Position numbers and translations under genes: made by a program
Notes under the pieces: model-generated
The model's database searches: none
Told to the model about the DNA's origin: nothing
What the model saw: the letters and a program-made list of their open reading frames with translations, nothing else
DNA from: Salinadaptatus halalkaliphilus
GTDB lineage: Archaea > Halobacteriota > Halobacteria > Halobacteriales > Natrialbaceae
NCBI RefSeq assembly: GCF_006543045.1
Contig: NZ_RBZW01000028.1
Coordinates: 1 to 58,638 of the forward strand
Length of the DNA stretch: 58,638 nt
Reading direction: 5' to 3'
Shown: positions 1 through 58,638 of the stretch, in pieces
How the letters are laid out: each line of letters starts with the position of its first letter
Numbering within the stretch: the stretch's first letter is position 1

Positions 1-1
1 C

Positions 2-766
2 GAGCATGGCTCGAACCCGTCGGCGATGGAGACCTACGCCGAACGCGATGGCGACGGCTACGTGCTCAACGGCTCGAAGACCTGGATCACGAACTCACCG
101 ATTTCGGACGTCGCCGTCGTCTGGGCTCGCGACCGCTCGGCCGCGGACGACCCCGTGCGGGGCTTCCTCGTCGAGACCGACCGCGACGGCGTCTCGACCA
201 ACAAGATCACCGAGAAACTCTCGCTTCGCGCCTCGATTACCGGCGAGATCGGCCTCACCGACGTCTCGATCCCCGAGGAGAACGTGCTCCCGGGTGTCTC
301 CGGCATGAAGGGGCCGCTGTCCTGTCTCAGTCAGGCCCGCTACGGTATCGCCTGGGGCGCCGTCGGCGCCGCCAGAGACGCCTTCGAGGAGGCGCGCCAG
401 TACGCCACGGACCGCGAACAGTTCGGCGGGCCGATCGGCCAGTTCCAGCTCCAACAGCGGAAACTGGCGGAGATGGCGACCCAGATCACGCTGGGCCAGT
501 TGCTCGTCTACCGGCTGGCCGATCTGAAAGAGCGTGGCAAACTGGGACCACAGCACATCTCGATGGCCAAGCGAAATAACGTCAGCATGGCGCGCGATCA
601 GGCCCGCGTCGCCCGCGAGATGCTCGGGGGCAACGGGATCACGACCGACTACTCGCCGATGCGACACATGGCCAACTTAGAGACGGTCTACACCTACGAG
701 GGCACCCACGACATCCACACGTTGATCCTCGGTGAGGATCTGACCGGTATCCCGGCATATCAGTAG
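2..766 (+). CDS. Glutaryl-CoA dehydrogenase-like acyl-CoA dehydrogenase, C-terminal part
   Basis: The gene enters from the left edge; the open frame is already running at base 2 and 254 residues are visible. This flavoenzyme family oxidises acyl-CoA to enoyl-CoA and passes electrons to ETF; the glutaryl-CoA branch also decarboxylates. Visible hallmarks are a middle-domain stretch with GSKTWITNSP (about residues 23-32), the helical domain with FGGPIGQFQLQQ, and the catalytic-base segment YEGTHDIH near the C-terminus, whose Glu aligns with the catalytic Glu of the family. The motifs RYGIAW and LGGNGI are closer to glutaryl-CoA dehydrogenase than to short-chain enzymes. The substrate is inferred. 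The FAD-side N-terminal domain lies outside the window. An IclR regulator follows on the same strand and may control it. Confidence 0.85.
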   Translation, partial: EHGSNPSAMETYAERDGDGYVLNGSKTWITNSPISDVAVVWARDRSAADDPVRGFLVETDRDGVSTNKITEKLSLRASITGEIGLTDVSIPEENVLPGVSGMKGPLSCLSQARYGIAWGAVGAARDAFEEARQYATDREQFGGPIGQFQLQQRKLAEMATQITLGQLLVYRLADLKERGKLGPQHISMAKRNNVSMARDQARVAREMLGGNGITTDYSPMRHMANLETVYTYEGTHDIHTLILGEDLTGIPAYQ

Positions 767-869
767 GTCGACGTACGTTCGCTATTCCGATCGATCTGGA
801 ACACCCTCTCTCCTGGGAACAGGTCACCGCGACGCTCGACCCGAGCCGCTGTTCCACATATCGACGATA

Positions 870-892
870 GTGTTTTGCTATCCGGAACATTG
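870..892. promoter_or_regulatory. Candidate IclR operator, copy 1
   Basis: The block GTGTTTTGCTATCCGGAACA sits directly before the IclR gene. A closely similar block (GTGTTCCCGCTATCCGAAAT) occurs just after the gene at 1779. Shared bases are GTGTT, GCTATCCG and AA. Autoregulation by the IclR protein is inferred from position only. Confidence 0.35.
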
Positions 893-918
893 ATGTGGAT
901 ACCGGCGGACACACGGAT

Positions 919-1686
919 ATGGCGACGGACGGACCATCGGCCGACAGCGCCGGCGTGACTACCACCCGGAAAACGTTTGCCCTCCTCGAGGCGCTGCGCG
1001 ACGAGGAAGGGTGTACGATCACGGAACTCACGGCGCGGACATCCCTCACCAAAAGTACCGTTTACCGCCACCTACAGACGTTGACCGAGCTCGGATACGT
1101 GATCGAGCGCGACGACGGCTACTATCTCAGCTTTCGGTTCCTCCAACTCAGCGAGACGCCGCGAACCCGAACCCCGGGCTACACGGCTGCGAAACGAACG
1201 GTGTTCGAACTCGGCGAAGAGACGGACGAACGGGCCGTCTTTATCGTCGAAGAGAACTACGAGGCCGTCTACATCCACCGCTACGGCAGTCTGTCGGATA
1301 CGATGATCGGCAAACGGCGACCACTTCACTCGATGGCGTCGGGAAAGGTCATTTTGGCCGAGTGGGACGACGATGCCGTCGCAGCCTTTCTCGAGGCGAC
1401 GGAACTCGAGCAGTTGACCGAGAACACGATCACGGATCCCGACGACCTCTATGCGGAACTCGAGACGGTCCGCGAGCGTGGATACGCGGTCAACGATCAG
1501 GAGCATATGGACGGTCTGCGCGGCGTCGCCGTCCCAGTCTATACTCCCGATGACGAGTTGCTTGGCTCGCTGGGCGTCTTTGGGCCGACGACTCGGCTCC
1601 CGGACGAGTACGTCCACGGGGAACTCCCAAACCGTCTGTGGGACAAAGCAGGCGAAATCAAAGTAACGCTCGCGTACGGGGAATAG
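919..1686 (+). CDS. IclR-family transcriptional regulator
   Basis: Predicted DNA-binding regulator of about 255 residues, the usual IclR length. The N-terminal winged helix-turn-helix covers roughly residues 30-62 (ITELTARTSLTKSTVYRHL), and the C-terminal part is the IclR effector domain with a GLRGVAVPVY segment in the ligand pocket region. Two starts are possible: GTG at 895 or ATG at 919. I prefer ATG because the 895 start adds only eight residues and abuts the candidate operator. It lies 150 bp behind an acyl-CoA dehydrogenase in the same direction, and haloarchaeal IclR proteins often control neighbouring catabolic genes. The ligand cannot be read from the sequence. Confidence 0.85.
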   Translation: MATDGPSADSAGVTTTRKTFALLEALRDEEGCTITELTARTSLTKSTVYRHLQTLTELGYVIERDDGYYLSFRFLQLSETPRTRTPGYTAAKRTVFELGEETDERAVFIVEENYEAVYIHRYGSLSDTMIGKRRPLHSMASGKVILAEWDDDAVAAFLEATELEQLTENTITDPDDLYAELETVRERGYAVNDQEHMDGLRGVAVPVYTPDDELLGSLGVFGPTTRLPDEYVHGELPNRLWDKAGEIKVTLAYGE

Positions 1687-1778
1687 TGATTCGCCGATAG
1701 TTCGAGTCTACGTTTCAGTATGTGAAATCCGGATCACTCATCTCGGATTACGGTACGGCTGCGGGGCCGTCAAACAGA

Positions 1779-1803
1779 GTGTTCCCGCTATCCGAAATCG
1801 TTG
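1779..1803. promoter_or_regulatory. Candidate IclR operator, copy 2
   Basis: This is the second occurrence of the GTGTT..GCTATCCG.AA block, about 95 bp after the IclR stop codon. No intact gene starts beside it, so it may be a remnant of a promoter for a lost gene. The regulatory role is inferred from similarity to the block at 870. Confidence 0.25.
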
Positions 1804-1916
1804 TTCGAGAACGTCTGCTCGAGTTCGGTAGCTGTGACTGGATCGAATCGACGTATCGGGGCCAGACGACGTACCTGCAGTACTCATGGTAGGTACCCGT
1901 TCCGAAACGAAGTGTG

Positions 1917-3899
1917 TTAGATTCGTTCGATACGGTCGTGTCTGTCGGGGATCGCGTCGGCGTCTTCCGGGAGCAACGCGACGACGAGATAATCGGTGTA
2001 CTCTTCGAAGTACTCGACGAGTTTGGCGATCCGATTCGAATCGAGCGCCTCGAGGGAGTCCAGTAGCATGAACGGGACGACATCGTAGACTTCGTGAACG
2101 AGATAGCCTGCCAGCGCGAAGATCAGCCCCGTCACTTCGCGTTCGCTCTCGCTCAAGTGATCGATCGTATCCTCGTAGGTCTGGCCCGACTCGGTACTGC
2201 GGACGATGTGGAGATCGAACGTCGTCTGTTCGACCTTCTGCCGGCCCTCCCGGACTGTCTCACCGATGCGTTCGATCCAGATACGCTCGATGTTGTCATA
2301 CTCGAGGACCTCGAGGACCGCATCCATGTGTTCGTTGAAGGAGTCGACGGCCTCGCGCTCGATACGATCGATTCGGGTGCGCAACTCCTCGAGATTCTCG
2401 CGGATCTGCTCGCGGCGCTGCTCGAGACGCTCACGTTCCTCCAGGTCGGCTTCGATCGCTTCGATCTCTTCGGTCGTCGTCTCGAGGTCGCGCTGGAGGC
2501 GACCGAGCGAGAACTCGAGTTCGTTCGCTTTGCGGTTGAGATCGAGGAGACTCTCCTCGTCGCTTTCCTCGTCGTCATCGGCGACGGTGTCGGTCTCGAG
2601 TTCGGCCGCCTCGCTCTCGAGGGCGTCGATTTCGGCCTCGAGTTCCTCCTGACGCTCGGAGAGCTCCTCGAGTCGATTTTCACGGCGATCGATCTCGGCG
2701 GTAACGTCCGCGAGTCGGTTCTCGATACGTTCGTGGCGCTTGCGCGACTGGTCGATTTCGCGCCGGTCCGAGCGCAGCGACTGGATCTGTTCTTCGAGCT
2801 CGTCGCGTTCGCCGAGTTTCTGCTCCTGGAGCGAACGCAGTCGGTCGATCGTCTCCTCGATTTCCGAGCGCTGGACTTCGCTGCCACAGGTCCAACACTG
2901 GACGGTTTCTTCGTCTGCGAGTAACTGATCGGTGACGGCCCCCTCGGCCGTCCCGCCGTCGTCGGCCAGTAGTTCCCGAATTTCGGGATGTGCGCCGTCG
3001 AGCATCTCCTCGTTGAACTGGACGATGCTCTGGAGCTGGCTGACGACGCTGTCGATCGACTGGGAGCGGCGCTGGAGTCGATCGATCTCCTCGTCGATCT
3101 CGTCGCGGTCCAGCGACTCGGGTTCGGGGATGTCCTCGCGTTCGTCCGCTAACTCCTCGCGTTCCTCCCGCAGCGCGGAAAGACTCTCCCGTTCGGTCTC
3201 GAGGTCGAAACGGACATCCTCGAGTGTTGACCGGCGCTCGCGCAGCTCTTCGAGTTTGGCTTCGAGTTCGTCGTCGTCGTCCTGGCTGGGTTCGGCCTCG
3301 GCTTCGGCGTCTTCGATCGCTGTTTTGACCGCCTCGAGTTCCGCGCGCTTGTCCTCGATCTTGCCTTCGATGTCGGTTCGCTGCTGTTCGAGCGACGGCA
3401 GCTCGTTTTTCAGCGACTCGAGCCGGTCGAGTTCGTCGGCGACCTGCTCTTTTTCGGCGGTGAGGCGCGTGATTTCGGCTTCGATTTCGTCGGTGTCGAC
3501 CGGTCGAAGCATGATTTCGCGTAAGTCGTCGCCGGTCGTGACCGCTCGGCGTGCAGGATTCGACTCGAGCAAGAACGCAAAGAGTTCGGCGAGCTCGGGG
3601 TTGTCCAGGTACGGTTCCCCACCCATGATGACGGTGGAACCGCTTCGCTGGAGCGTGCGCCGATAGATCTCGTCACCGATCTCGAGTTCGGCTTCGCCCT
3701 CCTCGGCGTCTGCCTTGAGCGAGGCGGACTCGCCGCCGAGTGTCGCCATAAATGCTTGCAAGAGAGAGGTTCGATTCGTCGCGTTTCGCCCAGCGAGAAC
3801 GGTAATACCCGACTCGAGATCGACGGTCGTCTCGTCGATCCCACCGATATTTCGGGCCCACAACTGCGCCTCCTGGGCCACTGGTTGCTGCGTAGCCAT
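1917..3899 (-). CDS. sph: Archaea-specific SMC-related protein (Sph family)
   Basis: Rad50/SMC-like protein of 660 residues: N-terminal ATPase half, about 430 residues of coiled coil split by a CxxC zinc-hook motif (CWTC, residues 335-338), and C-terminal ATPase half. The family is haloarchaeal and has been linked to cell shape and chromosome functions. The Walker A site is degenerate (GRNATNRTS, residues 37-45; no GK[ST]). A signature-like LSESER lies at 582-587. The Walker B Asp is kept but is followed by Ser, not the catalytic Glu (MLLDSLEAL, 611-619). I chose ATG 3899 because a TTTATC box lies 25 bp upstream, giving a leaderless transcript; a longer frame back to 4031 is not needed. No rdfA-like partner gene is beside it. 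Confidence 0.85.
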   Translation of the reverse strand: MATQQPVAQEAQLWARNIGGIDETTVDLESGITVLAGRNATNRTSLLQAFMATLGGESASLKADAEEGEAELEIGDEIYRRTLQRSGSTVIMGGEPYLDNPELAELFAFLLESNPARRAVTTGDDLREIMLRPVDTDEIEAEITRLTAEKEQVADELDRLESLKNELPSLEQQRTDIEGKIEDKRAELEAVKTAIEDAEAEAEPSQDDDDELEAKLEELRERRSTLEDVRFDLETERESLSALREEREELADEREDIPEPESLDRDEIDEEIDRLQRRSQSIDSVVSQLQSIVQFNEEMLDGAHPEIRELLADDGGTAEGAVTDQLLADEETVQCWTCGSEVQRSEIEETIDRLRSLQEQKLGERDELEEQIQSLRSDRREIDQSRKRHERIENRLADVTAEIDRRENRLEELSERQEELEAEIDALESEAAELETDTVADDDEESDEESLLDLNRKANELEFSLGRLQRDLETTTEEIEAIEADLEERERLEQRREQIRENLEELRTRIDRIEREAVDSFNEHMDAVLEVLEYDNIERIWIERIGETVREGRQKVEQTTFDLHIVRSTESGQTYEDTIDHLSESEREVTGLIFALAGYLVHEVYDVVPFMLLDSLEALDSNRIAKLVEYFEEYTDYLVVALLPEDADAIPDRHDRIERI

Positions 3900-4430
3900 C
3901 ACCCGAATTATTCGCCACACAAGTGATAAACCTTTGGAGGATTTCGGTGGCGGGTGGCCACCACGTTGGTCGTCGCATTTCGTTCGAGCAGTCAAACGCT
4001 CGCTCGAGACACTCTCCGGCAGTGTTATCAAATGTATTCACCTGGCACACAGTTATGTGCAATGATAGCAAGACGATCACTGGCGAACTCGTAACGCCGA
4101 GAGGGAAAATAACGCGATGGAAATAAGTTTATGTGTATGGGTGAGAGATGAAACTATACGTCGGTATTAGGCCCTTCAAATGGAATTTATGCCAAATACT
4201 GGCTCGATAAGAAGTAGTCTAATCCCATATATATCACACACATCTTTCGAACCAGAGCTGTCGGCTATAAATGTATGACTTAATCAACTATACCAATTTA
4301 TACCGGTGTCCATATAGGTTAGCCGTCGTCAAACATCTGTCTCGGCCGTTTCGGAGTCGAATCTCCCGTTACGGACTAAATACTGACGACAGTAGCGGAA
4401 TTTCGGATCGGAGGGAGTATCGGCGCCACT

Positions 4431-4516
4431 CGTACGGTTTACGGTACGTCAGTTCCGACCCAGTCGCGACCCGGGCGGCGGGTGGGCCGGTAGATCGGTA
4501 CAGGGATCCGTATCAG
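4431..4516 (+). repeat. Dispersed palindromic repeat, copy A
   Basis: Begins CGTACGGTTTACGGTACGTC and ends GATCGGTACAGGGATCCGTATCAG (last 20 bases: GTACAGGGATCCGTATCAG). The inner arms CCGACCCAGTCGC and GGGTGGGCCGG pair imperfectly around a CCCGGG loop. This copy is deep in a gene-free gap and touches no reading frame. Confidence 0.85.
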
Positions 4517-5374
4517 CGTTTTCCGCTGACGAACTCCTACCCGTATCCATCATTCGGTGCGCAGGTTTGCTGCTCGATCGAGGTGTCGCCCCTGCTTGAT
4601 CGATACGGGAGTGGCGCCGCTCGAGGCGATCGAACGACGAGACATGCATCGCGGCCCCACATTATTACGACAGTACGCATGTAATTACAGATCGTCTCGG
4701 CTGTCTCTATGGGCTGCAGTCGCCTGTTTGGCGCGACTCCGGCCCGTGTGATCGTGCCGAGGGATAGAGCAACAGCTGAACGATAATAGCCACTGCACGA
4801 CACTGCACACCCGATCGCACAGTCCCACGCACGGGGCGTGCCGTTGTTCGTCGATACAGTCAGGTGGCCACCAGCTGCAGACAGTGTTGTCAGTCGGCAC
4901 GGCCACACCACCTCGTGACGGACGAAATTACAAACCGGCCCGTCGAACTGACTGTCTCGGCCATAGTGGTGACGACATCTGCCAGAATTGTCTCTTCCAT
5001 TTTATAGCTACTATACAAATATATCAGTATCTATTTCTTTTGGCGAGTGTCGGTGTGTACCGTATTAAAATCCATTATAAGTCGTCCGGGCTTGTTTAAA
5101 TATCCCGTACAACGTCTATCGCTGCCATCCAATGATCCAGGGAATATTGTCTGTACAGTGGTTTAAGTAGTTCTCGAGCGACTGTAGGGTGCGAACGAAA
5201 TCGATACCCGCGCCCGAGCAATATAGATAAAAAATCAAATATTTTGTTATAGCACCCATTGAAGAGACTATTATATGCTGCTCGATACGCTTGACGCGGT
5301 GCTCGCTGAACCACCGCGAGCGATTACCGTACAGAACGGCGACAATCCGTACGAGTCGCTACCTCGAGGGACGA

Positions 5375-5465
5375 GACTCCGGGCCGTTGTCGGCCGTTCC
5401 CGGTGATCGCTCGAACAGGGTATCGACCACCGGCAACACGCTACAACGATCCGTAGTGACTCGTG
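5375..5465 (+). repeat. Decayed palindromic repeat, copy H (variant core)
   Basis: GTTGTCGGCCGTTCCCGGTG on the left and CACGCTACAACGATCCGTAG on the right match the variant-core copy at 16868-16952 (GTTGTAG..CCGGTG / CGCTACAACAATCCGTAT) with many substitutions. The stem is partly ruined. Confidence 0.5.
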
Positions 5466-5604
5466 GGTAGGCTCTGGCCCGGGCGTCGCTGGAACGGCCA
5501 CTACATTACCACTGTTGTCCCAGCTACTATACTACCGAACGGTGGTAGGAGCTGTACGAAAATTAATGAACGAACTTATACGATGGCCTTTCGATGATCC
5601 ACCC

Positions 5605-6366
5605 ATGCGACTCGAGGACAAGACGGTCGTTATTACGGGAGCAGCATCGGGAATTGGGCGGGAGACGGCACAAGAATGTGCTCGTGAGGGTGCGACGGTC
5701 ATCGTCACGGACGTGGATACCGAGGGTGGCACGGGGACCGTTGCCAGTATCGAAGACGCCGGTGGCGAGGCGACGTTTTACGAACTCGACGTCACCGACA
5801 GCGACAACGTCCACGCGGTCGTCGACGAGGTTGCCGAGACCCACGGCCTCGACGTGATGATCAACAACGCTGGGACCGGTCATCCGGGCGGCAGTCTGGA
5901 GGAACTCGACGACGAAATTCGGGACTTCGTCGTCGATATCAACATCAACGGCGTCTGGAACGGTTGTCACGCCGCCCTTCCCCATCTGAAGGACCAGGGT
6001 GAGGGTGCAATCGTCAACGTCGGCTCGCTCGCGAGTATCCTCGGCTTACCCAAACAGGCCGCGTACTCGACGACGAAAGCCGCCGTCCTGAACCTGACCA
6101 GAACGATCGCCGCCGAAGCCGGACCACACGGCGTGCGAGCGAACGCCGTCTGTCCCGGCTTCACAGAGACACAGATGCTCGATCAGTATCTCGAAAAACA
6201 GGACGATCCCGAGGCCGCGCGCGAGGCGATGGCCGAACAGTATCCGCTCAAGCGCCTGGGCAGACCTGAGGACATCGCGAACGCAATCCTGTTTCTCGCA
6301 AGCGACGAATCCGCGTTCGTCAACGGCCACGGATTGGTCGTCGACGGCGGCTTCTCGACGTGTTGA
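5605..6366 (+). CDS. Short-chain dehydrogenase/reductase (classical SDR)
   Basis: NAD(P)-dependent oxidoreductase of 253 residues. It carries the nucleotide-binding motif TGAASGIG near residue 13, the structural NNAGTG, a catalytic Ser in VNVGSLAS, and the catalytic YSTTK. An Asp ending the second strand (VTDVDTE) suggests NAD rather than NADP. The end, NGHGLVVDGGFS, is typical of 3-oxoacyl-ACP-reductase-like SDRs. ATG 5605 was chosen because an ACTTATAC box lies about 29 bp upstream and the SDR fold begins right after it. The substrate is unknown. Confidence 0.88.
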   Translation: MRLEDKTVVITGAASGIGRETAQECAREGATVIVTDVDTEGGTGTVASIEDAGGEATFYELDVTDSDNVHAVVDEVAETHGLDVMINNAGTGHPGGSLEELDDEIRDFVVDININGVWNGCHAALPHLKDQGEGAIVNVGSLASILGLPKQAAYSTTKAAVLNLTRTIAAEAGPHGVRANAVCPGFTETQMLDQYLEKQDDPEAAREAMAEQYPLKRLGRPEDIANAILFLASDESAFVNGHGLVVDGGFSTC

Positions 6367-6494
6367 GTGGCGTGGCACGGCTGCGCTGCGAGGCGATTAA
6401 TCGATGGCGCGCACGATTTTCACGCAGCGGTCGACGCGCGAGTAAGTAGTGGGCCAGTCGCGACTGTTCGCTGGCCCGCTGACTGTTGCTCTCT

Positions 6495-6577
6495 CATACG
6501 GTTTGCTGTAGTCAGTTCCGGCACAACCGCAAGCCGGGTATGGTTGCGCCGGGACATCGGGACAGCAATCCGTCTCA
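6495..6577 (+). repeat. Dispersed palindromic repeat, copy B
   Basis: Begins CATACGGTTTGCTGTAGTCA and ends CAGCAATCCGTCTCA. Its inner arms CCGGCACAACCGC and GGTTGCGCCGG pair. It lies between convergent genes, and its right-hand TCA is the TGA stop codon of the minus-strand aspartoacylase-family gene. Confidence 0.85.
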
Positions 6578-7543
6578 CTCGTCCTGGACGGCCGCGACGC
6601 TCGCGAGCTGATCGCCGGCCATGACCGTCGCCTCCTGAGTCAACGCATAGAGGATGCCGGCACGATCGGCCACGGCCGCCTCGACCACGTCGTAGCGCTG
6701 GGGATCGTAGACCGTTCCGAGCGCCTCCCCCTCCTCGACGCGATCACCGACCTCGAGCGACAGGGCCGGTCGGAAGAGCCCGGAGCCGGTCGCGGTGACC
6801 GTTCCTAGATGGTTCTGTGCCAGCGTTTGCGTTCGATCAGGTGGTGCTCCCGGTAGCAGTCCGAGGTACCGACAGACGTCGAGCACCCCCTCGACGCCGA
6901 GTTCGACCGCCTCCTCGAGAATCTGTTTGTTGTATGCTAATTCGGGTGTGATCGACGGAATACCCTCGGCGGCTGCAGCGACGCGGAGCTTCCCGGCGAA
7001 TCCTCGTCGGTGCCACTCGTCGGTCGCGTCCTCCTCGGCCGGTTCGGCCAGGAGGAGGTCGGTACCGAACGCTTCGCCGAGAGCCTTCGATTCCTCGTCG
7101 CCCTCGCGGTAGACCACGTGAGGGAGCATGTCGGGGCTCCCGGTATGGAGATCGACGACTGCATCAGCGTCGGTAACGTACGTCCAGAGTCGCGCAGCCA
7201 TCCGCTGGTGGAGTGTTCCTTCGCCGTCGCCGGGCCAAACCCGGTTCATGTTGGGGTTGACACTATCGATGGCCTCCGGCGTCGTATAGGAGATCCGATC
7301 GAACGTGAGCGGATTCGCGACGGGGACCGCAACGACCGTGCCGGCGAGGTCCTCGAGGGGAAGTCGGTCGTGAAATCGACGTAACGCTGCGGTGCCGTTT
7401 ATTTCGCGGCCGTGCTGGGCGGCCTGGACGTACAGCGTCGGCCCGTCGTCCGCGCCGCGATACGTGTGGACCGTCGTCGTCAGTTCGATCCCCGACGGGA
7501 GGCGCTCGAGCGTGATCGCCTCGGCCGTGTGGGTTCCGGTCAT
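6575..7543 (-). CDS. Succinylglutamate desuccinylase/aspartoacylase-family hydrolase
   Basis: Zinc-dependent amidohydrolase-like protein of 322 residues, related to the M14 carboxypeptidase fold. Zinc ligands are predicted at H44 and E47 (QHGREING) and H133 (DLHTG). The [10 protein letters not shown] loop (about 96-105) binds substrate in the family, and E201 (TPEL) is the likely general base. The C-terminal 80 residues form the usual beta-rich domain. The substrate (an N-acyl amino acid or a similar amide) cannot be decided. The stop codon lies inside palindromic repeat B. It is divergent from the cyclophilin gene. Confidence 0.82.
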
Positions 7544-7704
7544 GGAGTAGTGTTCTACGTCCGACGGTATGTAGCTGCGGCCGGGAACGCTGTGGACTCG
7601 AGTACCGATGGCTCCTCAAGAGTGATTTGAACACCAGCAGTCGGCCCGTCGGTACGGCGGCCAAGACCACTATCGTTTTCCGTCGGCCCGTCGTCGCCGG
7701 AGGT

Positions 7705-8223
7705 ATGGGAGACGTTACTGCCACCCTGCACACGAACCGTGGCGATATCGAGGTCGAACTCTACGACGAGCGCGCCCCACGAACCGTCGACAACTTCGTC
7801 GGGTTGGCAACCGGCGCCAAGAGCTGGGAAGATCCCGAGACGGGCGAAGAGATCGAAGGCGAACCCCTCTACGACGACGTCGCCTTCCATCGCGTCATCG
7901 AGGACTTCATGATCCAAGGGGGTGACCCGACCGAAACCGGTCGCGGCGGGCCGGGCTACCAGTTCGACGACGAGTTCCACGACGACCTGCGCCACGACGA
8001 CGAGGGCATCCTCTCGATGGCCAACTCCGGGCCCGACACCAACGGCTCGCAGTTTTTCATCACGCTCGACCCCCAGCCTCACCTCGACGACCGCCACTCA
8101 GTTTTCGGGAAAGTCACCGACGGGATAGACGTCGTCCGCGAAATCGGCACCGTCGACACCGACCCGAACGACCAGCCCCGCGAAGACGTCGTCCTCGAGT
8201 CGGTTTCCGTCGACTACGAGTAA
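7705..8223 (+). CDS. Cyclophilin-type peptidyl-prolyl cis-trans isomerase, cytoplasmic
   Basis: Single-domain cyclophilin of 172 residues that catalyses proline cis-trans isomerisation. It has the family core: [12 protein letters not shown], the catalytic Arg in [32 protein letters not shown], and the His in RHSVFGKV. No signal peptide is present when translation starts at ATG 7705; an in-frame extension to 7627 has no cyclophilin similarity. A lipoprotein paralogue follows 49 bp downstream, so the pair looks like a tandem duplication. Confidence 0.93.
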
Positions 8224-8271
8224 CCGCCACCGATCGACATCGTTTTCTGCGTTTCCGACCGATAGCGAGCT

Positions 8272-8997
8272 ATTAGACCGACACGACGACGGCTACTCGC
8301 AGCCACAGCGACGGGCGTTGCCGGCTCGCTCGCCGGCTGTACGAGTAGCGACGACGAAGACGACCAGCACGGCACGAGAGATCCGGACGACTCGAGTGAC
8401 GATACTGCCGACGCCGACGGATTGAGTGACGGCGACGACGACTCGAACGATGGCGACGCGAACAGCGATAGGGACGGCAACGACCTGCTGGGTGCCACCC
8501 TTCAGACGAGTGAGGGCGATATCGAGATCGAACTCTACGCCGGACGTGCACCGCGAACCGTCGACAACTTCGTCGGACTGGCGACCGGCGATCGCGCGTG
8601 GATCGATCCCGAGTCGGACGAGGTGATCGAGGGTGAGCCGCTGTACGACGACGTGCTCGTCCACCGCGTTATCGAGGACTTCATGATCCAGACCGGCGAT
8701 CCGACCGGCACCGGCCGCGGCGGACCGGGCTACCAGTTCGACGACGAGTTCCACGACGACCTGCGCCACGACGACGAAGGCATCCTCTCGATGGCCAACT
8801 CCGGGCCCGACACCAACGGCTCCCAGTTTTTCATCACGCTCGCACCCCAGCCCCACCTCGATGGCAACCACGCGGTCTTCGGGAAAGTCACCGACGGGAT
8901 GGACGTCGTCCACGAAATCGGGAGCGTCGATACCGACGAGGGCGACCGCCCGCTCGAGGATATCGTCCTCGAGTCCGTCACCGTCCACGACGCGTAG
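8272..8997 (+). CDS. Tat-exported lipoprotein cyclophilin, apparent ATT start
   Basis: A second cyclophilin domain (about residues 72-241) is nearly identical in its core to the gene before it ([28 protein letters not shown]). The frame is open upstream of the first standard start (TTG 8422) back to a TAG at 8263, and reads PTRRRLLAATATGVAGSLAG followed by Cys, Thr, Ser, Ser and then an acidic linker. That is a twin-arginine signal with a LAGC lipobox, so the mature protein is probably a lipid-anchored extracellular chaperone. No ATG, GTG or TTG exists between the TAG and the signal; ATT at 8272 is the best-placed codon. A start-codon mutation or sequencing error would also explain this. Confidence 0.75.
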   Translation: MRPTRRRLLAATATGVAGSLAGCTSSDDEDDQHGTRDPDDSSDDTADADGLSDGDDDSNDGDANSDRDGNDLLGATLQTSEGDIEIELYAGRAPRTVDNFVGLATGDRAWIDPESDEVIEGEPLYDDVLVHRVIEDFMIQTGDPTGTGRGGPGYQFDDEFHDDLRHDDEGILSMANSGPDTNGSQFFITLAPQPHLDGNHAVFGKVTDGMDVVHEIGSVDTDEGDRPLEDIVLESVTVHDA

Positions 8998-9073
8998 TCC
9001 GCGTGGGGCGTGGCTTGCCCGTTTCGGGGCGGTCCTGACAAAGCATTACGGTCGTCCGCGTCGTTCTCGGTGT

Positions 9074-10027
9074 ATGACCTGGACGGCCGAAGACATCCCG
9101 ACCCAGCAGGGACGAACCGTCGTGATTACGGGCGCCAACAGCGGCATCGGCCTCGAGACGACCCGAGAACTCGCACGCAACGGTGCGTCGGTCATCATGG
9201 CCTGCCGGAGCATCGACCGCGGCGAGGCGGCGGCAAACGACGTTCGGACGGACATCCCCGACGCCGACCTCCGCGTCGAGGCCTGTGATCTGGGTGACCT
9301 CGAGTCCGTGCGATCGTTCGCCGACCGCCTCGAGGACGAGTCGATCGACGTGTTGATCAACAACGCCGGAACGATGGCGATCCCCCGATCGGAGACCGCC
9401 GACGGGTTCGAAACGCAGTTCGGCGTCAACCACCTCGGACACTTCGCGTTGACTGGGTTGATACTCGAGACGCTAGCGACCGACGATGGGGACGAGCCCG
9501 CACGGGTGGTCACGGTCTCGAGCAACGTGCACAAACAGGGCGAGATCGACTTCGACGACCTCCAACACGAGGAGTCCTACGACGAGTGGGGTGCGTACGC
9601 CCAGTCGAAACTGGCGAACGTATTGTTTGCCTACGAACTCGAGCGGCGGTTTCTCACTGCGGGGACCAACGCCGAGAGCATTGCAGTCCACCCTGGCTAT
9701 GCCAACACGCGATTACAGTTCCGTGGACCGGAACAACGCGGGAGCCGGTTTCGGAAGGCGCTCATGAAAGTCACGAACACGGTCGTCGCACAGTCGTCAG
9801 CGAAGGGCGCACTGTCGACGCTGTACGCGGCGACCGCACCGGACGCCGAGGGCGGAGCGTACTACGGTCCCGGCGGCCTCGCAAATATGCGCGGGGCGCC
9901 CGAACGACAGGCGTCGTCGGATCGCTCCTACGACGAGTCAACCGCGCGTCGTCTGTGGGCCGTCTCGAGCGAGTTGACCGGCGTCAGTTACGACTTGCCC
10001 GAGCCGAAAGCGGAGGTGCCGTCGTAG
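9074..10027 (+). CDS. Short-chain dehydrogenase, retinol-dehydrogenase-like
   Basis: SDR of 317 residues, longer than classical SDRs and close to the retinol dehydrogenase/WWOX-like group. It shows TGANSGIG (about 21-28), the NADP-favouring Arg in ACRSIDRGE, NNAGTM, NHLGHF, the catalytic Ser in VTVSSNVH, YAQSKLAN (Tyr-x-x-x-Lys) and HPGYANTRL. ATG 9074 fits the fold; the frame extends to 8861 but that part overlaps the cyclophilin gene. Physiological substrate unknown. Confidence 0.87.
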   Translation: MTWTAEDIPTQQGRTVVITGANSGIGLETTRELARNGASVIMACRSIDRGEAAANDVRTDIPDADLRVEACDLGDLESVRSFADRLEDESIDVLINNAGTMAIPRSETADGFETQFGVNHLGHFALTGLILETLATDDGDEPARVVTVSSNVHKQGEIDFDDLQHEESYDEWGAYAQSKLANVLFAYELERRFLTAGTNAESIAVHPGYANTRLQFRGPEQRGSRFRKALMKVTNTVVAQSSAKGALSTLYAATAPDAEGGAYYGPGGLANMRGAPERQASSDRSYDESTARRLWAVSSELTGVSYDLPEPKAEVPS

Positions 10028-10138
10028 CAACCCCTTTCCGGGCGTCGACGAGGTGTTCGAGAGCTCGCCACGTCGTCGATCGTCGCCAGATCTGACTCGA
10101 CCGCAACGGGAAAGACGCCGGAGCCGAACACCTACCTA

Positions 10139-10477
10139 ATGAGCGACGACGGTATCAAGCGAGCCAGCGACGTGGGATCGGTCGACGCGCCGCCGGTCGA
10201 GGACAAGCCCTACAAGATCATCTTCGAGGCCAACAAGTGCTTCGGTGCGGGCAAGTGCGCCGAGGTCAGCGACACCTGGGAGCTCTCGATTTCGACCGGC
10301 GTCGCGAAACCGACCACGTACTTCATCGACGAAACAGATCTCGAGCACAACGTCCGCGCCGCGGAGGTCTGCCCGGCGAAGAAAGACGACGGCTGTATCC
10401 ACGTGATCGATCGCCGCACCGACGAGGAGATCGCGCCCGACCCCCACGGCGACGGGACGCTGAGCGTCGACTGGTAG
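10139..10477 (+). CDS. Small ferredoxin-like iron-sulfur protein
   Basis: Electron-transfer protein of 112 residues with four cysteines, C34-x5-C40 and C78-x7-C86 (CFGAGKC and CPAKKDDGC). This resembles single-cluster ferredoxins of the Fer4_15/Fer4_13 type, which hold one 4Fe-4S or 3Fe-4S cluster. The spacing is unusual compared with the CxxCxxC of bacterial ferredoxins, so the cluster type is uncertain. It stands alone and precedes tRNA-Leu. Confidence 0.75.
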   Translation: MSDDGIKRASDVGSVDAPPVEDKPYKIIFEANKCFGAGKCAEVSDTWELSISTGVAKPTTYFIDETDLEHNVRAAEVCPAKKDDGCIHVIDRRTDEEIAPDPHGDGTLSVDW

Positions 10478-10697
10478 CGGGCCGCCGTGGCCGAGGCGGG
10501 AAACGGATACCAAAACGCACGGACTGTTTGCTGTGTGACCCTCGCAAGTGTTCTCCACCGGCAAAATCTCCACGAAAAGCCATCGTCACCCGCTAGGTTC
10601 CGTGGCCCGCTCTTCCGACGCTCGCTCGCGGTACCGATCGCCGGCACACATCGAAACGCACATTCCGGCTGAACGACTATCCTCGAATGCCTTCTGT

Positions 10698-10781
10698 GCG
10701 AGGGTAGCCAAGCAGGCCAACGGCGGTGGGCTTAAGACCCGCTCTCGTAGGAGTCCTTGGGTTCAAATCCCAACCCTCGCA
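10698..10781 (+). tRNA. tRNA-Leu (anticodon TAA)
   Basis: The 84-nt cloverleaf has acceptor stem GCGAGGG/CCCTCGC with discriminator A and no encoded CCA. The anticodon stem is GTGGG/CCCGC with loop CTTAAGA, giving anticodon TAA. It has the long variable arm expected for class II leucine tRNAs and a T-arm with GGTTCAAATCC. There is no intron. Confidence 0.95.
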
Positions 10782-11110
10782 TACCGACTCGAACGACGGC
10801 GAGAGCCGTGTGTGCGAGATTGGGGATTTGAAGCAGAGTCACAGTCGCGCGAACGGGTAATACGCCACTACTCGATCCGAACGAGACGCGGAGACGACTC
10901 GAGCCCGAATCTCGAGTGTGTCGGAATCAGGGGCCGTACGTTGACGCCGGCGTGAATTCGGCCAGTGGCTGATTGGCCTCGAGAAACCCGATCTTTGTCG
11001 ATCCACGTTCGAGCCCTGTTTGCCAGCGTTTCGTGGCGGTTTGAGGAGAGCTACTGCAACAGTCGTGACGGTTTTTCTACGCGCTCGGGCAACGGTTACG
11101 ACGAGAGCCC
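10782..11110. other. Intergenic stretch after tRNA-Leu
   Basis: About 330 bp lies between the tRNA and the SPW gene. I see no gene, integrase fragment or direct repeat of the tRNA 3' end, so there is no sign of an integrated element here. Confidence 0.5.
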
Positions 11111-11569
11111 ATGAGTGAATCGACCAGCGATCCGGCGACCGGAGAAACGCGAACCCGAACACAGGGCGAACCAGCGGCCCAGAAGTGGCTCAGCGGTATC
11201 GTTTCGGTTATCGGGCTGTGGATCGCCGTCTCGCCGTTCGTCTACGAAGTGGCAGCGACCATGCTGTGGAACAACGTGATCATCGGGGCGGCGATCTTCC
11301 TCCTGGCGGGGTACAACTACTATCGGATCGTCACCGATCATCCGACGAGTACGGGCGTGATGTCGCTCGTAGCTATCCTCGGACTGTGGGCACTCGTGGC
11401 CCCCTTCGCGATCGACGGACAGCTCGCGATGGCGGGCCTCGAGGTCGCCGCCGAGGGCCTCGTCTGGAGTACCGTCGTCGCGGGCATCATCACCGCAGCG
11501 ATGGCCGCGTACATCGCCTACACCGCCGGCAGTGACATGCGGACCGGAACGGCAGCCGGAACGCAGTAA
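11111..11569 (+). CDS. SPW-repeat membrane protein
   Basis: Integral membrane protein of 152 residues. It has two internally similar halves, each with two hydrophobic helices: WLSGIVSVIGLWIAVSPF then WNNVIIGAAIFLLAGYNYY, and MSLVAILGLWALVAPF then the helix around WSTVVAGIITAAMAAYIAY. This is the SPW-repeat arrangement (PF03779), although the diagnostic triplet reads SPF and APF here. The N-terminal 25 residues are hydrophilic. The family has no established biochemical role. Confidence 0.8.
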   Translation: MSESTSDPATGETRTRTQGEPAAQKWLSGIVSVIGLWIAVSPFVYEVAATMLWNNVIIGAAIFLLAGYNYYRIVTDHPTSTGVMSLVAILGLWALVAPFAIDGQLAMAGLEVAAEGLVWSTVVAGIITAAMAAYIAYTAGSDMRTGTAAGTQ

Positions 11570-11603
11570 CGCGCTCACCTCGAGTGGCAGGATCGAGCCC
11601 CGG

Positions 11604-11683
11604 CAGACGGCTGGCGTCCGTCGATGCCAGTGCAACGCGACTGTCCTGCCGTTGGGCCGGGGACATCGGTACAGCGGGCCGTT
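11604..11683 (+). repeat. Decayed palindromic repeat, copy I
   Basis: The right half GGGACATCGGTACAGCGGGC closely matches arm 2 of the family, and the left end is CAGACGG. The central stem is decayed (CAGTGCAACGC / CCGTTGGGCCGG). It lies between the convergent SPW gene and the acidic membrane protein gene. Confidence 0.55.
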
Positions 11684-11789
11684 AGCCGGATAGCAGTCAG
11701 TGAGACGTCGGTCGCGACATCGCGGCCGTCACGCTGGGGACGGCCCCAGGAGCGCGACCGATCGTCGAATTGTGCAGTCCGGCAGTATC

Positions 11790-12563
11790 TTAGTCGAAGA
11801 ACCCGTCCGCGTCGTCGTCGAAGGGCGAACCGTCGTCGAACGGTGAGTCATCGTCGAAGGGCGAACTGTCGTCGAACGGCGAGCCGTCGTCGAAGGGCGA
11901 ACTGTCGTCGAAGGGCGAACCGTCGTCGCTCGAGTCGCCACCGTCAGTCGGTGGGTCGTCGTCGGGCGGTGACTCGTCGGGGGGATCGGCGGCGGGTGGG
12001 TCCGGCTGCTCGGGTTCCGGTGGCCCGGTCGGGCTCTCCCCAGACGGATCGGTCTCAGGCGCGTCCGATTCCGGCGGGTCCGGGTCCGTCGGCTGTGTGT
12101 CACTATCTGGCTCGTCTGCCGGCAGCTCGGATTCGGGTGGGTCCGCCGGTGGCGGGTCGGATTCGGTAGCCGAATCAGTTGTCGGCGGCGTATCCGGCGA
12201 TTCGTCGGGAGACGTTGCGGGTGAACTGTCGTCGGTATCGTCGGTGTCGTCACCAGCAGCAACTGCGGAGTCGTCGTCGCTCGTCGGACTGGTATTTTCG
12301 GCAGCCATCTCCCCGGACGCGTTGTCAGTGGCGTTGTCCGCCGACGTGAGGGTCCCGTCGGTGACATCGTCGTCGGAGTGGGTGGGTTGGACGTCTACAT
12401 CGTCGTCGGTATCATCGTCGACCACACCGGCGGAATCGCCACCGATAGCGGTCAGTTCCGGAAGCAAGAACACGGCAAGCAGACAGAACGTGAGCAGGAC
12501 CAGCGCGATCGTTCCGTAGAGGACGAGCGCGGACGAATCGGCGTCGGTTCCGAGGCGAGACAT
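11790..12563 (-). CDS. Acidic, low-complexity single-pass membrane protein
   Basis: A protein of 257 residues I do not recognise. Residues about 12-35 form one hydrophobic helix (LVLYGTIALVLLTFCLLAVF). The rest is Asp/Ser/Thr/Pro-rich, disordered-looking linker. The C-terminus ends in about seven tandem copies of the hexapeptide SPFDDx, encoded by an 18-bp DNA repeat between roughly 11815 and 11940. It probably anchors a long extracellular or cytoplasmic tail. It is divergent from leuS. No enzymatic domain is visible. Confidence 0.7.
   Translation of the reverse strand: MSRLGTDADSSALVLYGTIALVLLTFCLLAVFLLPELTAIGGDSAGVVDDDTDDDVDVQPTHSDDDVTDGTLTSADNATDNASGEMAAENTSPTSDDDSAVAAGDDTDDTDDSSPATSPDESPDTPPTTDSATESDPPPADPPESELPADEPDSDTQPTDPDPPESDAPETDPSGESPTGPPEPEQPDPPAADPPDESPPDDDPPTDGGDSSDDGSPFDDSSPFDDGSPFDDSSPFDDDSPFDDGSPFDDDADGFFD
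11815..11940 (-). repeat. 18-bp tandem repeat encoding SPFDDx
   Basis: About seven consecutive 18-bp units of the type GTCGTCGAAGGGCGAACC encode Ser-Pro-Phe-Asp-Asp plus Gly, Ser or Asp. The units differ at a few bases. The array is in frame, so copy-number changes would not break the gene. Confidence 0.7.
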
Positions 12564-12682
12564 CCCTAGATCGACCCACCCGACCGACGACCTTTGTTAA
12601 CCGCGACCCACAGTGGCGCGCCTCGCGTTGGGGCCGAACAATGATATAGCCGGCACGCCCAGACACCGACAACGGGAGCCCA

Positions 12683-15397
12683 ATGACGAGTCATTACGAT
12701 CACGCGCAGGTACAGGAGTTCTGGCAGTACGTCTGGGAGCGCGACGACGTCTACGAACTCCCCGACGATGCAACCGATCCGACCTACGTCCTCGGAATGT
12801 TTCCCTACACGTCGGGAACGCTCCATATGGGCCACGTCCGGAATTACGCGATAACGGACGCGTACGCTCGCTACCGGCGAATGTGTGGCGACGACGTCCT
12901 CCATCCGATGGGGTGGGATGCGTTCGGCCTGCCGGCGGAAAACGCGGCCTACGAGCGCGCCAGCGATCCCGAATCCTGGACCCAGGCCTGTATCCGTCGC
13001 ATGCGCGAGGAACTCGAGACGTTGGGCTTTGGCTACGATTGGTCACGAGAGATTACGACCTGCGAGCCCGACTATTACCGGTGGAACCAGTGGCTGTTCA
13101 CCCGCCTCTACGAGGCCGGACTCGTCGAGTACGAGGCGGCGACGGTCAACTGGTGTCCCGACTGTGAAACCGTCCTTGCGGATGCCCAGGTAGAAGAACG
13201 CGAGGGCGAACGGAGTGAGCCCTCGGATCAAGTGAACGGCGACGCCGTGAACCGCGAGGACGAACGCGTCTGCTGGCGCTGTGAGACGCCCGTCGGTCGT
13301 CGCGAACTGGACCAGTGGTTCTTCACGATCACGGACTACGCCGAGGAGCTCCACCAGGGGCTCGCGGACCTCGAGGGGTGGCCCGAAGGGGTCCGCGAAA
13401 TTCAACGCAACTGGATCGGTCGCCAGGAAGGTGCACGCATCACGTTTGAGGTATCCGAAACCGGGGTCGATACCGTCGACGTCTTCAGCACTCGCCCGGA
13501 GACGATTTACGGCGCGACCTACCTCGCGGTCTCGCCGGGCCACGATCTAGCCCGGGAACTCGCCGAGACCGACGACGCGGTTGCAGACTACGTCGAAACC
13601 GCTCGAGCCCACGATCCCGACGAGATCGGCTTCACGGGGGTGGAGACGGACGCGACCGCCGTCCACCCCCTGACCGGCGAGGAGCTGCCGGTCTACGTCG
13701 CCGGCTACGTCCTAGAAGACGTCGGCACGGGGGCAGTCATGGGCGTTCCCGCACACAACGAGCGCGATCACGCGTTCGCGAGCGAACAGGACCTGCCGAT
13801 CGAACGGGTGATTCAGCCGACGGATGCGCCGGTCGACGTGGACCCGAGCGACGAGCCCTACGTCGGCGAGGGGATCCTCGAGGCAAGCGGCGAGTACGAC
13901 GGGTTAGAGAGCGAGACGGCCCGCGAGCGACTGCTCGCGGAGAGTGGCGCGATCGACGCCGACGTCACCTATCGCCTCCGTGATTGGCTCATCTCCCGTC
14001 AGCGCTACTGGGGGACGCCGATCCCCGTCGTTCACTGCGAGGACTGTGGGCCGGTGGTCGTTCCCGACGAGGATCTCCCCGTCGAGTTGCCGGAGTTCGT
14101 CCGGACGACGGGCAACCCCCTCGCGGAACACGAGTCGTTTCGCCACACCGAGTGTCCCGACTGTGGCGGGCCGGCACGCCGCGAGACCGACACGATGGAC
14201 ACCTTCGTCGACTCCTCCTGGTACTTCCTGCGATTTCTTTCGCCGGATCTCACGGACGCGCCGTTCGACAGCGACCTCGCGAACGACTGGCTTCCCATCG
14301 ACGTCTACGTCGGCGGCGACGAACACGCTATCTTGCACCTGCTGTACATCCGCTTCTTTACGCGGGCACTGGCCGATCTCGATCTGCTCGAGGTTCGCGA
14401 GCCGGTTCAGGACCTCGTCAGTCAGGGGACGGTACTGTACGACGGCGAGAAGATGTCGGCCTCGAAAGGCAACGTCGTCGACCCGCTCGAGTACGGTGCG
14501 GAAACGACGCGGCTGTTCGTCCTCTCAGCGGCCCACCCCGAGCAGGACTTCGAGTGGACGGCGAACAACGTTCGCGGGGCCTACGACCTCCAGCAGACGC
14601 TGTATGGCATGGCGACCGACTTCGTCGACGAGGGTGAGACGCGACTCGATACCACAGCTCACGACGAGTACGTCCGCCGGGAGATCGACCGGACCATCGC
14701 GGCGGTCACCGAGGAGTACGAGCGGTTTCGATTCCATCGGGCGGCGACCGAGATTCGGGAACTCGCCCGGCTGCTGCGACGCTACCGGGCGTACGATACG
14801 CCCCAGGACGAGTGCTACCGACGCGGGTTGCTGACGCTCGCGGCACTGATCTCGCCGATGGCCCCGCACCTCGGCGAAGAGCTCTGGAACAAGCTTCGCG
14901 GCGACGGTCTCGTCGTCGAAGCCGACTGGCCCGAACCGGAGAGCGATGTCACCGACTACGCCACAGAGCGGCGGTTCGTCGAGACGGCGCTGTCGGATGT
15001 CCGAGATATCGTCGACGTCGCCGCGATCGACGAGCCCGAACGCATCGACCTCGTCGTCGCCCCCGAGTGGAAGTATCGCGTCGTCGATCTGGCCGTCGAC
15101 AGCGCTTCGGACGACTCGTCCACCAGCGAGAGTCTCGTTGATCGCACTCGATCGGCCGGCGTCGACGCCCCCGACGACGAGGCACTCGAGGCATTCGTCG
15201 GCGACCTCGAACAACGCCGCACGCGCCGCGGGATCGAACGGCCACTCGGCGCCGAGGATGAACGCCGGATTTTAGAGCGGGCGAGTTGGCTGATCGTCGA
15301 CGAGTTCGACACCGACGTTGTCATCAGACGCGCCGAAACTGGTGACGAACTGGGCGAAAAAGCTCGGCCCGGCAAGCCGGCGATCCGGATACATTGA
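12683..15397 (+). CDS. leuS: Leucyl-tRNA synthetase
   Basis: Class I aminoacyl-tRNA synthetase of 904 residues that charges tRNA-Leu. The ATP-site HIGH motif appears as HMGH (48-51) and the KMSKS loop as KMSASK (590-595). The CP1 editing domain lies between them, with the TGEELPVYVAGYV and GAVMGVPAHNERD segments. A pair of zinc-ribbon CxxC motifs is present (CPDC near 160; CWRC near 197), separated by a short acidic haloarchaeal insertion. ATG 12683 has a GATATAG box about 30 bp upstream. The stop TGA is the first triplet of palindromic repeat C. A tRNA-Leu gene lies 1.9 kb upstream, probably by chance. Confidence 0.97.
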   Translation: MTSHYDHAQVQEFWQYVWERDDVYELPDDATDPTYVLGMFPYTSGTLHMGHVRNYAITDAYARYRRMCGDDVLHPMGWDAFGLPAENAAYERASDPESWTQACIRRMREELETLGFGYDWSREITTCEPDYYRWNQWLFTRLYEAGLVEYEAATVNWCPDCETVLADAQVEEREGERSEPSDQVNGDAVNREDERVCWRCETPVGRRELDQWFFTITDYAEELHQGLADLEGWPEGVREIQRNWIGRQEGARITFEVSETGVDTVDVFSTRPETIYGATYLAVSPGHDLARELAETDDAVADYVETARAHDPDEIGFTGVETDATAVHPLTGEELPVYVAGYVLEDVGTGAVMGVPAHNERDHAFASEQDLPIERVIQPTDAPVDVDPSDEPYVGEGILEASGEYDGLESETARERLLAESGAIDADVTYRLRDWLISRQRYWGTPIPVVHCEDCGPVVVPDEDLPVELPEFVRTTGNPLAEHESFRHTECPDCGGPARRETDTMDTFVDSSWYFLRFLSPDLTDAPFDSDLANDWLPIDVYVGGDEHAILHLLYIRFFTRALADLDLLEVREPVQDLVSQGTVLYDGEKMSASKGNVVDPLEYGAETTRLFVLSAAHPEQDFEWTANNVRGAYDLQQTLYGMATDFVDEGETRLDTTAHDEYVRREIDRTIAAVTEEYERFRFHRAATEIRELARLLRRYRAYDTPQDECYRRGLLTLAALISPMAPHLGEELWNKLRGDGLVVEADWPEPESDVTDYATERRFVETALSDVRDIVDVAAIDEPERIDLVVAPEWKYRVVDLAVDSASDDSSTSESLVDRTRSAGVDAPDDEALEAFVGDLEQRRTRRGIERPLGAEDERRILERASWLIVDEFDTDVVIRRAETGDELGEKARPGKPAIRIH

Positions 15398-15480
15398 TAC
15401 GGATTACTGTACCGATGTACCGGCCCAGCCGCCGCCCGGGTCGCGGCTGGGCCGGAACTGACGTACAGTAAACCGTATGA
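15395..15480 (-). repeat. Dispersed palindromic repeat, copy C
   Basis: Near-consensus copy. The leuS stop TGA is its first triplet. It reads TGATACGGATTACTGTACCG at the left and GACGTACAGTAAACCGTATG at the right. The inner stem is a perfect 13-bp pairing, CCGGCCCAGCCGC (15420-15432) with GCGGCTGGGCCGG (15443-15455), around a 10-base loop. Confidence 0.92.
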
Positions 15481-15532
15481 CTCCAGTAATCGAGAAGGAC
15501 AGTTTTATTCGATCGGATTCGAAAGTGAGAGC

Positions 15533-15853
15533 ATGCCGATGGAGGGTGGTGGCGACAGCGTCGACGAAACGGTCCCGAACACGCCCAGCCAGGCGGTGCT
15601 CGAGGCCGTCGCCGACGCCGAGGGGATTTCGACCGCGGAGTTACAACCCCCTGCCTACGAGCCGCTGCACGCGGCGATCGATCCGGAGTCGCTCGATGCG
15701 CTCTTTGGCAATCGCGAAGACGGTGCTCCTCGACCGACCGGTCAGATTTCGTTTCGGTACTGTGGCTATGCGATCACCGTGACCGGCGATGGCACCGTCA
15801 CGCTCGAGGATCAGCCCACCGAAGAGACCACAGACGACGGCGAGTGTTGTTGA
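15533..15853 (+). CDS. HalOD1 output-domain protein
   Basis: Small protein of 106 residues with the HalOD1 pattern: PSQAVLEAVADAEG, then EPLHAAIDPESLDALF, then a beta hairpin SFRYCGYAITVTGDGTVTL. HalOD1 domains are common in haloarchaeal sensory and regulatory proteins; their activity is not established. The tail ends in ECC. A TTTTAT box 28 bp before ATG 15533 supports a leaderless start. Confidence 0.8.
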   Translation: MPMEGGGDSVDETVPNTPSQAVLEAVADAEGISTAELQPPAYEPLHAAIDPESLDALFGNREDGAPRPTGQISFRYCGYAITVTGDGTVTLEDQPTEETTDDGECC

Positions 15854-15910
15854 CGGCGTCGACGATCAGAAACAACAACACAGATACCCGATCGGTCCAA
15901 AGGGTCGAAT

Positions 15911-16510
15911 ATGGCAACCGCGGCTGCGAGACGACGACTCCGAGAGCAACCGGTCGGTATCACGATCGGTCTGACGATCGTGGGTTATACCCTCGTTCTC
16001 GGTACCTTTCTGTTGGACGTACCGATCTACCCTGATCTTACGCTCGCACAGATCGATCTCCTCACGCACGTGATTGCGGTGATCAACGCCGCCGCAACGG
16101 TCTGTCTGGTGGCCGGCTGGTACTGGATTCGTACTGATCAGGTCGACAAACACCGGGCAGCGATGCTCGGCGCGTTCGCGCTCATCGTGCTGTTTCTGGT
16201 CGTCTATCTGATCAGAGTCGGCGGGGGCGGCGAGAAGGTCTTCGTCGGCCCCGACCTCGTCAGAACGGCGTATCTCATCATGCTCGCGATCCACATCCTC
16301 CTCTCGATCGTGGCCGTTCCCGTCGTCCTGTATGCACTCATTCTCGGGCTCTCACATACGCCCGCGGAACTGCGCCAGACCGCCCACGCTCGCGTCGGTC
16401 GGATTGCGGCGGGTACGTGGATCCTGAGTCTCGTGCTCGGCGTCGTCACGTACGCGATGCTCAATCATATCTACAGCTACGAGTTCGGGATGATCGTCCC
16501 CGTCTTGTAG
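15911..16510 (+). CDS. DUF420 membrane protein
   Basis: Integral membrane protein of 199 residues with about five hydrophobic helices. It has the features of the DUF420 family: HVIAVINAAATVCLVAGWYWIR near residue 55, the DKHRAAM segment after it, and TAHARVGRIAA near the last helix. The family contains proteins linked to cytochrome oxidase assembly in bacteria (CtaM), but that role is not shown for archaea. It starts 57 bp after the HalOD1 gene. Confidence 0.82.
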   Translation: MATAAARRRLREQPVGITIGLTIVGYTLVLGTFLLDVPIYPDLTLAQIDLLTHVIAVINAAATVCLVAGWYWIRTDQVDKHRAAMLGAFALIVLFLVVYLIRVGGGGEKVFVGPDLVRTAYLIMLAIHILLSIVAVPVVLYALILGLSHTPAELRQTAHARVGRIAAGTWILSLVLGVVTYAMLNHIYSYEFGMIVPVL

Positions 16511-16585
16511 TTGGGGCCGGACGGCTGTCGAGATGACGGCACTCGAGCGGTGGTATGAACGGTCGAAAACCGACAGAAAACGTCG

Positions 16586-16771
16586 CTACTCCCAGAGGTG
16601 GATGCCGACGACGGCGAGGGAACTAAAGATCATCGCCGCAGCGAAGCCCCAAGCCGCCTCGATGTCGGGTGCGCCGGTGAACATCAACGCGGCGCCGATA
16701 GCCGCGAGCGCACCGAGTGCAAGCGCCAGTCCGAGCCCCTTGTCCGTGCCAGATTCCGATTGGGTCGTCAT
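16586..16771 (-). CDS. Small two-helix membrane protein
   Basis: Protein of 61 residues with two hydrophobic segments (GLGLALALGALAAIGAALMF and FAAAMIFSSLAVVGIHLW) after a polar N-terminus MTTQSESGTDKG. I recognise the type as a conserved haloarchaeal membrane protein without known function. ATG 16771 was chosen over the longer frame to 16870 because a TTAA-containing box lies about 27 bp upstream and because the extension is not hydrophobic or acidic. It is convergent with the DUF420 gene. Confidence 0.6.
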   Translation of the reverse strand: MTTQSESGTDKGLGLALALGALAAIGAALMFTGAPDIEAAWGFAAAMIFSSLAVVGIHLWE

Positions 16772-16867
16772 GCCCGGGGGTTGTGAGTGCGGGCTCTTAA
16801 TTGCACCTGTTTTGGCAAGGTCAACCACGGCTCCCGTCTCGAGGACTGTGGCGTTCGTTCGTCCAGT

Positions 16868-16952
16868 CATACGGACCGTTGTAGTTCTTTACCGGTGATC
16901 ACCGACCCCGTCCGGGTGATCACCGGTAAAACGCTACAACAATCCGTATCAG
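16868..16952 (+). repeat. Dispersed palindromic repeat, copy G (variant core)
   Basis: It has the same outer ends as the main family (CATACGGA.. and ..CAATCCGTATCAG) but a different core. TTTACCGGTGATCACC and GGTGATCACCGGTAAA form a perfect 16-bp stem around an 11-base loop, flanked by GTTGTAG and CTACAAC. The TGA stop of the PhoU-domain gene is formed by TCA at 16949-16951 inside the right terminus. Confidence 0.88.
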
Positions 16953-17980
16953 TTGATCGTCGTGTGTTCCGACTCCTCGTTGAGCGCGAGATTTGCGGCG
17001 ATTTCGGCGTTTCGCATCGCGTACTGGGCCGTCTGCTGGAGGCTGACCAGTACCTCTCGAATTCGCAACAGGTCCTCGTTGTCCATCTCGGGGAGTTCGT
17101 CGAGGATCTCCTTCTCGTGGTCGGAGATTTCCTGAAACAGCGTCCGAACCCTGTTCGACTTGTCGTAATCGCGCTCGACGGCGGCCTCGACGGAGATCGT
17201 CGTGATTTCGTCGACCTGCTCGTTGAGTTCCCGAATATCTCGCATCACGGAACTATCGACGTTCAGCGAGTGGCCGTCAGTTTCGATGACGATATCGGCG
17301 ATGTCCTCGCCGTTGTCGGCCGTCAACTCGAGGTTCTTCGCGATCGAGCGGTAGCCGATCAGCGGGAAGCCGCTGTTCAGGCCGACGGCGCGTGCGAGGT
17401 TGGGGTTCTGGTAGGCGGTAAAGATCAGCCGAAGCAAGAGCACAAAGATCTTGTTCGCCTGGCGTTCGCGGTTGAGCGCCCGCTGTGCGAGATCGGGATT
17501 CCCGTGAGCCAGTGCTTTGATACCTTCGCCGCGCATCGTCTGGCCAGTTCGCTCGAGGCGCTCTAAGAGGTTGTCGAGCGTGAAGTCCTCGGGATCGACA
17601 GAACATCGGATCGCGATACTCTCTGGAGTCTCCTCGATGACGCCCAGGCCCATCAGCTGCGTTTCGGCCTGGTAGACCGCGTTGATGTGTTCCGAGTCGA
17701 GCGCGCCGTCCTCGCGTTCGATGCGGATGACACGCCGGCCGAGGACGTACTGGGCGACGATCGCTCGCTCGACCGCGTCGGCATCGAGGTCGTCAGCGTG
17801 GATGATTGCTTCCGTCTCTTCGGTACTAGCGGACTCGGGCATCACCGTCAGCGTCCCTTTGCCGCTGGTTCGCAGCGATACTTCGTCCCCTTTCTCGACG
17901 CCGTGCTCGGATGCCCATTCGGCGGGGAGGGTCATCGCAAGCGTCGACGGCCCGAGTCGTTGCACTTTCCGCGTTTCCAT
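16949..17980 (-). CDS. PhoU-domain regulator with N-terminal AbrB-like domain
   Basis: Protein of 343 residues. The first about 45 residues (METRKVQRLGPSTLAMTLPA..GVEKGDEV) are a SpoVT/AbrB-type swapped-hairpin DNA-binding domain. The remainder is helical with two PhoU-like three-helix bundles. Haloarchaeal proteins of this type are thought to regulate phosphate uptake. No pst genes are visible in the window, so the target is unknown. ATG 17980 is preferred: a TTAATATT box lies about 27 bp upstream, and the TTG two codons earlier is unnecessary. The stop is within repeat G. Confidence 0.87.
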   Translation of the reverse strand: METRKVQRLGPSTLAMTLPAEWASEHGVEKGDEVSLRTSGKGTLTVMPESASTEETEAIIHADDLDADAVERAIVAQYVLGRRVIRIEREDGALDSEHINAVYQAETQLMGLGVIEETPESIAIRCSVDPEDFTLDNLLERLERTGQTMRGEGIKALAHGNPDLAQRALNRERQANKIFVLLLRLIFTAYQNPNLARAVGLNSGFPLIGYRSIAKNLELTADNGEDIADIVIETDGHSLNVDSSVMRDIRELNEQVDEITTISVEAAVERDYDKSNRVRTLFQEISDHEKEILDELPEMDNEDLLRIREVLVSLQQTAQYAMRNAEIAANLALNEESEHTTIN

Positions 17981-18110
17981 GGTCAACCGTATGCAGCGAC
18001 CGACCTTAATATTGACTATATATGCCTTACACTGCCACCGAATCGTTATATGGTTGATTGTCAGCCATTATTTGGCCGAGACCTTAAACAGAAGGAGATG
18101 AACCACCGGA

Positions 18111-19211
18111 TTATACGATTTTTACGAGCTTCGTCGTGAACCGACCGGTTCTGACCTGCGTCCAGCCCCGGAGTTCCTCGTCGATCGCGTCGCTGTCGGT
18201 ATCGACACGCAAAACGTCGAGATCGGCCAGTTTCTCGTCGGTGGCGACGATCTCGACATCGTCGGCGCACTCGAGGACGGCCGGTGAAATCTGGTGATTA
18301 CCGCGGCCGAAGACGAACCCCTGGCCGCCGATCGGCGAGACGACGACCGTGACCGGCTCCTCGAGGGCGGCGAGGACGTCGGCTTCGGCACCGTCGCGGA
18401 CGAGGATCTCGTCGTCGCGCCAGACATCGACCCCGAGTGGTGCCGGGTCGATGCCAAGTTCCGACTCGATCGCGCCGACGGTGCTTCCCGGCCCGAAGAC
18501 GTAGGTTCGACCCGACTCGATCTCGCGAGCGACGCCCGAGGCGAGCGTCTCGACGCTTCCACTCGTGACCTGCTTGCTCGACTGAACGGCGGGCGCGACG
18601 GGGACCGACACGACCGCCTGAAGCGTCGTCCGGACGTCGCCCTCGCGGTAAGCCACCTCGTCGATGTCGGTCACTTCGCGCGATTCGACGCGATCGAATT
18701 CGGCAGCGATCCGACCGGCGTCGGTCGGCGTCACCCCGAACACCGACGAGTAAATTTTGACCCCGGCCGGGACGCCGAGCATCGGCGTCGTCTCGGCTTC
18801 GTCTGCGTCCTCGAGGGCGGTCGCGACGTCGACGGCCGTCCCGTCGCCGCCGACGAACAGGACGAGGTCGACGCCGCGCTCGAGAAACGCCCGGACGGCG
18901 TTGCGGGTATCGGCCGCGCTGGTGCCCGACTCGGCGGGTGATTCCGGCGTCGCCTCGGCCGGTTCGTAGACGACCGTCGGTTCGTAGCCGGCCTCGCGAG
19001 CGGCGGCTTCGCCCATGACACCCCCCGCCGTATAGACCGCCAGTTCCGGCTCTCGATCGAAAAGCGATCGCAACGCGGTCCGCGCTCGAGTCGGTGCACG
19101 CGGTTGTGCGCCCCGGTTTCGTGCCTCCTCGAGTTGTCCATCGGTCCCTTTCAATCCGACCCGACCGCCCATCCCGGCGATCGGATTGACGACGACCCCG
19201 AGCGCGTCCAT
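18111..19211 (-). CDS. ATP-NAD kinase family protein
   Basis: Protein of 366 residues related to NAD kinase and diacylglycerol-kinase-like folds. The diagnostic GGDGT lies at 121-125, and an N-terminal NPIAGMGGRVGLKGTD segment (9-24) marks the archaeal/bacterial AcoX-like subgroup. A later GFVFGRGNHQISPAV segment is also characteristic. Phosphorylation of NAD to NADP is possible but unproven for this subgroup. It is divergent from a 41-residue membrane ORF. Confidence 0.82.
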   Translation of the reverse strand: MDALGVVVNPIAGMGGRVGLKGTDGQLEEARNRGAQPRAPTRARTALRSLFDREPELAVYTAGGVMGEAAAREAGYEPTVVYEPAEATPESPAESGTSAADTRNAVRAFLERGVDLVLFVGGDGTAVDVATALEDADEAETTPMLGVPAGVKIYSSVFGVTPTDAGRIAAEFDRVESREVTDIDEVAYREGDVRTTLQAVVSVPVAPAVQSSKQVTSGSVETLASGVAREIESGRTYVFGPGSTVGAIESELGIDPAPLGVDVWRDDEILVRDGAEADVLAALEEPVTVVVSPIGGQGFVFGRGNHQISPAVLECADDVEIVATDEKLADLDVLRVDTDSDAIDEELRGWTQVRTGRFTTKLVKIV

Positions 19212-19336
19212 GGCAGGGGTATGGACGGTCGAGTCAAAAGGCTGTGGTGATGTGGCTGCATCCTGTACGTATCGGCCTCGTTCGGTCCGGAGCCGGTATA
19301 TGAAAAGCTAAGAGGGATGGGAACTGATCGGCGAGC

Positions 19337-19462
19337 ATGAACGAACTCGTACACGGTCTTCTCGAGGCCGAACCGGCACTGCCGATGGACATCGTCGGCT
19401 GGGGGACGCTCGCATTGGGTCTGTTAGTCACGCTCGTCTGGCTCGTCTATCTCTACCGGTAA
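19337..19462 (+). CDS. Small single-helix membrane protein, 41 residues
   Basis: A short frame from ATG 19337 to TAA 19462. The N-terminus is MNELVHGLLEAEPALPMDIV, followed by a strongly hydrophobic helix GTLALGLLVTLVWLVYLY ending in Arg-stop. Coding is supported by third-position GC and by a TATATG box about 40 bp upstream. Function unknown; small membrane proteins of this sort are frequent in haloarchaea. Confidence 0.55.
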   Translation: MNELVHGLLEAEPALPMDIVGWGTLALGLLVTLVWLVYLYR

Positions 19463-19628
19463 GTCGTCCCGACACTTGTTCGACGATCGTCTGTGACTGG
19501 ACCCGGGAGCGGAGATCGCTCCTCGAGAGCGTCGTTTCCTTCGACGGGTCCGAAACCGAGAGTCAGCCCCGGATTGAAGACGCCACCGGTCGAATTGTGT
19601 ACGCGGATCGCACTCACACCGCCATCGA

Positions 19629-20963
19629 ATGTCCAGGGAACGAGTTACGGTCGATACGGAGGAGATGGGGCCGCTAGATACGTTTCGGCAATTTTTCTCG
19701 CTCGAGCGTGACGTACTCGTCCTCTCGGTGGCGATGTTCGCGTTCAGTCTCGGGTTCCAGATGACGAACCGGTTTCTCTCCGAGTATCTGGTCTTTCTGG
19801 GTGCGACGGGGGTCGTCGTTGGCGTGTGGGGGACGTTCGGCAACGTTATTGGTGCGGTATATCCGTACTACGGTGGTATCATCTCGGATCGCATCGGCTC
19901 GCGTTACGCGCTGACGGTCTTTGGCTTTCTCTCGGCGATCGGCTTTGGCATCTGGCTGGCAGCAGCCTTCGTCGACCCGATCGACCTCGGAATCGTTACC
20001 ATCGAGCCGTGGGTGTGGGTCTTCGTCGGCCTGTTGCTGGCCCAGTGCTGGAAATCGTTCGGGATCGGCGGCCACTACGCCATCGTCAAGCAGGCCACCG
20101 AACCGAGTCGGCTGGCCCGCGGGTTCGCCAGCACGGAGACGTTCCGGCGGACGGCGTTCCTGCTCGCGCCGCTGATCGTCGCGGTGTTAGTCGCCGACGA
20201 GTTCATGCCCGGCTTTCTCTGGGTGCTCGTCATCGGAGTCGTCTTCGCCCTGCTCGGGACGGCGGTCCAGCACGTTATGTACGAAGCGGAGGACGACGGC
20301 GTCGGCGACGAGTTCGATGGATTCGGACAGCTAGTCGACGATCTCAGGGCGCTGCCCGAGCCGTTGCGTCCGCTCCTCGTCGCCGATACGTTCGTCCGGT
20401 TCGCCAACGGGATGGTCTACGTGTTCTTTATTCTGGTGATCACCCAGATAATGGAGATCGGCTGGACGCTATCGCTGCCTGCGGTCGGAACGATCGATCT
20501 CGCACCGGCGGCGCTTTTCGGCGTGCTGTCGGGTATCGAGATGCTCGTTGCACTGCTGACGATGGCGCCGGCAGCGATGCTGGCCGAACGCGTCGGGCTC
20601 AAGCCGGTCGTCGGACTCGGGTTTTTCGTCTACGCCGCATTCCCGATTCTGCTCATCTTCGCTCCCGAAAACGTCTGGATTCTGCTCGCACTGTTTGCCT
20701 TCTCCGGATTGCGGTTCGCCGGGCTTCCAGCACACAAGGCGTTGATCGTCGGCCCGGCCGAACAGGGTGCCGGCGGCCGAGTGACCGGTTCGTACTACGT
20801 CGTCCGGGGTGCGGTCGTGATCCCCAGCGGGATACTGGGGGGCGTGCTTTGGCAGTACGTCACGCCGGAAGTGGCGTTTACGCTCGCATCGATCATCGGC
20901 ATGATCGGCGTCGTCTACTTCGTTATCTTCGGCAGAGAGTTCGACGCCTACCGGAGAGCGTAG
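19629..20963 (+). CDS. Major facilitator superfamily transporter
   Basis: Polytopic membrane protein of 444 residues with about 12 hydrophobic segments. The loop after helix 2 carries the MFS motif-A-like GGIISDRIGSRYAL. A central hydrophilic loop (YEAEDDGVGDEFDGFGQL) separates the two six-helix halves. The substrate cannot be inferred. No partner genes lie nearby. Confidence 0.85.
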   Translation: MSRERVTVDTEEMGPLDTFRQFFSLERDVLVLSVAMFAFSLGFQMTNRFLSEYLVFLGATGVVVGVWGTFGNVIGAVYPYYGGIISDRIGSRYALTVFGFLSAIGFGIWLAAAFVDPIDLGIVTIEPWVWVFVGLLLAQCWKSFGIGGHYAIVKQATEPSRLARGFASTETFRRTAFLLAPLIVAVLVADEFMPGFLWVLVIGVVFALLGTAVQHVMYEAEDDGVGDEFDGFGQLVDDLRALPEPLRPLLVADTFVRFANGMVYVFFILVITQIMEIGWTLSLPAVGTIDLAPAALFGVLSGIEMLVALLTMAPAAMLAERVGLKPVVGLGFFVYAAFPILLIFAPENVWILLALFAFSGLRFAGLPAHKALIVGPAEQGAGGRVTGSYYVVRGAVVIPSGILGGVLWQYVTPEVAFTLASIIGMIGVVYFVIFGREFDAYRRA

Positions 20964-21031
20964 GTGGGACAACGCTGCAGCTACCCGAGTAAAATACTTC
21001 AGTCAAGTGCCGATACCGTTACGAATCTGCC

Positions 21032-21226
21032 TTACAGGCGCTCGACGTTCGTCGCGCGCGGGCCCTTGGGGGCCTGCTCGATGTCGAACTCGAGCTCCTG
21101 TCCTTCCTCAAGGTCCGGGCCGCCGATGTCTTCCATGTGGAAGAACACGTCGTCGTCCGCGTCCTCAGTCTCGATGAATCCGTAGCCGCCAGTGTCGTTG
21201 AAGAAATCAACGGTTCCTTTCGCCAT
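21032..21226 (-). CDS. cspA: Cold-shock protein CspA
   Basis: Single cold-shock domain of 64 residues, the standard haloarchaeal length. The RNA-binding motifs are GGYGFI (13-18) and DVFFHM (26-31), and it ends APKGPRATNVERL. It should act as an RNA chaperone. ATG 21226 follows a TATTTATAC box; the frame is open further up, but the extension is not part of the domain. Confidence 0.95.
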   Translation of the reverse strand: MAKGTVDFFNDTGGYGFIETEDADDDVFFHMEDIGGPDLEEGQELEFDIEQAPKGPRATNVERL

Positions 21227-21410
21227 TGCCTTTGAATGGAGTCGACGGACACGTATAAATACACCGACTCCACCCCGCGAACGCGTCTCGCACGTCGGTC
21301 GGGTGCTCGAACGTGACGGCGGCTCGTTCCACCGCGTCACCGACCACGGCCACCGCTCGAGGCGCCAAGCAGCCGAAGTCCCTTATATTCTCCCGTGGAA
21401 AACGAGACGT

Positions 21411-21875
21411 ATGGCCGAGTACGAGCTCGACGCGATCGACCGGGAGATTCTCTACGCGCTCCAGGAGGAGGCCCGGAACCTCTCCTCCGGCGAGATCGCC
21501 GAGCGGACCGACGCCTCCTCGAGTACGGTCCGGAAACGTATCCAGCGACTGGAGTCGGAGGGGATCATCAAGCGCTACAGCGCCGACATCGACTACACCA
21601 AATCCGGCTACCCGATCCGGATGCTGCTGTTCTGTACGGCACCGATCACGGACCGGGGCGAGTACCTCGAACAGACCCTGGACGTTCCAGCCGTCATCTC
21701 GGTACAGGAGCTGGTCACTGGCGAGGAGAACCTGCTCGTGACGGCCGTCGGCGAGACCGACAGGGACATCACGCCGGTCGCACAGGAGCTGTCGGACCTC
21801 GGGCTGACGATCACCGACGAAGTCCTCGTCCGCAGCCACGAGGTGACCTCGTTCGACGAGTTCTCCGGCGAGTGA
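21411..21875 (+). CDS. Lrp/AsnC-family transcriptional regulator
   Basis: Regulator of 154 residues: N-terminal winged helix (LDAIDREILYALQEEARNLS, recognition region ASSSTVRKRIQRLESEG) and a C-terminal RAM-like ligand-binding domain with VTGEENLLVTAVGET. ATG 21411 is supported by a CTTATATTC box about 28 bp upstream. It lies immediately before the dabB-dabA operon in the same direction, and two palindromes occupy the space between, so it may regulate inorganic-carbon uptake. That link is inference. Confidence 0.88.
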   Translation: MAEYELDAIDREILYALQEEARNLSSGEIAERTDASSSTVRKRIQRLESEGIIKRYSADIDYTKSGYPIRMLLFCTAPITDRGEYLEQTLDVPAVISVQELVTGEENLLVTAVGETDRDITPVAQELSDLGLTITDEVLVRSHEVTSFDEFSGE

Positions 21876-22101
21876 CGCTCCTGAGGAGCCACCGCTCCGA
21901 TAAACCGTTCTCGAGGAACCCGTCGCCAGGCTAGTCTGTCTTCTGGGCTACCGGAATCGCGCCACGCACACCCAGCCCACATCGAGGAGCACCGCTGCTG
22001 TGTCCCCCGTATCGCTCGATATCCCCCGACAGAGAGCGCTGCTTCGGCCAGCTCCACCTCGAGACCGTCGATGACAGTTCGTTCCTTGGTACGCCATAAC
22101 A

Positions 22102-22136
22102 CGAACAAATTGTTCGAATCGGTGGTTATAATAACC
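22102..22136. promoter_or_regulatory. Paired palindromes upstream of dabB
   Basis: CGAACAAATTGTTCG (22102-22116; 7+1+7) is followed after seven bases by GGTTATAATAACC (22124-22136; 6+1+6). The second contains a TATA-like TTATAATAA about 105 bp before the dabB start. Such paired inverted repeats suit a dimeric regulator, possibly the adjacent Lrp-type protein. The rest of the 360-bp gap shows no gene. Confidence 0.45.
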
Positions 22137-22238
22137 AGTCTGTCCAACCACTGTCCAGATACGACCGGTTCGGTAATACTTGCCCGAACCTGTCCGTTGG
22201 TCAGACGGTCGGGCCTGGTCGGACGGAGTACCCGAAGA

Positions 22239-23723
22239 ATGTCAGACGAAACACCGACGAACGACACCGTACCACTCGCTGAAACGACGACGACGCCGTC
22301 CTCTTCGGTCGCCCGAGCGGCGACGCTCGCGGTCTGGACGCTCTTCGTCCTCACCGTCGGCATCCTCGTGCTCACCGCCTGGGGCGGTTACGAGTGGAGA
22401 CTCGAGGGTATCGCGGTGATCGACGGACTGACTGCCGTCATGTGGGCCGTCGTGACATTCTTCAGCGGCATCGTCCACAGCTACTCGCGGCGTTACATGG
22501 CGGGCGACAGTCGCCTCGAGTCGTTTTACGCCCGCGTATTCGCGTTTACGCTCGTTGTGATGGCGCTGACCGCAGCCGATCACGTGGCCCTGTTCGGTCT
22601 CGCGTGGCTGGCGATGGGACTGTTGATGGCGTCGCTGATCGGCCACGAGCGCGACTGGACCCAGGCGCGGGCCGCCGCGGCCCTCGCGCGGACGTACTTC
22701 CTCGCCAGCAGCGCCTTGCTCGCGGTCGGGCTGGTCGCGCTGGCGTGGACGACCGGGACAACGTCGATCACCGGGATCCTCGGTGAACTGGAGAGCGTCC
22801 CGACCGCGGTCGGACTCGTCGCCGTCGGCGCGATCGTCCTGGCGGCGATGATCCAGTCCGCGCTGTTTCCCTTCCACGGCTGGCTGCTGTCCTCGATGAC
22901 GGCGCCGACACCAGCCTCCGCGCTGATGCACGCCGGGTTCGTCAACGCGGGCGGAGTCCTGCTAACGCGGTTCGCACCGGTAGTCGCCGACGAACTCCTC
23001 GTCATGTCTGCCGTCGTCCTGCTGGGCGCGTTCAGTGCCCTGCTCGGCCAGGCGATGTTGCTCGTCCAGACCAATGTCAAGCGCGAGCTCGGCAGCTCGA
23101 CCGTCGCCCAGATGGGCTTTATGATCATGCAGTGTGGCCTCGGCTTTTTCGCCGCGGCGATCGCCCACCTCATCCTGCACGGCTTCTACAAGGCCTACCT
23201 CTTCCTCTCCTCGGGCGCATCCGTCGAACACACCGCTCCGAAAGCGGCCGGACGCACCCGACTCGGCTTCTCGGGTACCGCCGTCAGTCTCCTCACCGCC
23301 GTCGGCGCTGGCGCGCTCTTTATGCTCTTTACCGGCAAGTCGGCGACTCTCGACAGCGGAATCGTGCTGACGCTCGTGGTCGTGTTGACGACGATCACCG
23401 CGACCCGCGACATCCTCCAGCGGACGACGCTGCCCGCTTCGCTCAGGCTCGTCAGCGTCCCGCTGGTCGTCCTCACCGCGATCAGCGGCTACGCGGTGAC
23501 CTTCAACGCGATCTCGTCGCTGCTTGCTGGCGTCCCGATGACCGCGACACCGACCGAGCTGACCGTCGTCCACTACCTCGTCGTCGCGCTCTTCGTAGGC
23601 GCCTATCTCGCGACGGAACTCGGCTGGCACCGCTCGAGCGACCGCCTCTACGTCACGCTACTGAACGTCTCGCAGCCGAACGCGGCGACCGTTCTCACCA
23701 CCAAGGAGGAGTACGACCGATGA
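22239..23723 (+). CDS. dabB: DabB, NuoL-like membrane subunit of inorganic-carbon transporter
   Basis: Polytopic membrane protein of 494 residues in the proton-conducting antiporter (NADH-quinone oxidoreductase subunit 5) family. It shows HERDWTQARAAAALARTYF, the FPFHGWLLSSMTAPTPASAL segment with HAGFVNAGG after it, and HGFYKAYLFLSSG. It is not part of a Complex I operon. The next gene is dabA, which overlaps by ATGA, so it fits DabB of the DAB (dissolved inorganic carbon accumulation) complex, where it is thought to use ion flow to drive DabA. ATG 22239 starts an acidic N-terminus before the first helix. Confidence 0.88.
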   Translation: MSDETPTNDTVPLAETTTTPSSSVARAATLAVWTLFVLTVGILVLTAWGGYEWRLEGIAVIDGLTAVMWAVVTFFSGIVHSYSRRYMAGDSRLESFYARVFAFTLVVMALTAADHVALFGLAWLAMGLLMASLIGHERDWTQARAAAALARTYFLASSALLAVGLVALAWTTGTTSITGILGELESVPTAVGLVAVGAIVLAAMIQSALFPFHGWLLSSMTAPTPASALMHAGFVNAGGVLLTRFAPVVADELLVMSAVVLLGAFSALLGQAMLLVQTNVKRELGSSTVAQMGFMIMQCGLGFFAAAIAHLILHGFYKAYLFLSSGASVEHTAPKAAGRTRLGFSGTAVSLLTAVGAGALFMLFTGKSATLDSGIVLTLVVVLTTITATRDILQRTTLPASLRLVSVPLVVLTAISGYAVTFNAISSLLAGVPMTATPTELTVVHYLVVALFVGAYLATELGWHRSSDRLYVTLLNVSQPNAATVLTTKEEYDR

Positions 23724-26161
23724 CACGCACACAGACCCAGACCCAGGCCCAGACCGCTGACGCGACCGAACGCCGCGATCACATCACCGACAGCATCGAC
23801 CGCGCGGCCGACCGCATGGGCGCGGTCTGGCCGATCCACTCGTTCGTCACAGCGAACCCACTCTCGGGGTTCGAGAACCGCCCATTCCACCGCGCCGTTG
23901 CCGAGGCCGAGGCGCTGTTCGGCGGCCGCGGCTACCCCCACCCCGACATCTTCCGTCGGGCCTGGGAGGACGGCCGAATCGATCCGAACGTGCTCCAGGC
24001 AGAACTCGAGGCCCGTGGGATCGACCGGGATCCGGAGACGCTCCTCGAGGAGCTGGAACGAGCCGACGCCGAGCGCGAGCCGGCGACCGACGACGCGACC
24101 GAGACCGTCGACCGCATCCTCTCGAAGTGGCTCGCCGCCTTCCTCGATCAAGGACACGCGACGTGGTCGATGCCCGGCCGCGAGGACGGCTTCTACGCCG
24201 CTTGGCGACAGCTAGCGCCCAACGACGGTGATCTCCCCTGTGACGACGCCGACGAACTCCCGGAGACCGCCCTCGAGGCGCTGGACGCCGTCCTCGACGA
24301 GTATCCGGAGTCGCGCTGGGAGGCGATCCTCGAGGCCCACCTCGCGGCCCTTCCCGGCTGGACGGGATTCGTCAAGCAGCGCGCCGACGACGACTTCGAC
24401 CCGTGGCAGGAAACGTACCCGATCACGCTGGCGTCGTATCTGGCGGTGCGTCTGACGCTTGCCGATCTGCTCGACGCGCCGATCGAACTTGACGAGCGGA
24501 CCGATGCGAACGCGGGTTCGGACGGGGACGCGACCGACGGCGACGTACCGCTGCCCGAGATCTGGCTGACCGCCTGGGAGCGCAGCTACCGCGACGGACT
24601 CCTCGCGGGACTCGACGACTCGGTCACCGATCCCACGCACGGTCCCGGTGACGGGGACGCCCGCCCCGACGCCCAGCTCGTGTTCTGTATCGACACGCGC
24701 TCGGAGATTATCCGCCGCCACATCGAGGCACAGAGCGAGTACGAGACCCACGGCTACGCAGGCTTTTTCGGAATTCCAATGCGATACGAGGGACACGACT
24801 CGGCGGTCGCCGCCGACGCCTGTCCGCCGATCGTCGAGCCGGAACACCAGATCAGCGACGAGCCCGAGACGAACCACGCCTGCGACGAGAAGGCGGCGAC
24901 ACACGACCGTTGGAACGGGCTGGTGGACGCGACTCGGAAACATTTCAAGCGCCTCAAGACCAACGTCGCCGCCGCGTTCCCGTTCGTCGAGGGGGGCGGT
25001 GGCGTCTACGGCTCAGCGATGGCCGCGCGGACGCTCGCCCCGTCCGCTCTCTCCACGCTCGAGACCGTCGTTGACGAGCAGGTCCCGAGCACCCACGAGT
25101 TCTGTTCGCCGACAATCGACTACCCACGGATAAGCCACGACGAGAAGGTCGAGTACGCAGCGGCGGCGTTCGATCTGATGGGGTGGACGACGTTCGCCCG
25201 CCTGGTCGTCTTCACCGGCCACGCGAGCCACACGACGAACAACCCATTCGACTCGAGTCTCGACTGTGGGGCCTGTGCCGGCAACCCCGGCGGCCCCAAC
25301 GCCCGCGTGCTCGCGGCGATCTGTAACGACGAGGCCGTCAAAGCCGACCTCCGTGAGCGTGGCTACGAGATTCCCGAGGATACCGTCTTCCTTGCAGGTG
25401 AACACAACACCACGACCGACAAGATCACTCTCTTCGACGACGAGGTGCCCGAGAGCCACGCAGACGCGCTCGAGCAACTGCGCGAAGACCTCGAGATCGC
25501 CCGAGCGGGCGCGACGGCCGAGCGCACCGAGTCGATGACGGCCGACGAGCCGGCCAACAGCGTCCGCGAGACGGAACGGCGCGCCCACGACTGGGCCGAG
25601 ACTCGCCCCGAATGGGGACTGGCCGGCAACGCCTCGTTCGTCATCGGGCCGCGCGAACTGACCGCCGACGAGAATCTCGACGGGCGTGCGTTTCTCCACT
25701 CCTACGACTGGACGACCGACCCCGACGGCGAGGCCCTCGAGTTGATCATGGCGGGACCGCTCGTGGTCACCCAGTGGATCAACAACCAGTACTACTTCGC
25801 GACCGTCGACAACGGCGTCTACGGCAGCGGCTCGAAGGTTACCCAGAATCCGCTTGGCAACGTCGGCGTGGTTCAGGGTAACGGCGGCGACCTGATGACC
25901 GGCCTCCCGCTCCAGTCGCTGAAAATCGACGACGAACAACCCTATCACCAGCCGCTGCGTCTCTCGGCCGTGATCCACGCGCCGGTCGAGCGCGTCACCA
26001 AGATCCTCGAGCACCACGCGGAGATCGAGCGATTGGTCGCCAACGAGTGGATCGGCGGCCTGACGGTCGTCGATCCCGAGCGCGACAACGAGGTCTTTCA
26101 CTATCAGGGCGATCTCGAGTGGGAACCCCGAGTGCGGGTCCCAATCGCACAGCAGCGGTAG
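23720..26161 (+). CDS. dabA: DabA, zinc-containing DIC hydration subunit (DUF2309)
   Basis: Large soluble subunit of 813 residues, UPF0753/DUF2309. Known DabA proteins carry a beta-carbonic-anhydrase-like zinc site. Matching segments here are VFCIDTRSEIIRRHIE, GYAGFFGIPM, FTGHASHTTNNPFDSSLDCG followed by ACAGNPGGPNARVLAAICND, and an N-terminal PIHSFVTANPLSGFE. The Cys, Asp, His and Cys ligands expected of the family are present. The start ATG overlaps the dabB stop. With DabB it should trap CO2 as bicarbonate inside the cell at the expense of the ion gradient. Confidence 0.9.
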   Translation: MTRTQTQTQAQTADATERRDHITDSIDRAADRMGAVWPIHSFVTANPLSGFENRPFHRAVAEAEALFGGRGYPHPDIFRRAWEDGRIDPNVLQAELEARGIDRDPETLLEELERADAEREPATDDATETVDRILSKWLAAFLDQGHATWSMPGREDGFYAAWRQLAPNDGDLPCDDADELPETALEALDAVLDEYPESRWEAILEAHLAALPGWTGFVKQRADDDFDPWQETYPITLASYLAVRLTLADLLDAPIELDERTDANAGSDGDATDGDVPLPEIWLTAWERSYRDGLLAGLDDSVTDPTHGPGDGDARPDAQLVFCIDTRSEIIRRHIEAQSEYETHGYAGFFGIPMRYEGHDSAVAADACPPIVEPEHQISDEPETNHACDEKAATHDRWNGLVDATRKHFKRLKTNVAAAFPFVEGGGGVYGSAMAARTLAPSALSTLETVVDEQVPSTHEFCSPTIDYPRISHDEKVEYAAAAFDLMGWTTFARLVVFTGHASHTTNNPFDSSLDCGACAGNPGGPNARVLAAICNDEAVKADLRERGYEIPEDTVFLAGEHNTTTDKITLFDDEVPESHADALEQLREDLEIARAGATAERTESMTADEPANSVRETERRAHDWAETRPEWGLAGNASFVIGPRELTADENLDGRAFLHSYDWTTDPDGEALELIMAGPLVVTQWINNQYYFATVDNGVYGSGSKVTQNPLGNVGVVQGNGGDLMTGLPLQSLKIDDEQPYHQPLRLSAVIHAPVERVTKILEHHAEIERLVANEWIGGLTVVDPERDNEVFHYQGDLEWEPRVRVPIAQQR

Positions 26162-26222
26162 TGACATCCCGATCGAGGCCAACACGAACAGCAGAAACCG
26201 ACGACGCTGCCGCGATCTCGAG

Positions 26223-26924
26223 TCAGAACAGGAGACTCTCCGTCACCGTCTCGAACGCGTCGGGAACCAGTTCGGAGATCTGCCCAGAGTCGGTCTCGCC
26301 GTTGACGTTGACGAGGTACGAGCGGCCGTACTCGTTGCCGTAGACGCCCTGGAAATCGTAGACGAAGCCGTAGATGTCGACATCACGGGGGACGTCGTCG
26401 GAGTCGGACAGCGCCCGCGCCTGGTAGTCGACGTTGTACTCGACGAGCTGGTTGACGATCCGGTCTTCGTCGGCATCAGCGTCGATCAGTCCGCTCTCGA
26501 GTGCCTCCTCGACGACCGGTGAGAGCATCTCGATCCACTTGTCGACCCCCGGTGGACCGGGCAACTCGGCGCCGGTCGCGACCCGGTAGGCGGCGGTGAC
26601 GGCCCCGCAACCGGTGTGACCGACGACGGCTGCGACGGTCGTCCCGGTGTGGTGAATCGGGTAGAGCATCCCTCCGTCGACGATCCGCTCCCCATGATCC
26701 TCGTCACAGACCTGATTGCCGAGGGTGCTCGGCGTGAAGATCGCGCCCGGTCGATCGACCCCCCACATCTGTTCCTGGGGCACCCGCGAATCTGAACAAC
26801 AGATCGCGACGACGCCCGGGTGCTGCTCGGTCTGGACGTCCGCAAAGTAGTCCGCAGGCAGCGACTCGACGTGGCGCTGGTTGCCAGCGAGTAACTCCTC
26901 GAGGAGGGCGTGGTCGGTCCCCAT
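26223..26924 (-). CDS. Beta-carbonic anhydrase
   Basis: Protein of 233 residues catalysing CO2/bicarbonate interconversion. The zinc ligands are C43 (CSDSRVP, with the Asp45-Arg47 dyad), H103 and C106 (GHTGCGAV). The length and C-terminal region match cab-type beta enzymes. It is convergent with dabA, 61 bp apart, so a transport and a hydration activity are encoded together. A run of T at about 28 bp upstream of ATG 26924 may serve as the TATA region. Confidence 0.92.
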   Translation of the reverse strand: MGTDHALLEELLAGNQRHVESLPADYFADVQTEQHPGVVAICCSDSRVPQEQMWGVDRPGAIFTPSTLGNQVCDEDHGERIVDGGMLYPIHHTGTTVAAVVGHTGCGAVTAAYRVATGAELPGPPGVDKWIEMLSPVVEEALESGLIDADADEDRIVNQLVEYNVDYQARALSDSDDVPRDVDIYGFVYDFQGVYGNEYGRSYLVNVNGETDSGQISELVPDAFETVTESLLF

Positions 26925-27075
26925 ACGCGGTAGACACCGACGCGGGGCAAAAAACTTCTATCCGTTCGCGCTCGTGGGAACGCGGCTCTTCGCGCGTCGG
27001 ACAGCCGTCGCATCGCCGCTCGAGTATCCCTTCCGCGAGGCAAATATTGAATTGTTGCCACGAGAATGGTGGTGT

Positions 27076-28092
27076 ATGCCAGCAACTAAGCAGTGGCAAC
27101 TCGCAAGTCGTCCGGTCGGCGAACCGACACACGACAACTTCGAACTCGTTACCGTCGACCGACCCGAGCCCGGCCACGGCGAGGTCCTCGTCGAGACGCT
27201 GTATCAATCGGTCGATCCCTACATGCGCGGTCGAATGCGCGACGCCGAATCCTACGCCGACCCGTGGAACGTCGGCGAGCCGATGAAAGCCGGCATCGTC
27301 GGCGAAGTGCTCGAGTCCAACGCCGACGACATCGCCGCGGGCGACATCGTGACTGGCGACGGTCTCTGGGCTGAACACGCCGCAATCGATGCCGACGATC
27401 TGCGTACGGTCGATCCCGAACTCGGCCCGGTCTCGACCGCACTCGGTGTCCTCGGGATGCCCGGCGCGACGGCCTATTTCGGCCTGCTCGAGGTCGGCCA
27501 ACCCAAACCCGGCGATACGGTCGTCGTCTCGGCCGCCGCGGGCGCGGTCGGGTCGGTCGTGGGCCAACTCGCACGCATCAACGGCGCTCGCGTCGTCGGG
27601 ACGGCCGGCAGCGACGAGAAAATCGACTGGCTCACCGATGACCTCGGATTCGACGCCGCGATCAACTACAAGGAGACCGACGACCTCGGGTCGGCGGTGG
27701 CCGAGGCCTGTCCCGGCGGCGTCGACGTCTACTTCGACAACGTCGGCGGCGAGATCACGGACGCCGTCTGGCCCCTGTTGAACGAGCACGCTCGAGTCCC
27801 GGTCTGTGGGCAGATCGCACTCTACAACGCCACCGAACTGCCGACCGGCCCGCGAAAGCTCACCAAACTCATCGAAACTCGCGCCCGCGTCGAAGGGATC
27901 CTCGTTCGGGATTACGTAGGCCGGTGGGGAGAAGCGTTCGAGCGTCTCTCACGGTTCATTCAGAACGACGAACTCCACTATCGCGAGAACGTCGTCGAGG
28001 GCCTCGAGAACGCTCCCGACGCCTTCCTCGGTCTCTTCGAGGGAGACAACATCGGGAAACAGCTGGTGAAGGTGGGGGATCACGAGTACTGA
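27076..28092 (+). CDS. Zinc-independent MDR oxidoreductase (CurA/PTGR-like)
   Basis: NADP-dependent medium-chain reductase of 338 residues. It has the leukotriene-B4-dehydrogenase/CurA features: SVDPYMRGRM (about 50-59), the cofactor loop AAAGAVGSVVGQLA, and VDVYFDNVGGEITDAVW. Catalytic zinc ligands are absent, as expected for this branch. It probably reduces alpha,beta-unsaturated ketones or aldehydes. ATG 27076 is 31 bp after an AAATATT box. The stop TGA is the first triplet of repeat D. Confidence 0.88.
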   Translation: MPATKQWQLASRPVGEPTHDNFELVTVDRPEPGHGEVLVETLYQSVDPYMRGRMRDAESYADPWNVGEPMKAGIVGEVLESNADDIAAGDIVTGDGLWAEHAAIDADDLRTVDPELGPVSTALGVLGMPGATAYFGLLEVGQPKPGDTVVVSAAAGAVGSVVGQLARINGARVVGTAGSDEKIDWLTDDLGFDAAINYKETDDLGSAVAEACPGGVDVYFDNVGGEITDAVWPLLNEHARVPVCGQIALYNATELPTGPRKLTKLIETRARVEGILVRDYVGRWGEAFERLSRFIQNDELHYRENVVEGLENAPDAFLGLFEGDNIGKQLVKVGDHEY

Positions 28093-28175
28093 TACGGTGT
28101 ACTGTACGTCAGTTCCGGCCCAGCCGCAACCCGGGCGGCGGCTGGGCCGGTACATCGGTACAGTAATCCGTATGA
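28090..28175 (+). repeat. Dispersed palindromic repeat, copy D
   Basis: Near-consensus copy between convergent genes. It begins TGATACGGTGTACTGTACGT (TGA is the stop of the MDR gene) and ends GGTACAGTAATCCGTATGA. The inner stem is CCGGCCCAGCCGC with GCGGCTGGGCCGG, a perfect 13-bp pairing. Here arm 1, not arm 2, faces the gene. Confidence 0.92.
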
Positions 28176-28191
28176 GACCGCTCCCGCTCGA

Positions 28192-29295
28192 TCACCGCGT
28201 GCCTCGACAACGTCGAAGGCGCAACCGAACGCGGGCACCGTCGGCACGACTACGCTCGAACGACAGTTCGCCGCCGAACCCCTCGACGATCCACGTGACG
28301 AGCCAGAGTCCCAGACCGCTGCCGTGTCTGAGTTCCGTAATCTCGGCATCGCCGGTCCGTACCTCCCGTTCGACGGCCGGAATACCCGGTCCGTCGTCGG
28401 CAACCGTGAGATAACACCACCCCTCGGTGTCGGTCCCTGCCTCGAGCCACACGCGTGGCTCACTGGCCGGGTTGTGTTCGATGGCGTTTTCGAGCAGACT
28501 CGAGAGGGCGACCTCGAGTCGGTCCGTCCCGGTGACCCAAAGCGTGTCGGGAACCTCGAGCGTGATCGAGGCCTCGGGATACCGCTTGCCGAACGTACCG
28601 GCGACCGACCGGATCAGCGGGACACAATCGACCGTGGCGTCGGTCGGTACCGACGTGTTGAGGATCCGGTACAGTTCGCTGGCCTCCTGTGACAGCGTCT
28701 CGAGGTCGTCGATACCCGTTCTGGCGGTCTCGACTAACTGCCGTTCTCTGGGCTCGAGGGCGTCGGTATCGAGCGTCTCGAACAAGCCGTCGAGGCTGCC
28801 GGCGACGAGCGTTACCTGGTTTCGAAGGTTGTGTCTGAGTACGCGATTGAGGACATCGATCCGGCTTCGGTTTCGCCGGTCCTCGGTCAGATCCGTGTAG
28901 ACGGCGAAGCCGCGTTCGACCCCCGCTGCGGTCTCGTAGGGAATGCCCCGATAGAGAAACTCCCGGATACCATCCGTCGTCTCCCGGCGGACGTGGCGAT
29001 AGTTGACCTTGCCGCCCTGCGTTCGATCGTCCAGCGTGGTCGATTCCCCCTCGAGCCAGGTCGGGACGATGTACGCGTTGAGCGACTGGCCGACGATTTC
29101 GTCGGGTTCGTAGCCAAACACCTCGCTGAAGGCGGGGTTGATTCCGCGAACGATCGGCTCGCCGTCGACGAACTCGAACTCCACGACGGCGTCCTGGATG
29201 TGTTCGATCAGGTGGCGAAACCGTCCGGGCTCGAGGTCCGTCTCGAACCCGCATGCAACACCAGTACTGTCACCGGCGGCCGACTCTCTACCCAC
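28192..29295 (-). CDS. PAS-domain histidine kinase
   Basis: Soluble sensor kinase of 367 residues. A PAS domain (about 25-140; GINPAFSEVFGYEPDEIVGQ) is followed by a haloarchaeal dimerisation/phosphoacceptor helix with H155 (VLRHNLRNQ), then a HATPase domain with the N box LLENAIEHNP, DDGPGIP and GSGLGLWL. There is no membrane segment, so it probably senses a cytoplasmic signal. No response regulator is adjacent. The start is GTG 29295; the ATG just upstream is out of frame. Confidence 0.87.
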   Translation of the reverse strand: MGRESAAGDSTGVACGFETDLEPGRFRHLIEHIQDAVVEFEFVDGEPIVRGINPAFSEVFGYEPDEIVGQSLNAYIVPTWLEGESTTLDDRTQGGKVNYRHVRRETTDGIREFLYRGIPYETAAGVERGFAVYTDLTEDRRNRSRIDVLNRVLRHNLRNQVTLVAGSLDGLFETLDTDALEPRERQLVETARTGIDDLETLSQEASELYRILNTSVPTDATVDCVPLIRSVAGTFGKRYPEASITLEVPDTLWVTGTDRLEVALSSLLENAIEHNPASEPRVWLEAGTDTEGWCYLTVADDGPGIPAVEREVRTGDAEITELRHGSGLGLWLVTWIVEGFGGELSFERSRADGARVRLRLRRCRGTR

Positions 29296-29447
29296 GGACC
29301 GAACACCATGTCATCAGTACGTGACGTGATAGTAGAAGCTAATCAATGTTTTCGCCGAAATCGGGAGACGGCGTCGGCGACGACGGCACGAACTGCAGGC
29401 CCGCCCACGACTGCAGTCGTGGAACGCGTCGTCTGGACCGCGTTTGG

Positions 29448-29541
29448 CCAGTTTCGTGCCAACCGATGTATGTCGGTACCAGAGCGGCCACAGGACGGCT
29501 CGCGGCCGCTCCGGGAAACCGGTACGGTAATCCGTATCAGT
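29448..29541 (+). repeat. Palindromic repeat, copy J (divergent core)
   Basis: The right terminus GGTACGGTAATCCGTATCAG is near consensus. The core pairs CGGTACCAGAGCGGCC with GGCCGCTCCGGGAAACCGG around a GC-rich loop. The left terminus is hard to recognise. TCA at 29537-29539 gives the TGA stop of the ABC permease gene. Confidence 0.65.
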
Positions 29542-30334
29542 CGGTGAGCCCGTAGCCGATTTTGAACAGGTACACGTCGAGCGCGACGACGGCAACGGTG
29601 AGGACCGTCAGAATCGACAGCGACGCGTAGGGAGCGAACTCGGCGTAGGCCGCCGGCGCGACCTCGAGCAGGTCCGAGTAGCCCAGCAGCCCGTATCGGA
29701 CGCTGTCGACCATGTAGACCATCGGATTCAGCAGCGAGACGTACTGCCAGACCGGATCGAGCATGGTCAGCGAGTAAAAGACCGCGCCGAAGAACACCAG
29801 CGGCCGCAGGATGAACTGGTTCATGACGGTCAGATCGTCGAAATCTCGAGCGACCAGGCCGCCGATGATCCCCAGGCCGGCAAAGAGCGCGGCGATGACG
29901 ACCATCGTCGCGACCAGAAAGAGGCCGTTTTCGATGCTGATCGGAACAAACAGCCGGCCGACGATGGCGATGATGACGCCGACGATCAGCCCGCGAACGG
30001 CGCTGGCGGCGACGTAGGCGACGACCATCTCGACGTAGGAAAGCGGTGAGGTCAGCGTCTCGTGAATGTACTCGTTCCACCGGCCGTGAAAGATCGAGAA
30101 CGAAGCGTTCTCGAAGGCGTTCGAGATCGTCCCCAGGACGATCAGCCCCGGCACGAGAAAGAGGATGTAGCCGATCCCCGCGACCGGTTCGTCGATCCGC
30201 CCGCCCAGGATCACTCCGAAGACGGCGAAGTAGAGCACGTTCGTGATCGCCGGCGGCATGAACGTGTTCTTGGGGCGGCGAACGAACCGCAAAATCTCGC
30301 GGCGGACGAGCGAGCGAAAGCCAATCGAGATCAT
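29537..30334 (-). CDS. ABC-2 type exporter permease
   Basis: Membrane subunit of 265 residues with six predicted helices. It has the ABC-2 family landmark NPMVYMVDSVRYGLLG near the last third and FENASFSIFHGRWNEYIHET LT-like segment in the middle. Its ATG overlaps the stop of the ATPase gene upstream by four bases (ATGA), so the two are co-translated. The substrate is unknown; related systems export drugs or polysaccharides. The stop lies inside repeat J. Confidence 0.88.
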   Translation of the reverse strand: MISIGFRSLVRREILRFVRRPKNTFMPPAITNVLYFAVFGVILGGRIDEPVAGIGYILFLVPGLIVLGTISNAFENASFSIFHGRWNEYIHETLTSPLSYVEMVVAYVAASAVRGLIVGVIIAIVGRLFVPISIENGLFLVATMVVIAALFAGLGIIGGLVARDFDDLTVMNQFILRPLVFFGAVFYSLTMLDPVWQYVSLLNPMVYMVDSVRYGLLGYSDLLEVAPAAYAEFAPYASLSILTVLTVAVVALDVYLFKIGYGLTD

Positions 30335-31395
30335 TGTGCGATTCCCTCCTGTGTCGCCTCGTCTTCGGTGTGTGAGTCGCCTCGGGCAGGCGACTCACCA
30401 TCCCCAATCGACTCGTCGTCCCCGGGCTCGAGGTCGCCGTCGCCGGTCCCGGATCTGGTCACCGATCGATCCTCGCGCTCGGTCAGATCGACGAAAATCT
30501 CCTCAAGCGAGGTCCGCGAGATTTCGAGATCGACGATCTCGTGGCCAGCCGCCTCGAGATCGTTGAGCAGTTGCGGGGCCGTCGCGCCGCCATCGTCGAC
30601 CCGCACCTCGAGGCGGTCGCCGGCCGTCGACACCGCCTCGGCGTACGCGCCCAGATCGCCGTTCAGTCCGCCGGCGGTGGCCGGCGTCGACTCGAGGCGG
30701 ACCGACACCGTATCCGTGCCGCGGGTCTTCAACTCGTCGGGCGTCGCGACGGTTACCTTCCGGCCCTCGTTCATGATCGCGACGCGGTCACAGAGGCGCT
30801 CGGCTTCCTCGATGTAATGGGTCGTCAAGAGGATGGTCGTCCCCTCCTCGTTGAGTTCGGTGACGAGGTCCCAGAGATCGTGGCGCAGTTGCACGTCGAC
30901 GCCAGCCGTGGGTTCGTCCAGAATCAGCAGGTCGGGATCGGTGACGAGCGCTCGAGCGAGCAGGAGTCGGCGTTTCATCCCGCCCGAGAGCCAGTCGAAG
31001 CGTTCGTTCCGTTTGTCGTAGATGCCGACGCGTTTGAGCACCTCGTCGGCGCGCTCGGCGGCCTCGTCGTCGGGAATTCCGTGGTAGCCGGCCTTGTGCA
31101 TCAAGACTTCTTTGATCGGGAAGAAGCGATCGACGTTGAACTCCTGGGGTGCCAGGCCGATGGCGTCACGAGCCTGCTGATAGTCGCTCTCGACGTCGTG
31201 ACCGAAGACGCGAGCCTCGCCACCGCTCTTGCGAACCAGCCCGACTAGCGTGTTGATGAACGTCGTCTTGCCCGCACCGTTTGGTCCGAGCAGGCCGAAG
31301 AACTCGCCTTCCTCGACCGTCAGCGACAGTCCCTGCAGGGCGCGCAACTCGCCGTACTCCTTCACCAGATCGACGGTCTCGATGGCCGGTGGCAT
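30331..31395 (-). CDS. ABC transporter ATP-binding subunit
   Basis: ATPase of 354 residues. Walker A is GPNGAGKT (37-44), the signature LSGGM (136-140), Walker B LLILDEP (157-162), and the switch His is in LLTTHYIEEAE. After the ATPase core comes the DUF4162-type C-terminal domain and an acidic, disordered haloarchaeal tail of about 50 residues. ATG 31395 is about 28 bp behind a TTCTTAAC box. It forms an operon with the ABC-2 permease. Confidence 0.93.
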   Translation of the reverse strand: MPPAIETVDLVKEYGELRALQGLSLTVEEGEFFGLLGPNGAGKTTFINTLVGLVRKSGGEARVFGHDVESDYQQARDAIGLAPQEFNVDRFFPIKEVLMHKAGYHGIPDDEAAERADEVLKRVGIYDKRNERFDWLSGGMKRRLLLARALVTDPDLLILDEPTAGVDVQLRHDLWDLVTELNEEGTTILLTTHYIEEAERLCDRVAIMNEGRKVTVATPDELKTRGTDTVSVRLESTPATAGGLNGDLGAYAEAVSTAGDRLEVRVDDGGATAPQLLNDLEAAGHEIVDLEISRTSLEEIFVDLTEREDRSVTRSGTGDGDLEPGDDESIGDGESPARGDSHTEDEATQEGIAQ

Positions 31396-31485
31396 CGCCG
31401 GATCGTCGGCCCCGACTGCGGTTAAGAATGTTGGTCTCGGCACTCGAGACGTGGGTTTCCCGAGGTGTGTTTCGTACCGTCTGGA

Positions 31486-32682
31486 TTACTGTTGAATTCG
31501 GCCCGCCGCCTTCGGCCGCTGGCCGAAGTCGGCGTTGCCGCCGCTTTTTTGCACGATATCGAAGGCAGTCATCAGATCGGACCGCGAGATGATGCCGACG
31601 AGGTCGCCGTTCTCGACGACCAGGAGGCGACCGATGCTGTGTTCTCGCATGCGTTCGATCGCCGTCATCGCGTCTGAATCGGCCGTGATCGTCTCCAGGT
31701 CCGTCGACATCACCTCCTCGACGGTGTAGGCGTCGCGTTCGACCGGATCGATCTCTCGAGCGTCCGAGAGGGTCACGAGTCCGATCAACCGCTCGTCGCC
31801 CATCGGATCGTCATCGATCACCGGGTAGCCGGTGTGGCGCTCGGTGAACATCCGCTGGAAGAGTTCGGCCAGCGTCGTCCCGGGCGCCACGGTGTGGAGA
31901 TCGCCCGCCGGCGTCATGATGTCGGCGACGGTGACATCCTGGAACGCCGCCTTCATCGTCACCTGCTGGGCCTCGCTCGAGGCCGCGATGTAGATGAAAA
32001 AGGCGACGGCGATGAGGATGACGTTCCACGACAGGAGTCCGAAGAGGCCGATGAGGACGGCAAATATCTTGCCGACGGCGGCGGCCTGCTGGGTCGCTCG
32101 AGCGTAGGGCTGTCCTCGTGCAAGCAGGGCACGCAGAATTCGGCCGCCGTCCATCGGAAACGCGGGGAGCATGTTGAAAACGGCGAGGAAGACGTTCAGA
32201 ATCGCCAGATAGGCGAGGACGAACCGGGCCCCATCGAGCGACTCGGGTGTCACGACGAACAGGGCGTAGGAGCCGACGCCGACCAGTACCGAAACGATCG
32301 GCCCGGCGATGGCGATGTTGAACTCCTGTTTCCAGTCTTCGGGCATCTCCGAGAGCGCGGCGACGCCGCCGAGCAGCCAGAGCGTGATCGAGTCGATCGG
32401 AAAGCCGTAGCGTTGGGCCGTCAGTGAGTGGCCGAGTTCGTGTAGGACGACGCCGACGAACAGCCCGAGTGCGGCGGCGAATCCGAGCGTCCAGGGCATC
32501 CACCAGGGATTGGTCACCATCCCGACATCGATGCCAGCCCCCATCGAGAGGTTGAGCACTTCGACGACGGGTTCGATCTGTAGCCCGATCAGATACGCAA
32601 AGACCGGGAGAATCAACAAAAAAGTCACGTCAAGCTTGATCGGGATGCCAAAGAGCGACCCGACCCGGAAACTCCACATCAT
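31486..32682 (-). CDS. Site-2-type membrane metalloprotease (M50) with CBS pair
   Basis: Intramembrane zinc protease of 398 residues. The active site HELGH lies at 81-85 within a membrane helix, and the third ligand motif NMLPAFPMDGGRI follows about 120 residues later. Two CBS domains (VADIMTPAGD.. and VEEVMSTDLE..) form the C-terminal third and probably sense adenine nucleotides. ATG 32682 (or the next Met at 32679) is preferred because a TATTTAAGG box lies about 30 bp upstream. The last codons form a CTTCGGCC/GGCCGAAG hairpin. Confidence 0.9.
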   Translation of the reverse strand: MMWSFRVGSLFGIPIKLDVTFLLILPVFAYLIGLQIEPVVEVLNLSMGAGIDVGMVTNPWWMPWTLGFAAALGLFVGVVLHELGHSLTAQRYGFPIDSITLWLLGGVAALSEMPEDWKQEFNIAIAGPIVSVLVGVGSYALFVVTPESLDGARFVLAYLAILNVFLAVFNMLPAFPMDGGRILRALLARGQPYARATQQAAAVGKIFAVLIGLFGLLSWNVILIAVAFFIYIAASSEAQQVTMKAAFQDVTVADIMTPAGDLHTVAPGTTLAELFQRMFTERHTGYPVIDDDPMGDERLIGLVTLSDAREIDPVERDAYTVEEVMSTDLETITADSDAMTAIERMREHSIGRLLVVENGDLVGIISRSDLMTAFDIVQKSGGNADFGQRPKAAGRIQQ

Positions 32683-33097
32683 GCCGACAACTAGCAGTGG
32701 AACACCCTTAAATACGCCGCTGGTCCGACGATTTCGCCACCACCTGCCTGCAGCCAAATTCGAGCCACCACATATCGACGTACCAGTGACATATATTCGT
32801 TTTACATACCATCGCGGTCGGATGTGAAGACGTAACTTCTACGCTGTCACTGCCAAATTCGGCCCTCGATAGTCCGAACGAACGGGAACCGTTCATCGAT
32901 CGAACTCCCTCCCGACAGATCGACCTCGAGAGAAATCCCGCCCGTATCGCCGTGAAGGGGCCAATCCTTGGCAACCTGTGTCAGAATAGCCGTCTGGCAT
33001 CGCGTATCAATAGATATAATCACGTACTTATATTTTAACGCGTATCTATTCATCCTACCATAGAGTTATATGTAGGTTCGTCGTCGGTATTTGCACG
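32683..33097. other. AT-rich divergent promoter region
   Basis: About 400 bp between the divergent protease and wHTH genes. It contains the TATA-like boxes of both (about 32711 and 33064) and is AT-rich from 32990 to 33070. I see no gene or repeat in it. Confidence 0.5.
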
Positions 33098-33325
33098 ATG
33101 ATGGAATACGACCACCCCACGCAGATCGACCAGCTCCCCGCGGACGTCACCTCGCCACAAGGCAAACTCGTCTATCTCTATCTCGAGGCGACCGGCGGCG
33201 CAACGGTCGGCGATCTGAACCAGACTCTCGCGATGAACAAACTCAGCGTGCTGAGCGTGCTCGAGTCGCTTTCGAGCGAAAATCATATCGAACAGACCGG
33301 CACCGAGTACGTCGTCGCCAACTGA
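33098..33325 (+). CDS. Small winged-helix protein
   Basis: Protein of 75 residues made almost entirely of a TrmB/MarR-like winged helix: GKLVYLYLEATGGATVGDLN, the recognition helix NKLSVLSVLESLSSEN, and a wing IEQTGTEYVVAN. The first codon is ATG ATG; either Met could be used. A TTATATG box lies about 30 bp upstream. It likely regulates transcription; the target is unknown. Confidence 0.7.
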   Translation: MMEYDHPTQIDQLPADVTSPQGKLVYLYLEATGGATVGDLNQTLAMNKLSVLSVLESLSSENHIEQTGTEYVVAN

Positions 33326-33428
33326 CCTGTTCGCGAACCAGCGACCCTGCCGGACTGTCACAGCTGTCCACGCGCTTCGAAGGCTTTATCCGCACGGTAG
33401 GCCTCCGTTTTCGTAAGTAACCACAACC

Positions 33429-33959
33429 ATGTCAGAGAAACCTGCCTCCATGTACCGGGATATCGACAAGCCGGCCTACACGCGCCGCGAGTACATCACC
33501 GGTATCCCTGGCTCGAAGATCGCACAGCACCAGATGGGCGACCTCACCGCCGACCCCGAAGACTACCCCATCCAGATCAGCCTTATCACCGAGGAAGAAG
33601 TCCAGATCCGTCACGGCTCGCTCGAGGCGTCCCGGCTGTCGGGGAACCGCCACATGCTGAAAAACGCCGGCGAGGGCAACTACAAGATGATCCTCCGGAA
33701 GTTCCCCCACCACGTTATCCGGGAGAACAAGCAGGCGACGGGTGCGGGTGCAGACCGTGTCTCCGATGGAATGCGCCAGTCCTTCGGGAAGATCGTCGGC
33801 ACCGCCGCCCGGATCGAGGCGGGCGAGCGCATCTTCACCATCTGGTGTGACATCGACGACGCCGAGTTCGCGAAAGAGGCCATGCGGCGTGCCTACAACA
33901 AGATCTCGCCGCCGTGTCGCGTCGTCGTCGAGAAAGGCGAAGAGCAGCTGATCGCCTAA
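33429..33959 (+). CDS. rpl10e: Large-subunit ribosomal protein L10e (uL16)
   Basis: Ribosomal protein of 176 residues, full length for the archaeal L10e family. Conserved segments include [20 protein letters not shown] near the N-terminus, [23 protein letters not shown], and the [13 protein letters not shown] loop that approaches the tRNA in the peptidyl-transferase region. A CTTTATCC box lies about 44 bp upstream. A strong hairpin follows the stop. Confidence 0.97.
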
Positions 33960-33966
33960 ACCGAAG

Positions 33967-34005
33967 TTTTGCTCTGCGGGCCGCCGTTGGCGGCCCTCGG
34001 CAAAA
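33967..34005 (+). terminator. Hairpin after rpl10e
   Basis: GGGCCGCC (33978-33985) pairs with GGCGGCCC (33989-33996) over a GTT loop, with an outer TTTTGC/GCAAAA pairing. It begins 8 bases after the stop codon, so it is a likely terminator or 3'-end stabiliser. The rest of the gap to 34280 holds no gene. Confidence 0.55.
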
Positions 34006-34280
34006 ATTCGATTAAAAGCCTCCTCCTTCCGTTCACTCACTCTGTAGCTCACGGCTTACGCCGTTCGCAGTCGTTCGTTTACATCAGTCGTCGGCCCGCT
34101 CGCTCTCTTCGGTCGCTCGCGATCGGTTACGGGTGACATCCTGCCCTTCCCCGGGTCATGCGTCTCTCGCGGTCGCTCGAGACGCACTCCCGGCCACCGC
34201 AACGACCCTTCGGCCACCGCAACGACCTCCGTTCGATCGGTCTCGAGCACCTTTTTACCCGTCTACGCCCGAGTTCAGGT

Positions 34281-35156
34281 ATGATCGATCTTGCGGTCGC
34301 CAACGACGAGGAAACGTTCCAGCGGATGGGCGATCCGCTCCGTGAGCGAGGGATCGAAGCCCATCACGTGCCCGCGAGCGAGCGCGTGGTGGCGCTGGGC
34401 GAGGACGCGCCGTGGTCGGCCGGCGAGTACGATGTCGGCTTCGTCTACCCCGGCCGGCTGATGGAAGGTGGGGTCGCGGACGCCCTCCTCGAGGTCCCGT
34501 GGCTGAACGACCACGAGACGGTGTTGACCTCGCGGAACAAAGCCGAGGTGCTAGCTCGCCTCGAGCGTGCTGATCTGCCGGTTCCGAAGTCGGTCTACGT
34601 CTCGAACGACGTCGACGAGTCGGAACTGGCCACGGTCTTCGAGCGATTCGAGCCGCCGGTCGTCGTCAAGCCCAACTCGACGACACGCGGCGTCGGCGTC
34701 GCGAAGGCCCACGACGTCGACTCGTTTCTGGGCATCTGTGACTACCTCTCGCTGGTCCACGACTACCGGGCGACGGGGGACCGATCCTTCCTGGTCCAGG
34801 AGTACCTCCCGAACGCGACCGACTACCGCGTGATGGTGCTCGAGGGCGAGTACGTCGGCGCCGTCGAGCGTCGGTTGCCCGACGACGCCGTATCGGCGGG
34901 CCAGTGGAAACACAACGTTCACCGCGGTGCGGAAGCGACCGGTATCGACCTCCCACAGGAGCTGCGCGAGCTCGCCGAAGCCGTCGCCGCCGAACTCGCG
35001 ATCCCGTTTCTCGGCGTCGACCTGCTCGAGACTGACGACGGCGTCGTCGTCAACGAGACTAACGCCAGGCCAACCATCGACGCCGCGACGAAGTACGAAC
35101 CGGCGTTCTACGATCGGCTCGCGGCGGCGATTCGGTCGACCGCGAGCCTCGAGTGA
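34281..35156 (+). CDS. RimK-like ATP-grasp protein
   Basis: ATP-grasp ligase-like protein of 291 residues. The order of segments is that of RimK/LysX: SRNKAEVLARLERADLPVPK, the ATP-binding PPVVVKPNSTTRGVGV loop, SFLVQEYLPN with ATDYRVMVL, and the metal-binding DLLETDDGVVVNETNARP. Such enzymes join an amine to a carboxylate (for example Glu tails or LysW modification), but the substrate here is unknown. ATG 34281 lies 26 bp after a TTTTTAC box. Confidence 0.85.
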   Translation: MIDLAVANDEETFQRMGDPLRERGIEAHHVPASERVVALGEDAPWSAGEYDVGFVYPGRLMEGGVADALLEVPWLNDHETVLTSRNKAEVLARLERADLPVPKSVYVSNDVDESELATVFERFEPPVVVKPNSTTRGVGVAKAHDVDSFLGICDYLSLVHDYRATGDRSFLVQEYLPNATDYRVMVLEGEYVGAVERRLPDDAVSAGQWKHNVHRGAEATGIDLPQELRELAEAVAAELAIPFLGVDLLETDDGVVVNETNARPTIDAATKYEPAFYDRLAAAIRSTASLE

Positions 35157-35188
35157 AGCCGTCCTCGGTTGGGAATCGATCTCCCGTT

Positions 35189-35331
35189 CAGACGGTTTAC
35201 TGTACGTCATTGCCGGCGCACCCGCGACCCGGACGGCGGTTGCACCGGTTGACTCGCTTCGCTCCTCGACCGAGGCTCGTCTCACACAGTTCGACTCACC
35301 GCCGGGACATCGGTACAGGAATCCGTATCAG
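35189..35331 (+). repeat. Palindromic repeat, copy E, interrupted by a 50-60 bp insert
   Basis: The left part CAGACGGTTTACTGTACGTC through TTGCACCGG and the right part GGGACATCGGTACAGGAATC through CCGTATCAG are family sequence. About 55 bp (roughly 35249-35303) is inserted between them, flanked on both sides by CCGG. TCA at 35328-35330 is the TGA stop of the HerA-type gene. Confidence 0.8.
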
Positions 35332-37220
35332 TCTCGGCCGTGGCGCGTCAGGCACTTCGAGAGGCCGATCAACTCGACGGGTTCGGAGTTGTCCGGCGAG
35401 TAGACGACCATCTGGCCTTTTTCCATGTACGGCACTTTCGACTCGAGATTGCTGGGAATGTTGACGCTTTTGATGGCGTCCTCGTCGCCTAAGTTGAGGA
35501 CGACGGTGGTGTTGATCTGTTTGAAGACGGCGTCGTCGATGTCCTGTGGGTCCTGTGTGATGAGAAAGAGGCCCAGTCGCTCCTTGCGACCCTGTTTGGC
35601 GGCTTCGGTGAATTTTTTGATGACCTTGCCCGCCTGAACGCTGTCGGCGTCGGTGAGGAAGTTGTGGGCCTCGTCCATGCCGAGCAACAGCGGCGTCTCC
35701 TTGATCCGGGCGTAGGTTGGATCGTTCGAAAGCTTCTCGTCGATCAACAACGAGGAGAGCGCGAGGACGATGGCCTCGGTCGCTCGCGTATCGTTGATGT
35801 GGTAGGTCGGCACGACGCTCAGCCCGCCGGGTCGGACGAAGTCGTGGATCAGGTCGGTGATCGGCCGTGCGTCCTGATCGAAGACGTGGTCGAACCCGAG
35901 CACCCGACGGCGGACGGCGTCGAAGGTCGCCTCGTGGACGCGCCCCGACTCGTCGAGTTCCTCGCGCAGTGCTGGATCGTCGAGGAAGGTCGTAAACTCC
36001 TCGTACGTCGCCTCGCGGCCGTACTCCTGTCGGAATCGTGGGAGAAGCACGCTGACGAGCGCGCCGTACTGGTTGTCGTTGAGCCCGCTGCCCGCGACCA
36101 GCCACGGATTCTCGTGGACCATCGAGAACGGAATCGTGAACTCGACCTGTGGCGCACGATGGTGGCCCGCCGAGTACGACGCCGACCCCACCTTCGGGAC
36201 GAACGCCGTCGTCTCCGCAACGCCGCCGTGAGCGATCCCCTCACGCTCGAGTTTCCGGGCGAAGTCGCTATCCAGATCGGGGTTGTCGTCGTGCATCTGG
36301 GCGTACTCGTCCTGGGGGTCGAACTGGACGACCGCCGGCTGAACCTCGCGGCCGTCCTCCATGGGGTACGTCCGCTCGTCCGCGAGATACTGGCGCAACA
36401 TGTTCTTCGCGCCGTGGGTCTTCCCCGATCCCGTTCCGCCGGCGATCAGGGTGTGTCGAAAGACCAGCGGATCGCCCGCGTCGTAGTCGTCTTTCAGTCG
36501 GTAGTCGATCGTCGGCGGCGATGCGGCGGTCGTCACTTTCTCGCCGCCGACCGAGAGATGCCCGAGGAAGACGCCGTCTTCGGGCATCTTTAGCCCGGTC
36601 TTGATCTGTTCGGTGTCGGCAGCTTCCTCGATCACCGTCTTCGGTTTGGGCACGCGGTCGGTCATCCGCCGCTTGAGTTCGCCGTCCTCCCGATAGAGGA
36701 TCGCCACGGGCTCGAGTGTGGCGACGAACTTGTAATCAGCTTCTTCGATCTCGTCGGTGCGCATCGCGCGTCTGGCGTGGATCTCCGTCGCATCGTCGGT
36801 GTGGTACTGTTGGGCGTACTCGAGGCCGGTAATCCGACAAAACAGCGTTTCGCCGCCCGCGTCTCCACCGGAAGGCCCTCGACTGGCGGCTGTCACCCCA
36901 CCGTCGGGATAGGGCGCGAGCAGATAGCTGCCCAGCCGGATCGACGAGCGGTTGCCCTTCGTGACGTAGGCCCGCAGCGTCGTGTCGTCTTCGTCTTCGG
37001 CGACGCGAAGCCCCTGGGAGACACAGACCGCGCCGATGCCGATGTCCTCGCCGCGGGGATCGACTGCCGTCGTTTCGAAGTGGGTCTCGGTGTCGCCCGC
37101 GTTCGCGTCGACCGACGACCCGTCACCGCCGGCCGTCGATCCACCATCGCCAGCCGGTGACGACCCCTCACTCGGGTCGACGTCACCGTCGTAGTCGTTG
37201 AAATCTCCCAGATCGGTCAT
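35328..37220 (-). CDS. HerA-type ATPase (DUF87)
   Basis: Protein of 630 residues. An acidic N-terminal tail (about 1-50) precedes a HerA beta-barrel (HAS) domain and a RecA-like motor with Walker A GGTGSGKTHG (about 260-269) and Walker B LLLGMDEAHNF (about 507-517). HerA proteins are hexameric DNA translocases that work with NurA in end resection; no nurA is adjacent, so this may be one of the HerA paralogues with another role. A GTTTTAGG box 28 bp upstream supports ATG 37220. The stop lies within repeat E. Confidence 0.85.
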   Translation of the reverse strand: MTDLGDFNDYDGDVDPSEGSSPAGDGGSTAGGDGSSVDANAGDTETHFETTAVDPRGEDIGIGAVCVSQGLRVAEDEDDTTLRAYVTKGNRSSIRLGSYLLAPYPDGGVTAASRGPSGGDAGGETLFCRITGLEYAQQYHTDDATEIHARRAMRTDEIEEADYKFVATLEPVAILYREDGELKRRMTDRVPKPKTVIEEAADTEQIKTGLKMPEDGVFLGHLSVGGEKVTTAASPPTIDYRLKDDYDAGDPLVFRHTLIAGGTGSGKTHGAKNMLRQYLADERTYPMEDGREVQPAVVQFDPQDEYAQMHDDNPDLDSDFARKLEREGIAHGGVAETTAFVPKVGSASYSAGHHRAPQVEFTIPFSMVHENPWLVAGSGLNDNQYGALVSVLLPRFRQEYGREATYEEFTTFLDDPALREELDESGRVHEATFDAVRRRVLGFDHVFDQDARPITDLIHDFVRPGGLSVVPTYHINDTRATEAIVLALSSLLIDEKLSNDPTYARIKETPLLLGMDEAHNFLTDADSVQAGKVIKKFTEAAKQGRKERLGLFLITQDPQDIDDAVFKQINTTVVLNLGDEDAIKSVNIPSNLESKVPYMEKGQMVVYSPDNSEPVELIGLSKCLTRHGRD

Positions 37221-37371
37221 ATCACCCCAATCTGACTGATGCCTAAAACACGTTTCCCTCCGCGAGAGTCCGGTCGTCTCGACGGTTGTCCGCGTCGATA
37301 CGTTCGCCCGCTGGTCTGGCGGTAGTTCCGCTCGTTGGTCGTGCTCGAGGCCCTCGAAACGGTAATACCGA

Positions 37372-37989
37372 TCAGAAGGCGTCGCCGATATCCCGCGCGA
37401 AGACCTGTTTGGTGTCGCGGTCGTACCCGAGCAAGTCGATGGCTGCGAGTGCAGGCAGATGCATATGGTGCAAGCGAATCTTCACGCGCCCGGTATCGGC
37501 AGGCAGTGACCGTTCGCGGCTCGCAAGCGTCGCTGCGAGGGATTCGATCGACACCGGACCGTCGTGGTCGGCAAGCTGGTTCAACAGGGCGATCCGGACC
37601 GGATCGACGACCTGTTCGATGTAGTCCTCGAGCTCGTCGTCGGCCTCGAGCAATCCGGTGATCGTACTCGGGCAGATAGGGAGGCCGTCGGCGAGTGCGA
37701 TACCGGTCTCGATATCCCACGTGATGATGTCGTGTGCGTCCAATCGTGGCAGGTGATTGTGCACGAGGCTACACCGAACCTCGTGTCGCTTGCGCCCGTC
37801 CGAACTGCTTGCTCCCTCCCGTTCGAGCAGATCGGTTGTCACCGCCGACAACGGCCGGTACCGGTCCTCCTCGAGACACTCGAGCAGTCGGAGTCGCCGG
37901 GGATGGCACAACACCTCGTATCGATCCGCCGGAACGTCGGCGAGAGAGTCCAACTCCAGAGCATCGCCGAGGCGAGCATCCGAACTCAT
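37372..37989 (-). CDS. Tandem DUF7344-type winged-helix protein
   Basis: Protein of 205 residues with two similar helical modules: RYEVLCHPRRLRLLECLEED.. and VDPVRIALLNQLADHD.., each followed by a HN/HMHLPxL(D/A)A motif (VHNHLPRLDAHDII and LHHMHLPALAAIDLL). This matches haloarchaeal DUF7344/ArsR-like regulators. ATG 37989 follows a CTTATCC box by about 28 bp. The likely role is DNA-binding regulation, perhaps of the divergent gene at 38123. Confidence 0.75.
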   Translation of the reverse strand: MSSDARLGDALELDSLADVPADRYEVLCHPRRLRLLECLEEDRYRPLSAVTTDLLEREGASSSDGRKRHEVRCSLVHNHLPRLDAHDIITWDIETGIALADGLPICPSTITGLLEADDELEDYIEQVVDPVRIALLNQLADHDGPVSIESLAATLASRERSLPADTGRVKIRLHHMHLPALAAIDLLGYDRDTKQVFARDIGDAF

Positions 37990-38122
37990 TGTTCCGGTAG
38001 ACCGCTGCAACGAGGATAAGCACACTTCCAAAACAATTTGGATTATTAGTATGATAGGTTGGGGCGCTGAACGCCGTGGTTATCCCACCGAGTTTTTGCC
38101 GCTAGACGACGTAACGGACGGT

Positions 38123-38458
38123 ATGCTCATGGTACGCGGCCGAGCCGGGGGGACCGAGCTCACTGGAACGCTGTACGAACGCGGTGAACGGGCCCCGTCG
38201 TTCAAGGGCGCGCCCGACGAGGACGCCGCGTACGTTTGGGTCTGTGACGAGTTTTACGAGGTCGACAGCGGCGGGACGACTCAGCGCGTCGACGGCCGCG
38301 AGGTTCACCTCGCGTTCGAGTCGCCGATGCCCCGCGGCTTCGATACGCGCGATCAAGCCGTCGAACAGGCCAAAGAACACGTTAGAACCCAGTTCGCCCG
38401 AATCGGGGTCGATCCCGACTCCGTCGAGTTCGATGTCGAAAGCCAGGAGCCGACGTAA
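38123..38458 (+). CDS. Conserved haloarchaeal hypothetical protein
   Basis: Soluble acidic protein of 111 residues (MLMVRGRAGGTELTGTLYER..). I do not recognise a characterised family. It has an N-terminal beta-rich half containing YVWVCDEFYEVDSG and a helical C-terminus (DQAVEQAKEHVRTQFARIG). The ATG at 38123 fits the expected acidic composition; an earlier in-frame Met near 38051 is possible. It is divergent from the DUF7344 gene. Confidence 0.6.
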   Translation: MLMVRGRAGGTELTGTLYERGERAPSFKGAPDEDAAYVWVCDEFYEVDSGGTTQRVDGREVHLAFESPMPRGFDTRDQAVEQAKEHVRTQFARIGVDPDSVEFDVESQEPT

Positions 38459-38509
38459 CCGAATAGGTTCGGGAAGAGTACCTTCGGCGCGTGTCCCGAA
38501 CCCCCACGT

Positions 38510-39253
38510 ATGCCATCGACGACGATCGACCCCGACACCCAGCTCGCAACGCTCGTCGAAACAGACATCGCGTTCGCCCGCGTGCTCGAGACGGTCGGGC
38601 TCGACTACTGCTGTGGTGGGAAACGGTCGCTCGAGACCGCTTGCGATGCCGCCGATCTCGAGGTCGAGGCCGTTCTCGGCCGTCTCGAGGCCGTCAAAAG
38701 CGACGAATCGGAGCGACCGCGACCGGCTGCGTCCGCCGGTGCAGCCGTCGAAACCGATCGCTCCTGGGAATCGCTCACCCAGCTCGCGAATCTGATCGTC
38801 TGGGAGCACCATCGATACCTGCGCCAGGAGTTGCCGGAGCTGGAGGCGTTGGCCGCGAAGGTCGCTCGCGTTCACGGCGATTCACACCCTGAACTTCGCG
38901 ACCTCGAGGGGGAGGTCGACGCCCTCGCCGCGGAGATGACCGACCACGTCGACGACGAGGAACATCGCGCGTTCCCGATCATCAAGCGACTGGACGCCGG
39001 CAAACCCCTCTCGAGTGCGGAGGAGGGGCGGCTCCGGCGGGAGATTCACGCCCTCGAGGACGACCACGACGAGACGGCAACCCGTCTCGAGCGACTCAGC
39101 GACCTCACCGACGGGTACGCCGTTCCCGAGGACGCCTGCGGGAGCTACCGAAGCCTATTCGAGCGCCTCGAGACGCTCGAGCAAAACACGCATCTGCACG
39201 TCCACCGCGAGAACAACGTGTTGTTCCCGAGAGCCGAGGTGTTGCTCGCCTAA
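38510..39253 (+). CDS. ric: Iron-sulfur cluster repair di-iron protein (Ric/ScdA/YtfE type)
   Basis: Protein of 247 residues. The N-terminal ScdA_N domain carries the adjacent cysteines C34-C35 (GLDYCCGGKRSLE). The C-terminal hemerythrin-like bundle supplies di-iron ligands in WEHHRYLRQELPEL, DHVDDEEHRAFP, EDDHDETA and HLHVHRENNVLFPR. Family members restore clusters damaged by nitric oxide or peroxide. It is monocistronic; samp2 follows about 100 bp later. Confidence 0.9.
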   Translation: MPSTTIDPDTQLATLVETDIAFARVLETVGLDYCCGGKRSLETACDAADLEVEAVLGRLEAVKSDESERPRPAASAGAAVETDRSWESLTQLANLIVWEHHRYLRQELPELEALAAKVARVHGDSHPELRDLEGEVDALAAEMTDHVDDEEHRAFPIIKRLDAGKPLSSAEEGRLRREIHALEDDHDETATRLERLSDLTDGYAVPEDACGSYRSLFERLETLEQNTHLHVHRENNVLFPRAEVLLA

Positions 39254-39354
39254 CACGAGAGGGTGAGGCGGTCTGTTGTCCCGGTATGCCGACACACCTA
39301 CATGGGTCCGTCCGACAGCAGTGCGCTCAAGTTCGTGCCCGCCCAACGTCGAGC

Positions 39355-39618
39355 ATGCGCGTCACCGTCGACGTGAAAGGCGAGGCCACTCACGAAATCG
39401 ACACCGACGAACTCCCAGGCGACTCCACGTCGGCTGCCGGACAGTCCGCCTCGAGCGACGGGACGAGCAATCCGGAATCGACCTACGCCGACCTCCTTAC
39501 CGCAGTCGACCTCAGTCCACACGAAGTGAGCGTGCTGGTCGACGGCAGACCCGTCCCCGAAGACCAGCCCGTCGACGCCGACCACGTGACTGTGTTGCGA
39601 CTGATCAAAGGCGGATAG
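39355..39618 (+). CDS. samp2: SAMP2-like ubiquitin-fold modifier with insertion
   Basis: Beta-grasp protein of 87 residues ending in Gly-Gly (VTVLRLIKGG), as needed for E1-type (UbaA) activation, isopeptide protein tagging and sulfur transfer to tRNA. The segment YADLLTAVDLSPHEVSVLVD and the following GRPVPEDQ identify SAMP2. The Haloferax protein, as I recall it, is 66 residues; here about 21 extra low-complexity residues sit at 19-42. The lysine used for poly-SAMP2 chains in Haloferax (K58) is Thr79 here. The stop TAG is directly followed by the ATG of the GNAT gene. Confidence 0.85.
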   Translation: MRVTVDVKGEATHEIDTDELPGDSTSAAGQSASSDGTSNPESTYADLLTAVDLSPHEVSVLVDGRPVPEDQPVDADHVTVLRLIKGG

Positions 39619-40056
39619 ATGTTCGTTCGCACCGCTATCCCCGACGATACGCTCGAGATTCGACGCATTATCGACGCCGCGATGCTCGAGGTGGGCGACG
39701 TCGAATCCCGTATCGACGGCGATAACGTCCTCGTCGCCGGCGATCGACGCGGCGGGTCGGGAGCCCAGGACCGGCTCCTCGGAACGGCCGTCCTCGTTCC
39801 CACTATCGACGAAGACGACGCGCCCGGCGCTCGTATCTCGGCGATCGCGGTCCGGCGTCGCCACCGAAATCAGGGGATCGGCCACGCCCTGATCCGCCGG
39901 GCTCTCGAGCGCGAGGGGCGTCTCACGGCGCGATTCGACACCGACGTTCGCCCCTTCTACGATGCAGTCGGCTTTTCGATCGAGCGAATCGACGACAGTC
40001 GGTATCGTGGGGTCATCGTCGCTTCGGACGCTCTCGGGCCGGGCGGGTGCTCCTGA
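39619..40056 (+). CDS. GNAT-family N-acetyltransferase
   Basis: Protein of 145 residues with the acetyl-CoA-binding motif A ISAIAVRRRHRNQGIGHALI (R-x-x-G-x-G within it) and a C-terminal FYDAVGFSIERIDDSRY. It starts at the base after the samp2 stop, so it is certainly co-transcribed and probably translationally coupled. The substrate is unknown; lysine acetylation competing with samylation is an attractive but untested idea. Confidence 0.87.
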   Translation: MFVRTAIPDDTLEIRRIIDAAMLEVGDVESRIDGDNVLVAGDRRGGSGAQDRLLGTAVLVPTIDEDDAPGARISAIAVRRRHRNQGIGHALIRRALEREGRLTARFDTDVRPFYDAVGFSIERIDDSRYRGVIVASDALGPGGCS

Positions 40057-40067
40057 ACGAAGCGCCA

Positions 40068-42515
40068 TCACGACGACCGGGCGTCCGTAAGCGTCGACCG
40101 GAATCGTTCGAGACCGAGCTCGAGCATATCGGGACTGACGGGCTGGAATTCGCTATCCTCGGGAAAGTGCGGCCGCACGGAGTCCCAGCTATCGCGGGCG
40201 TAACGCTCGTCTAAGAGCACGCGCACACCGACGTCCTCCGGCGAGCGGATGACGCGGCCGATCGCCTGGCGTGCCTTCCGAACCGCGGGGATCGTCAGCG
40301 CGTAGGTGAAGCCGTCCTCGAACTCGTCGTCGTAGGCTCGACGGACGGCCTTCGTCCGGGGACTCGCGGTGTTGACGATCGGAACGCCACAGACGACCGC
40401 TGCGGAGAGCCGATCCCCGCTGTAGTCGACGCCCTCGGTCAGGGTCCCGCGAAGGCTCGTCACGAGAATCTTTCCCTCGCCCGCGAAAAAGTCGCTCTTG
40501 AGCGATTCGGTCGCGTCGTCGTCGCTCGAGGCATCGAGCAGGACGGGCTTGTCGACGCGCCCCTCGAGGGCGTCGGCGATCCAGGCGGCTTCGGCGTAGC
40601 TCGGCATCCCGACGAGGACGTTACCGGGGAGCGCTCCGACGTGGGAAACCGCGTCGACGTACTGCCGTCGCGTCGGATTCTGTGGCTCGTCGCCCCCGCC
40701 ACTCGAGGCGCCCCGTCCCTCGCTCTCCCCGCCCGGCCGCCCGCGGTTGTCGTAGGTAAACTTCGGCGCGGCGACCGCGAAGCTCTCGCGGTTCTCTTCG
40801 GGGAAGTGCAGACCGTAACGTCGCTCGACGACCGGCCGATCCTCCTCGCGCTCTATGTACTGGAGGCCGGTCACGTCGGTGAACGCCTCGATCGGCTCGA
40901 GGGTCGCACTCATCAGGATGCCGCCGCCGAAACTACCCAGACGTTCACCGATGGCATCGCTGGGAACACAGTTGTGCAACGCGAGTCTGGCCGTGTAGGC
41001 CCGCCGCCAGGAGTCGGCCGGCTCGGTCTCGTTCCAGGTGCGCTCGAGTTCGATCTCCCGGAAGTAGTCGGTGTGGCCGCGTCGATACCACTCGCCAAGC
41101 ACGCGGCCGACGGCAGGTACCGACCGCGTTCGCTCCTCATCTTCGGCGTCGTCGAGGATTCGTGCGGCGACCGCGCCGACGCTCTCGGCGCGCACCCAGT
41201 CGGCGTCGCTGTAGCCCGCTTGGCGTGCCCACTCCGTGATCTCGTCTTCGGCGGGCTCGCTCGGGTCGCGAAGCGGGATCTCTTCGTCCTCGAGGTCGGT
41301 CAGGTTCGACTCCCACCCCCTGTGTTTCCGGTCGAGAAACGCCGTGACACGACGGTCGAGTTCACCGCGGAGGTCCTGGACGAACTCGAGCGTGCGGGTG
41401 AGGTCCTCGAAGGAGACGTCGCTGTCGGCGAGTTCGGCCCGGACGAGTTCGGCGTCGGCGGTCTTGGAGCCGCCCTGGGCCTGTCGACCCTCGCGCTCGA
41501 ATTTGACCGGTTGGATAACTCGCGACAGTTCGGTTTCCGCGTCTCGTAGCGTCGTATCCGCGATGCCGTCGCTGACTAAGTTCCTGACGCGGGGCTCTAC
41601 CATGTGCGCTTCGTCACAGACGACGAACGTCGAGTCGTCGAGCAGGGCGCCGGTAAAGGTGCCCACGGTCCGGGGATCGAACGCGTGGTAGTAGTTGCCA
41701 ACGACGACGTCGACGGATCCGAGCGCTGCGCCCATGACCGAGTGCGGGCAGGTGCCGTGGCGGACCGACCGTGCCACGAGGTCCTCGGGCGTGACCATCC
41801 CCGCCTCGGTGATATCATAGGGAACCGCCTCGAGCGGGCTCCCATCGCTGTCTTCTTCGGGGAGGTCTTCCAGATACTGGGCGTAGAACGGGCAGAACTC
41901 GGTTTCGGCACCGACGGGACCGCCGTCGGAATAGGTCGGCATCGCCGGCGGGTAGGCTGCGGTTTCGCCCGCCGTCTCGAGGAATCGTCCCGTCGGTCCA
42001 GACTGGCCGCTGTCGGCGAGGCCGGTCTGTTGTTGGCGCGCCTGTGCGGTGAGCGAGCCGGCGGTTGTTTCCCCGCCCTCGCCGGTGAGATCGCGGGTTC
42101 GATCCCGTAGCGTCTCACAGCGATCGTAGACGTTTCCGTCGTCGATCCCGCCCGCGTTTGCGCGGTTGTACGGACAGACGTCGGCCTTCCCGACGAGGGT
42201 GAGCCCCGACACCGGATCCCACTCTGTGGGCAGGTTCTCGTTGATCGTCTCGAGGTCGGCTTCGAACTGGCGCAGTTGCTGTTTGACGCTCGTCAGGACA
42301 AACACGCGCTCGTAGTCGGTCTCGGGATCGCGGACGAGGTCGATCCCTGCCGTCAGTGCGATCATCGTCTTGCCCGTGCCACAGGCACCCTCGACGACGG
42401 TGTAGCCGCCGTCTCGAGCGGTTTCGATGGCGGTCTCGATGCCGTCGACCTGCTCGTCGTAGGGCGCTTCGTGGCCGAAGATCGCCCGCCAGTCCGTCAT
42501 GCTTGCCGTACTCAT
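40068..42515 (-). CDS. XPD/DinG-type superfamily 2 DNA helicase
   Basis: Helicase of 815 residues. Walker A is EGACGTGKT (42-50) and the DEAH box is VVCDEAHMV. Four cysteines between them (VCPYN, DRCETL, FCPFYAQ, GTCPHS) form the iron-sulfur domain of Rad3/XPD/DinG enzymes. C-terminal motifs include LVTSLRGTLTEGVDYSGDRL and ARQAIGRVIRSPED. It probably unwinds DNA 5' to 3' in repair. ATG 42515 is preferred; TTTATAC lies further upstream and the extra N-terminal frame has no homology. Confidence 0.92.
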   Translation of the reverse strand: MSTASMTDWRAIFGHEAPYDEQVDGIETAIETARDGGYTVVEGACGTGKTMIALTAGIDLVRDPETDYERVFVLTSVKQQLRQFEADLETINENLPTEWDPVSGLTLVGKADVCPYNRANAGGIDDGNVYDRCETLRDRTRDLTGEGGETTAGSLTAQARQQQTGLADSGQSGPTGRFLETAGETAAYPPAMPTYSDGGPVGAETEFCPFYAQYLEDLPEEDSDGSPLEAVPYDITEAGMVTPEDLVARSVRHGTCPHSVMGAALGSVDVVVGNYYHAFDPRTVGTFTGALLDDSTFVVCDEAHMVEPRVRNLVSDGIADTTLRDAETELSRVIQPVKFEREGRQAQGGSKTADAELVRAELADSDVSFEDLTRTLEFVQDLRGELDRRVTAFLDRKHRGWESNLTDLEDEEIPLRDPSEPAEDEITEWARQAGYSDADWVRAESVGAVAARILDDAEDEERTRSVPAVGRVLGEWYRRGHTDYFREIELERTWNETEPADSWRRAYTARLALHNCVPSDAIGERLGSFGGGILMSATLEPIEAFTDVTGLQYIEREEDRPVVERRYGLHFPEENRESFAVAAPKFTYDNRGRPGGESEGRGASSGGGDEPQNPTRRQYVDAVSHVGALPGNVLVGMPSYAEAAWIADALEGRVDKPVLLDASSDDDATESLKSDFFAGEGKILVTSLRGTLTEGVDYSGDRLSAAVVCGVPIVNTASPRTKAVRRAYDDEFEDGFTYALTIPAVRKARQAIGRVIRSPEDVGVRVLLDERYARDSWDSVRPHFPEDSEFQPVSPDMLELGLERFRSTLTDARSS

Positions 42516-42838
42516 CGTCGGTCGGCCATAGCCTTGACGGAGTCGTTGCCTCGGCTTCGGGTATAAACTGCAGGTCGAAACTATATCGAGTGCGGATTGT
42601 GACGACATCGACGGGACGGTCGCCACCGCAGAAGTTGACTGGTTAACTTCTATAACGAACCACGGGAATTGGAATTACGGGTGCGACTGAATTGACTGGG
42701 TGACTATCGTGCCGATCGTCCAACCCGACAGCTCAAAGCTATTTTCGACCGCCAAACGGCCTGAAAGCACGCCCAACCGGAGAAACAGCGAGAATGCCGC
42801 CGCCCACCGAATCAACACAAACCGGAAAATCCCACGAC

Positions 42839-43279
42839 CTAATCTCCCGGGTCGAACAGGCAGAACGCGACCAGTTCCACGATCTCGCCAGCCCGCAACG
42901 GTGGCTTTTCGCCAAGCTCCATATCGACCTCCTCGCGCAAGACGAAGTTCGCTAACCGCCACACATTGTACATGATCACTCCGACGACGAAATACAGGAA
43001 GCGGAGCCGGTAATCCTTCGAGGCGCAAGTCGGCAGGAAGTGTTTCTTGATCGTCTTGTACTGGTTCTCGATCTCCCACCGCTGGTACTGCGTCGTCAAT
43101 GCCTGCGCTCGATCCGGCGACACTTCCGCGTTCGTCGTGAAGATCACGTAGTCGTCTTCCACCAGGGCCTCGTTCTCCTGCGCCGCGTCTTTTGGCACGT
43201 ACATGATACTTTGACCGCATCTAATCATAACCGACGACACTCCCGACATCGATCGCGAGAGCCCGCGCCCTCGAGGCAC
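42839..43279 (-). pseudogene. Transposase remnant, C-terminal part (IS4-like DDE)
   Basis: The translation matches the end of haloarchaeal IS4-type transposases: DRAQALTTQYQRWEIENQYK, then KKHFLPTCASKDYRLRFLYF and a hydrophobic VVGVIMYNVWRLANF. The catalytic Glu region is present, but the N-terminal two thirds with both Asp residues is missing, and the residues before YVPKDAAQENEAL look unrelated. No clear terminal repeats remain. It is inactive. Confidence 0.75.
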
Positions 43280-43484
43280 CTATTCACGCTTCGACGACAA
43301 CCCGTGATTCTACGTCGCTGACGACCTCGCGAAGTCGATCTCCCTTGGACCGCTTGGTGACGCCGAACGAGCGGTCGACACGCTCGAGGTCGGTTGTCAA
43401 AGAGGAAACAGCCAGGCTGCTGCCGGAGAGAAAATCGTGCGAACACCGACCGATTGATACGACCGTCGAAGCAACGGAACCGTG

Positions 43485-44300
43485 ATGACAGAGGAATCTC
43501 CGGTCGACTCGCCGCTTTTGGGCGCGAAAGCCTACGACGAGCCGTCGGTGTTCACATCCGACTCGCTGGTTCGGGAGGCCCGTCGGCAGAAGGACCTCCC
43601 GGAGGAACCCGTTCCCGAAATCTGTGCGCTTGATCCCGACGGCGACCTCGTGCGGTATCTGCGAGAGACCGGGCAGGCCGAGCGCGATTCGAACTGGCCC
43701 GGCTACCATACCGACCTCTATCGGTTCGAACTGGGCGGTCAGGAAATTGGGCTCGTCGGCTGTGCCGTTGGCGCGTCCTTCGCGGTTCTGGTCGCCGAAC
43801 AGCTCTTTACCGCGGGCTGTGAGTTTCTCGTAAGCATCACCTCTTCCGGCCGGATCGTCCCGCAGGACGACCCACCCTATTTCGTCCTCATCGAACGCGC
43901 TCTGCGAGATGAAGGGACGAGCCACCACTACGCCGAACCCGAGCCGTACGCGACCCTCAAAGCGGACCTCCTCGAATCGGTCGAGTCGGCCTGCGAATCT
44001 GCGGTTTCGACACCCGTCTACACGGGGGCTACCTGGACCACCGATGCGCCGTTTCGCGAGACTGAGACAGCGATCGAGCGGGCCCGGTCAGAGGGCATTC
44101 TCGCCGTCGAGATGGAAGCCGCCGCACTGTACACCTTCGCGAACGTACGCGAGTACCCGGTCGTTTGCTTCGCTTACGTCACGAACGACATGGGCCAGGG
44201 TGAAGAGGAGTTTGAGAAGGGCATCGCGAACGGAAGTGAGGCCGCACTCGAAGTCATCGACGCCGCGGCCGACGCCTGGTACTGCGACGCTGCGCGTTAG
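43485..44300 (+). CDS. Nucleoside phosphorylase (uridine/purine phosphorylase family)
   Basis: Protein of 271 residues of the PNP/UDP family, which cleaves nucleosides with phosphate. It has SITSSGRI in the base-binding region and the hallmark GILAVEMEAAALYTFAN, where the Glu-Met-Glu binds ribose. ATG 43485 follows a GTG in the same frame; ATG is preferred. The substrate base cannot be told from the sequence. Confidence 0.87.
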   Translation: MTEESPVDSPLLGAKAYDEPSVFTSDSLVREARRQKDLPEEPVPEICALDPDGDLVRYLRETGQAERDSNWPGYHTDLYRFELGGQEIGLVGCAVGASFAVLVAEQLFTAGCEFLVSITSSGRIVPQDDPPYFVLIERALRDEGTSHHYAEPEPYATLKADLLESVESACESAVSTPVYTGATWTTDAPFRETETAIERARSEGILAVEMEAAALYTFANVREYPVVCFAYVTNDMGQGEEEFEKGIANGSEAALEVIDAAADAWYCDAAR

Positions 44301-44413
44301 TTATAAATAGTCGTCCCATTCATTCCGACGCCTCAAATGGCCACGGAACGGAACGTCGGAGCTGCGGATCAAAGTGCTCGAATCGTCTTGAGAATTGCAC
44401 CCGGTTCAACGTA

Positions 44414-45145
44414 TCAGTCGCTCTCGACCGGTTCTACGCTCCGTGCTCCTGCACGTAACACGTCGCCCTGTGCCTCAGTCAGCAGTCGCACGAACTGACC
44501 AGCGTTCGTCACGAGCTTGTTCTCCGCCTTCCGCAGATGTTCTTCGAAGGTCGCCCGCGCGACAGTCGTCCCCTCGGCGAGTTCGGTGATCGACGCGCCT
44601 CGTGGCTGATCGTAGTAGCCCGCGTCCAGCGCGATCCGCAATGCCTCGAGCTGGCGCTCGGTGAGCCCATCGAACAGTCGATCGACCGAGAACAGCGAAC
44701 TGTGGGGAACGTGCTGTTCCTCGATCGAGGTCTTCGAAAGGACGTCGATTTCCCGGTCCTCGTCGAGCTCGGCAAGCAGTGCGGTTACATCACCCTCGTC
44801 GAAACCGATCACTGAATAATGTTCCCAGCCGTTGCGGTACACTGTTGGCGGCAGGTGCACGCAGTTGTGGCGCTCGAACTTTCGGACGATTGACTCCTCG
44901 ATGGGGCAGGAACACGACTGGACGATCACGTTTAGGTCCGAACCATCGATCGACGTGTGGAGGATCGTCCCGAGTTCGTCGATCTCCTCGAGTAAGTCGC
45001 CGTCGTCGGCGTCCGGGGCGCTGATCTCGAGGACCTGACAGTCCTGGAGGTACCACTCCCGGATCGACACTCCCGGGAACTTCTCCGAGACCTCCCGGTA
45101 GGGGCACTCGTGGCGGAGCTTGAACGAGACTTCGTGCATTCCCAT
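44414..45145 (-). CDS. HTH_10 regulator with cysteine-rich sensor domain
   Basis: Regulator of 243 residues. The C-terminal HTH_10 (bacterio-opsin activator type) domain covers about 170-225: LTERQLEALRIALDAGYYDQ, then a recognition helix in TVARATFEEHLRKAENKL. The N-terminal half has Cys in HECPYREV, LQDCQVLE, and QSCSCPIEES, which could sense reactive sulfur or redox state. It sits beside a cupin and a rhodanese-MBL gene and has the same palindrome in its promoter, so it is the likely controller of this cluster. The second Met (45139) is an alternative start. Confidence 0.85.
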   Translation of the reverse strand: MGMHEVSFKLRHECPYREVSEKFPGVSIREWYLQDCQVLEISAPDADDGDLLEEIDELGTILHTSIDGSDLNVIVQSCSCPIEESIVRKFERHNCVHLPPTVYRNGWEHYSVIGFDEGDVTALLAELDEDREIDVLSKTSIEEQHVPHSSLFSVDRLFDGLTERQLEALRIALDAGYYDQPRGASITELAEGTTVARATFEEHLRKAENKLVTNAGQFVRLLTEAQGDVLRAGARSVEPVESD

Positions 45146-45177
45146 AGTAGTGTAACGGCTCCGGAAGCAATAGTGTT

Positions 45178-45193
45178 GCCGGTTATAACCGGC
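45178..45193. promoter_or_regulatory. Perfect 16-bp palindrome over the TATA box, copy 1
   Basis: GCCGGTTATAACCGGC lies 33 bp before the HTH_10 regulator gene. Its centre TTATAA can serve as the TATA box, so a bound regulator would block or control transcription. The same motif is present before the cupin and rhodanese genes. Confidence 0.65.
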
Positions 45194-45199
45194 TTTCGA

Positions 45200-45577
45200 T
45201 CAACCAAGAAAGGCGTCGGTGACCCATCGGGAGGAGTCGTCCGTCTCGAGCGACGCCGACGCACTGACGAGGACGAACATGCTCTCTCCGTCGCCATTAA
45301 TGATCTGGCGGGTCGATTCCGGGGGGATCCAGACTGCATCGCCAGCTTCTACCTCGACGGTCTCGTCGCCGACGACGACCGTCGCCTCACCCTTGATCAG
45401 GACGTACACTTCCTCGTGACCGTCCTCACGGTGGTCGTGTGGTTCGCTGCACCAGCCTGGCTCACACCGGACGATCGTGACCCCAACGTTCCGACACTCG
45501 AGTGGCTCCCGAAGGTGGTGCATGCCCCCTAGGACTGTCTCGACGGCATCGTAGTTCGTGTGCATGTAGTTCCCCAT
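45200..45577 (-). CDS. Cupin-domain protein
   Basis: Single beta-barrel cupin of 125 residues. Cupin motif 1 includes EPHDHREDGHEEVYVLIKGE with likely metal ligands His, His and Glu; motif 2 lies around GDAVWIPPESTRQIIN. It could be a small dioxygenase or a binding protein. ATG 45577 places the start about 42 bp from the divergent palindrome-TATA at 45613. It lies between the regulator and the sulfur-related gene and points toward the regulator. Confidence 0.87.
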   Translation of the reverse strand: MGNYMHTNYDAVETVLGGMHHLREPLECRNVGVTIVRCEPGWCSEPHDHREDGHEEVYVLIKGEATVVVGDETVEVEAGDAVWIPPESTRQIINGDGESMFVLVSASASLETDDSSRWVTDAFLG

Positions 45578-45612
45578 GTTTCCACCGTCGGTCCCCAGCG
45601 GAATATCTCGAG

Positions 45613-45630
45613 TGCCGGTTATAACTGGCA
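45613..45630. promoter_or_regulatory. Palindrome over divergent TATA box, copy 2
   Basis: TGCCGGTTATAACTGGCA differs from the copy at 45178 by one base within the core. The symmetric TTATAA is placed to serve both the minus-strand cupin (start 45577) and the plus-strand rhodanese-MBL gene (start 45667), so one site could control both. Confidence 0.65.
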
Positions 45631-45666
45631 TTGGGGATATGTCCCTACTCTCCCTACGGGATATTG

Positions 45667-46779
45667 ATGTCAGAGATTGCGCCGGAAACCGTTGCACAGC
45701 GACTCGAGGGAGGAGACGACGACTTCACGCTCGTCGACATTCGGCGGGAGGCCGACTTCGAGGAGTGGCACGTCCCGGGAAGCGAGAACGTTGACGTCTA
45801 CGAGGAACTGAAAGACGACCCCGACGCGGCAGCCGAGGTGCTCTCCGACCTGCCAGAGAACGGTGAGATCGTCACCGTCTGTGGGGCGGGCGTGCTTGCC
45901 GCCGACGCGGCGGAACTGCTCCAGGAGCAGGGATACGACGCTAAGACTCTCGAGAACGGCATGAACGGCTGGGCACGCGTCCACCGCATGGCTTCCCTCG
46001 AGGTCAACCTCGACGGGGAGTTGATCCAGGTTGCCCGCCCTGGAACGGGCTGTCTCTCTCACGTCCTGATCACCGAGGGGGAGGCCGCCATCTTCGAATC
46101 CTCCCAGTACACCGCGGAGTACGAAGCGGTCCTCGAGGAGTACGACGCCGACCTAGCAGGCGTCTTCGACACCCACGCCCACGCGGACCACGTCTCCGGT
46201 GGGAAGAACCTCGCCGAGGCCCACAGTGCACCGTACTACCTACACCCGGCCGACGACGACGGTATCGACGCGACGCACGTCGAGGACGGGGACGTTATCG
46301 AGGTCGGTGCCGTCGAGATCGAAGTGATCCACACACCCGGTCACAGTCCGGGCAGCGTCTCCTACGCCGTCGAGGAAGAGGCACTCCTGACCGGTGACAC
46401 GCTCTTTCACGACAGCGTCGGGCGCGTCGAACTCGGCGTCGATGCCGGCCTCGAGGAGACCAGCATTGAGGACAACGCCGAGACCCTCTACGAGAGCTTA
46501 GAGCGCCTGCGTGAGCGCGACGGTAACCCACTCGTGTTGCCGGCCCACGACCCCGGCTCGCCACAGCCACCTGTGGCCGCGAGTCTGAACGAGGTCAAGC
46601 AGCGCAACGAGGCGTTCGTCCAGGATCGGGAGACGCTAGTCGCGGCGCTGTCGGCCGACGTGCCTAAGCAGCCGCCGAACTTCGAGCGCATCAAGCTCAC
46701 GAACGTCGGCACCGAGGAAATCTCGGATGAAGAAGCGGACGAACTCGAACTCGGCCCGAACCGTTGTGCAGCCGAATAA
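45667..46779 (+). CDS. Rhodanese-metallo-beta-lactamase fusion (persulfide dioxygenase-like)
   Basis: Protein of 370 residues. The N-terminal rhodanese domain has its active-site Cys at C72 (VTVCGAGVLA). The C-terminal metallo-beta-lactamase domain carries HAHADH (170-175), HTPGHSPGS and TGDTLF, plus a final metal-site His in LPAHDPG. The order rhodanese then MBL is the reverse of CstB-type persulfide dioxygenases, but the MBL part resembles ETHE1/CstB. It likely handles persulfides or thiosulfate in sulfur detoxification. The MFS gene follows 3 bp later. Confidence 0.85.
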   Translation: MSEIAPETVAQRLEGGDDDFTLVDIRREADFEEWHVPGSENVDVYEELKDDPDAAAEVLSDLPENGEIVTVCGAGVLAADAAELLQEQGYDAKTLENGMNGWARVHRMASLEVNLDGELIQVARPGTGCLSHVLITEGEAAIFESSQYTAEYEAVLEEYDADLAGVFDTHAHADHVSGGKNLAEAHSAPYYLHPADDDGIDATHVEDGDVIEVGAVEIEVIHTPGHSPGSVSYAVEEEALLTGDTLFHDSVGRVELGVDAGLEETSIEDNAETLYESLERLRERDGNPLVLPAHDPGSPQPPVAASLNEVKQRNEAFVQDRETLVAALSADVPKQPPNFERIKLTNVGTEEISDEEADELELGPNRCAAE

Positions 46780-46782
46780 TCC

Positions 46783-48093
46783 ATGAGCGGCGAGTACGCA
46801 CAGGGAATTCGTCGAAACTGGCGGCAGTTCCTCCTGCAAATTCTGACGGTCTTCGCCGTCGGGCTCACGATGGGCTCCCAGCGCAACGTGGTGCCCATCA
46901 TGGGCGAGGAGACCTTCGGCGTCGAGTCGCTGCTGGTCATCGGTTCGTTCGTCGTGAGCTTCGGAATCGTCAAGGCCGTCCTCAACCTCTACTCGGGGAA
47001 ATGGGCCGACGCCTACGGCCGCAAGCCGATCCTGATCGCGGGCTGGATCGCCGCGCTCCCGATCCCCTTCATCCTCATCTTCGCGCCGTCCTGGAGTTGG
47101 ATCGCCGTCGGGAACGTCCTGCTCGGGATCAACCAGGGAGTCGCATGGAGTATGAGTATGATCTCGAAGATCGAACTTGCCGGCCCCGATCAGCGCGGGC
47201 TCGCCGCGGGGCTCGACGAGGCCTTCGGCTACACCGGCGTCGCCGCCGGCGCGTGGCTAACGGGCGTGATCGCCGCCCAGTACAGCCTCCGGCCGGAGCC
47301 GTTCTACTTCCTTGCGGCGGTGATCGTCGTCGCCTTGCTCATTGCGATCGTCCTGATCGAGGAGACCCTCCCCTACGCGAAAGCGGAAGCGGAAGGACTC
47401 GACGACGACAGTGTCGAAGCTGACGGTGGGAAAAACGAGGCTGACCTCTCGTTTACCGAGATCGTCAAGCGTGCCACATACAAGGACCGAACGCTGCTCA
47501 CGGCGGCACAGGCGGGCCACGTCGAGAACTTCGTCGACACGCTCGTCTGGATCGCTTTCCCCCTGTTCCTCGTCGCTCAGGGCTTAGACATCGCCCAGGT
47601 CGGGGTCGTCGTCGGTGTCCACAGCGCCGCGTACTTCCTGCAGGTCTACACTGGCAAGCTCGGTGATCGGGTGGGACGCAAACCCCCAATCGTCGCCGGC
47701 TTCTTTCTCGCCGGCGCGGGCATCCTCGGGATGGTACTCGTCGAGGGGTACTACCTCTGGATTCTCTTCTCGGCGCTGTCAGGCGTCGGGATGGCGCTTC
47801 ACTATCCCAACCTGATCGCGGTCGCAAGCGACGCCGCTCACCCGCTGTGGCGCTCGACCGGCCTGGGCGTCTACCGGCTCTGGCGGGACCTCGGCTACGC
47901 CGTTGGTGCCGTCCTCATCGGCCTCTCCGTCGACTTACTCTCGCTCGAGGCTGCCTTCTATGGCACCGCCATCGCGATGTTCCTCTCCGGTGGTCTAGTC
48001 GTGGTCTGGATGGAAGAGACCCACCCCGACTTCGGCACCCACGAACCGCCGGCGGTGGATCTCGAGAGAACCGAGGAGGTTACCCAGGACTGA
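46783..48093 (+). CDS. Major facilitator superfamily transporter
   Basis: Polytopic protein of 436 residues, about 12 helices. Motif A appears as GKWADAYGRKPI after helix 2 and again as GKLGDRVGRKPP in the second half. A charged central loop is present. It is only 3 bp behind the rhodanese-MBL gene, so they form one operon; export or uptake of a sulfur compound is inferred from this context only. Confidence 0.88.
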   Translation: MSGEYAQGIRRNWRQFLLQILTVFAVGLTMGSQRNVVPIMGEETFGVESLLVIGSFVVSFGIVKAVLNLYSGKWADAYGRKPILIAGWIAALPIPFILIFAPSWSWIAVGNVLLGINQGVAWSMSMISKIELAGPDQRGLAAGLDEAFGYTGVAAGAWLTGVIAAQYSLRPEPFYFLAAVIVVALLIAIVLIEETLPYAKAEAEGLDDDSVEADGGKNEADLSFTEIVKRATYKDRTLLTAAQAGHVENFVDTLVWIAFPLFLVAQGLDIAQVGVVVGVHSAAYFLQVYTGKLGDRVGRKPPIVAGFFLAGAGILGMVLVEGYYLWILFSALSGVGMALHYPNLIAVASDAAHPLWRSTGLGVYRLWRDLGYAVGAVLIGLSVDLLSLEAAFYGTAIAMFLSGGLVVVWMEETHPDFGTHEPPAVDLERTEEVTQD

Positions 48094-48967
48094 CCATTTC
48101 GAAATACCCTACTGCCTGATACGGATTACTGTACCGATGTCCCGGCCCAGCCGCCGCCCGGGTCGCGGCTGGACCGGAACTGACGGACAGGAAACCGTAT
48201 GCGGTCTAACTGCTGGTCCGTCTCTTGCCGTCCGGCTGCAGCTCGTTGACGGCAAGCCAGAACTTTCTCCTATAGTAGCCACTACAAGAGAGCTTATCAT
48301 AGAACCCCTCTCGTGGGTTCCGTCGGTGGGTAGTGCAGGTGAGCGACGTATCGCACTGGAGTCTGATCCACACGTCAACTGGTGAAAATAGCGTACAACA
48401 TCCAGAGAGTCATCCGTTTAGACTACTCTCGCTACATCCGAGACGAGTGAATCTGAATCCTGTTCGTTAATCGTGGCAACATAGCCTCGTGTATCGGAGC
48501 CGGCTATCCGCAGCTTCCGGCTTCAACGACAGAGTAGCCACCATCCGAGAGTGGATCAACTATCACGAAAACGAGCATGGCAGCCAGCCCGCGGTCACCG
48601 TAGCCGTACCGATCACCGTGTCGGCGAGGATAAGCAGTTCGTCACCCGCCCTCGCAGAGAGCAGCGTCGAGAGTACACCCGTGGGACCGACAGCACGGTC
48701 TCGCACGCCAACCTGTATTAATATCATCTCTTCTATGGTGGTTCATCGACTCCGGCACGAACTCTGTCCGTGCGCCAAAGTGTTTGCTGGTTGGTGGTTT
48801 GTAGAAAGCCAAACTCCGAATCTCTGCCACCGGGGTCCGGCAACTTCCATATAGCGCTTAGAGCTTTATTCGAGAGGAGACGACAGTCTTCGATACACGC
48901 TCGAAACAGACGTTCAGACCTTCTAACGTCCGTCCTCTTTTAATACACCTCGAGTCGTAGGCGTCGT
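48094..48967. other. Gene-free region of about 870 bp
   Basis: It contains repeat F at its left end and the TTTTAATAC promoter of the next gene at about 48934. Frames within it translate to basic or mixed sequence unlike halophilic proteins, and I see no recognisable gene. It may be decayed DNA. Confidence 0.5.
48117..48202 (-). repeat. Dispersed palindromic repeat, copy F
   Basis: Near-consensus: TGATACGGATTACTGTACCG at the left, GACGGACAGGAAACCGTATG at the right. The inner stem CCGGCCCAGCCGC pairs with GCGGCTGGACCGG with one mismatch. It lies 24 bp after the MFS stop codon, so here it does not supply a stop. Confidence 0.9.
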
Positions 48968-49264
48968 ATGGCCACGAGCGAACGCCCACGACTCGGGTTC
49001 GGCACGACAGTCTACACGGACGACGGCAAACCGATCGGTCAGGTTCGCGGGTTCGACGAGGACGGCGTCTACATCACGTTCCGTGATGGATTCGAGGGGA
49101 TGAGCGTCGAGCACGTCCGTTCGGGCCACGAGTTCGGCGAGGCCCACCTGATGTGGCGCTGTCTCGAGTGCGGCGAGATGGACAAGCTCGAGGACCAACT
49201 GCCCGAGACGTGTCCCTCCTGTGGCACCGACCGGGAAAACCTGTACTACTGGACCGAAGACTGA
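48968..49264 (+). CDS. Small zinc-ribbon protein (DUF7130 type)
   Basis: Protein of 98 residues. An N-terminal beta barrel-like part (VYTDDGKPIGQVRGFDEDGV) is followed by a rubredoxin-like metal knuckle pair C65-x2-C68 and C82-x2-C85 (CLECGEMD and CPSCGTDR). It is conserved in haloarchaea with unknown function. A TTTTAATAC box lies about 30 bp upstream. Confidence 0.75.
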   Translation: MATSERPRLGFGTTVYTDDGKPIGQVRGFDEDGVYITFRDGFEGMSVEHVRSGHEFGEAHLMWRCLECGEMDKLEDQLPETCPSCGTDRENLYYWTED

Positions 49265-49330
49265 TAACGGGTCACGAGCCGTGACTCGGCGACGGGAATC
49301 GTTTTTGTCACACCGCACCCACCGTGAGCT

Positions 49331-50236
49331 ATGGAGGTCGTCGTCTTCGGCGCCGGCAGTCTCGGCAGCCTCGTCGGCGCTGTGCTCGCACGCGAGTCGA
49401 TCCACGACATCACGCTCGTCGGCCGTCAGCCCCACGTCGAGGCAATTCGGGAGACGGGACTTCGACTCGAGGGTGAACTCGAAGCCCACGTCCAACCCCG
49501 GGCGACGACCGACGGCCGGGACCTCGAGGGCGATCTCGCGGTCGTCACCGTGAAAGCGAGCGACACCGCAGTGGCGGCCGAGGCGCTCGCGACGGGGTCG
49601 TTCGACGCGGCACTGTCCCTGCAAAACGGGATGGGAAACGAGGAGACACTGGCCGAGACACTCGAGGCGACGGTACTCGCGGGGACGGCCTCCTACGGCG
49701 CGATCTATCGTCAGCCAGGCGTCGTCACCTGTACGGGCTTAGGCGAGATCGTTCTGGGCGCTCGAGACGGGGGTTCGTCGGCGCTTGCCGAGCGCGTCGG
49801 CGAGGCGTTCACAGCGACTGGACTCGAGACGATCGTCGTCGACGATATGCCGCGGCGACTCTGGGAGAAACTCGCGGTCAACGCCGGAATCAACCCGGTG
49901 ACCGCACTCGCAGACGTCGACAACGGGGCCGTGCTCGAGGCGCCCACTGCCGAGATCGCGCGGGCGGCAACCCGTGAGACGGCCCGCGTCGCTCGAGCCT
50001 GTGGCATCTCGCTCTCCGATCAGGAAGCGCTGGCGGCGATGGAGACGGTCGCCGCGGAGACGGCGGCGAATACGTCCTCGATGCGCCAGGACGTTCGGGC
50101 TGGCCGCCGAACCGAGATCGACGCGATCAACGGCTACGTGGTAACTCGAGCGGCGGAAACGGGGCTCGAGGTCCCGACGAATCGGCTGTTGAGGGCGCTA
50201 GTTCGAACGTGGGAACGCGGACTCGGCCACCGATAG
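49331..50236 (+). CDS. 2-dehydropantoate 2-reductase-like protein (ApbA/PanE)
   Basis: NADP-binding dehydrogenase of 301 residues. The Rossmann motif GAGSLGSLVG (7-16) opens the protein. LQNGMGNEE and RLWEKLAVNAGINPVTAL contain the Asn and Lys of the active site, and SMRQDVRAGRRTEIDAINGY is the C-terminal hallmark with the catalytic Glu. It likely reduces ketopantoate to pantoate for coenzyme A synthesis. The start ATG has a TTTTTG box about 28 bp before it. Confidence 0.9.
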   Translation: MEVVVFGAGSLGSLVGAVLARESIHDITLVGRQPHVEAIRETGLRLEGELEAHVQPRATTDGRDLEGDLAVVTVKASDTAVAAEALATGSFDAALSLQNGMGNEETLAETLEATVLAGTASYGAIYRQPGVVTCTGLGEIVLGARDGGSSALAERVGEAFTATGLETIVVDDMPRRLWEKLAVNAGINPVTALADVDNGAVLEAPTAEIARAATRETARVARACGISLSDQEALAAMETVAAETAANTSSMRQDVRAGRRTEIDAINGYVVTRAAETGLEVPTNRLLRALVRTWERGLGHR

Positions 50237-50656
50237 CGAGTCGGAGTCAGCGACTCGAACCTCGTGGCCGCCGCTGTTGGCCAGGTGCCAATTTCATCGA
50301 TGCAGCCGTACGAGAGCGACGAGCCGAACGAATCGATACCCGACTTCGCCGACAGAATAAATCATATTTCGATATACAGAATAGTGTCCTCGGCACCACC
50401 AGTGGTCGTGTGTTTGGGACGGTACTCATTATCTCTCTTCACGGTCAGCGGCGGTCGCCTGCAGTTGCGGTTGCGGTTTCAGTACCGAACTTTGTGAGGT
50501 ACTGAGAGTAGCTCTTTATCCAGAAATGCGGTCTCAGGAACTCGAGGCAACGCACGTAGAACAGCAATATACCCTCATATTCAACCCCGCCCACGGTGGG
50601 ACGGAGAATCCGCCTTGCTACCTAGTTTGAAGTGAAAACGGTTTCACATACCAGTA
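50237..50656. other. Intergenic region before the 7TM histidine kinase
   Basis: About 420 bp without a gene. An inverted repeat GTGAAAACGGTTTCAC (50632-50647) lies 10 bp before the kinase ATG and could bind a regulator. A hairpin CCCGCCCACGGTGGG near 50587 looks faintly like an IS200/IS605 end, but no transposase is near. Confidence 0.4.
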
Positions 50657-53242
50657 ATGACACCGTCCCCGGTCGTCGTGTCGGCACTGATCGAAGTGGC
50701 GATCGGGATGATTGCTGCTGTTGTTGCCATCATTGCCTGGCAACACCGTCGGATACGAGCCAGTCGCCCCCTTGTTGTTATGGCGGTTGGAACCTGTCTA
50801 TACGCCCTCTCGGCTGCAGCGTCATCGTTTGTCACAGATCCGGTCTGGTGGCGGTTGGGTAACAACATCCGGTACCCACTCGGGGCAGCGATCGCAGTCG
50901 GCTCGTTTTTCGTCATGGTAGCGTTCAGCGAACGAGATCAATTACAGAACAGATGGATTCGGGCACTTCTCGCGGGCTTTGTCGTGGTCAATTTCGTCGT
51001 CGCGATGACCGATCCGCTTCACAACCAGTTCATCACCGCCCAGCAACTGGTCGATGGCGTGGTCGTCGGGACGGCCGGGCCGCTGTTCTGGGTGCATACG
51101 ATCACCTCCCTCGGAATCGTCTTCCTGGCCACCGGCCTCTGTCTCGGGACGTTTCTCACCTCGAGTGGGATCCATCGCAAACAGTCCTTGTCGATCCTCT
51201 CGGCGTTCGGTGTCGGTATCGTCGGATTCGCCTGGCAGTCGATCGCACCCGTACACCCTGCTCTCGATCTGGCAGCTGTTGGCATGCTCGGCTGGTGTGG
51301 CATCATACTGTGGGGCATCTTCGCCGCCGACTTCTTCGATATCGTTCCTGTCGGTCGGGAGCGTGTCGTCGAACGCATCGACGACCCAGTCGTCATCCTG
51401 GACGGGAACGATCGCGTCCTCGACAGCAATCCGGCTGCCCGACGACTGGCGACGTCGTCATCTGAGTGGCATGGGATGCCGGTTTCGGAGTTTTTCGAAT
51501 CCTCTCCGGAACTGGCCGACCGGGTCACCGCTAGGACGCCCGGCGAAATCACGCTCGAACAGTCCGGAACGACACGTCGGTTCGATGTAACGATTTCCCC
51601 ACTCGACACCGGCCATACGGACCCGGGAGACCGAAAGCAGCAATCAGAGTCCGCTGTCGTCATTTTACGGGATGTGACCGCCCAGTTCACCTATCAGCGT
51701 GAGCTCGAGCGGAGCCGTGAACGATATCGGTCGCTGTTCGAGAACAGCCCGCTCGTTCTGTGGGAACAGGATCTCTCGAAGACGATCGAGCGAGCACGGA
51801 CGATCGCTGCGGATACAGACGACCTTGCTGCGTACCTCGAGGAACATCCAGAACAACACCGAGAGCTAGTAGAGACCGTCGAGATACTCGACGTCAACGA
51901 GGTCGCCGTCGAGGCCTATGACGCGGAGTCGAAGAGCGAGCTCGTCGACCGAATGGGCGAGTTGTTCACCGACGAGGCGTTGGCCACGAGCAGACACATG
52001 CTCGAGGAACTGATCGATGGCGACCGACACTTCCGGGCAGAGACCACCTACCGGACACTCGACGGGGACACGAGACACGAACTCATCGAGGTGTTCGTTC
52101 CGGAACCATACGTTGCGGACTGTTCGCGGGTGCTCGTGGCTGGAGCAGATATTACGGTCCAGAAAGAACGCGAGACAGAACTCCGGTATCAGACGGCGCT
52201 GTTCGAGGCACTCAACGAGTCGACGAACGTCGGCGTTCTCGTCACCAACACCGACCGCGAAATCCTCTGGTACAACGACCGATTCCGCGAACTGTGGGGC
52301 ATTCCGGAGGAAATCCTCGCCGCCGGGAGGGATCGGGACGCCGTCGAGTACGTCCTGGACTCCCTCGCCGATCCGGATCGGTTCGTCGCGGCGACCGAGG
52401 ACCTGCACAGGCCGCCGTTCGAGCCACTGGAGATGGAACTTCGGCTACTGGATGGTCGCTGGTTCGAGCGATATACCGCTCCGGTCACCGACGACGACGG
52501 CACGCGGTACGGGCTATTGACGCTCACCCGCGATATCACCGAACGGAAGCGCTACGAGAGGCGAATCGAGTCACAAAATCGGCGGCTCGAACGACTGGCG
52601 AAGGTGATCTCGCACGATCTGAAGACACCGCTTTCGACGGCAGAAAATCACCTGAAACTACTCGAGATCGAACTGGCGGATCCAGCGGCGCCGGTCGAGC
52701 AGTCACTGAGAGACCTGGAGCGGACCCACGAGCGCCTTCGTCGGTTCACCGATCACCTGCCGCGGCTGGCCCGGGAGACGACGAACGTCCACGAGTCGAC
52801 CGACTGTTCGCTGAGACGCCTTGTAACCGATGCCTGGGAGGTCGTCGACACGGGGTCGCTGGAACTGACAGTTGCGGAGGACCGACGACTGGATGGCGAT
52901 CCCCGGCGGCTCCAGCAATTGTTCGAGAATCTCTTCTCGAACGTCGTCGAACACGCCGTTGACGGCGTTGCGCCCGCGGACACGGCGACGACGGTTCGTG
53001 TCGAGGCCCTTGATACTGGATTTGCGGTCGAAGACGATGGACCAGGTGTGAGCGCGGGCAACGAGGTCTTCGAGTACGGGATGAGTACTGGTGATGGCTC
53101 GGGCATCGGTCTCGCAATCTGCCGGAGTATCGTCGAAGCCCACGGCTGGTCGGTCAAAGCTGTCGACGGCGACGACGGCGGTGCGCGCTTCGTCGTGACG
53201 ACCGTCGAGGACATCGAACTGGACGAGACGGACTCGTCCTGA
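50657..53242 (+). CDS. Membrane histidine kinase with 7TM sensor and PAS domains
   Basis: Sensor kinase of 861 residues. Residues about 1-230 form a seven-helix 7TMR-type sensor (histidine kinase N-terminal 7TM). Three PAS-like domains follow (about 240-350, 365-520, 530-650). The HisKA helix has the phosphoacceptor His in AKVISHDLKTPLS, and the HATPase domain has LFENLFSNVVEHA, DDGPGV and GSGIGLAI. It is convergent with a response-regulator-type gene 7 bp away, which could be its partner, although convergent pairs are unusual. Confidence 0.9.
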   Translation: MTPSPVVVSALIEVAIGMIAAVVAIIAWQHRRIRASRPLVVMAVGTCLYALSAAASSFVTDPVWWRLGNNIRYPLGAAIAVGSFFVMVAFSERDQLQNRWIRALLAGFVVVNFVVAMTDPLHNQFITAQQLVDGVVVGTAGPLFWVHTITSLGIVFLATGLCLGTFLTSSGIHRKQSLSILSAFGVGIVGFAWQSIAPVHPALDLAAVGMLGWCGIILWGIFAADFFDIVPVGRERVVERIDDPVVILDGNDRVLDSNPAARRLATSSSEWHGMPVSEFFESSPELADRVTARTPGEITLEQSGTTRRFDVTISPLDTGHTDPGDRKQQSESAVVILRDVTAQFTYQRELERSRERYRSLFENSPLVLWEQDLSKTIERARTIAADTDDLAAYLEEHPEQHRELVETVEILDVNEVAVEAYDAESKSELVDRMGELFTDEALATSRHMLEELIDGDRHFRAETTYRTLDGDTRHELIEVFVPEPYVADCSRVLVAGADITVQKERETELRYQTALFEALNESTNVGVLVTNTDREILWYNDRFRELWGIPEEILAAGRDRDAVEYVLDSLADPDRFVAATEDLHRPPFEPLEMELRLLDGRWFERYTAPVTDDDGTRYGLLTLTRDITERKRYERRIESQNRRLERLAKVISHDLKTPLSTAENHLKLLEIELADPAAPVEQSLRDLERTHERLRRFTDHLPRLARETTNVHESTDCSLRRLVTDAWEVVDTGSLELTVAEDRRLDGDPRRLQQLFENLFSNVVEHAVDGVAPADTATTVRVEALDTGFAVEDDGPGVSAGNEVFEYGMSTGDGSGIGLAICRSIVEAHGWSVKAVDGDDGGARFVVTTVEDIELDETDSS

Positions 53243-53249
53243 CTATCGA

Positions 53250-54866
53250 TCACTCCTCGAGGAGTCCGTTCAGCAGTTTGCGTTCGGCAGCCCGGAGATG
53301 GTGGGTGATCGTCTGGCGCGTGACGCCGAACTGCTCGGCGAGTTCGGTCGCGGTCGTGTCCCGCGGGTGTTCGAAAAATCCCTGATAGTAGGCGTGTCGG
53401 ATGGCATCTTCCTGTTTGTCCGTCAGCGGCTCGAGCACGTGATCGATCCGTTCCGAAGCGTCCGATCGTCGATCCTGCCGAAGTGACGTGATCGTCGCAT
53501 CGCCCCCCGTCGATTCGAGGGCCGTTTCGAGAGTGGACACGGACTCGTGGTCCGGCAGTTGCACGTGCAGTTCCATTGCGTTCCCCTCGACGAGGGCCTC
53601 GAGGACCGCCCCATCGGTATCGAGAACCTGCGAGAGCGGTGTGTCTCCGTTGAGAAACAGCGCACAGTAAAGTGGGTCATCGCTACCCCGTCCCCGGACC
53701 GATTCGCCACCGTCGGCAACGGTTATCCCATCGGTTTCCCCGACGGCGTCGACGAGGGCGGATTCTGTCGTGCCCTCGACGGCAGTGAGACAGAGGAGGT
53801 CGCCGTCACGCCGACGGACGACCGATCGGACGAGGAGGCGACTCTCCGCCGGGAGCGCTCGCCAGAGCGCGAGAAGCGAGGTCGAGCCCTCCGTGAGTTC
53901 GATGCCCACCCGAACTGGCTGCTCCGAGAGCAGTGAGCGCCTGAACTCGGCGGAGTGGAACGCGTACCCAATTGTTTCGCCGAACTCGGCCAGCAGGTGG
54001 CGTCGCCGGTCGTCGAACGCTGGCCCATCACTAGCGTACACTCCGAGGACGCCAAAGCGAACGCCATCGTGCCGGACCGGAACGCCCGCAGCCGTTTCGA
54101 ACCCGTAGTCGGTGGCGATCGCGTGCCAGCTACGCTCGTCGTCCGCTGACGGGGACGGTGAGCGAACGACCGGCTCGTCCGCATCGCGGGCGGCGACCGC
54201 CGGGTCGGTGGGATCAGGGGCGGAATCGCCGCCGTGGAGGACGGTCTCGAGGAAGCCGTCGGCCCCGGCGCTGGCCTGGACCACGATTTCCCCGTCCTCG
54301 CGTTCGGTGCCGACCCAGGCACAGGCGTAGCCGTGGCCCTCGACCAAAAGCGAGCAAAACTCCTGACAGAGCGTCGTCTCGTCGCTGGTAGTCGTCAACA
54401 GCTCGAGGAGGGCGTTTTTTGCGTCGCGTTCGCGTTCCAGGGCGCGCCGGGTGCGGGCCGAGTCGACGACGGTCGCGACGCGGGTGGCCAGCAGGTTGGC
54501 ACCGCCGTCGTGTTTGACGACGTACTCGGTGACGCCCTTACGGGTGGCCTCGCTGGCGACGTGTTCGTCGCCGCGGCCGGTGACGAGGATGAACGGGCAG
54601 TCGGGGTCGGCCTCCCGGACGGTCTCGAGCAGGGCGAACCCGGTGCCGTCGCCGAGCTGGTAGTCACAGACGACGCAGTCGGGGTCGGTCACGGCGTAGC
54701 GATCGTGGCCCGCCGCGAGGCTGGTGGCCGTCTCGACCCGGACGGCGTCGACGGCGTGCTCGAGCAGCCGGGCAGTGCTTCGGACCCACACCTCGTCGTC
54801 GTCGACGAGCAATACGTCGACGGGCGTCTCGAACGACGGGACCGAGTCGGCAGAGGCGTCGCTCAT
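53250..54866 (-). CDS. REC-GAF-HTH_10 regulator (bacterio-opsin activator type)
   Basis: Protein of 538 residues. A receiver domain (about 15-130) has the acidic pocket D22-D24 and phosphoacceptor D68 (VVCDYQLGDG). A GAF domain follows (about 155-310; HGYACAWVGTER), then a BAT-type domain and a C-terminal HTH_10 motif (LTDKQEDAIRHAYYQGFFEH, then FGVTRQTITHHLRAAERKLL). It should link phosphorylation and small-molecule input to transcription. Confidence 0.9.
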   Translation of the reverse strand: MSDASADSVPSFETPVDVLLVDDDEVWVRSTARLLEHAVDAVRVETATSLAAGHDRYAVTDPDCVVCDYQLGDGTGFALLETVREADPDCPFILVTGRGDEHVASEATRKGVTEYVVKHDGGANLLATRVATVVDSARTRRALERERDAKNALLELLTTTSDETTLCQEFCSLLVEGHGYACAWVGTEREDGEIVVQASAGADGFLETVLHGGDSAPDPTDPAVAARDADEPVVRSPSPSADDERSWHAIATDYGFETAAGVPVRHDGVRFGVLGVYASDGPAFDDRRRHLLAEFGETIGYAFHSAEFRRSLLSEQPVRVGIELTEGSTSLLALWRALPAESRLLVRSVVRRRDGDLLCLTAVEGTTESALVDAVGETDGITVADGGESVRGRGSDDPLYCALFLNGDTPLSQVLDTDGAVLEALVEGNAMELHVQLPDHESVSTLETALESTGGDATITSLRQDRRSDASERIDHVLEPLTDKQEDAIRHAYYQGFFEHPRDTTATELAEQFGVTRQTITHHLRAAERKLLNGLLEE

Positions 54867-55205
54867 GGTCGGCCCTCTCGAGCGGCTGCGCGCGATGTCG
54901 AAACCAGGCGTTCGTGCCGGGGCATGTATTGTATCAGTTGTTGCAGGGTGCGTATTAAATTAGTATCTGCCTATGCAGATTTCCCTTTTATTACAACTGG
55001 ATTTCATTGCAGTAGCAATGAACGAGCGGATGCTGTGGCGAACGCCGTTTCGGATGAGGGACATGAATCGGGGGACTGGTTGCTGTAGCGGGCGTTGCTG
55101 TGGCGCGCGTCGACAGCGGTGGAGACAGTCCGGTGTGGGCACTGTCCGGCAACACACCGATGGCATAGCACTCCGGGCTGGGAGTGAGCTACTCGAGGTG
55201 GTGCG
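54867..55205. other. Region upstream of the adhesin gene
   Basis: About 340 bp without a recognisable gene. AT-rich elements (GTATTAAATTAGTATC near 54951, TTTTATTAC near 54985) could be promoters for the flanking divergent genes. Confidence 0.4.
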
Positions 55206-58200
55206 ATGAGCCGGCGCGGGGTTGTTGTCGTTGCGCTCGCCGTCGTCGGCCTCGGCGTCAGCGGGTTCGCTGCCACGGCCGTGGCCGACAGCGCGGACAT
55301 CGACGGTGAAGAGTCGGATGTCGATGCGAACCCCGCGACGGTGGGTGCAGACTCGACACACGAGTTTACGATAGAACTGGAAGATGGTAGTGAGATCGGT
55401 GAGATAGCCGAATTCGAATTCTATTATACGGAGGGTGACGGTGCAGGGACGTCCATAGACGGAATGGACGATGCTGACGTGACGATCGAAGTCAACGGGG
55501 AGACGTATGAAGATATCGACACCGTCAGTGTAGCTACCGACGAAAGTGTCGAGATTTCACTCGACGAGGCAATTCAAGTCGCCGCGGATGCTAGCCCTAG
55601 TGATCCAACAGCAGTAGAATCTGGCCAAAACATAGTCGTATTCCTCAACAATAACGATGCCGGTGAGATTACGAACTCGGAAGCGGTGGAGACCGAAGAT
55701 ATCGAGGTGACGCTCACCGAATCCGACGGATCAACGTCCGACTCGACGACCGTTTCGTTCGATACCAACGGTGCGAATTCAGTCGAGGTTGAAACCGATC
55801 CAGAGGATACGATCGCTGGTGATGCGATCAGCGGGAATCCCGAAGCCAAAGTAACGGACGAATCCGGGAACCCGGTCGAAGGTGTCGAAGTGACTGTCGA
55901 GGCACAAGGCGTCGAAGGCGGTGGGATCGATGCCGGAGAAACCGAAGTCGACACTGACGACGACGGCATCGCGACGTTCGACGATCTCGAGATCGAAGAC
56001 GCAGACGAGGGCTACGAACTCGAGTTCTCGATCGACACCGAGGGTAATGAAAACGTCGAAGACGGCGATGACGAGACGACCGACCCGTTCGATGTCGAAC
56101 CGGCAGATGCTGACACGATTACCGAGTTCGACATTGACGATGAGGAATTCGCCTACGACGACGGGTCGACGACCGTCACCGTCCAGGCCGAAGACGAGTT
56201 CGGCAACCCAGTCGAATACGAGGATGACGCGCTGACGCTGGATATCGACGGAGCCGTCTACTCGGATAGCGTTACTAACGTCGACATCAGTGATGGCGAC
56301 GCAGAAGTGACCATCGACGACCAGGACGCTCCTAGTGATCTCGACACCGCTGTCGGTGAGTTGACCGTTACCGCTGAAGCCGCTGATACCGGGAACACCG
56401 AGAGTGGTACCCTCACAGTCTATCCAGACTTCATTACTGTTAGTTTCACGGATTCTGAAGCTGATGCTGACGAAGAAGCGGTCACTGATCTCGACCTCGA
56501 ACTGGAAGATAGCGACGGGAACACACTCGCGGACGATGAGGTCGACCAGATCGACGTCGAGTACACGTTGTTTTTCAAACCGGACGACTACGATGACGAG
56601 GCAACTCTCGCCGAGCAGACGCTCACCGGAGAGAGTATTACCATCGAGGATGTGACCGAGGCAACGGATACGTGGACGTTTGCGGCCACCCGTGCTGACG
56701 ACTATGCCATCGAGGGTGACGTTCAGCCTGCCGTTACCGAGGGGGCCACTCAGAGCAATGTGCTCACTGTGAACCCAGTGCTGGACGATTTCACGCTCGA
56801 TGACGTGACAATCGAACAGGGAGATGAACTCGAAGTCGAGTTCAGCGATGCGGTAGACCTGGCCGGAGAGACCTTCGGAAGAGAGGAGGACGTGACCGTC
56901 GACGTTGACGATCTCACTGGAGTCGACGACCCTAAAACGGTCACTGTCGACTTCGATTCGGACGGCGCGTCGACGGACCTGGTCCTCGATGGATCGCAGA
57001 CAGTGGACGTCAGTGCAGGAACCTACGAGGACATCGATGCAAGCGCGGACGATGTCTCCGCTGTAGACTCGTTCACGGTCACTGTCGAAGTGCCGGTCGA
57101 CTCGGTGACCGCAACCATCGACGGTGACGAGGCACCGACCGCAACGACCGGTAAGACGGTAGCCGTCGATGTCACTGTCGAAGACGAAAACGGTGACGCG
57201 ATCGAAGACAAGGAAATCGAGATCGACGCCCTCGACGACGGCGGCGAGGATGTTACCGTCGAGGGCCTCTCCGAGAGCGACACGGCGACGACCGACTCGG
57301 ATGGTGTCGCCACCTTCGAGGACATTGTGTTCTCGGGTGAAATCGACGGGACTGTCGAGGTAACTACCAGTGCCGAGGACGACACCGCAGACACGATGAC
57401 CGTGACCGTCGGCGGCTTTGGGGCGGGTAACGGCTCCGCTACCGATCCCTACGTGATCGAGGACTGGGACCACCTCGATAACGTCCGCGAGAATCTCGAT
57501 AGCGAGTTCGTGCTGGCGAACGACCTGGACCAGGAGACTGAGGGCTACGACGACGTGGCGAGCGAGACCGCCAACGGCGGCGACGGCTTCGAGCCGATCG
57601 GCGAGGACGGTAACGAATTCACCGGGACGTTCGACGGACAGGGTAACGAAATCGTGGGTCTGTTCATCGGCCGGAGTCCGGGTACCTTCGACGGTGTCGG
57701 GTTGTTCGGCAACACCGACGGCGCACTGATTACCGAGGTCGCACTGGAGGACGTCGACGTGAACAGTGACGACCAGTTCGCGGGCGGCCTCGTCGGGGAC
57801 AACGACGGTACCATCACCGGGTCGTCCGTCACCGGCACTGTCAACGGCGACTCCGACGTGGGCGGCTTGGTCGGGCGGAGCGGCGGCGGCACTATCACCG
57901 AGTCGCACGCCTCCGGCATCGTCACCGGCTCCGAAGTCGTGGGTGGCCTCCTCGGGCACAACGGAGGCGCTATCGAAAAGTCGTCCGCCACCGGTGACGT
58001 CACCGGCTCCGACGATTTCGTGGGCGGCCTCGTCGGGCGGGGCGGCACTATCACCGAGTCGCACGCCACTGGCACCGTTATCGGCGACCAGTACGTGGGC
58101 GGGCTCGTCGGAGACAGCGGCGATGTAACGAAGTCGTACGCCACCGGTGACGTCACAGGCACCGAAGCCGTGGGCGGTCTCGTCGGCGGAAACGCCGGCG

Positions 58201-58631
58201 ACGTAACGGAGTCGTACGCCACCAGCACTGTCAACGGCTCCGACAGCGAGGTCGGTGGCCTCGTCGGGGACAACGAATATGGCGAGGTGAGCGAGTCGTA
58301 CTGGGACGACGAAGCGGCCGCTGTCATCGAAGCCGGTGTTGAGCAAGACGAACTAAGCGACGGTGGTGAGCCACTCGAGACCGACGAGATGACTGGCGCG
58401 AACGCCCCCGAGCACATGGACGGCTTCGCCTTCACCGACACCTGGCACGCCACGGACTCCTACCCCGCGCTTGCGTGGGAGGACACCGATCCGTTCTACG
58501 CGGTGACCCTCGAGGAGACGAACGCGCCGATCGACGAGGGTGTAATGAGTGACGGAAGTTATGGGCATGGGCTGAGATGGGCGAGTAATGGGAGGAGACC
58601 GGCGAGGCGATCTCGTTCGTCATCTGAGTGA
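55206..58631 (+). CDS. Secreted Ig-like/GLUG-repeat surface protein (adhesin-like)
   Basis: Protein of 1141 residues. An N-terminal Sec-type signal (RRGVVVVALAVVGLGVSGFA) is followed by several acidic Ig-like/invasin-type domains with the repeated AKVTDESGNPVEGVEVTVEA-like pattern (about 30-730). A linker (AGNGSATDPYVIEDWDHLDN, about 740) opens a GLUG-type array of about eight repeats of the VGGLVG..G.I..S.ATG.V type (about 858-1030). Such proteins are cell-surface adhesins. The last roughly 30 codons lose the acidic composition (GRRPARRSRSS), and no C-terminal anchor is visible, so a frameshift near 58540 is likely. Confidence 0.8.
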   Translation: MSRRGVVVVALAVVGLGVSGFAATAVADSADIDGEESDVDANPATVGADSTHEFTIELEDGSEIGEIAEFEFYYTEGDGAGTSIDGMDDADVTIEVNGETYEDIDTVSVATDESVEISLDEAIQVAADASPSDPTAVESGQNIVVFLNNNDAGEITNSEAVETEDIEVTLTESDGSTSDSTTVSFDTNGANSVEVETDPEDTIAGDAISGNPEAKVTDESGNPVEGVEVTVEAQGVEGGGIDAGETEVDTDDDGIATFDDLEIEDADEGYELEFSIDTEGNENVEDGDDETTDPFDVEPADADTITEFDIDDEEFAYDDGSTTVTVQAEDEFGNPVEYEDDALTLDIDGAVYSDSVTNVDISDGDAEVTIDDQDAPSDLDTAVGELTVTAEAADTGNTESGTLTVYPDFITVSFTDSEADADEEAVTDLDLELEDSDGNTLADDEVDQIDVEYTLFFKPDDYDDEATLAEQTLTGESITIEDVTEATDTWTFAATRADDYAIEGDVQPAVTEGATQSNVLTVNPVLDDFTLDDVTIEQGDELEVEFSDAVDLAGETFGREEDVTVDVDDLTGVDDPKTVTVDFDSDGASTDLVLDGSQTVDVSAGTYEDIDASADDVSAVDSFTVTVEVPVDSVTATIDGDEAPTATTGKTVAVDVTVEDENGDAIEDKEIEIDALDDGGEDVTVEGLSESDTATTDSDGVATFEDIVFSGEIDGTVEVTTSAEDDTADTMTVTVGGFGAGNGSATDPYVIEDWDHLDNVRENLDSEFVLANDLDQETEGYDDVASETANGGDGFEPIGEDGNEFTGTFDGQGNEIVGLFIGRSPGTFDGVGLFGNTDGALITEVALEDVDVNSDDQFAGGLVGDNDGTITGSSVTGTVNGDSDVGGLVGRSGGGTITESHASGIVTGSEVVGGLLGHNGGAIEKSSATGDVTGSDDFVGGLVGRGGTITESHATGTVIGDQYVGGLVGDSGDVTKSYATGDVTGTEAVGGLVGGNAGDVTESYATSTVNGSDSEVGGLVGDNEYGEVSESYWDDEAAAVIEAGVEQDELSDGGEPLETDEMTGANAPEHMDGFAFTDTWHATDSYPALAWEDTDPFYAVTLEETNAPIDEGVMSDGSYGHGLRWASNGRRPARRSRSSSE

Positions 58632-58638
58632 GGAGGAG

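Follow-up and report, generated by a model that had tools for sequence, protein, structure and literature searches.

A palindromic operator kept beside a cysteine-rich HTH_10 regulator at rhodanese-MBL/MFS loci of haloarchaea

The two palindromes in the S. halalkaliphilus window (the whole stretch of 58,638 nucleotides analysed here) are copies of one operator, TGCCGGNCATGNCCGGCA. Comparison across haloarchaea strongly backs the view that this palindrome is the single-locus operator of the adjacent HTH_10 regulator and that the regulon is local. The operator appears to be fixed beside the same regulator across haloarchaea, with the regulator, a rhodanese-metallo-beta-lactamase (rhodanese-MBL) sulfur enzyme and an MFS transporter apparently switched together. 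A fuller model, in which a dimer of the regulator occupies the palindrome, serves both promoters, likely by activation, and responds to a thiol-reactive signal, is considered fairly probable.

The operator and its promoters

Both palindromes reported in an earlier note on this DNA, at 45178 and 45613, are present letter for letter (Table 1). They are the only matches in the window when up to three mismatches are allowed (0.15 expected), and with up to one mismatch the same two are the only sites in the whole 4.5-Mb genome. A two-mismatch match (L003) elsewhere in this genome lies outside any called gene. A PWM built from the orthologs, with copy 1 of the window left out, scores copy 1 at 24.6, against a shuffle maximum of 12.4, and copy 2 at 26.9.

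Table 1. Coordinates of the operator copies, promoter elements and genes in the window.
Feature	Position	Strand	Remarks
Regulator, 243 aa	44414..45145	-	N-terminal HVO_A0563_N (sensor-like) and C-terminal HTH_10
TATA-like element CTATT, regulator promoter	45169..45173	-	Conserved +13..+17 offset
Operator copy 1	45178..45193		GCCGGTTATAACCGGC; 18-mer 45177-45194 = TGCCGGTTATAACCGGCT; 5' of regulator gene
Cupin, single-domain	45200..45577	-	Between both operators
TATA-like element ATAT, cupin promoter	45603..45606	-	16-19 bp from centre of operator copy 2
Operator copy 2	45613..45630		TGCCGGTTATAACTGGCA; common to divergent cupin and rhodanese-MBL/MFS promoters
TATA-like element ATAT, rhodanese-MBL/MFS promoter	45637..45640	+	Conserved offset
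TA at conserved -10 position, rhodanese-MBL/MFS promoter	45655-45656	+	Fits footprint
Rhodanese (N-terminal)-metallo-beta-lactamase (C-terminal) fusion	45667..46779	+	Persulfide-dioxygenase-like
MFS transporter	46783..48093	+	Accompanies the regulator more constantly than any other gene (86 of 88 loci)

When TGCCGGNCATGNCCGGCA was searched without mismatch in 292 haloarchaeal genomes, 53 sites were found, one per genome in 53 genomes, and the reversed pattern used as a control gave no exact match in the same 292. Intersection of the exact sites with the protein search places 52 of the 53 directly 5' of an ortholog of the regulator at a distance of 31–32 bp, a spacing that allows for alignments beginning at residue 2. 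The remaining site falls within a coding frame reading like a response regulator, with no homolog of the regulator, rhodanese-MBL or MFS protein nearby. Away from the locus, sites with one mismatch are no commoner than for the reversed control, that is, at background level, and those examined lie within coding sequences; on these grounds a wider regulon is rejected. It is this combination, nearly all exact sites at the regulator and only background elsewhere, that argues for an operator of a single locus.

In the full-length search, orthologs of the regulator are found at E <1e-80 and HTH_10 paralogs at E >1e-30. All 88 haloarchaeal ortholog loci that were read carry the palindrome, with the consensus TGCCGG(A/T/C)CATGACCGGCA beginning 47–54 bp 5' of the regulator start codon. 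The earlier proposal of a shared, local and apparently autoregulatory operator is strongly supported by this fixed site, and the genome and ortholog scan shows sites local to the regulator rather than widespread 5' of unrelated genes.

A promoter footprint was obtained by aligning 52 non-redundant ortholog loci on the palindrome. It contains three main conserved features, with little else conserved nearby. The palindrome spans -9 to +9. On the rhodanese-MBL side a conserved ATAT is located 16–19 bp from the palindrome centre, with a TA ~16 bp further on that fits a -10 element. On the regulator side there is a conserved TTAAT 13–17 bp from the centre, and here the palindrome ends 3–4 bp from the TATA-like block, overlapping the expected BRE. 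The window has flanking elements at the conserved offsets for all three of its promoters, those of the regulator, the cupin and the rhodanese-MBL gene. Within the palindrome, the central hexamer of the 52 loci is mostly ACATGA or TCATGA (core CATG), and only the central AT is invariant.

These alignments bear on the view, taken in the earlier note, that the palindromes overlie TATA boxes and that TTATAA acts as a promoter core firing in both directions. The palindrome copies in the window do contain TTATAA; however, this core is found in only 1 of 88 orthologs, CATG being the usual form, and the conserved TATA-like blocks sit outside the palindrome. A palindrome serving as a two-way TATA box, already contradicted by the comparison, is ruled out by the 52-locus footprint and can be given hardly any credence. 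On the same alignment, the core varies outside its invariant central AT, and the TTATAA of the window is one such form. As it is flanked by separate TATA-like elements, the palindrome is placed like an upstream activating site (UAS) of the Bat/GvpE type, immediately 5' of the BRE/TATA at a fixed spacing.

Locus layout and target genes

The genes named in the earlier note (HTH_10 regulator, cupin, rhodanese-MBL and MFS) are confirmed by Pfam. In the canonical layout, MFS - rhodanese-MBL - operator - regulator, the two sides are divergent and share a single palindrome within roughly 90 bp. The start codons are 88–96 bp apart, with the palindrome 31–38 bp from one and 40–44 bp from the other. Rhodanese-MBL and MFS are both found in 69 of the 88 loci and MFS alone in 17; the two loci without MFS are contig ends. 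Decayed N- or C-terminal remnants of rhodanese-MBL are readable in MFS-only loci (L042, L066, L093 and others), where the promoter, operator and MFS gene are kept, and judging from these remnants the enzyme is lost repeatedly by internal decay. Its earlier placement at the centre of the system does not hold. Since operator and MFS persist without it, the MFS transporter is the constant target.

The rhodanese-MBL protein keeps its rhodanese cysteine and MBL ligands, the conserved residues being C72, HxHxDH (170-175), H226, D244 and H294, and the MBL metal ligands H170, H172, D174, H175, H226 and D244 are conserved in 69 proteins. Among solved structures its MBL domain is closest to the MBL-rhodanese proteins 3tp9 and 3r2u, with matches to ETHE1 and BpPRF as well. 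At some loci, among them the one on pNRC100 of Halobacterium NRC-1, the surroundings form a larger sulfur cluster that also contains TauE, YeeE, TusA, DsrE and a second rhodanese-MBL.

The MFS transporter has bacterial homologs of 40–46% identity, of which eight, on bacterial plasmids, were looked at (L184-L191). Six have an MBL protein and a regulator of the ArsR type as neighbours; in the five longer cases tested this regulator is an ArsR-rhodanese fusion. The other two are located in sulfur clusters. These operons are sometimes beside arsenic, chrA, merT or soxB genes. No published description of this bacterial MFS/MBL/ArsR-rhodanese counterpart was found. The counterparts give independent support for a sulfur-related role, with the caution that some copies are near arsenic, chromate or mercury genes.

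The cupin of the window shares 59% identity with another copy in the same genome, and this type of cupin occurs in most haloarchaea surveyed. A cupin between operators was seen in no other locus surveyed, and the cupin is therefore rejected as an ancestral member. Two operators are also found in Haladaptatus halobius and H. salinisoli (L061, L062), where a stand-alone rhodanese occupies the place that the cupin has in the window. Natrialba swarupiae has two operators as well, with no recognisable gene between them. From these cases, operator duplication appears to be a way to add a gene to the regulon.

Several other genes of the window were recorded. A protein with ScdA_N and hemerythrin domains, RIC/YtfE-like (iron-centre repair), is encoded ~5 kb from the regulator (38510-39253, +), with no operator beside its gene. 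An open frame at 42839-43279 (-) reads like an IS transposase fragment and has no Pfam match. A small DUF7130 protein with a rubredoxin-like zinc ribbon is encoded 3' of the MFS gene (48968-49264, +), and a large 7TM-PAS histidine kinase at 50657-53242 (+).

The regulator and its proposed mode of action

The regulator matches both HVO_A0563_N (118.8 bits, curated cut-off 27) and HTH_10 (73.4 bits, curated cut-off 23.1). Its cysteines, C14, C36, C78, C80 and C95, are all in the N-terminal domain. In 89 haloarchaeal proteins the first four are invariant and C95 is kept in 83, giving a spacing of CX41CXCX14C (C36-C78-C80-C95). The C-x-C pair pointed out earlier and three further cysteines are conserved across haloarchaeal orthologs. 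The predicted structure (pLDDT 85) consists of two ferredoxin-like repeats and a sigma-4/LuxR-like HTH. In fold comparison the N-terminal domain resembles Ta1207 (Z 10.5), which is uninformative on the signal. Comparison of the regulator and MFS sequences with solved structures gave no useful match, and a literature search found no paper on HVO_A0563.

Eight relatives with 32–35% identity, annotated as Thaumarchaeota, Thermoplasmata or unclassified archaea, keep the cysteines at 78, 80 and 95 and have one at 32 in place of 36. HTH_10 paralogs, compared by eye, have the cysteines at 32, 78 and 95 in common and lack those at 14 and 80. As the paralogs lack C80, the C-x-C pair marks the regulator subfamily and its distant relatives. 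Several of the relatives from Nitrososphaerota ('Thaumarchaeota') carry TGCCGTCGCACGACGGCA or close 18-mer forms 54–56 bp before the start codon, just 5' of CTTATA or a similar A/T block, and in four Thaumarchaeota loci (L130-L133) two CCGTC...GACGG-type palindromes are found ~48 bp apart before the regulator gene. The neighbours of these non-haloarchaeal relatives are not rhodanese-MBL/MFS. Autoregulation through such a site therefore seems to predate the link with sulfur genes, and, as the cysteines are kept without these neighbours, the ancestral signal may differ from sulfane sulfur.

In the proposed mechanism, the palindrome would be bound by the adjacent regulator, presumably as a dimer, which from one site between back-to-back promoters would control its own gene as well as the rhodanese-MBL/MFS operon. 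The duplicated site of this strain would also bring the recruited cupin gene under control. The site is just 5' of the position where TFB would be recognised at weak TATA-like elements, and on the regulator side partly within it. Activation by recruitment of TBP/TFB, as at Bat and GvpE sites, is the most likely action given this position, the weakness of the flanking elements and the precedent set by those two regulators. On its own side the regulator could autorepress instead, and autorepression or more general repression is conceivable since the palindrome overlaps the expected BRE there. A thiol-reactive signal would likely be sensed by the N-terminal domain, in which four or five cysteines are conserved. 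This signal may be sulfane sulfur (persulfide or polysulfide), a reasonable choice in view of the gene content, or a redox or metal cue acting through a Cys-ligated centre. As output, sulfane sulfur would be oxidised or transferred, and the MFS protein would carry a sulfur compound out of or into the cell.

A regulator acting throughout as a repressor would have its dimer block TFB/TBP at both promoters until released by the signal, as is the case for the bacterial repressors SqrR, BigR and CstR. The short distance of 3–4 bp between the palindrome and the regulator-side TATA-like block, over the expected BRE, fits such blocking. However, the site is 5' of the TATA rather than on or 3' of it, the flanking TATA-like elements are weak, and the characterised haloarchaeal proteins Bat (PMC11218638) and GvpE (PMC4390858) are activators. 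Repression is considered a possible but unlikely alternative to activation.

The nature of the signal divides the readings further. Sulfane-sulfur or thiol-redox sensing is plausible by analogy with bacteria, in which the MFS and MBL proteins go together with an ArsR-rhodanese regulator, and sensing through a metal or Fe-S centre held by cysteines rivals sulfane-sulfur sensing on equal terms. With such a centre the signal would be oxygen, redox or NO and the sulfur genes would reflect a downstream need. Fe-S or metal sensing by cysteines has been proposed for the anaerobic regulators NarO and DmsR. It would suit the conserved C-x-C and further cysteines, the retention of the Cys core without sulfur genes in distant relatives and paralogs, and the location of the pNRC100 locus near trxA and a cytochrome d oxidase gene. 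Against this reading, which taken as a whole is doubtful, stand the close association of the regulator with rhodanese-MBL and MFS throughout haloarchaea and the control of the bacterial equivalent by an ArsR-rhodanese regulator. It may also be that the module confers resistance to metals or metalloids (arsenic, chromate, mercury), with the MFS protein exporting thiolated metal species. Two of the eight bacterial MFS homologs are near arsenic, chrA or merT genes, but no such genes were recognised in the closely examined haloarchaeal neighbourhoods, where the additional genes are TusA, DsrE, YeeE and TauE, and this role is improbable.

Significance and comparison with known systems

For few haloarchaeal regulators are operator, regulon and candidate signal all defined, and here comparison defines the operator to the base pair. 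It also singles out a conserved MFS transporter as the putative core output. If the signal is sulfane sulfur, a new protein family joins sulfane-sulfur sensing, and similar effector genes would be under unrelated regulators in archaea and bacteria. HTH_10 is not known as a regulator family for this signal. A tentative reading, held with less confidence than the mechanism above, is that an HTH_10-family activator senses sulfane sulfur and presides over an archaeal version of the bacterial ArsR-rhodanese module, with an operator slot entered repeatedly by new genes. As loci are known in well-studied cultured strains (Halobacterium NRC-1 on pNRC100 and Haloferax mediterranei on pHME132), these proposals can be tested at once.

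Bat, a bacterioopsin activator, gave the bacterioopsin-activator proteins their name (PMC11218638), and GvpE sites lie adjacent to the BRE in the space separating two divergent promoters, of which one drives expression of the activator (PMC4390858). The likeness to the bop regulon UAS of Bat and the gas-vesicle UAS of GvpE is a site just 5' of the BRE/TATA. The present system differs in using one short palindrome for both promoters and in having a single-locus regulon. Its regulator has a Cys-rich HVO_A0563_N domain, whereas Bat has PAS/GAF domains and GvpE a leucine-zipper-like form.

NarO and DmsR have a Cys motif containing C-x-C. Like them, the regulator here is without PAS/GAF domains; its target genes are different, and its Cys spacing is CX41CXCX14C. 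NarO and DmsR are small bacterioopsin-activator-type regulators of anaerobic respiration without PAS and GAF domains (PMC11218638), and no respiration operon was found directly beside the operator site. CGAAYATDKTYG, located at denitrification promoters of H. mediterranei and bound by an unknown regulator (PMC10062603; PMC11218638), differs from the operator motif described here.

In bacteria, the ArsR proteins SqrR, BigR, SoxR and sHdrR regulate through cysteines and are encoded next to genes for persulfide dioxygenase and rhodanese (PMC12423496). The regulator here, built of HVO_A0563_N and HTH_10, falls outside the ArsR/CsoR-type sensors (SqrR, BigR, CstR). Bacterial ArsR-rhodanese/MBL/MFS operons have the same MFS protein and a relative of the MBL enzyme; in them the rhodanese domain is fused to the regulator, whereas here it is fused to the MBL enzyme. 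That enzyme resembles the persulfide dioxygenases CstB, ETHE1 and PRF in the structure matches of its MBL domain and in its metal-ligand motif, but has the rhodanese domain ahead of the MBL domain.
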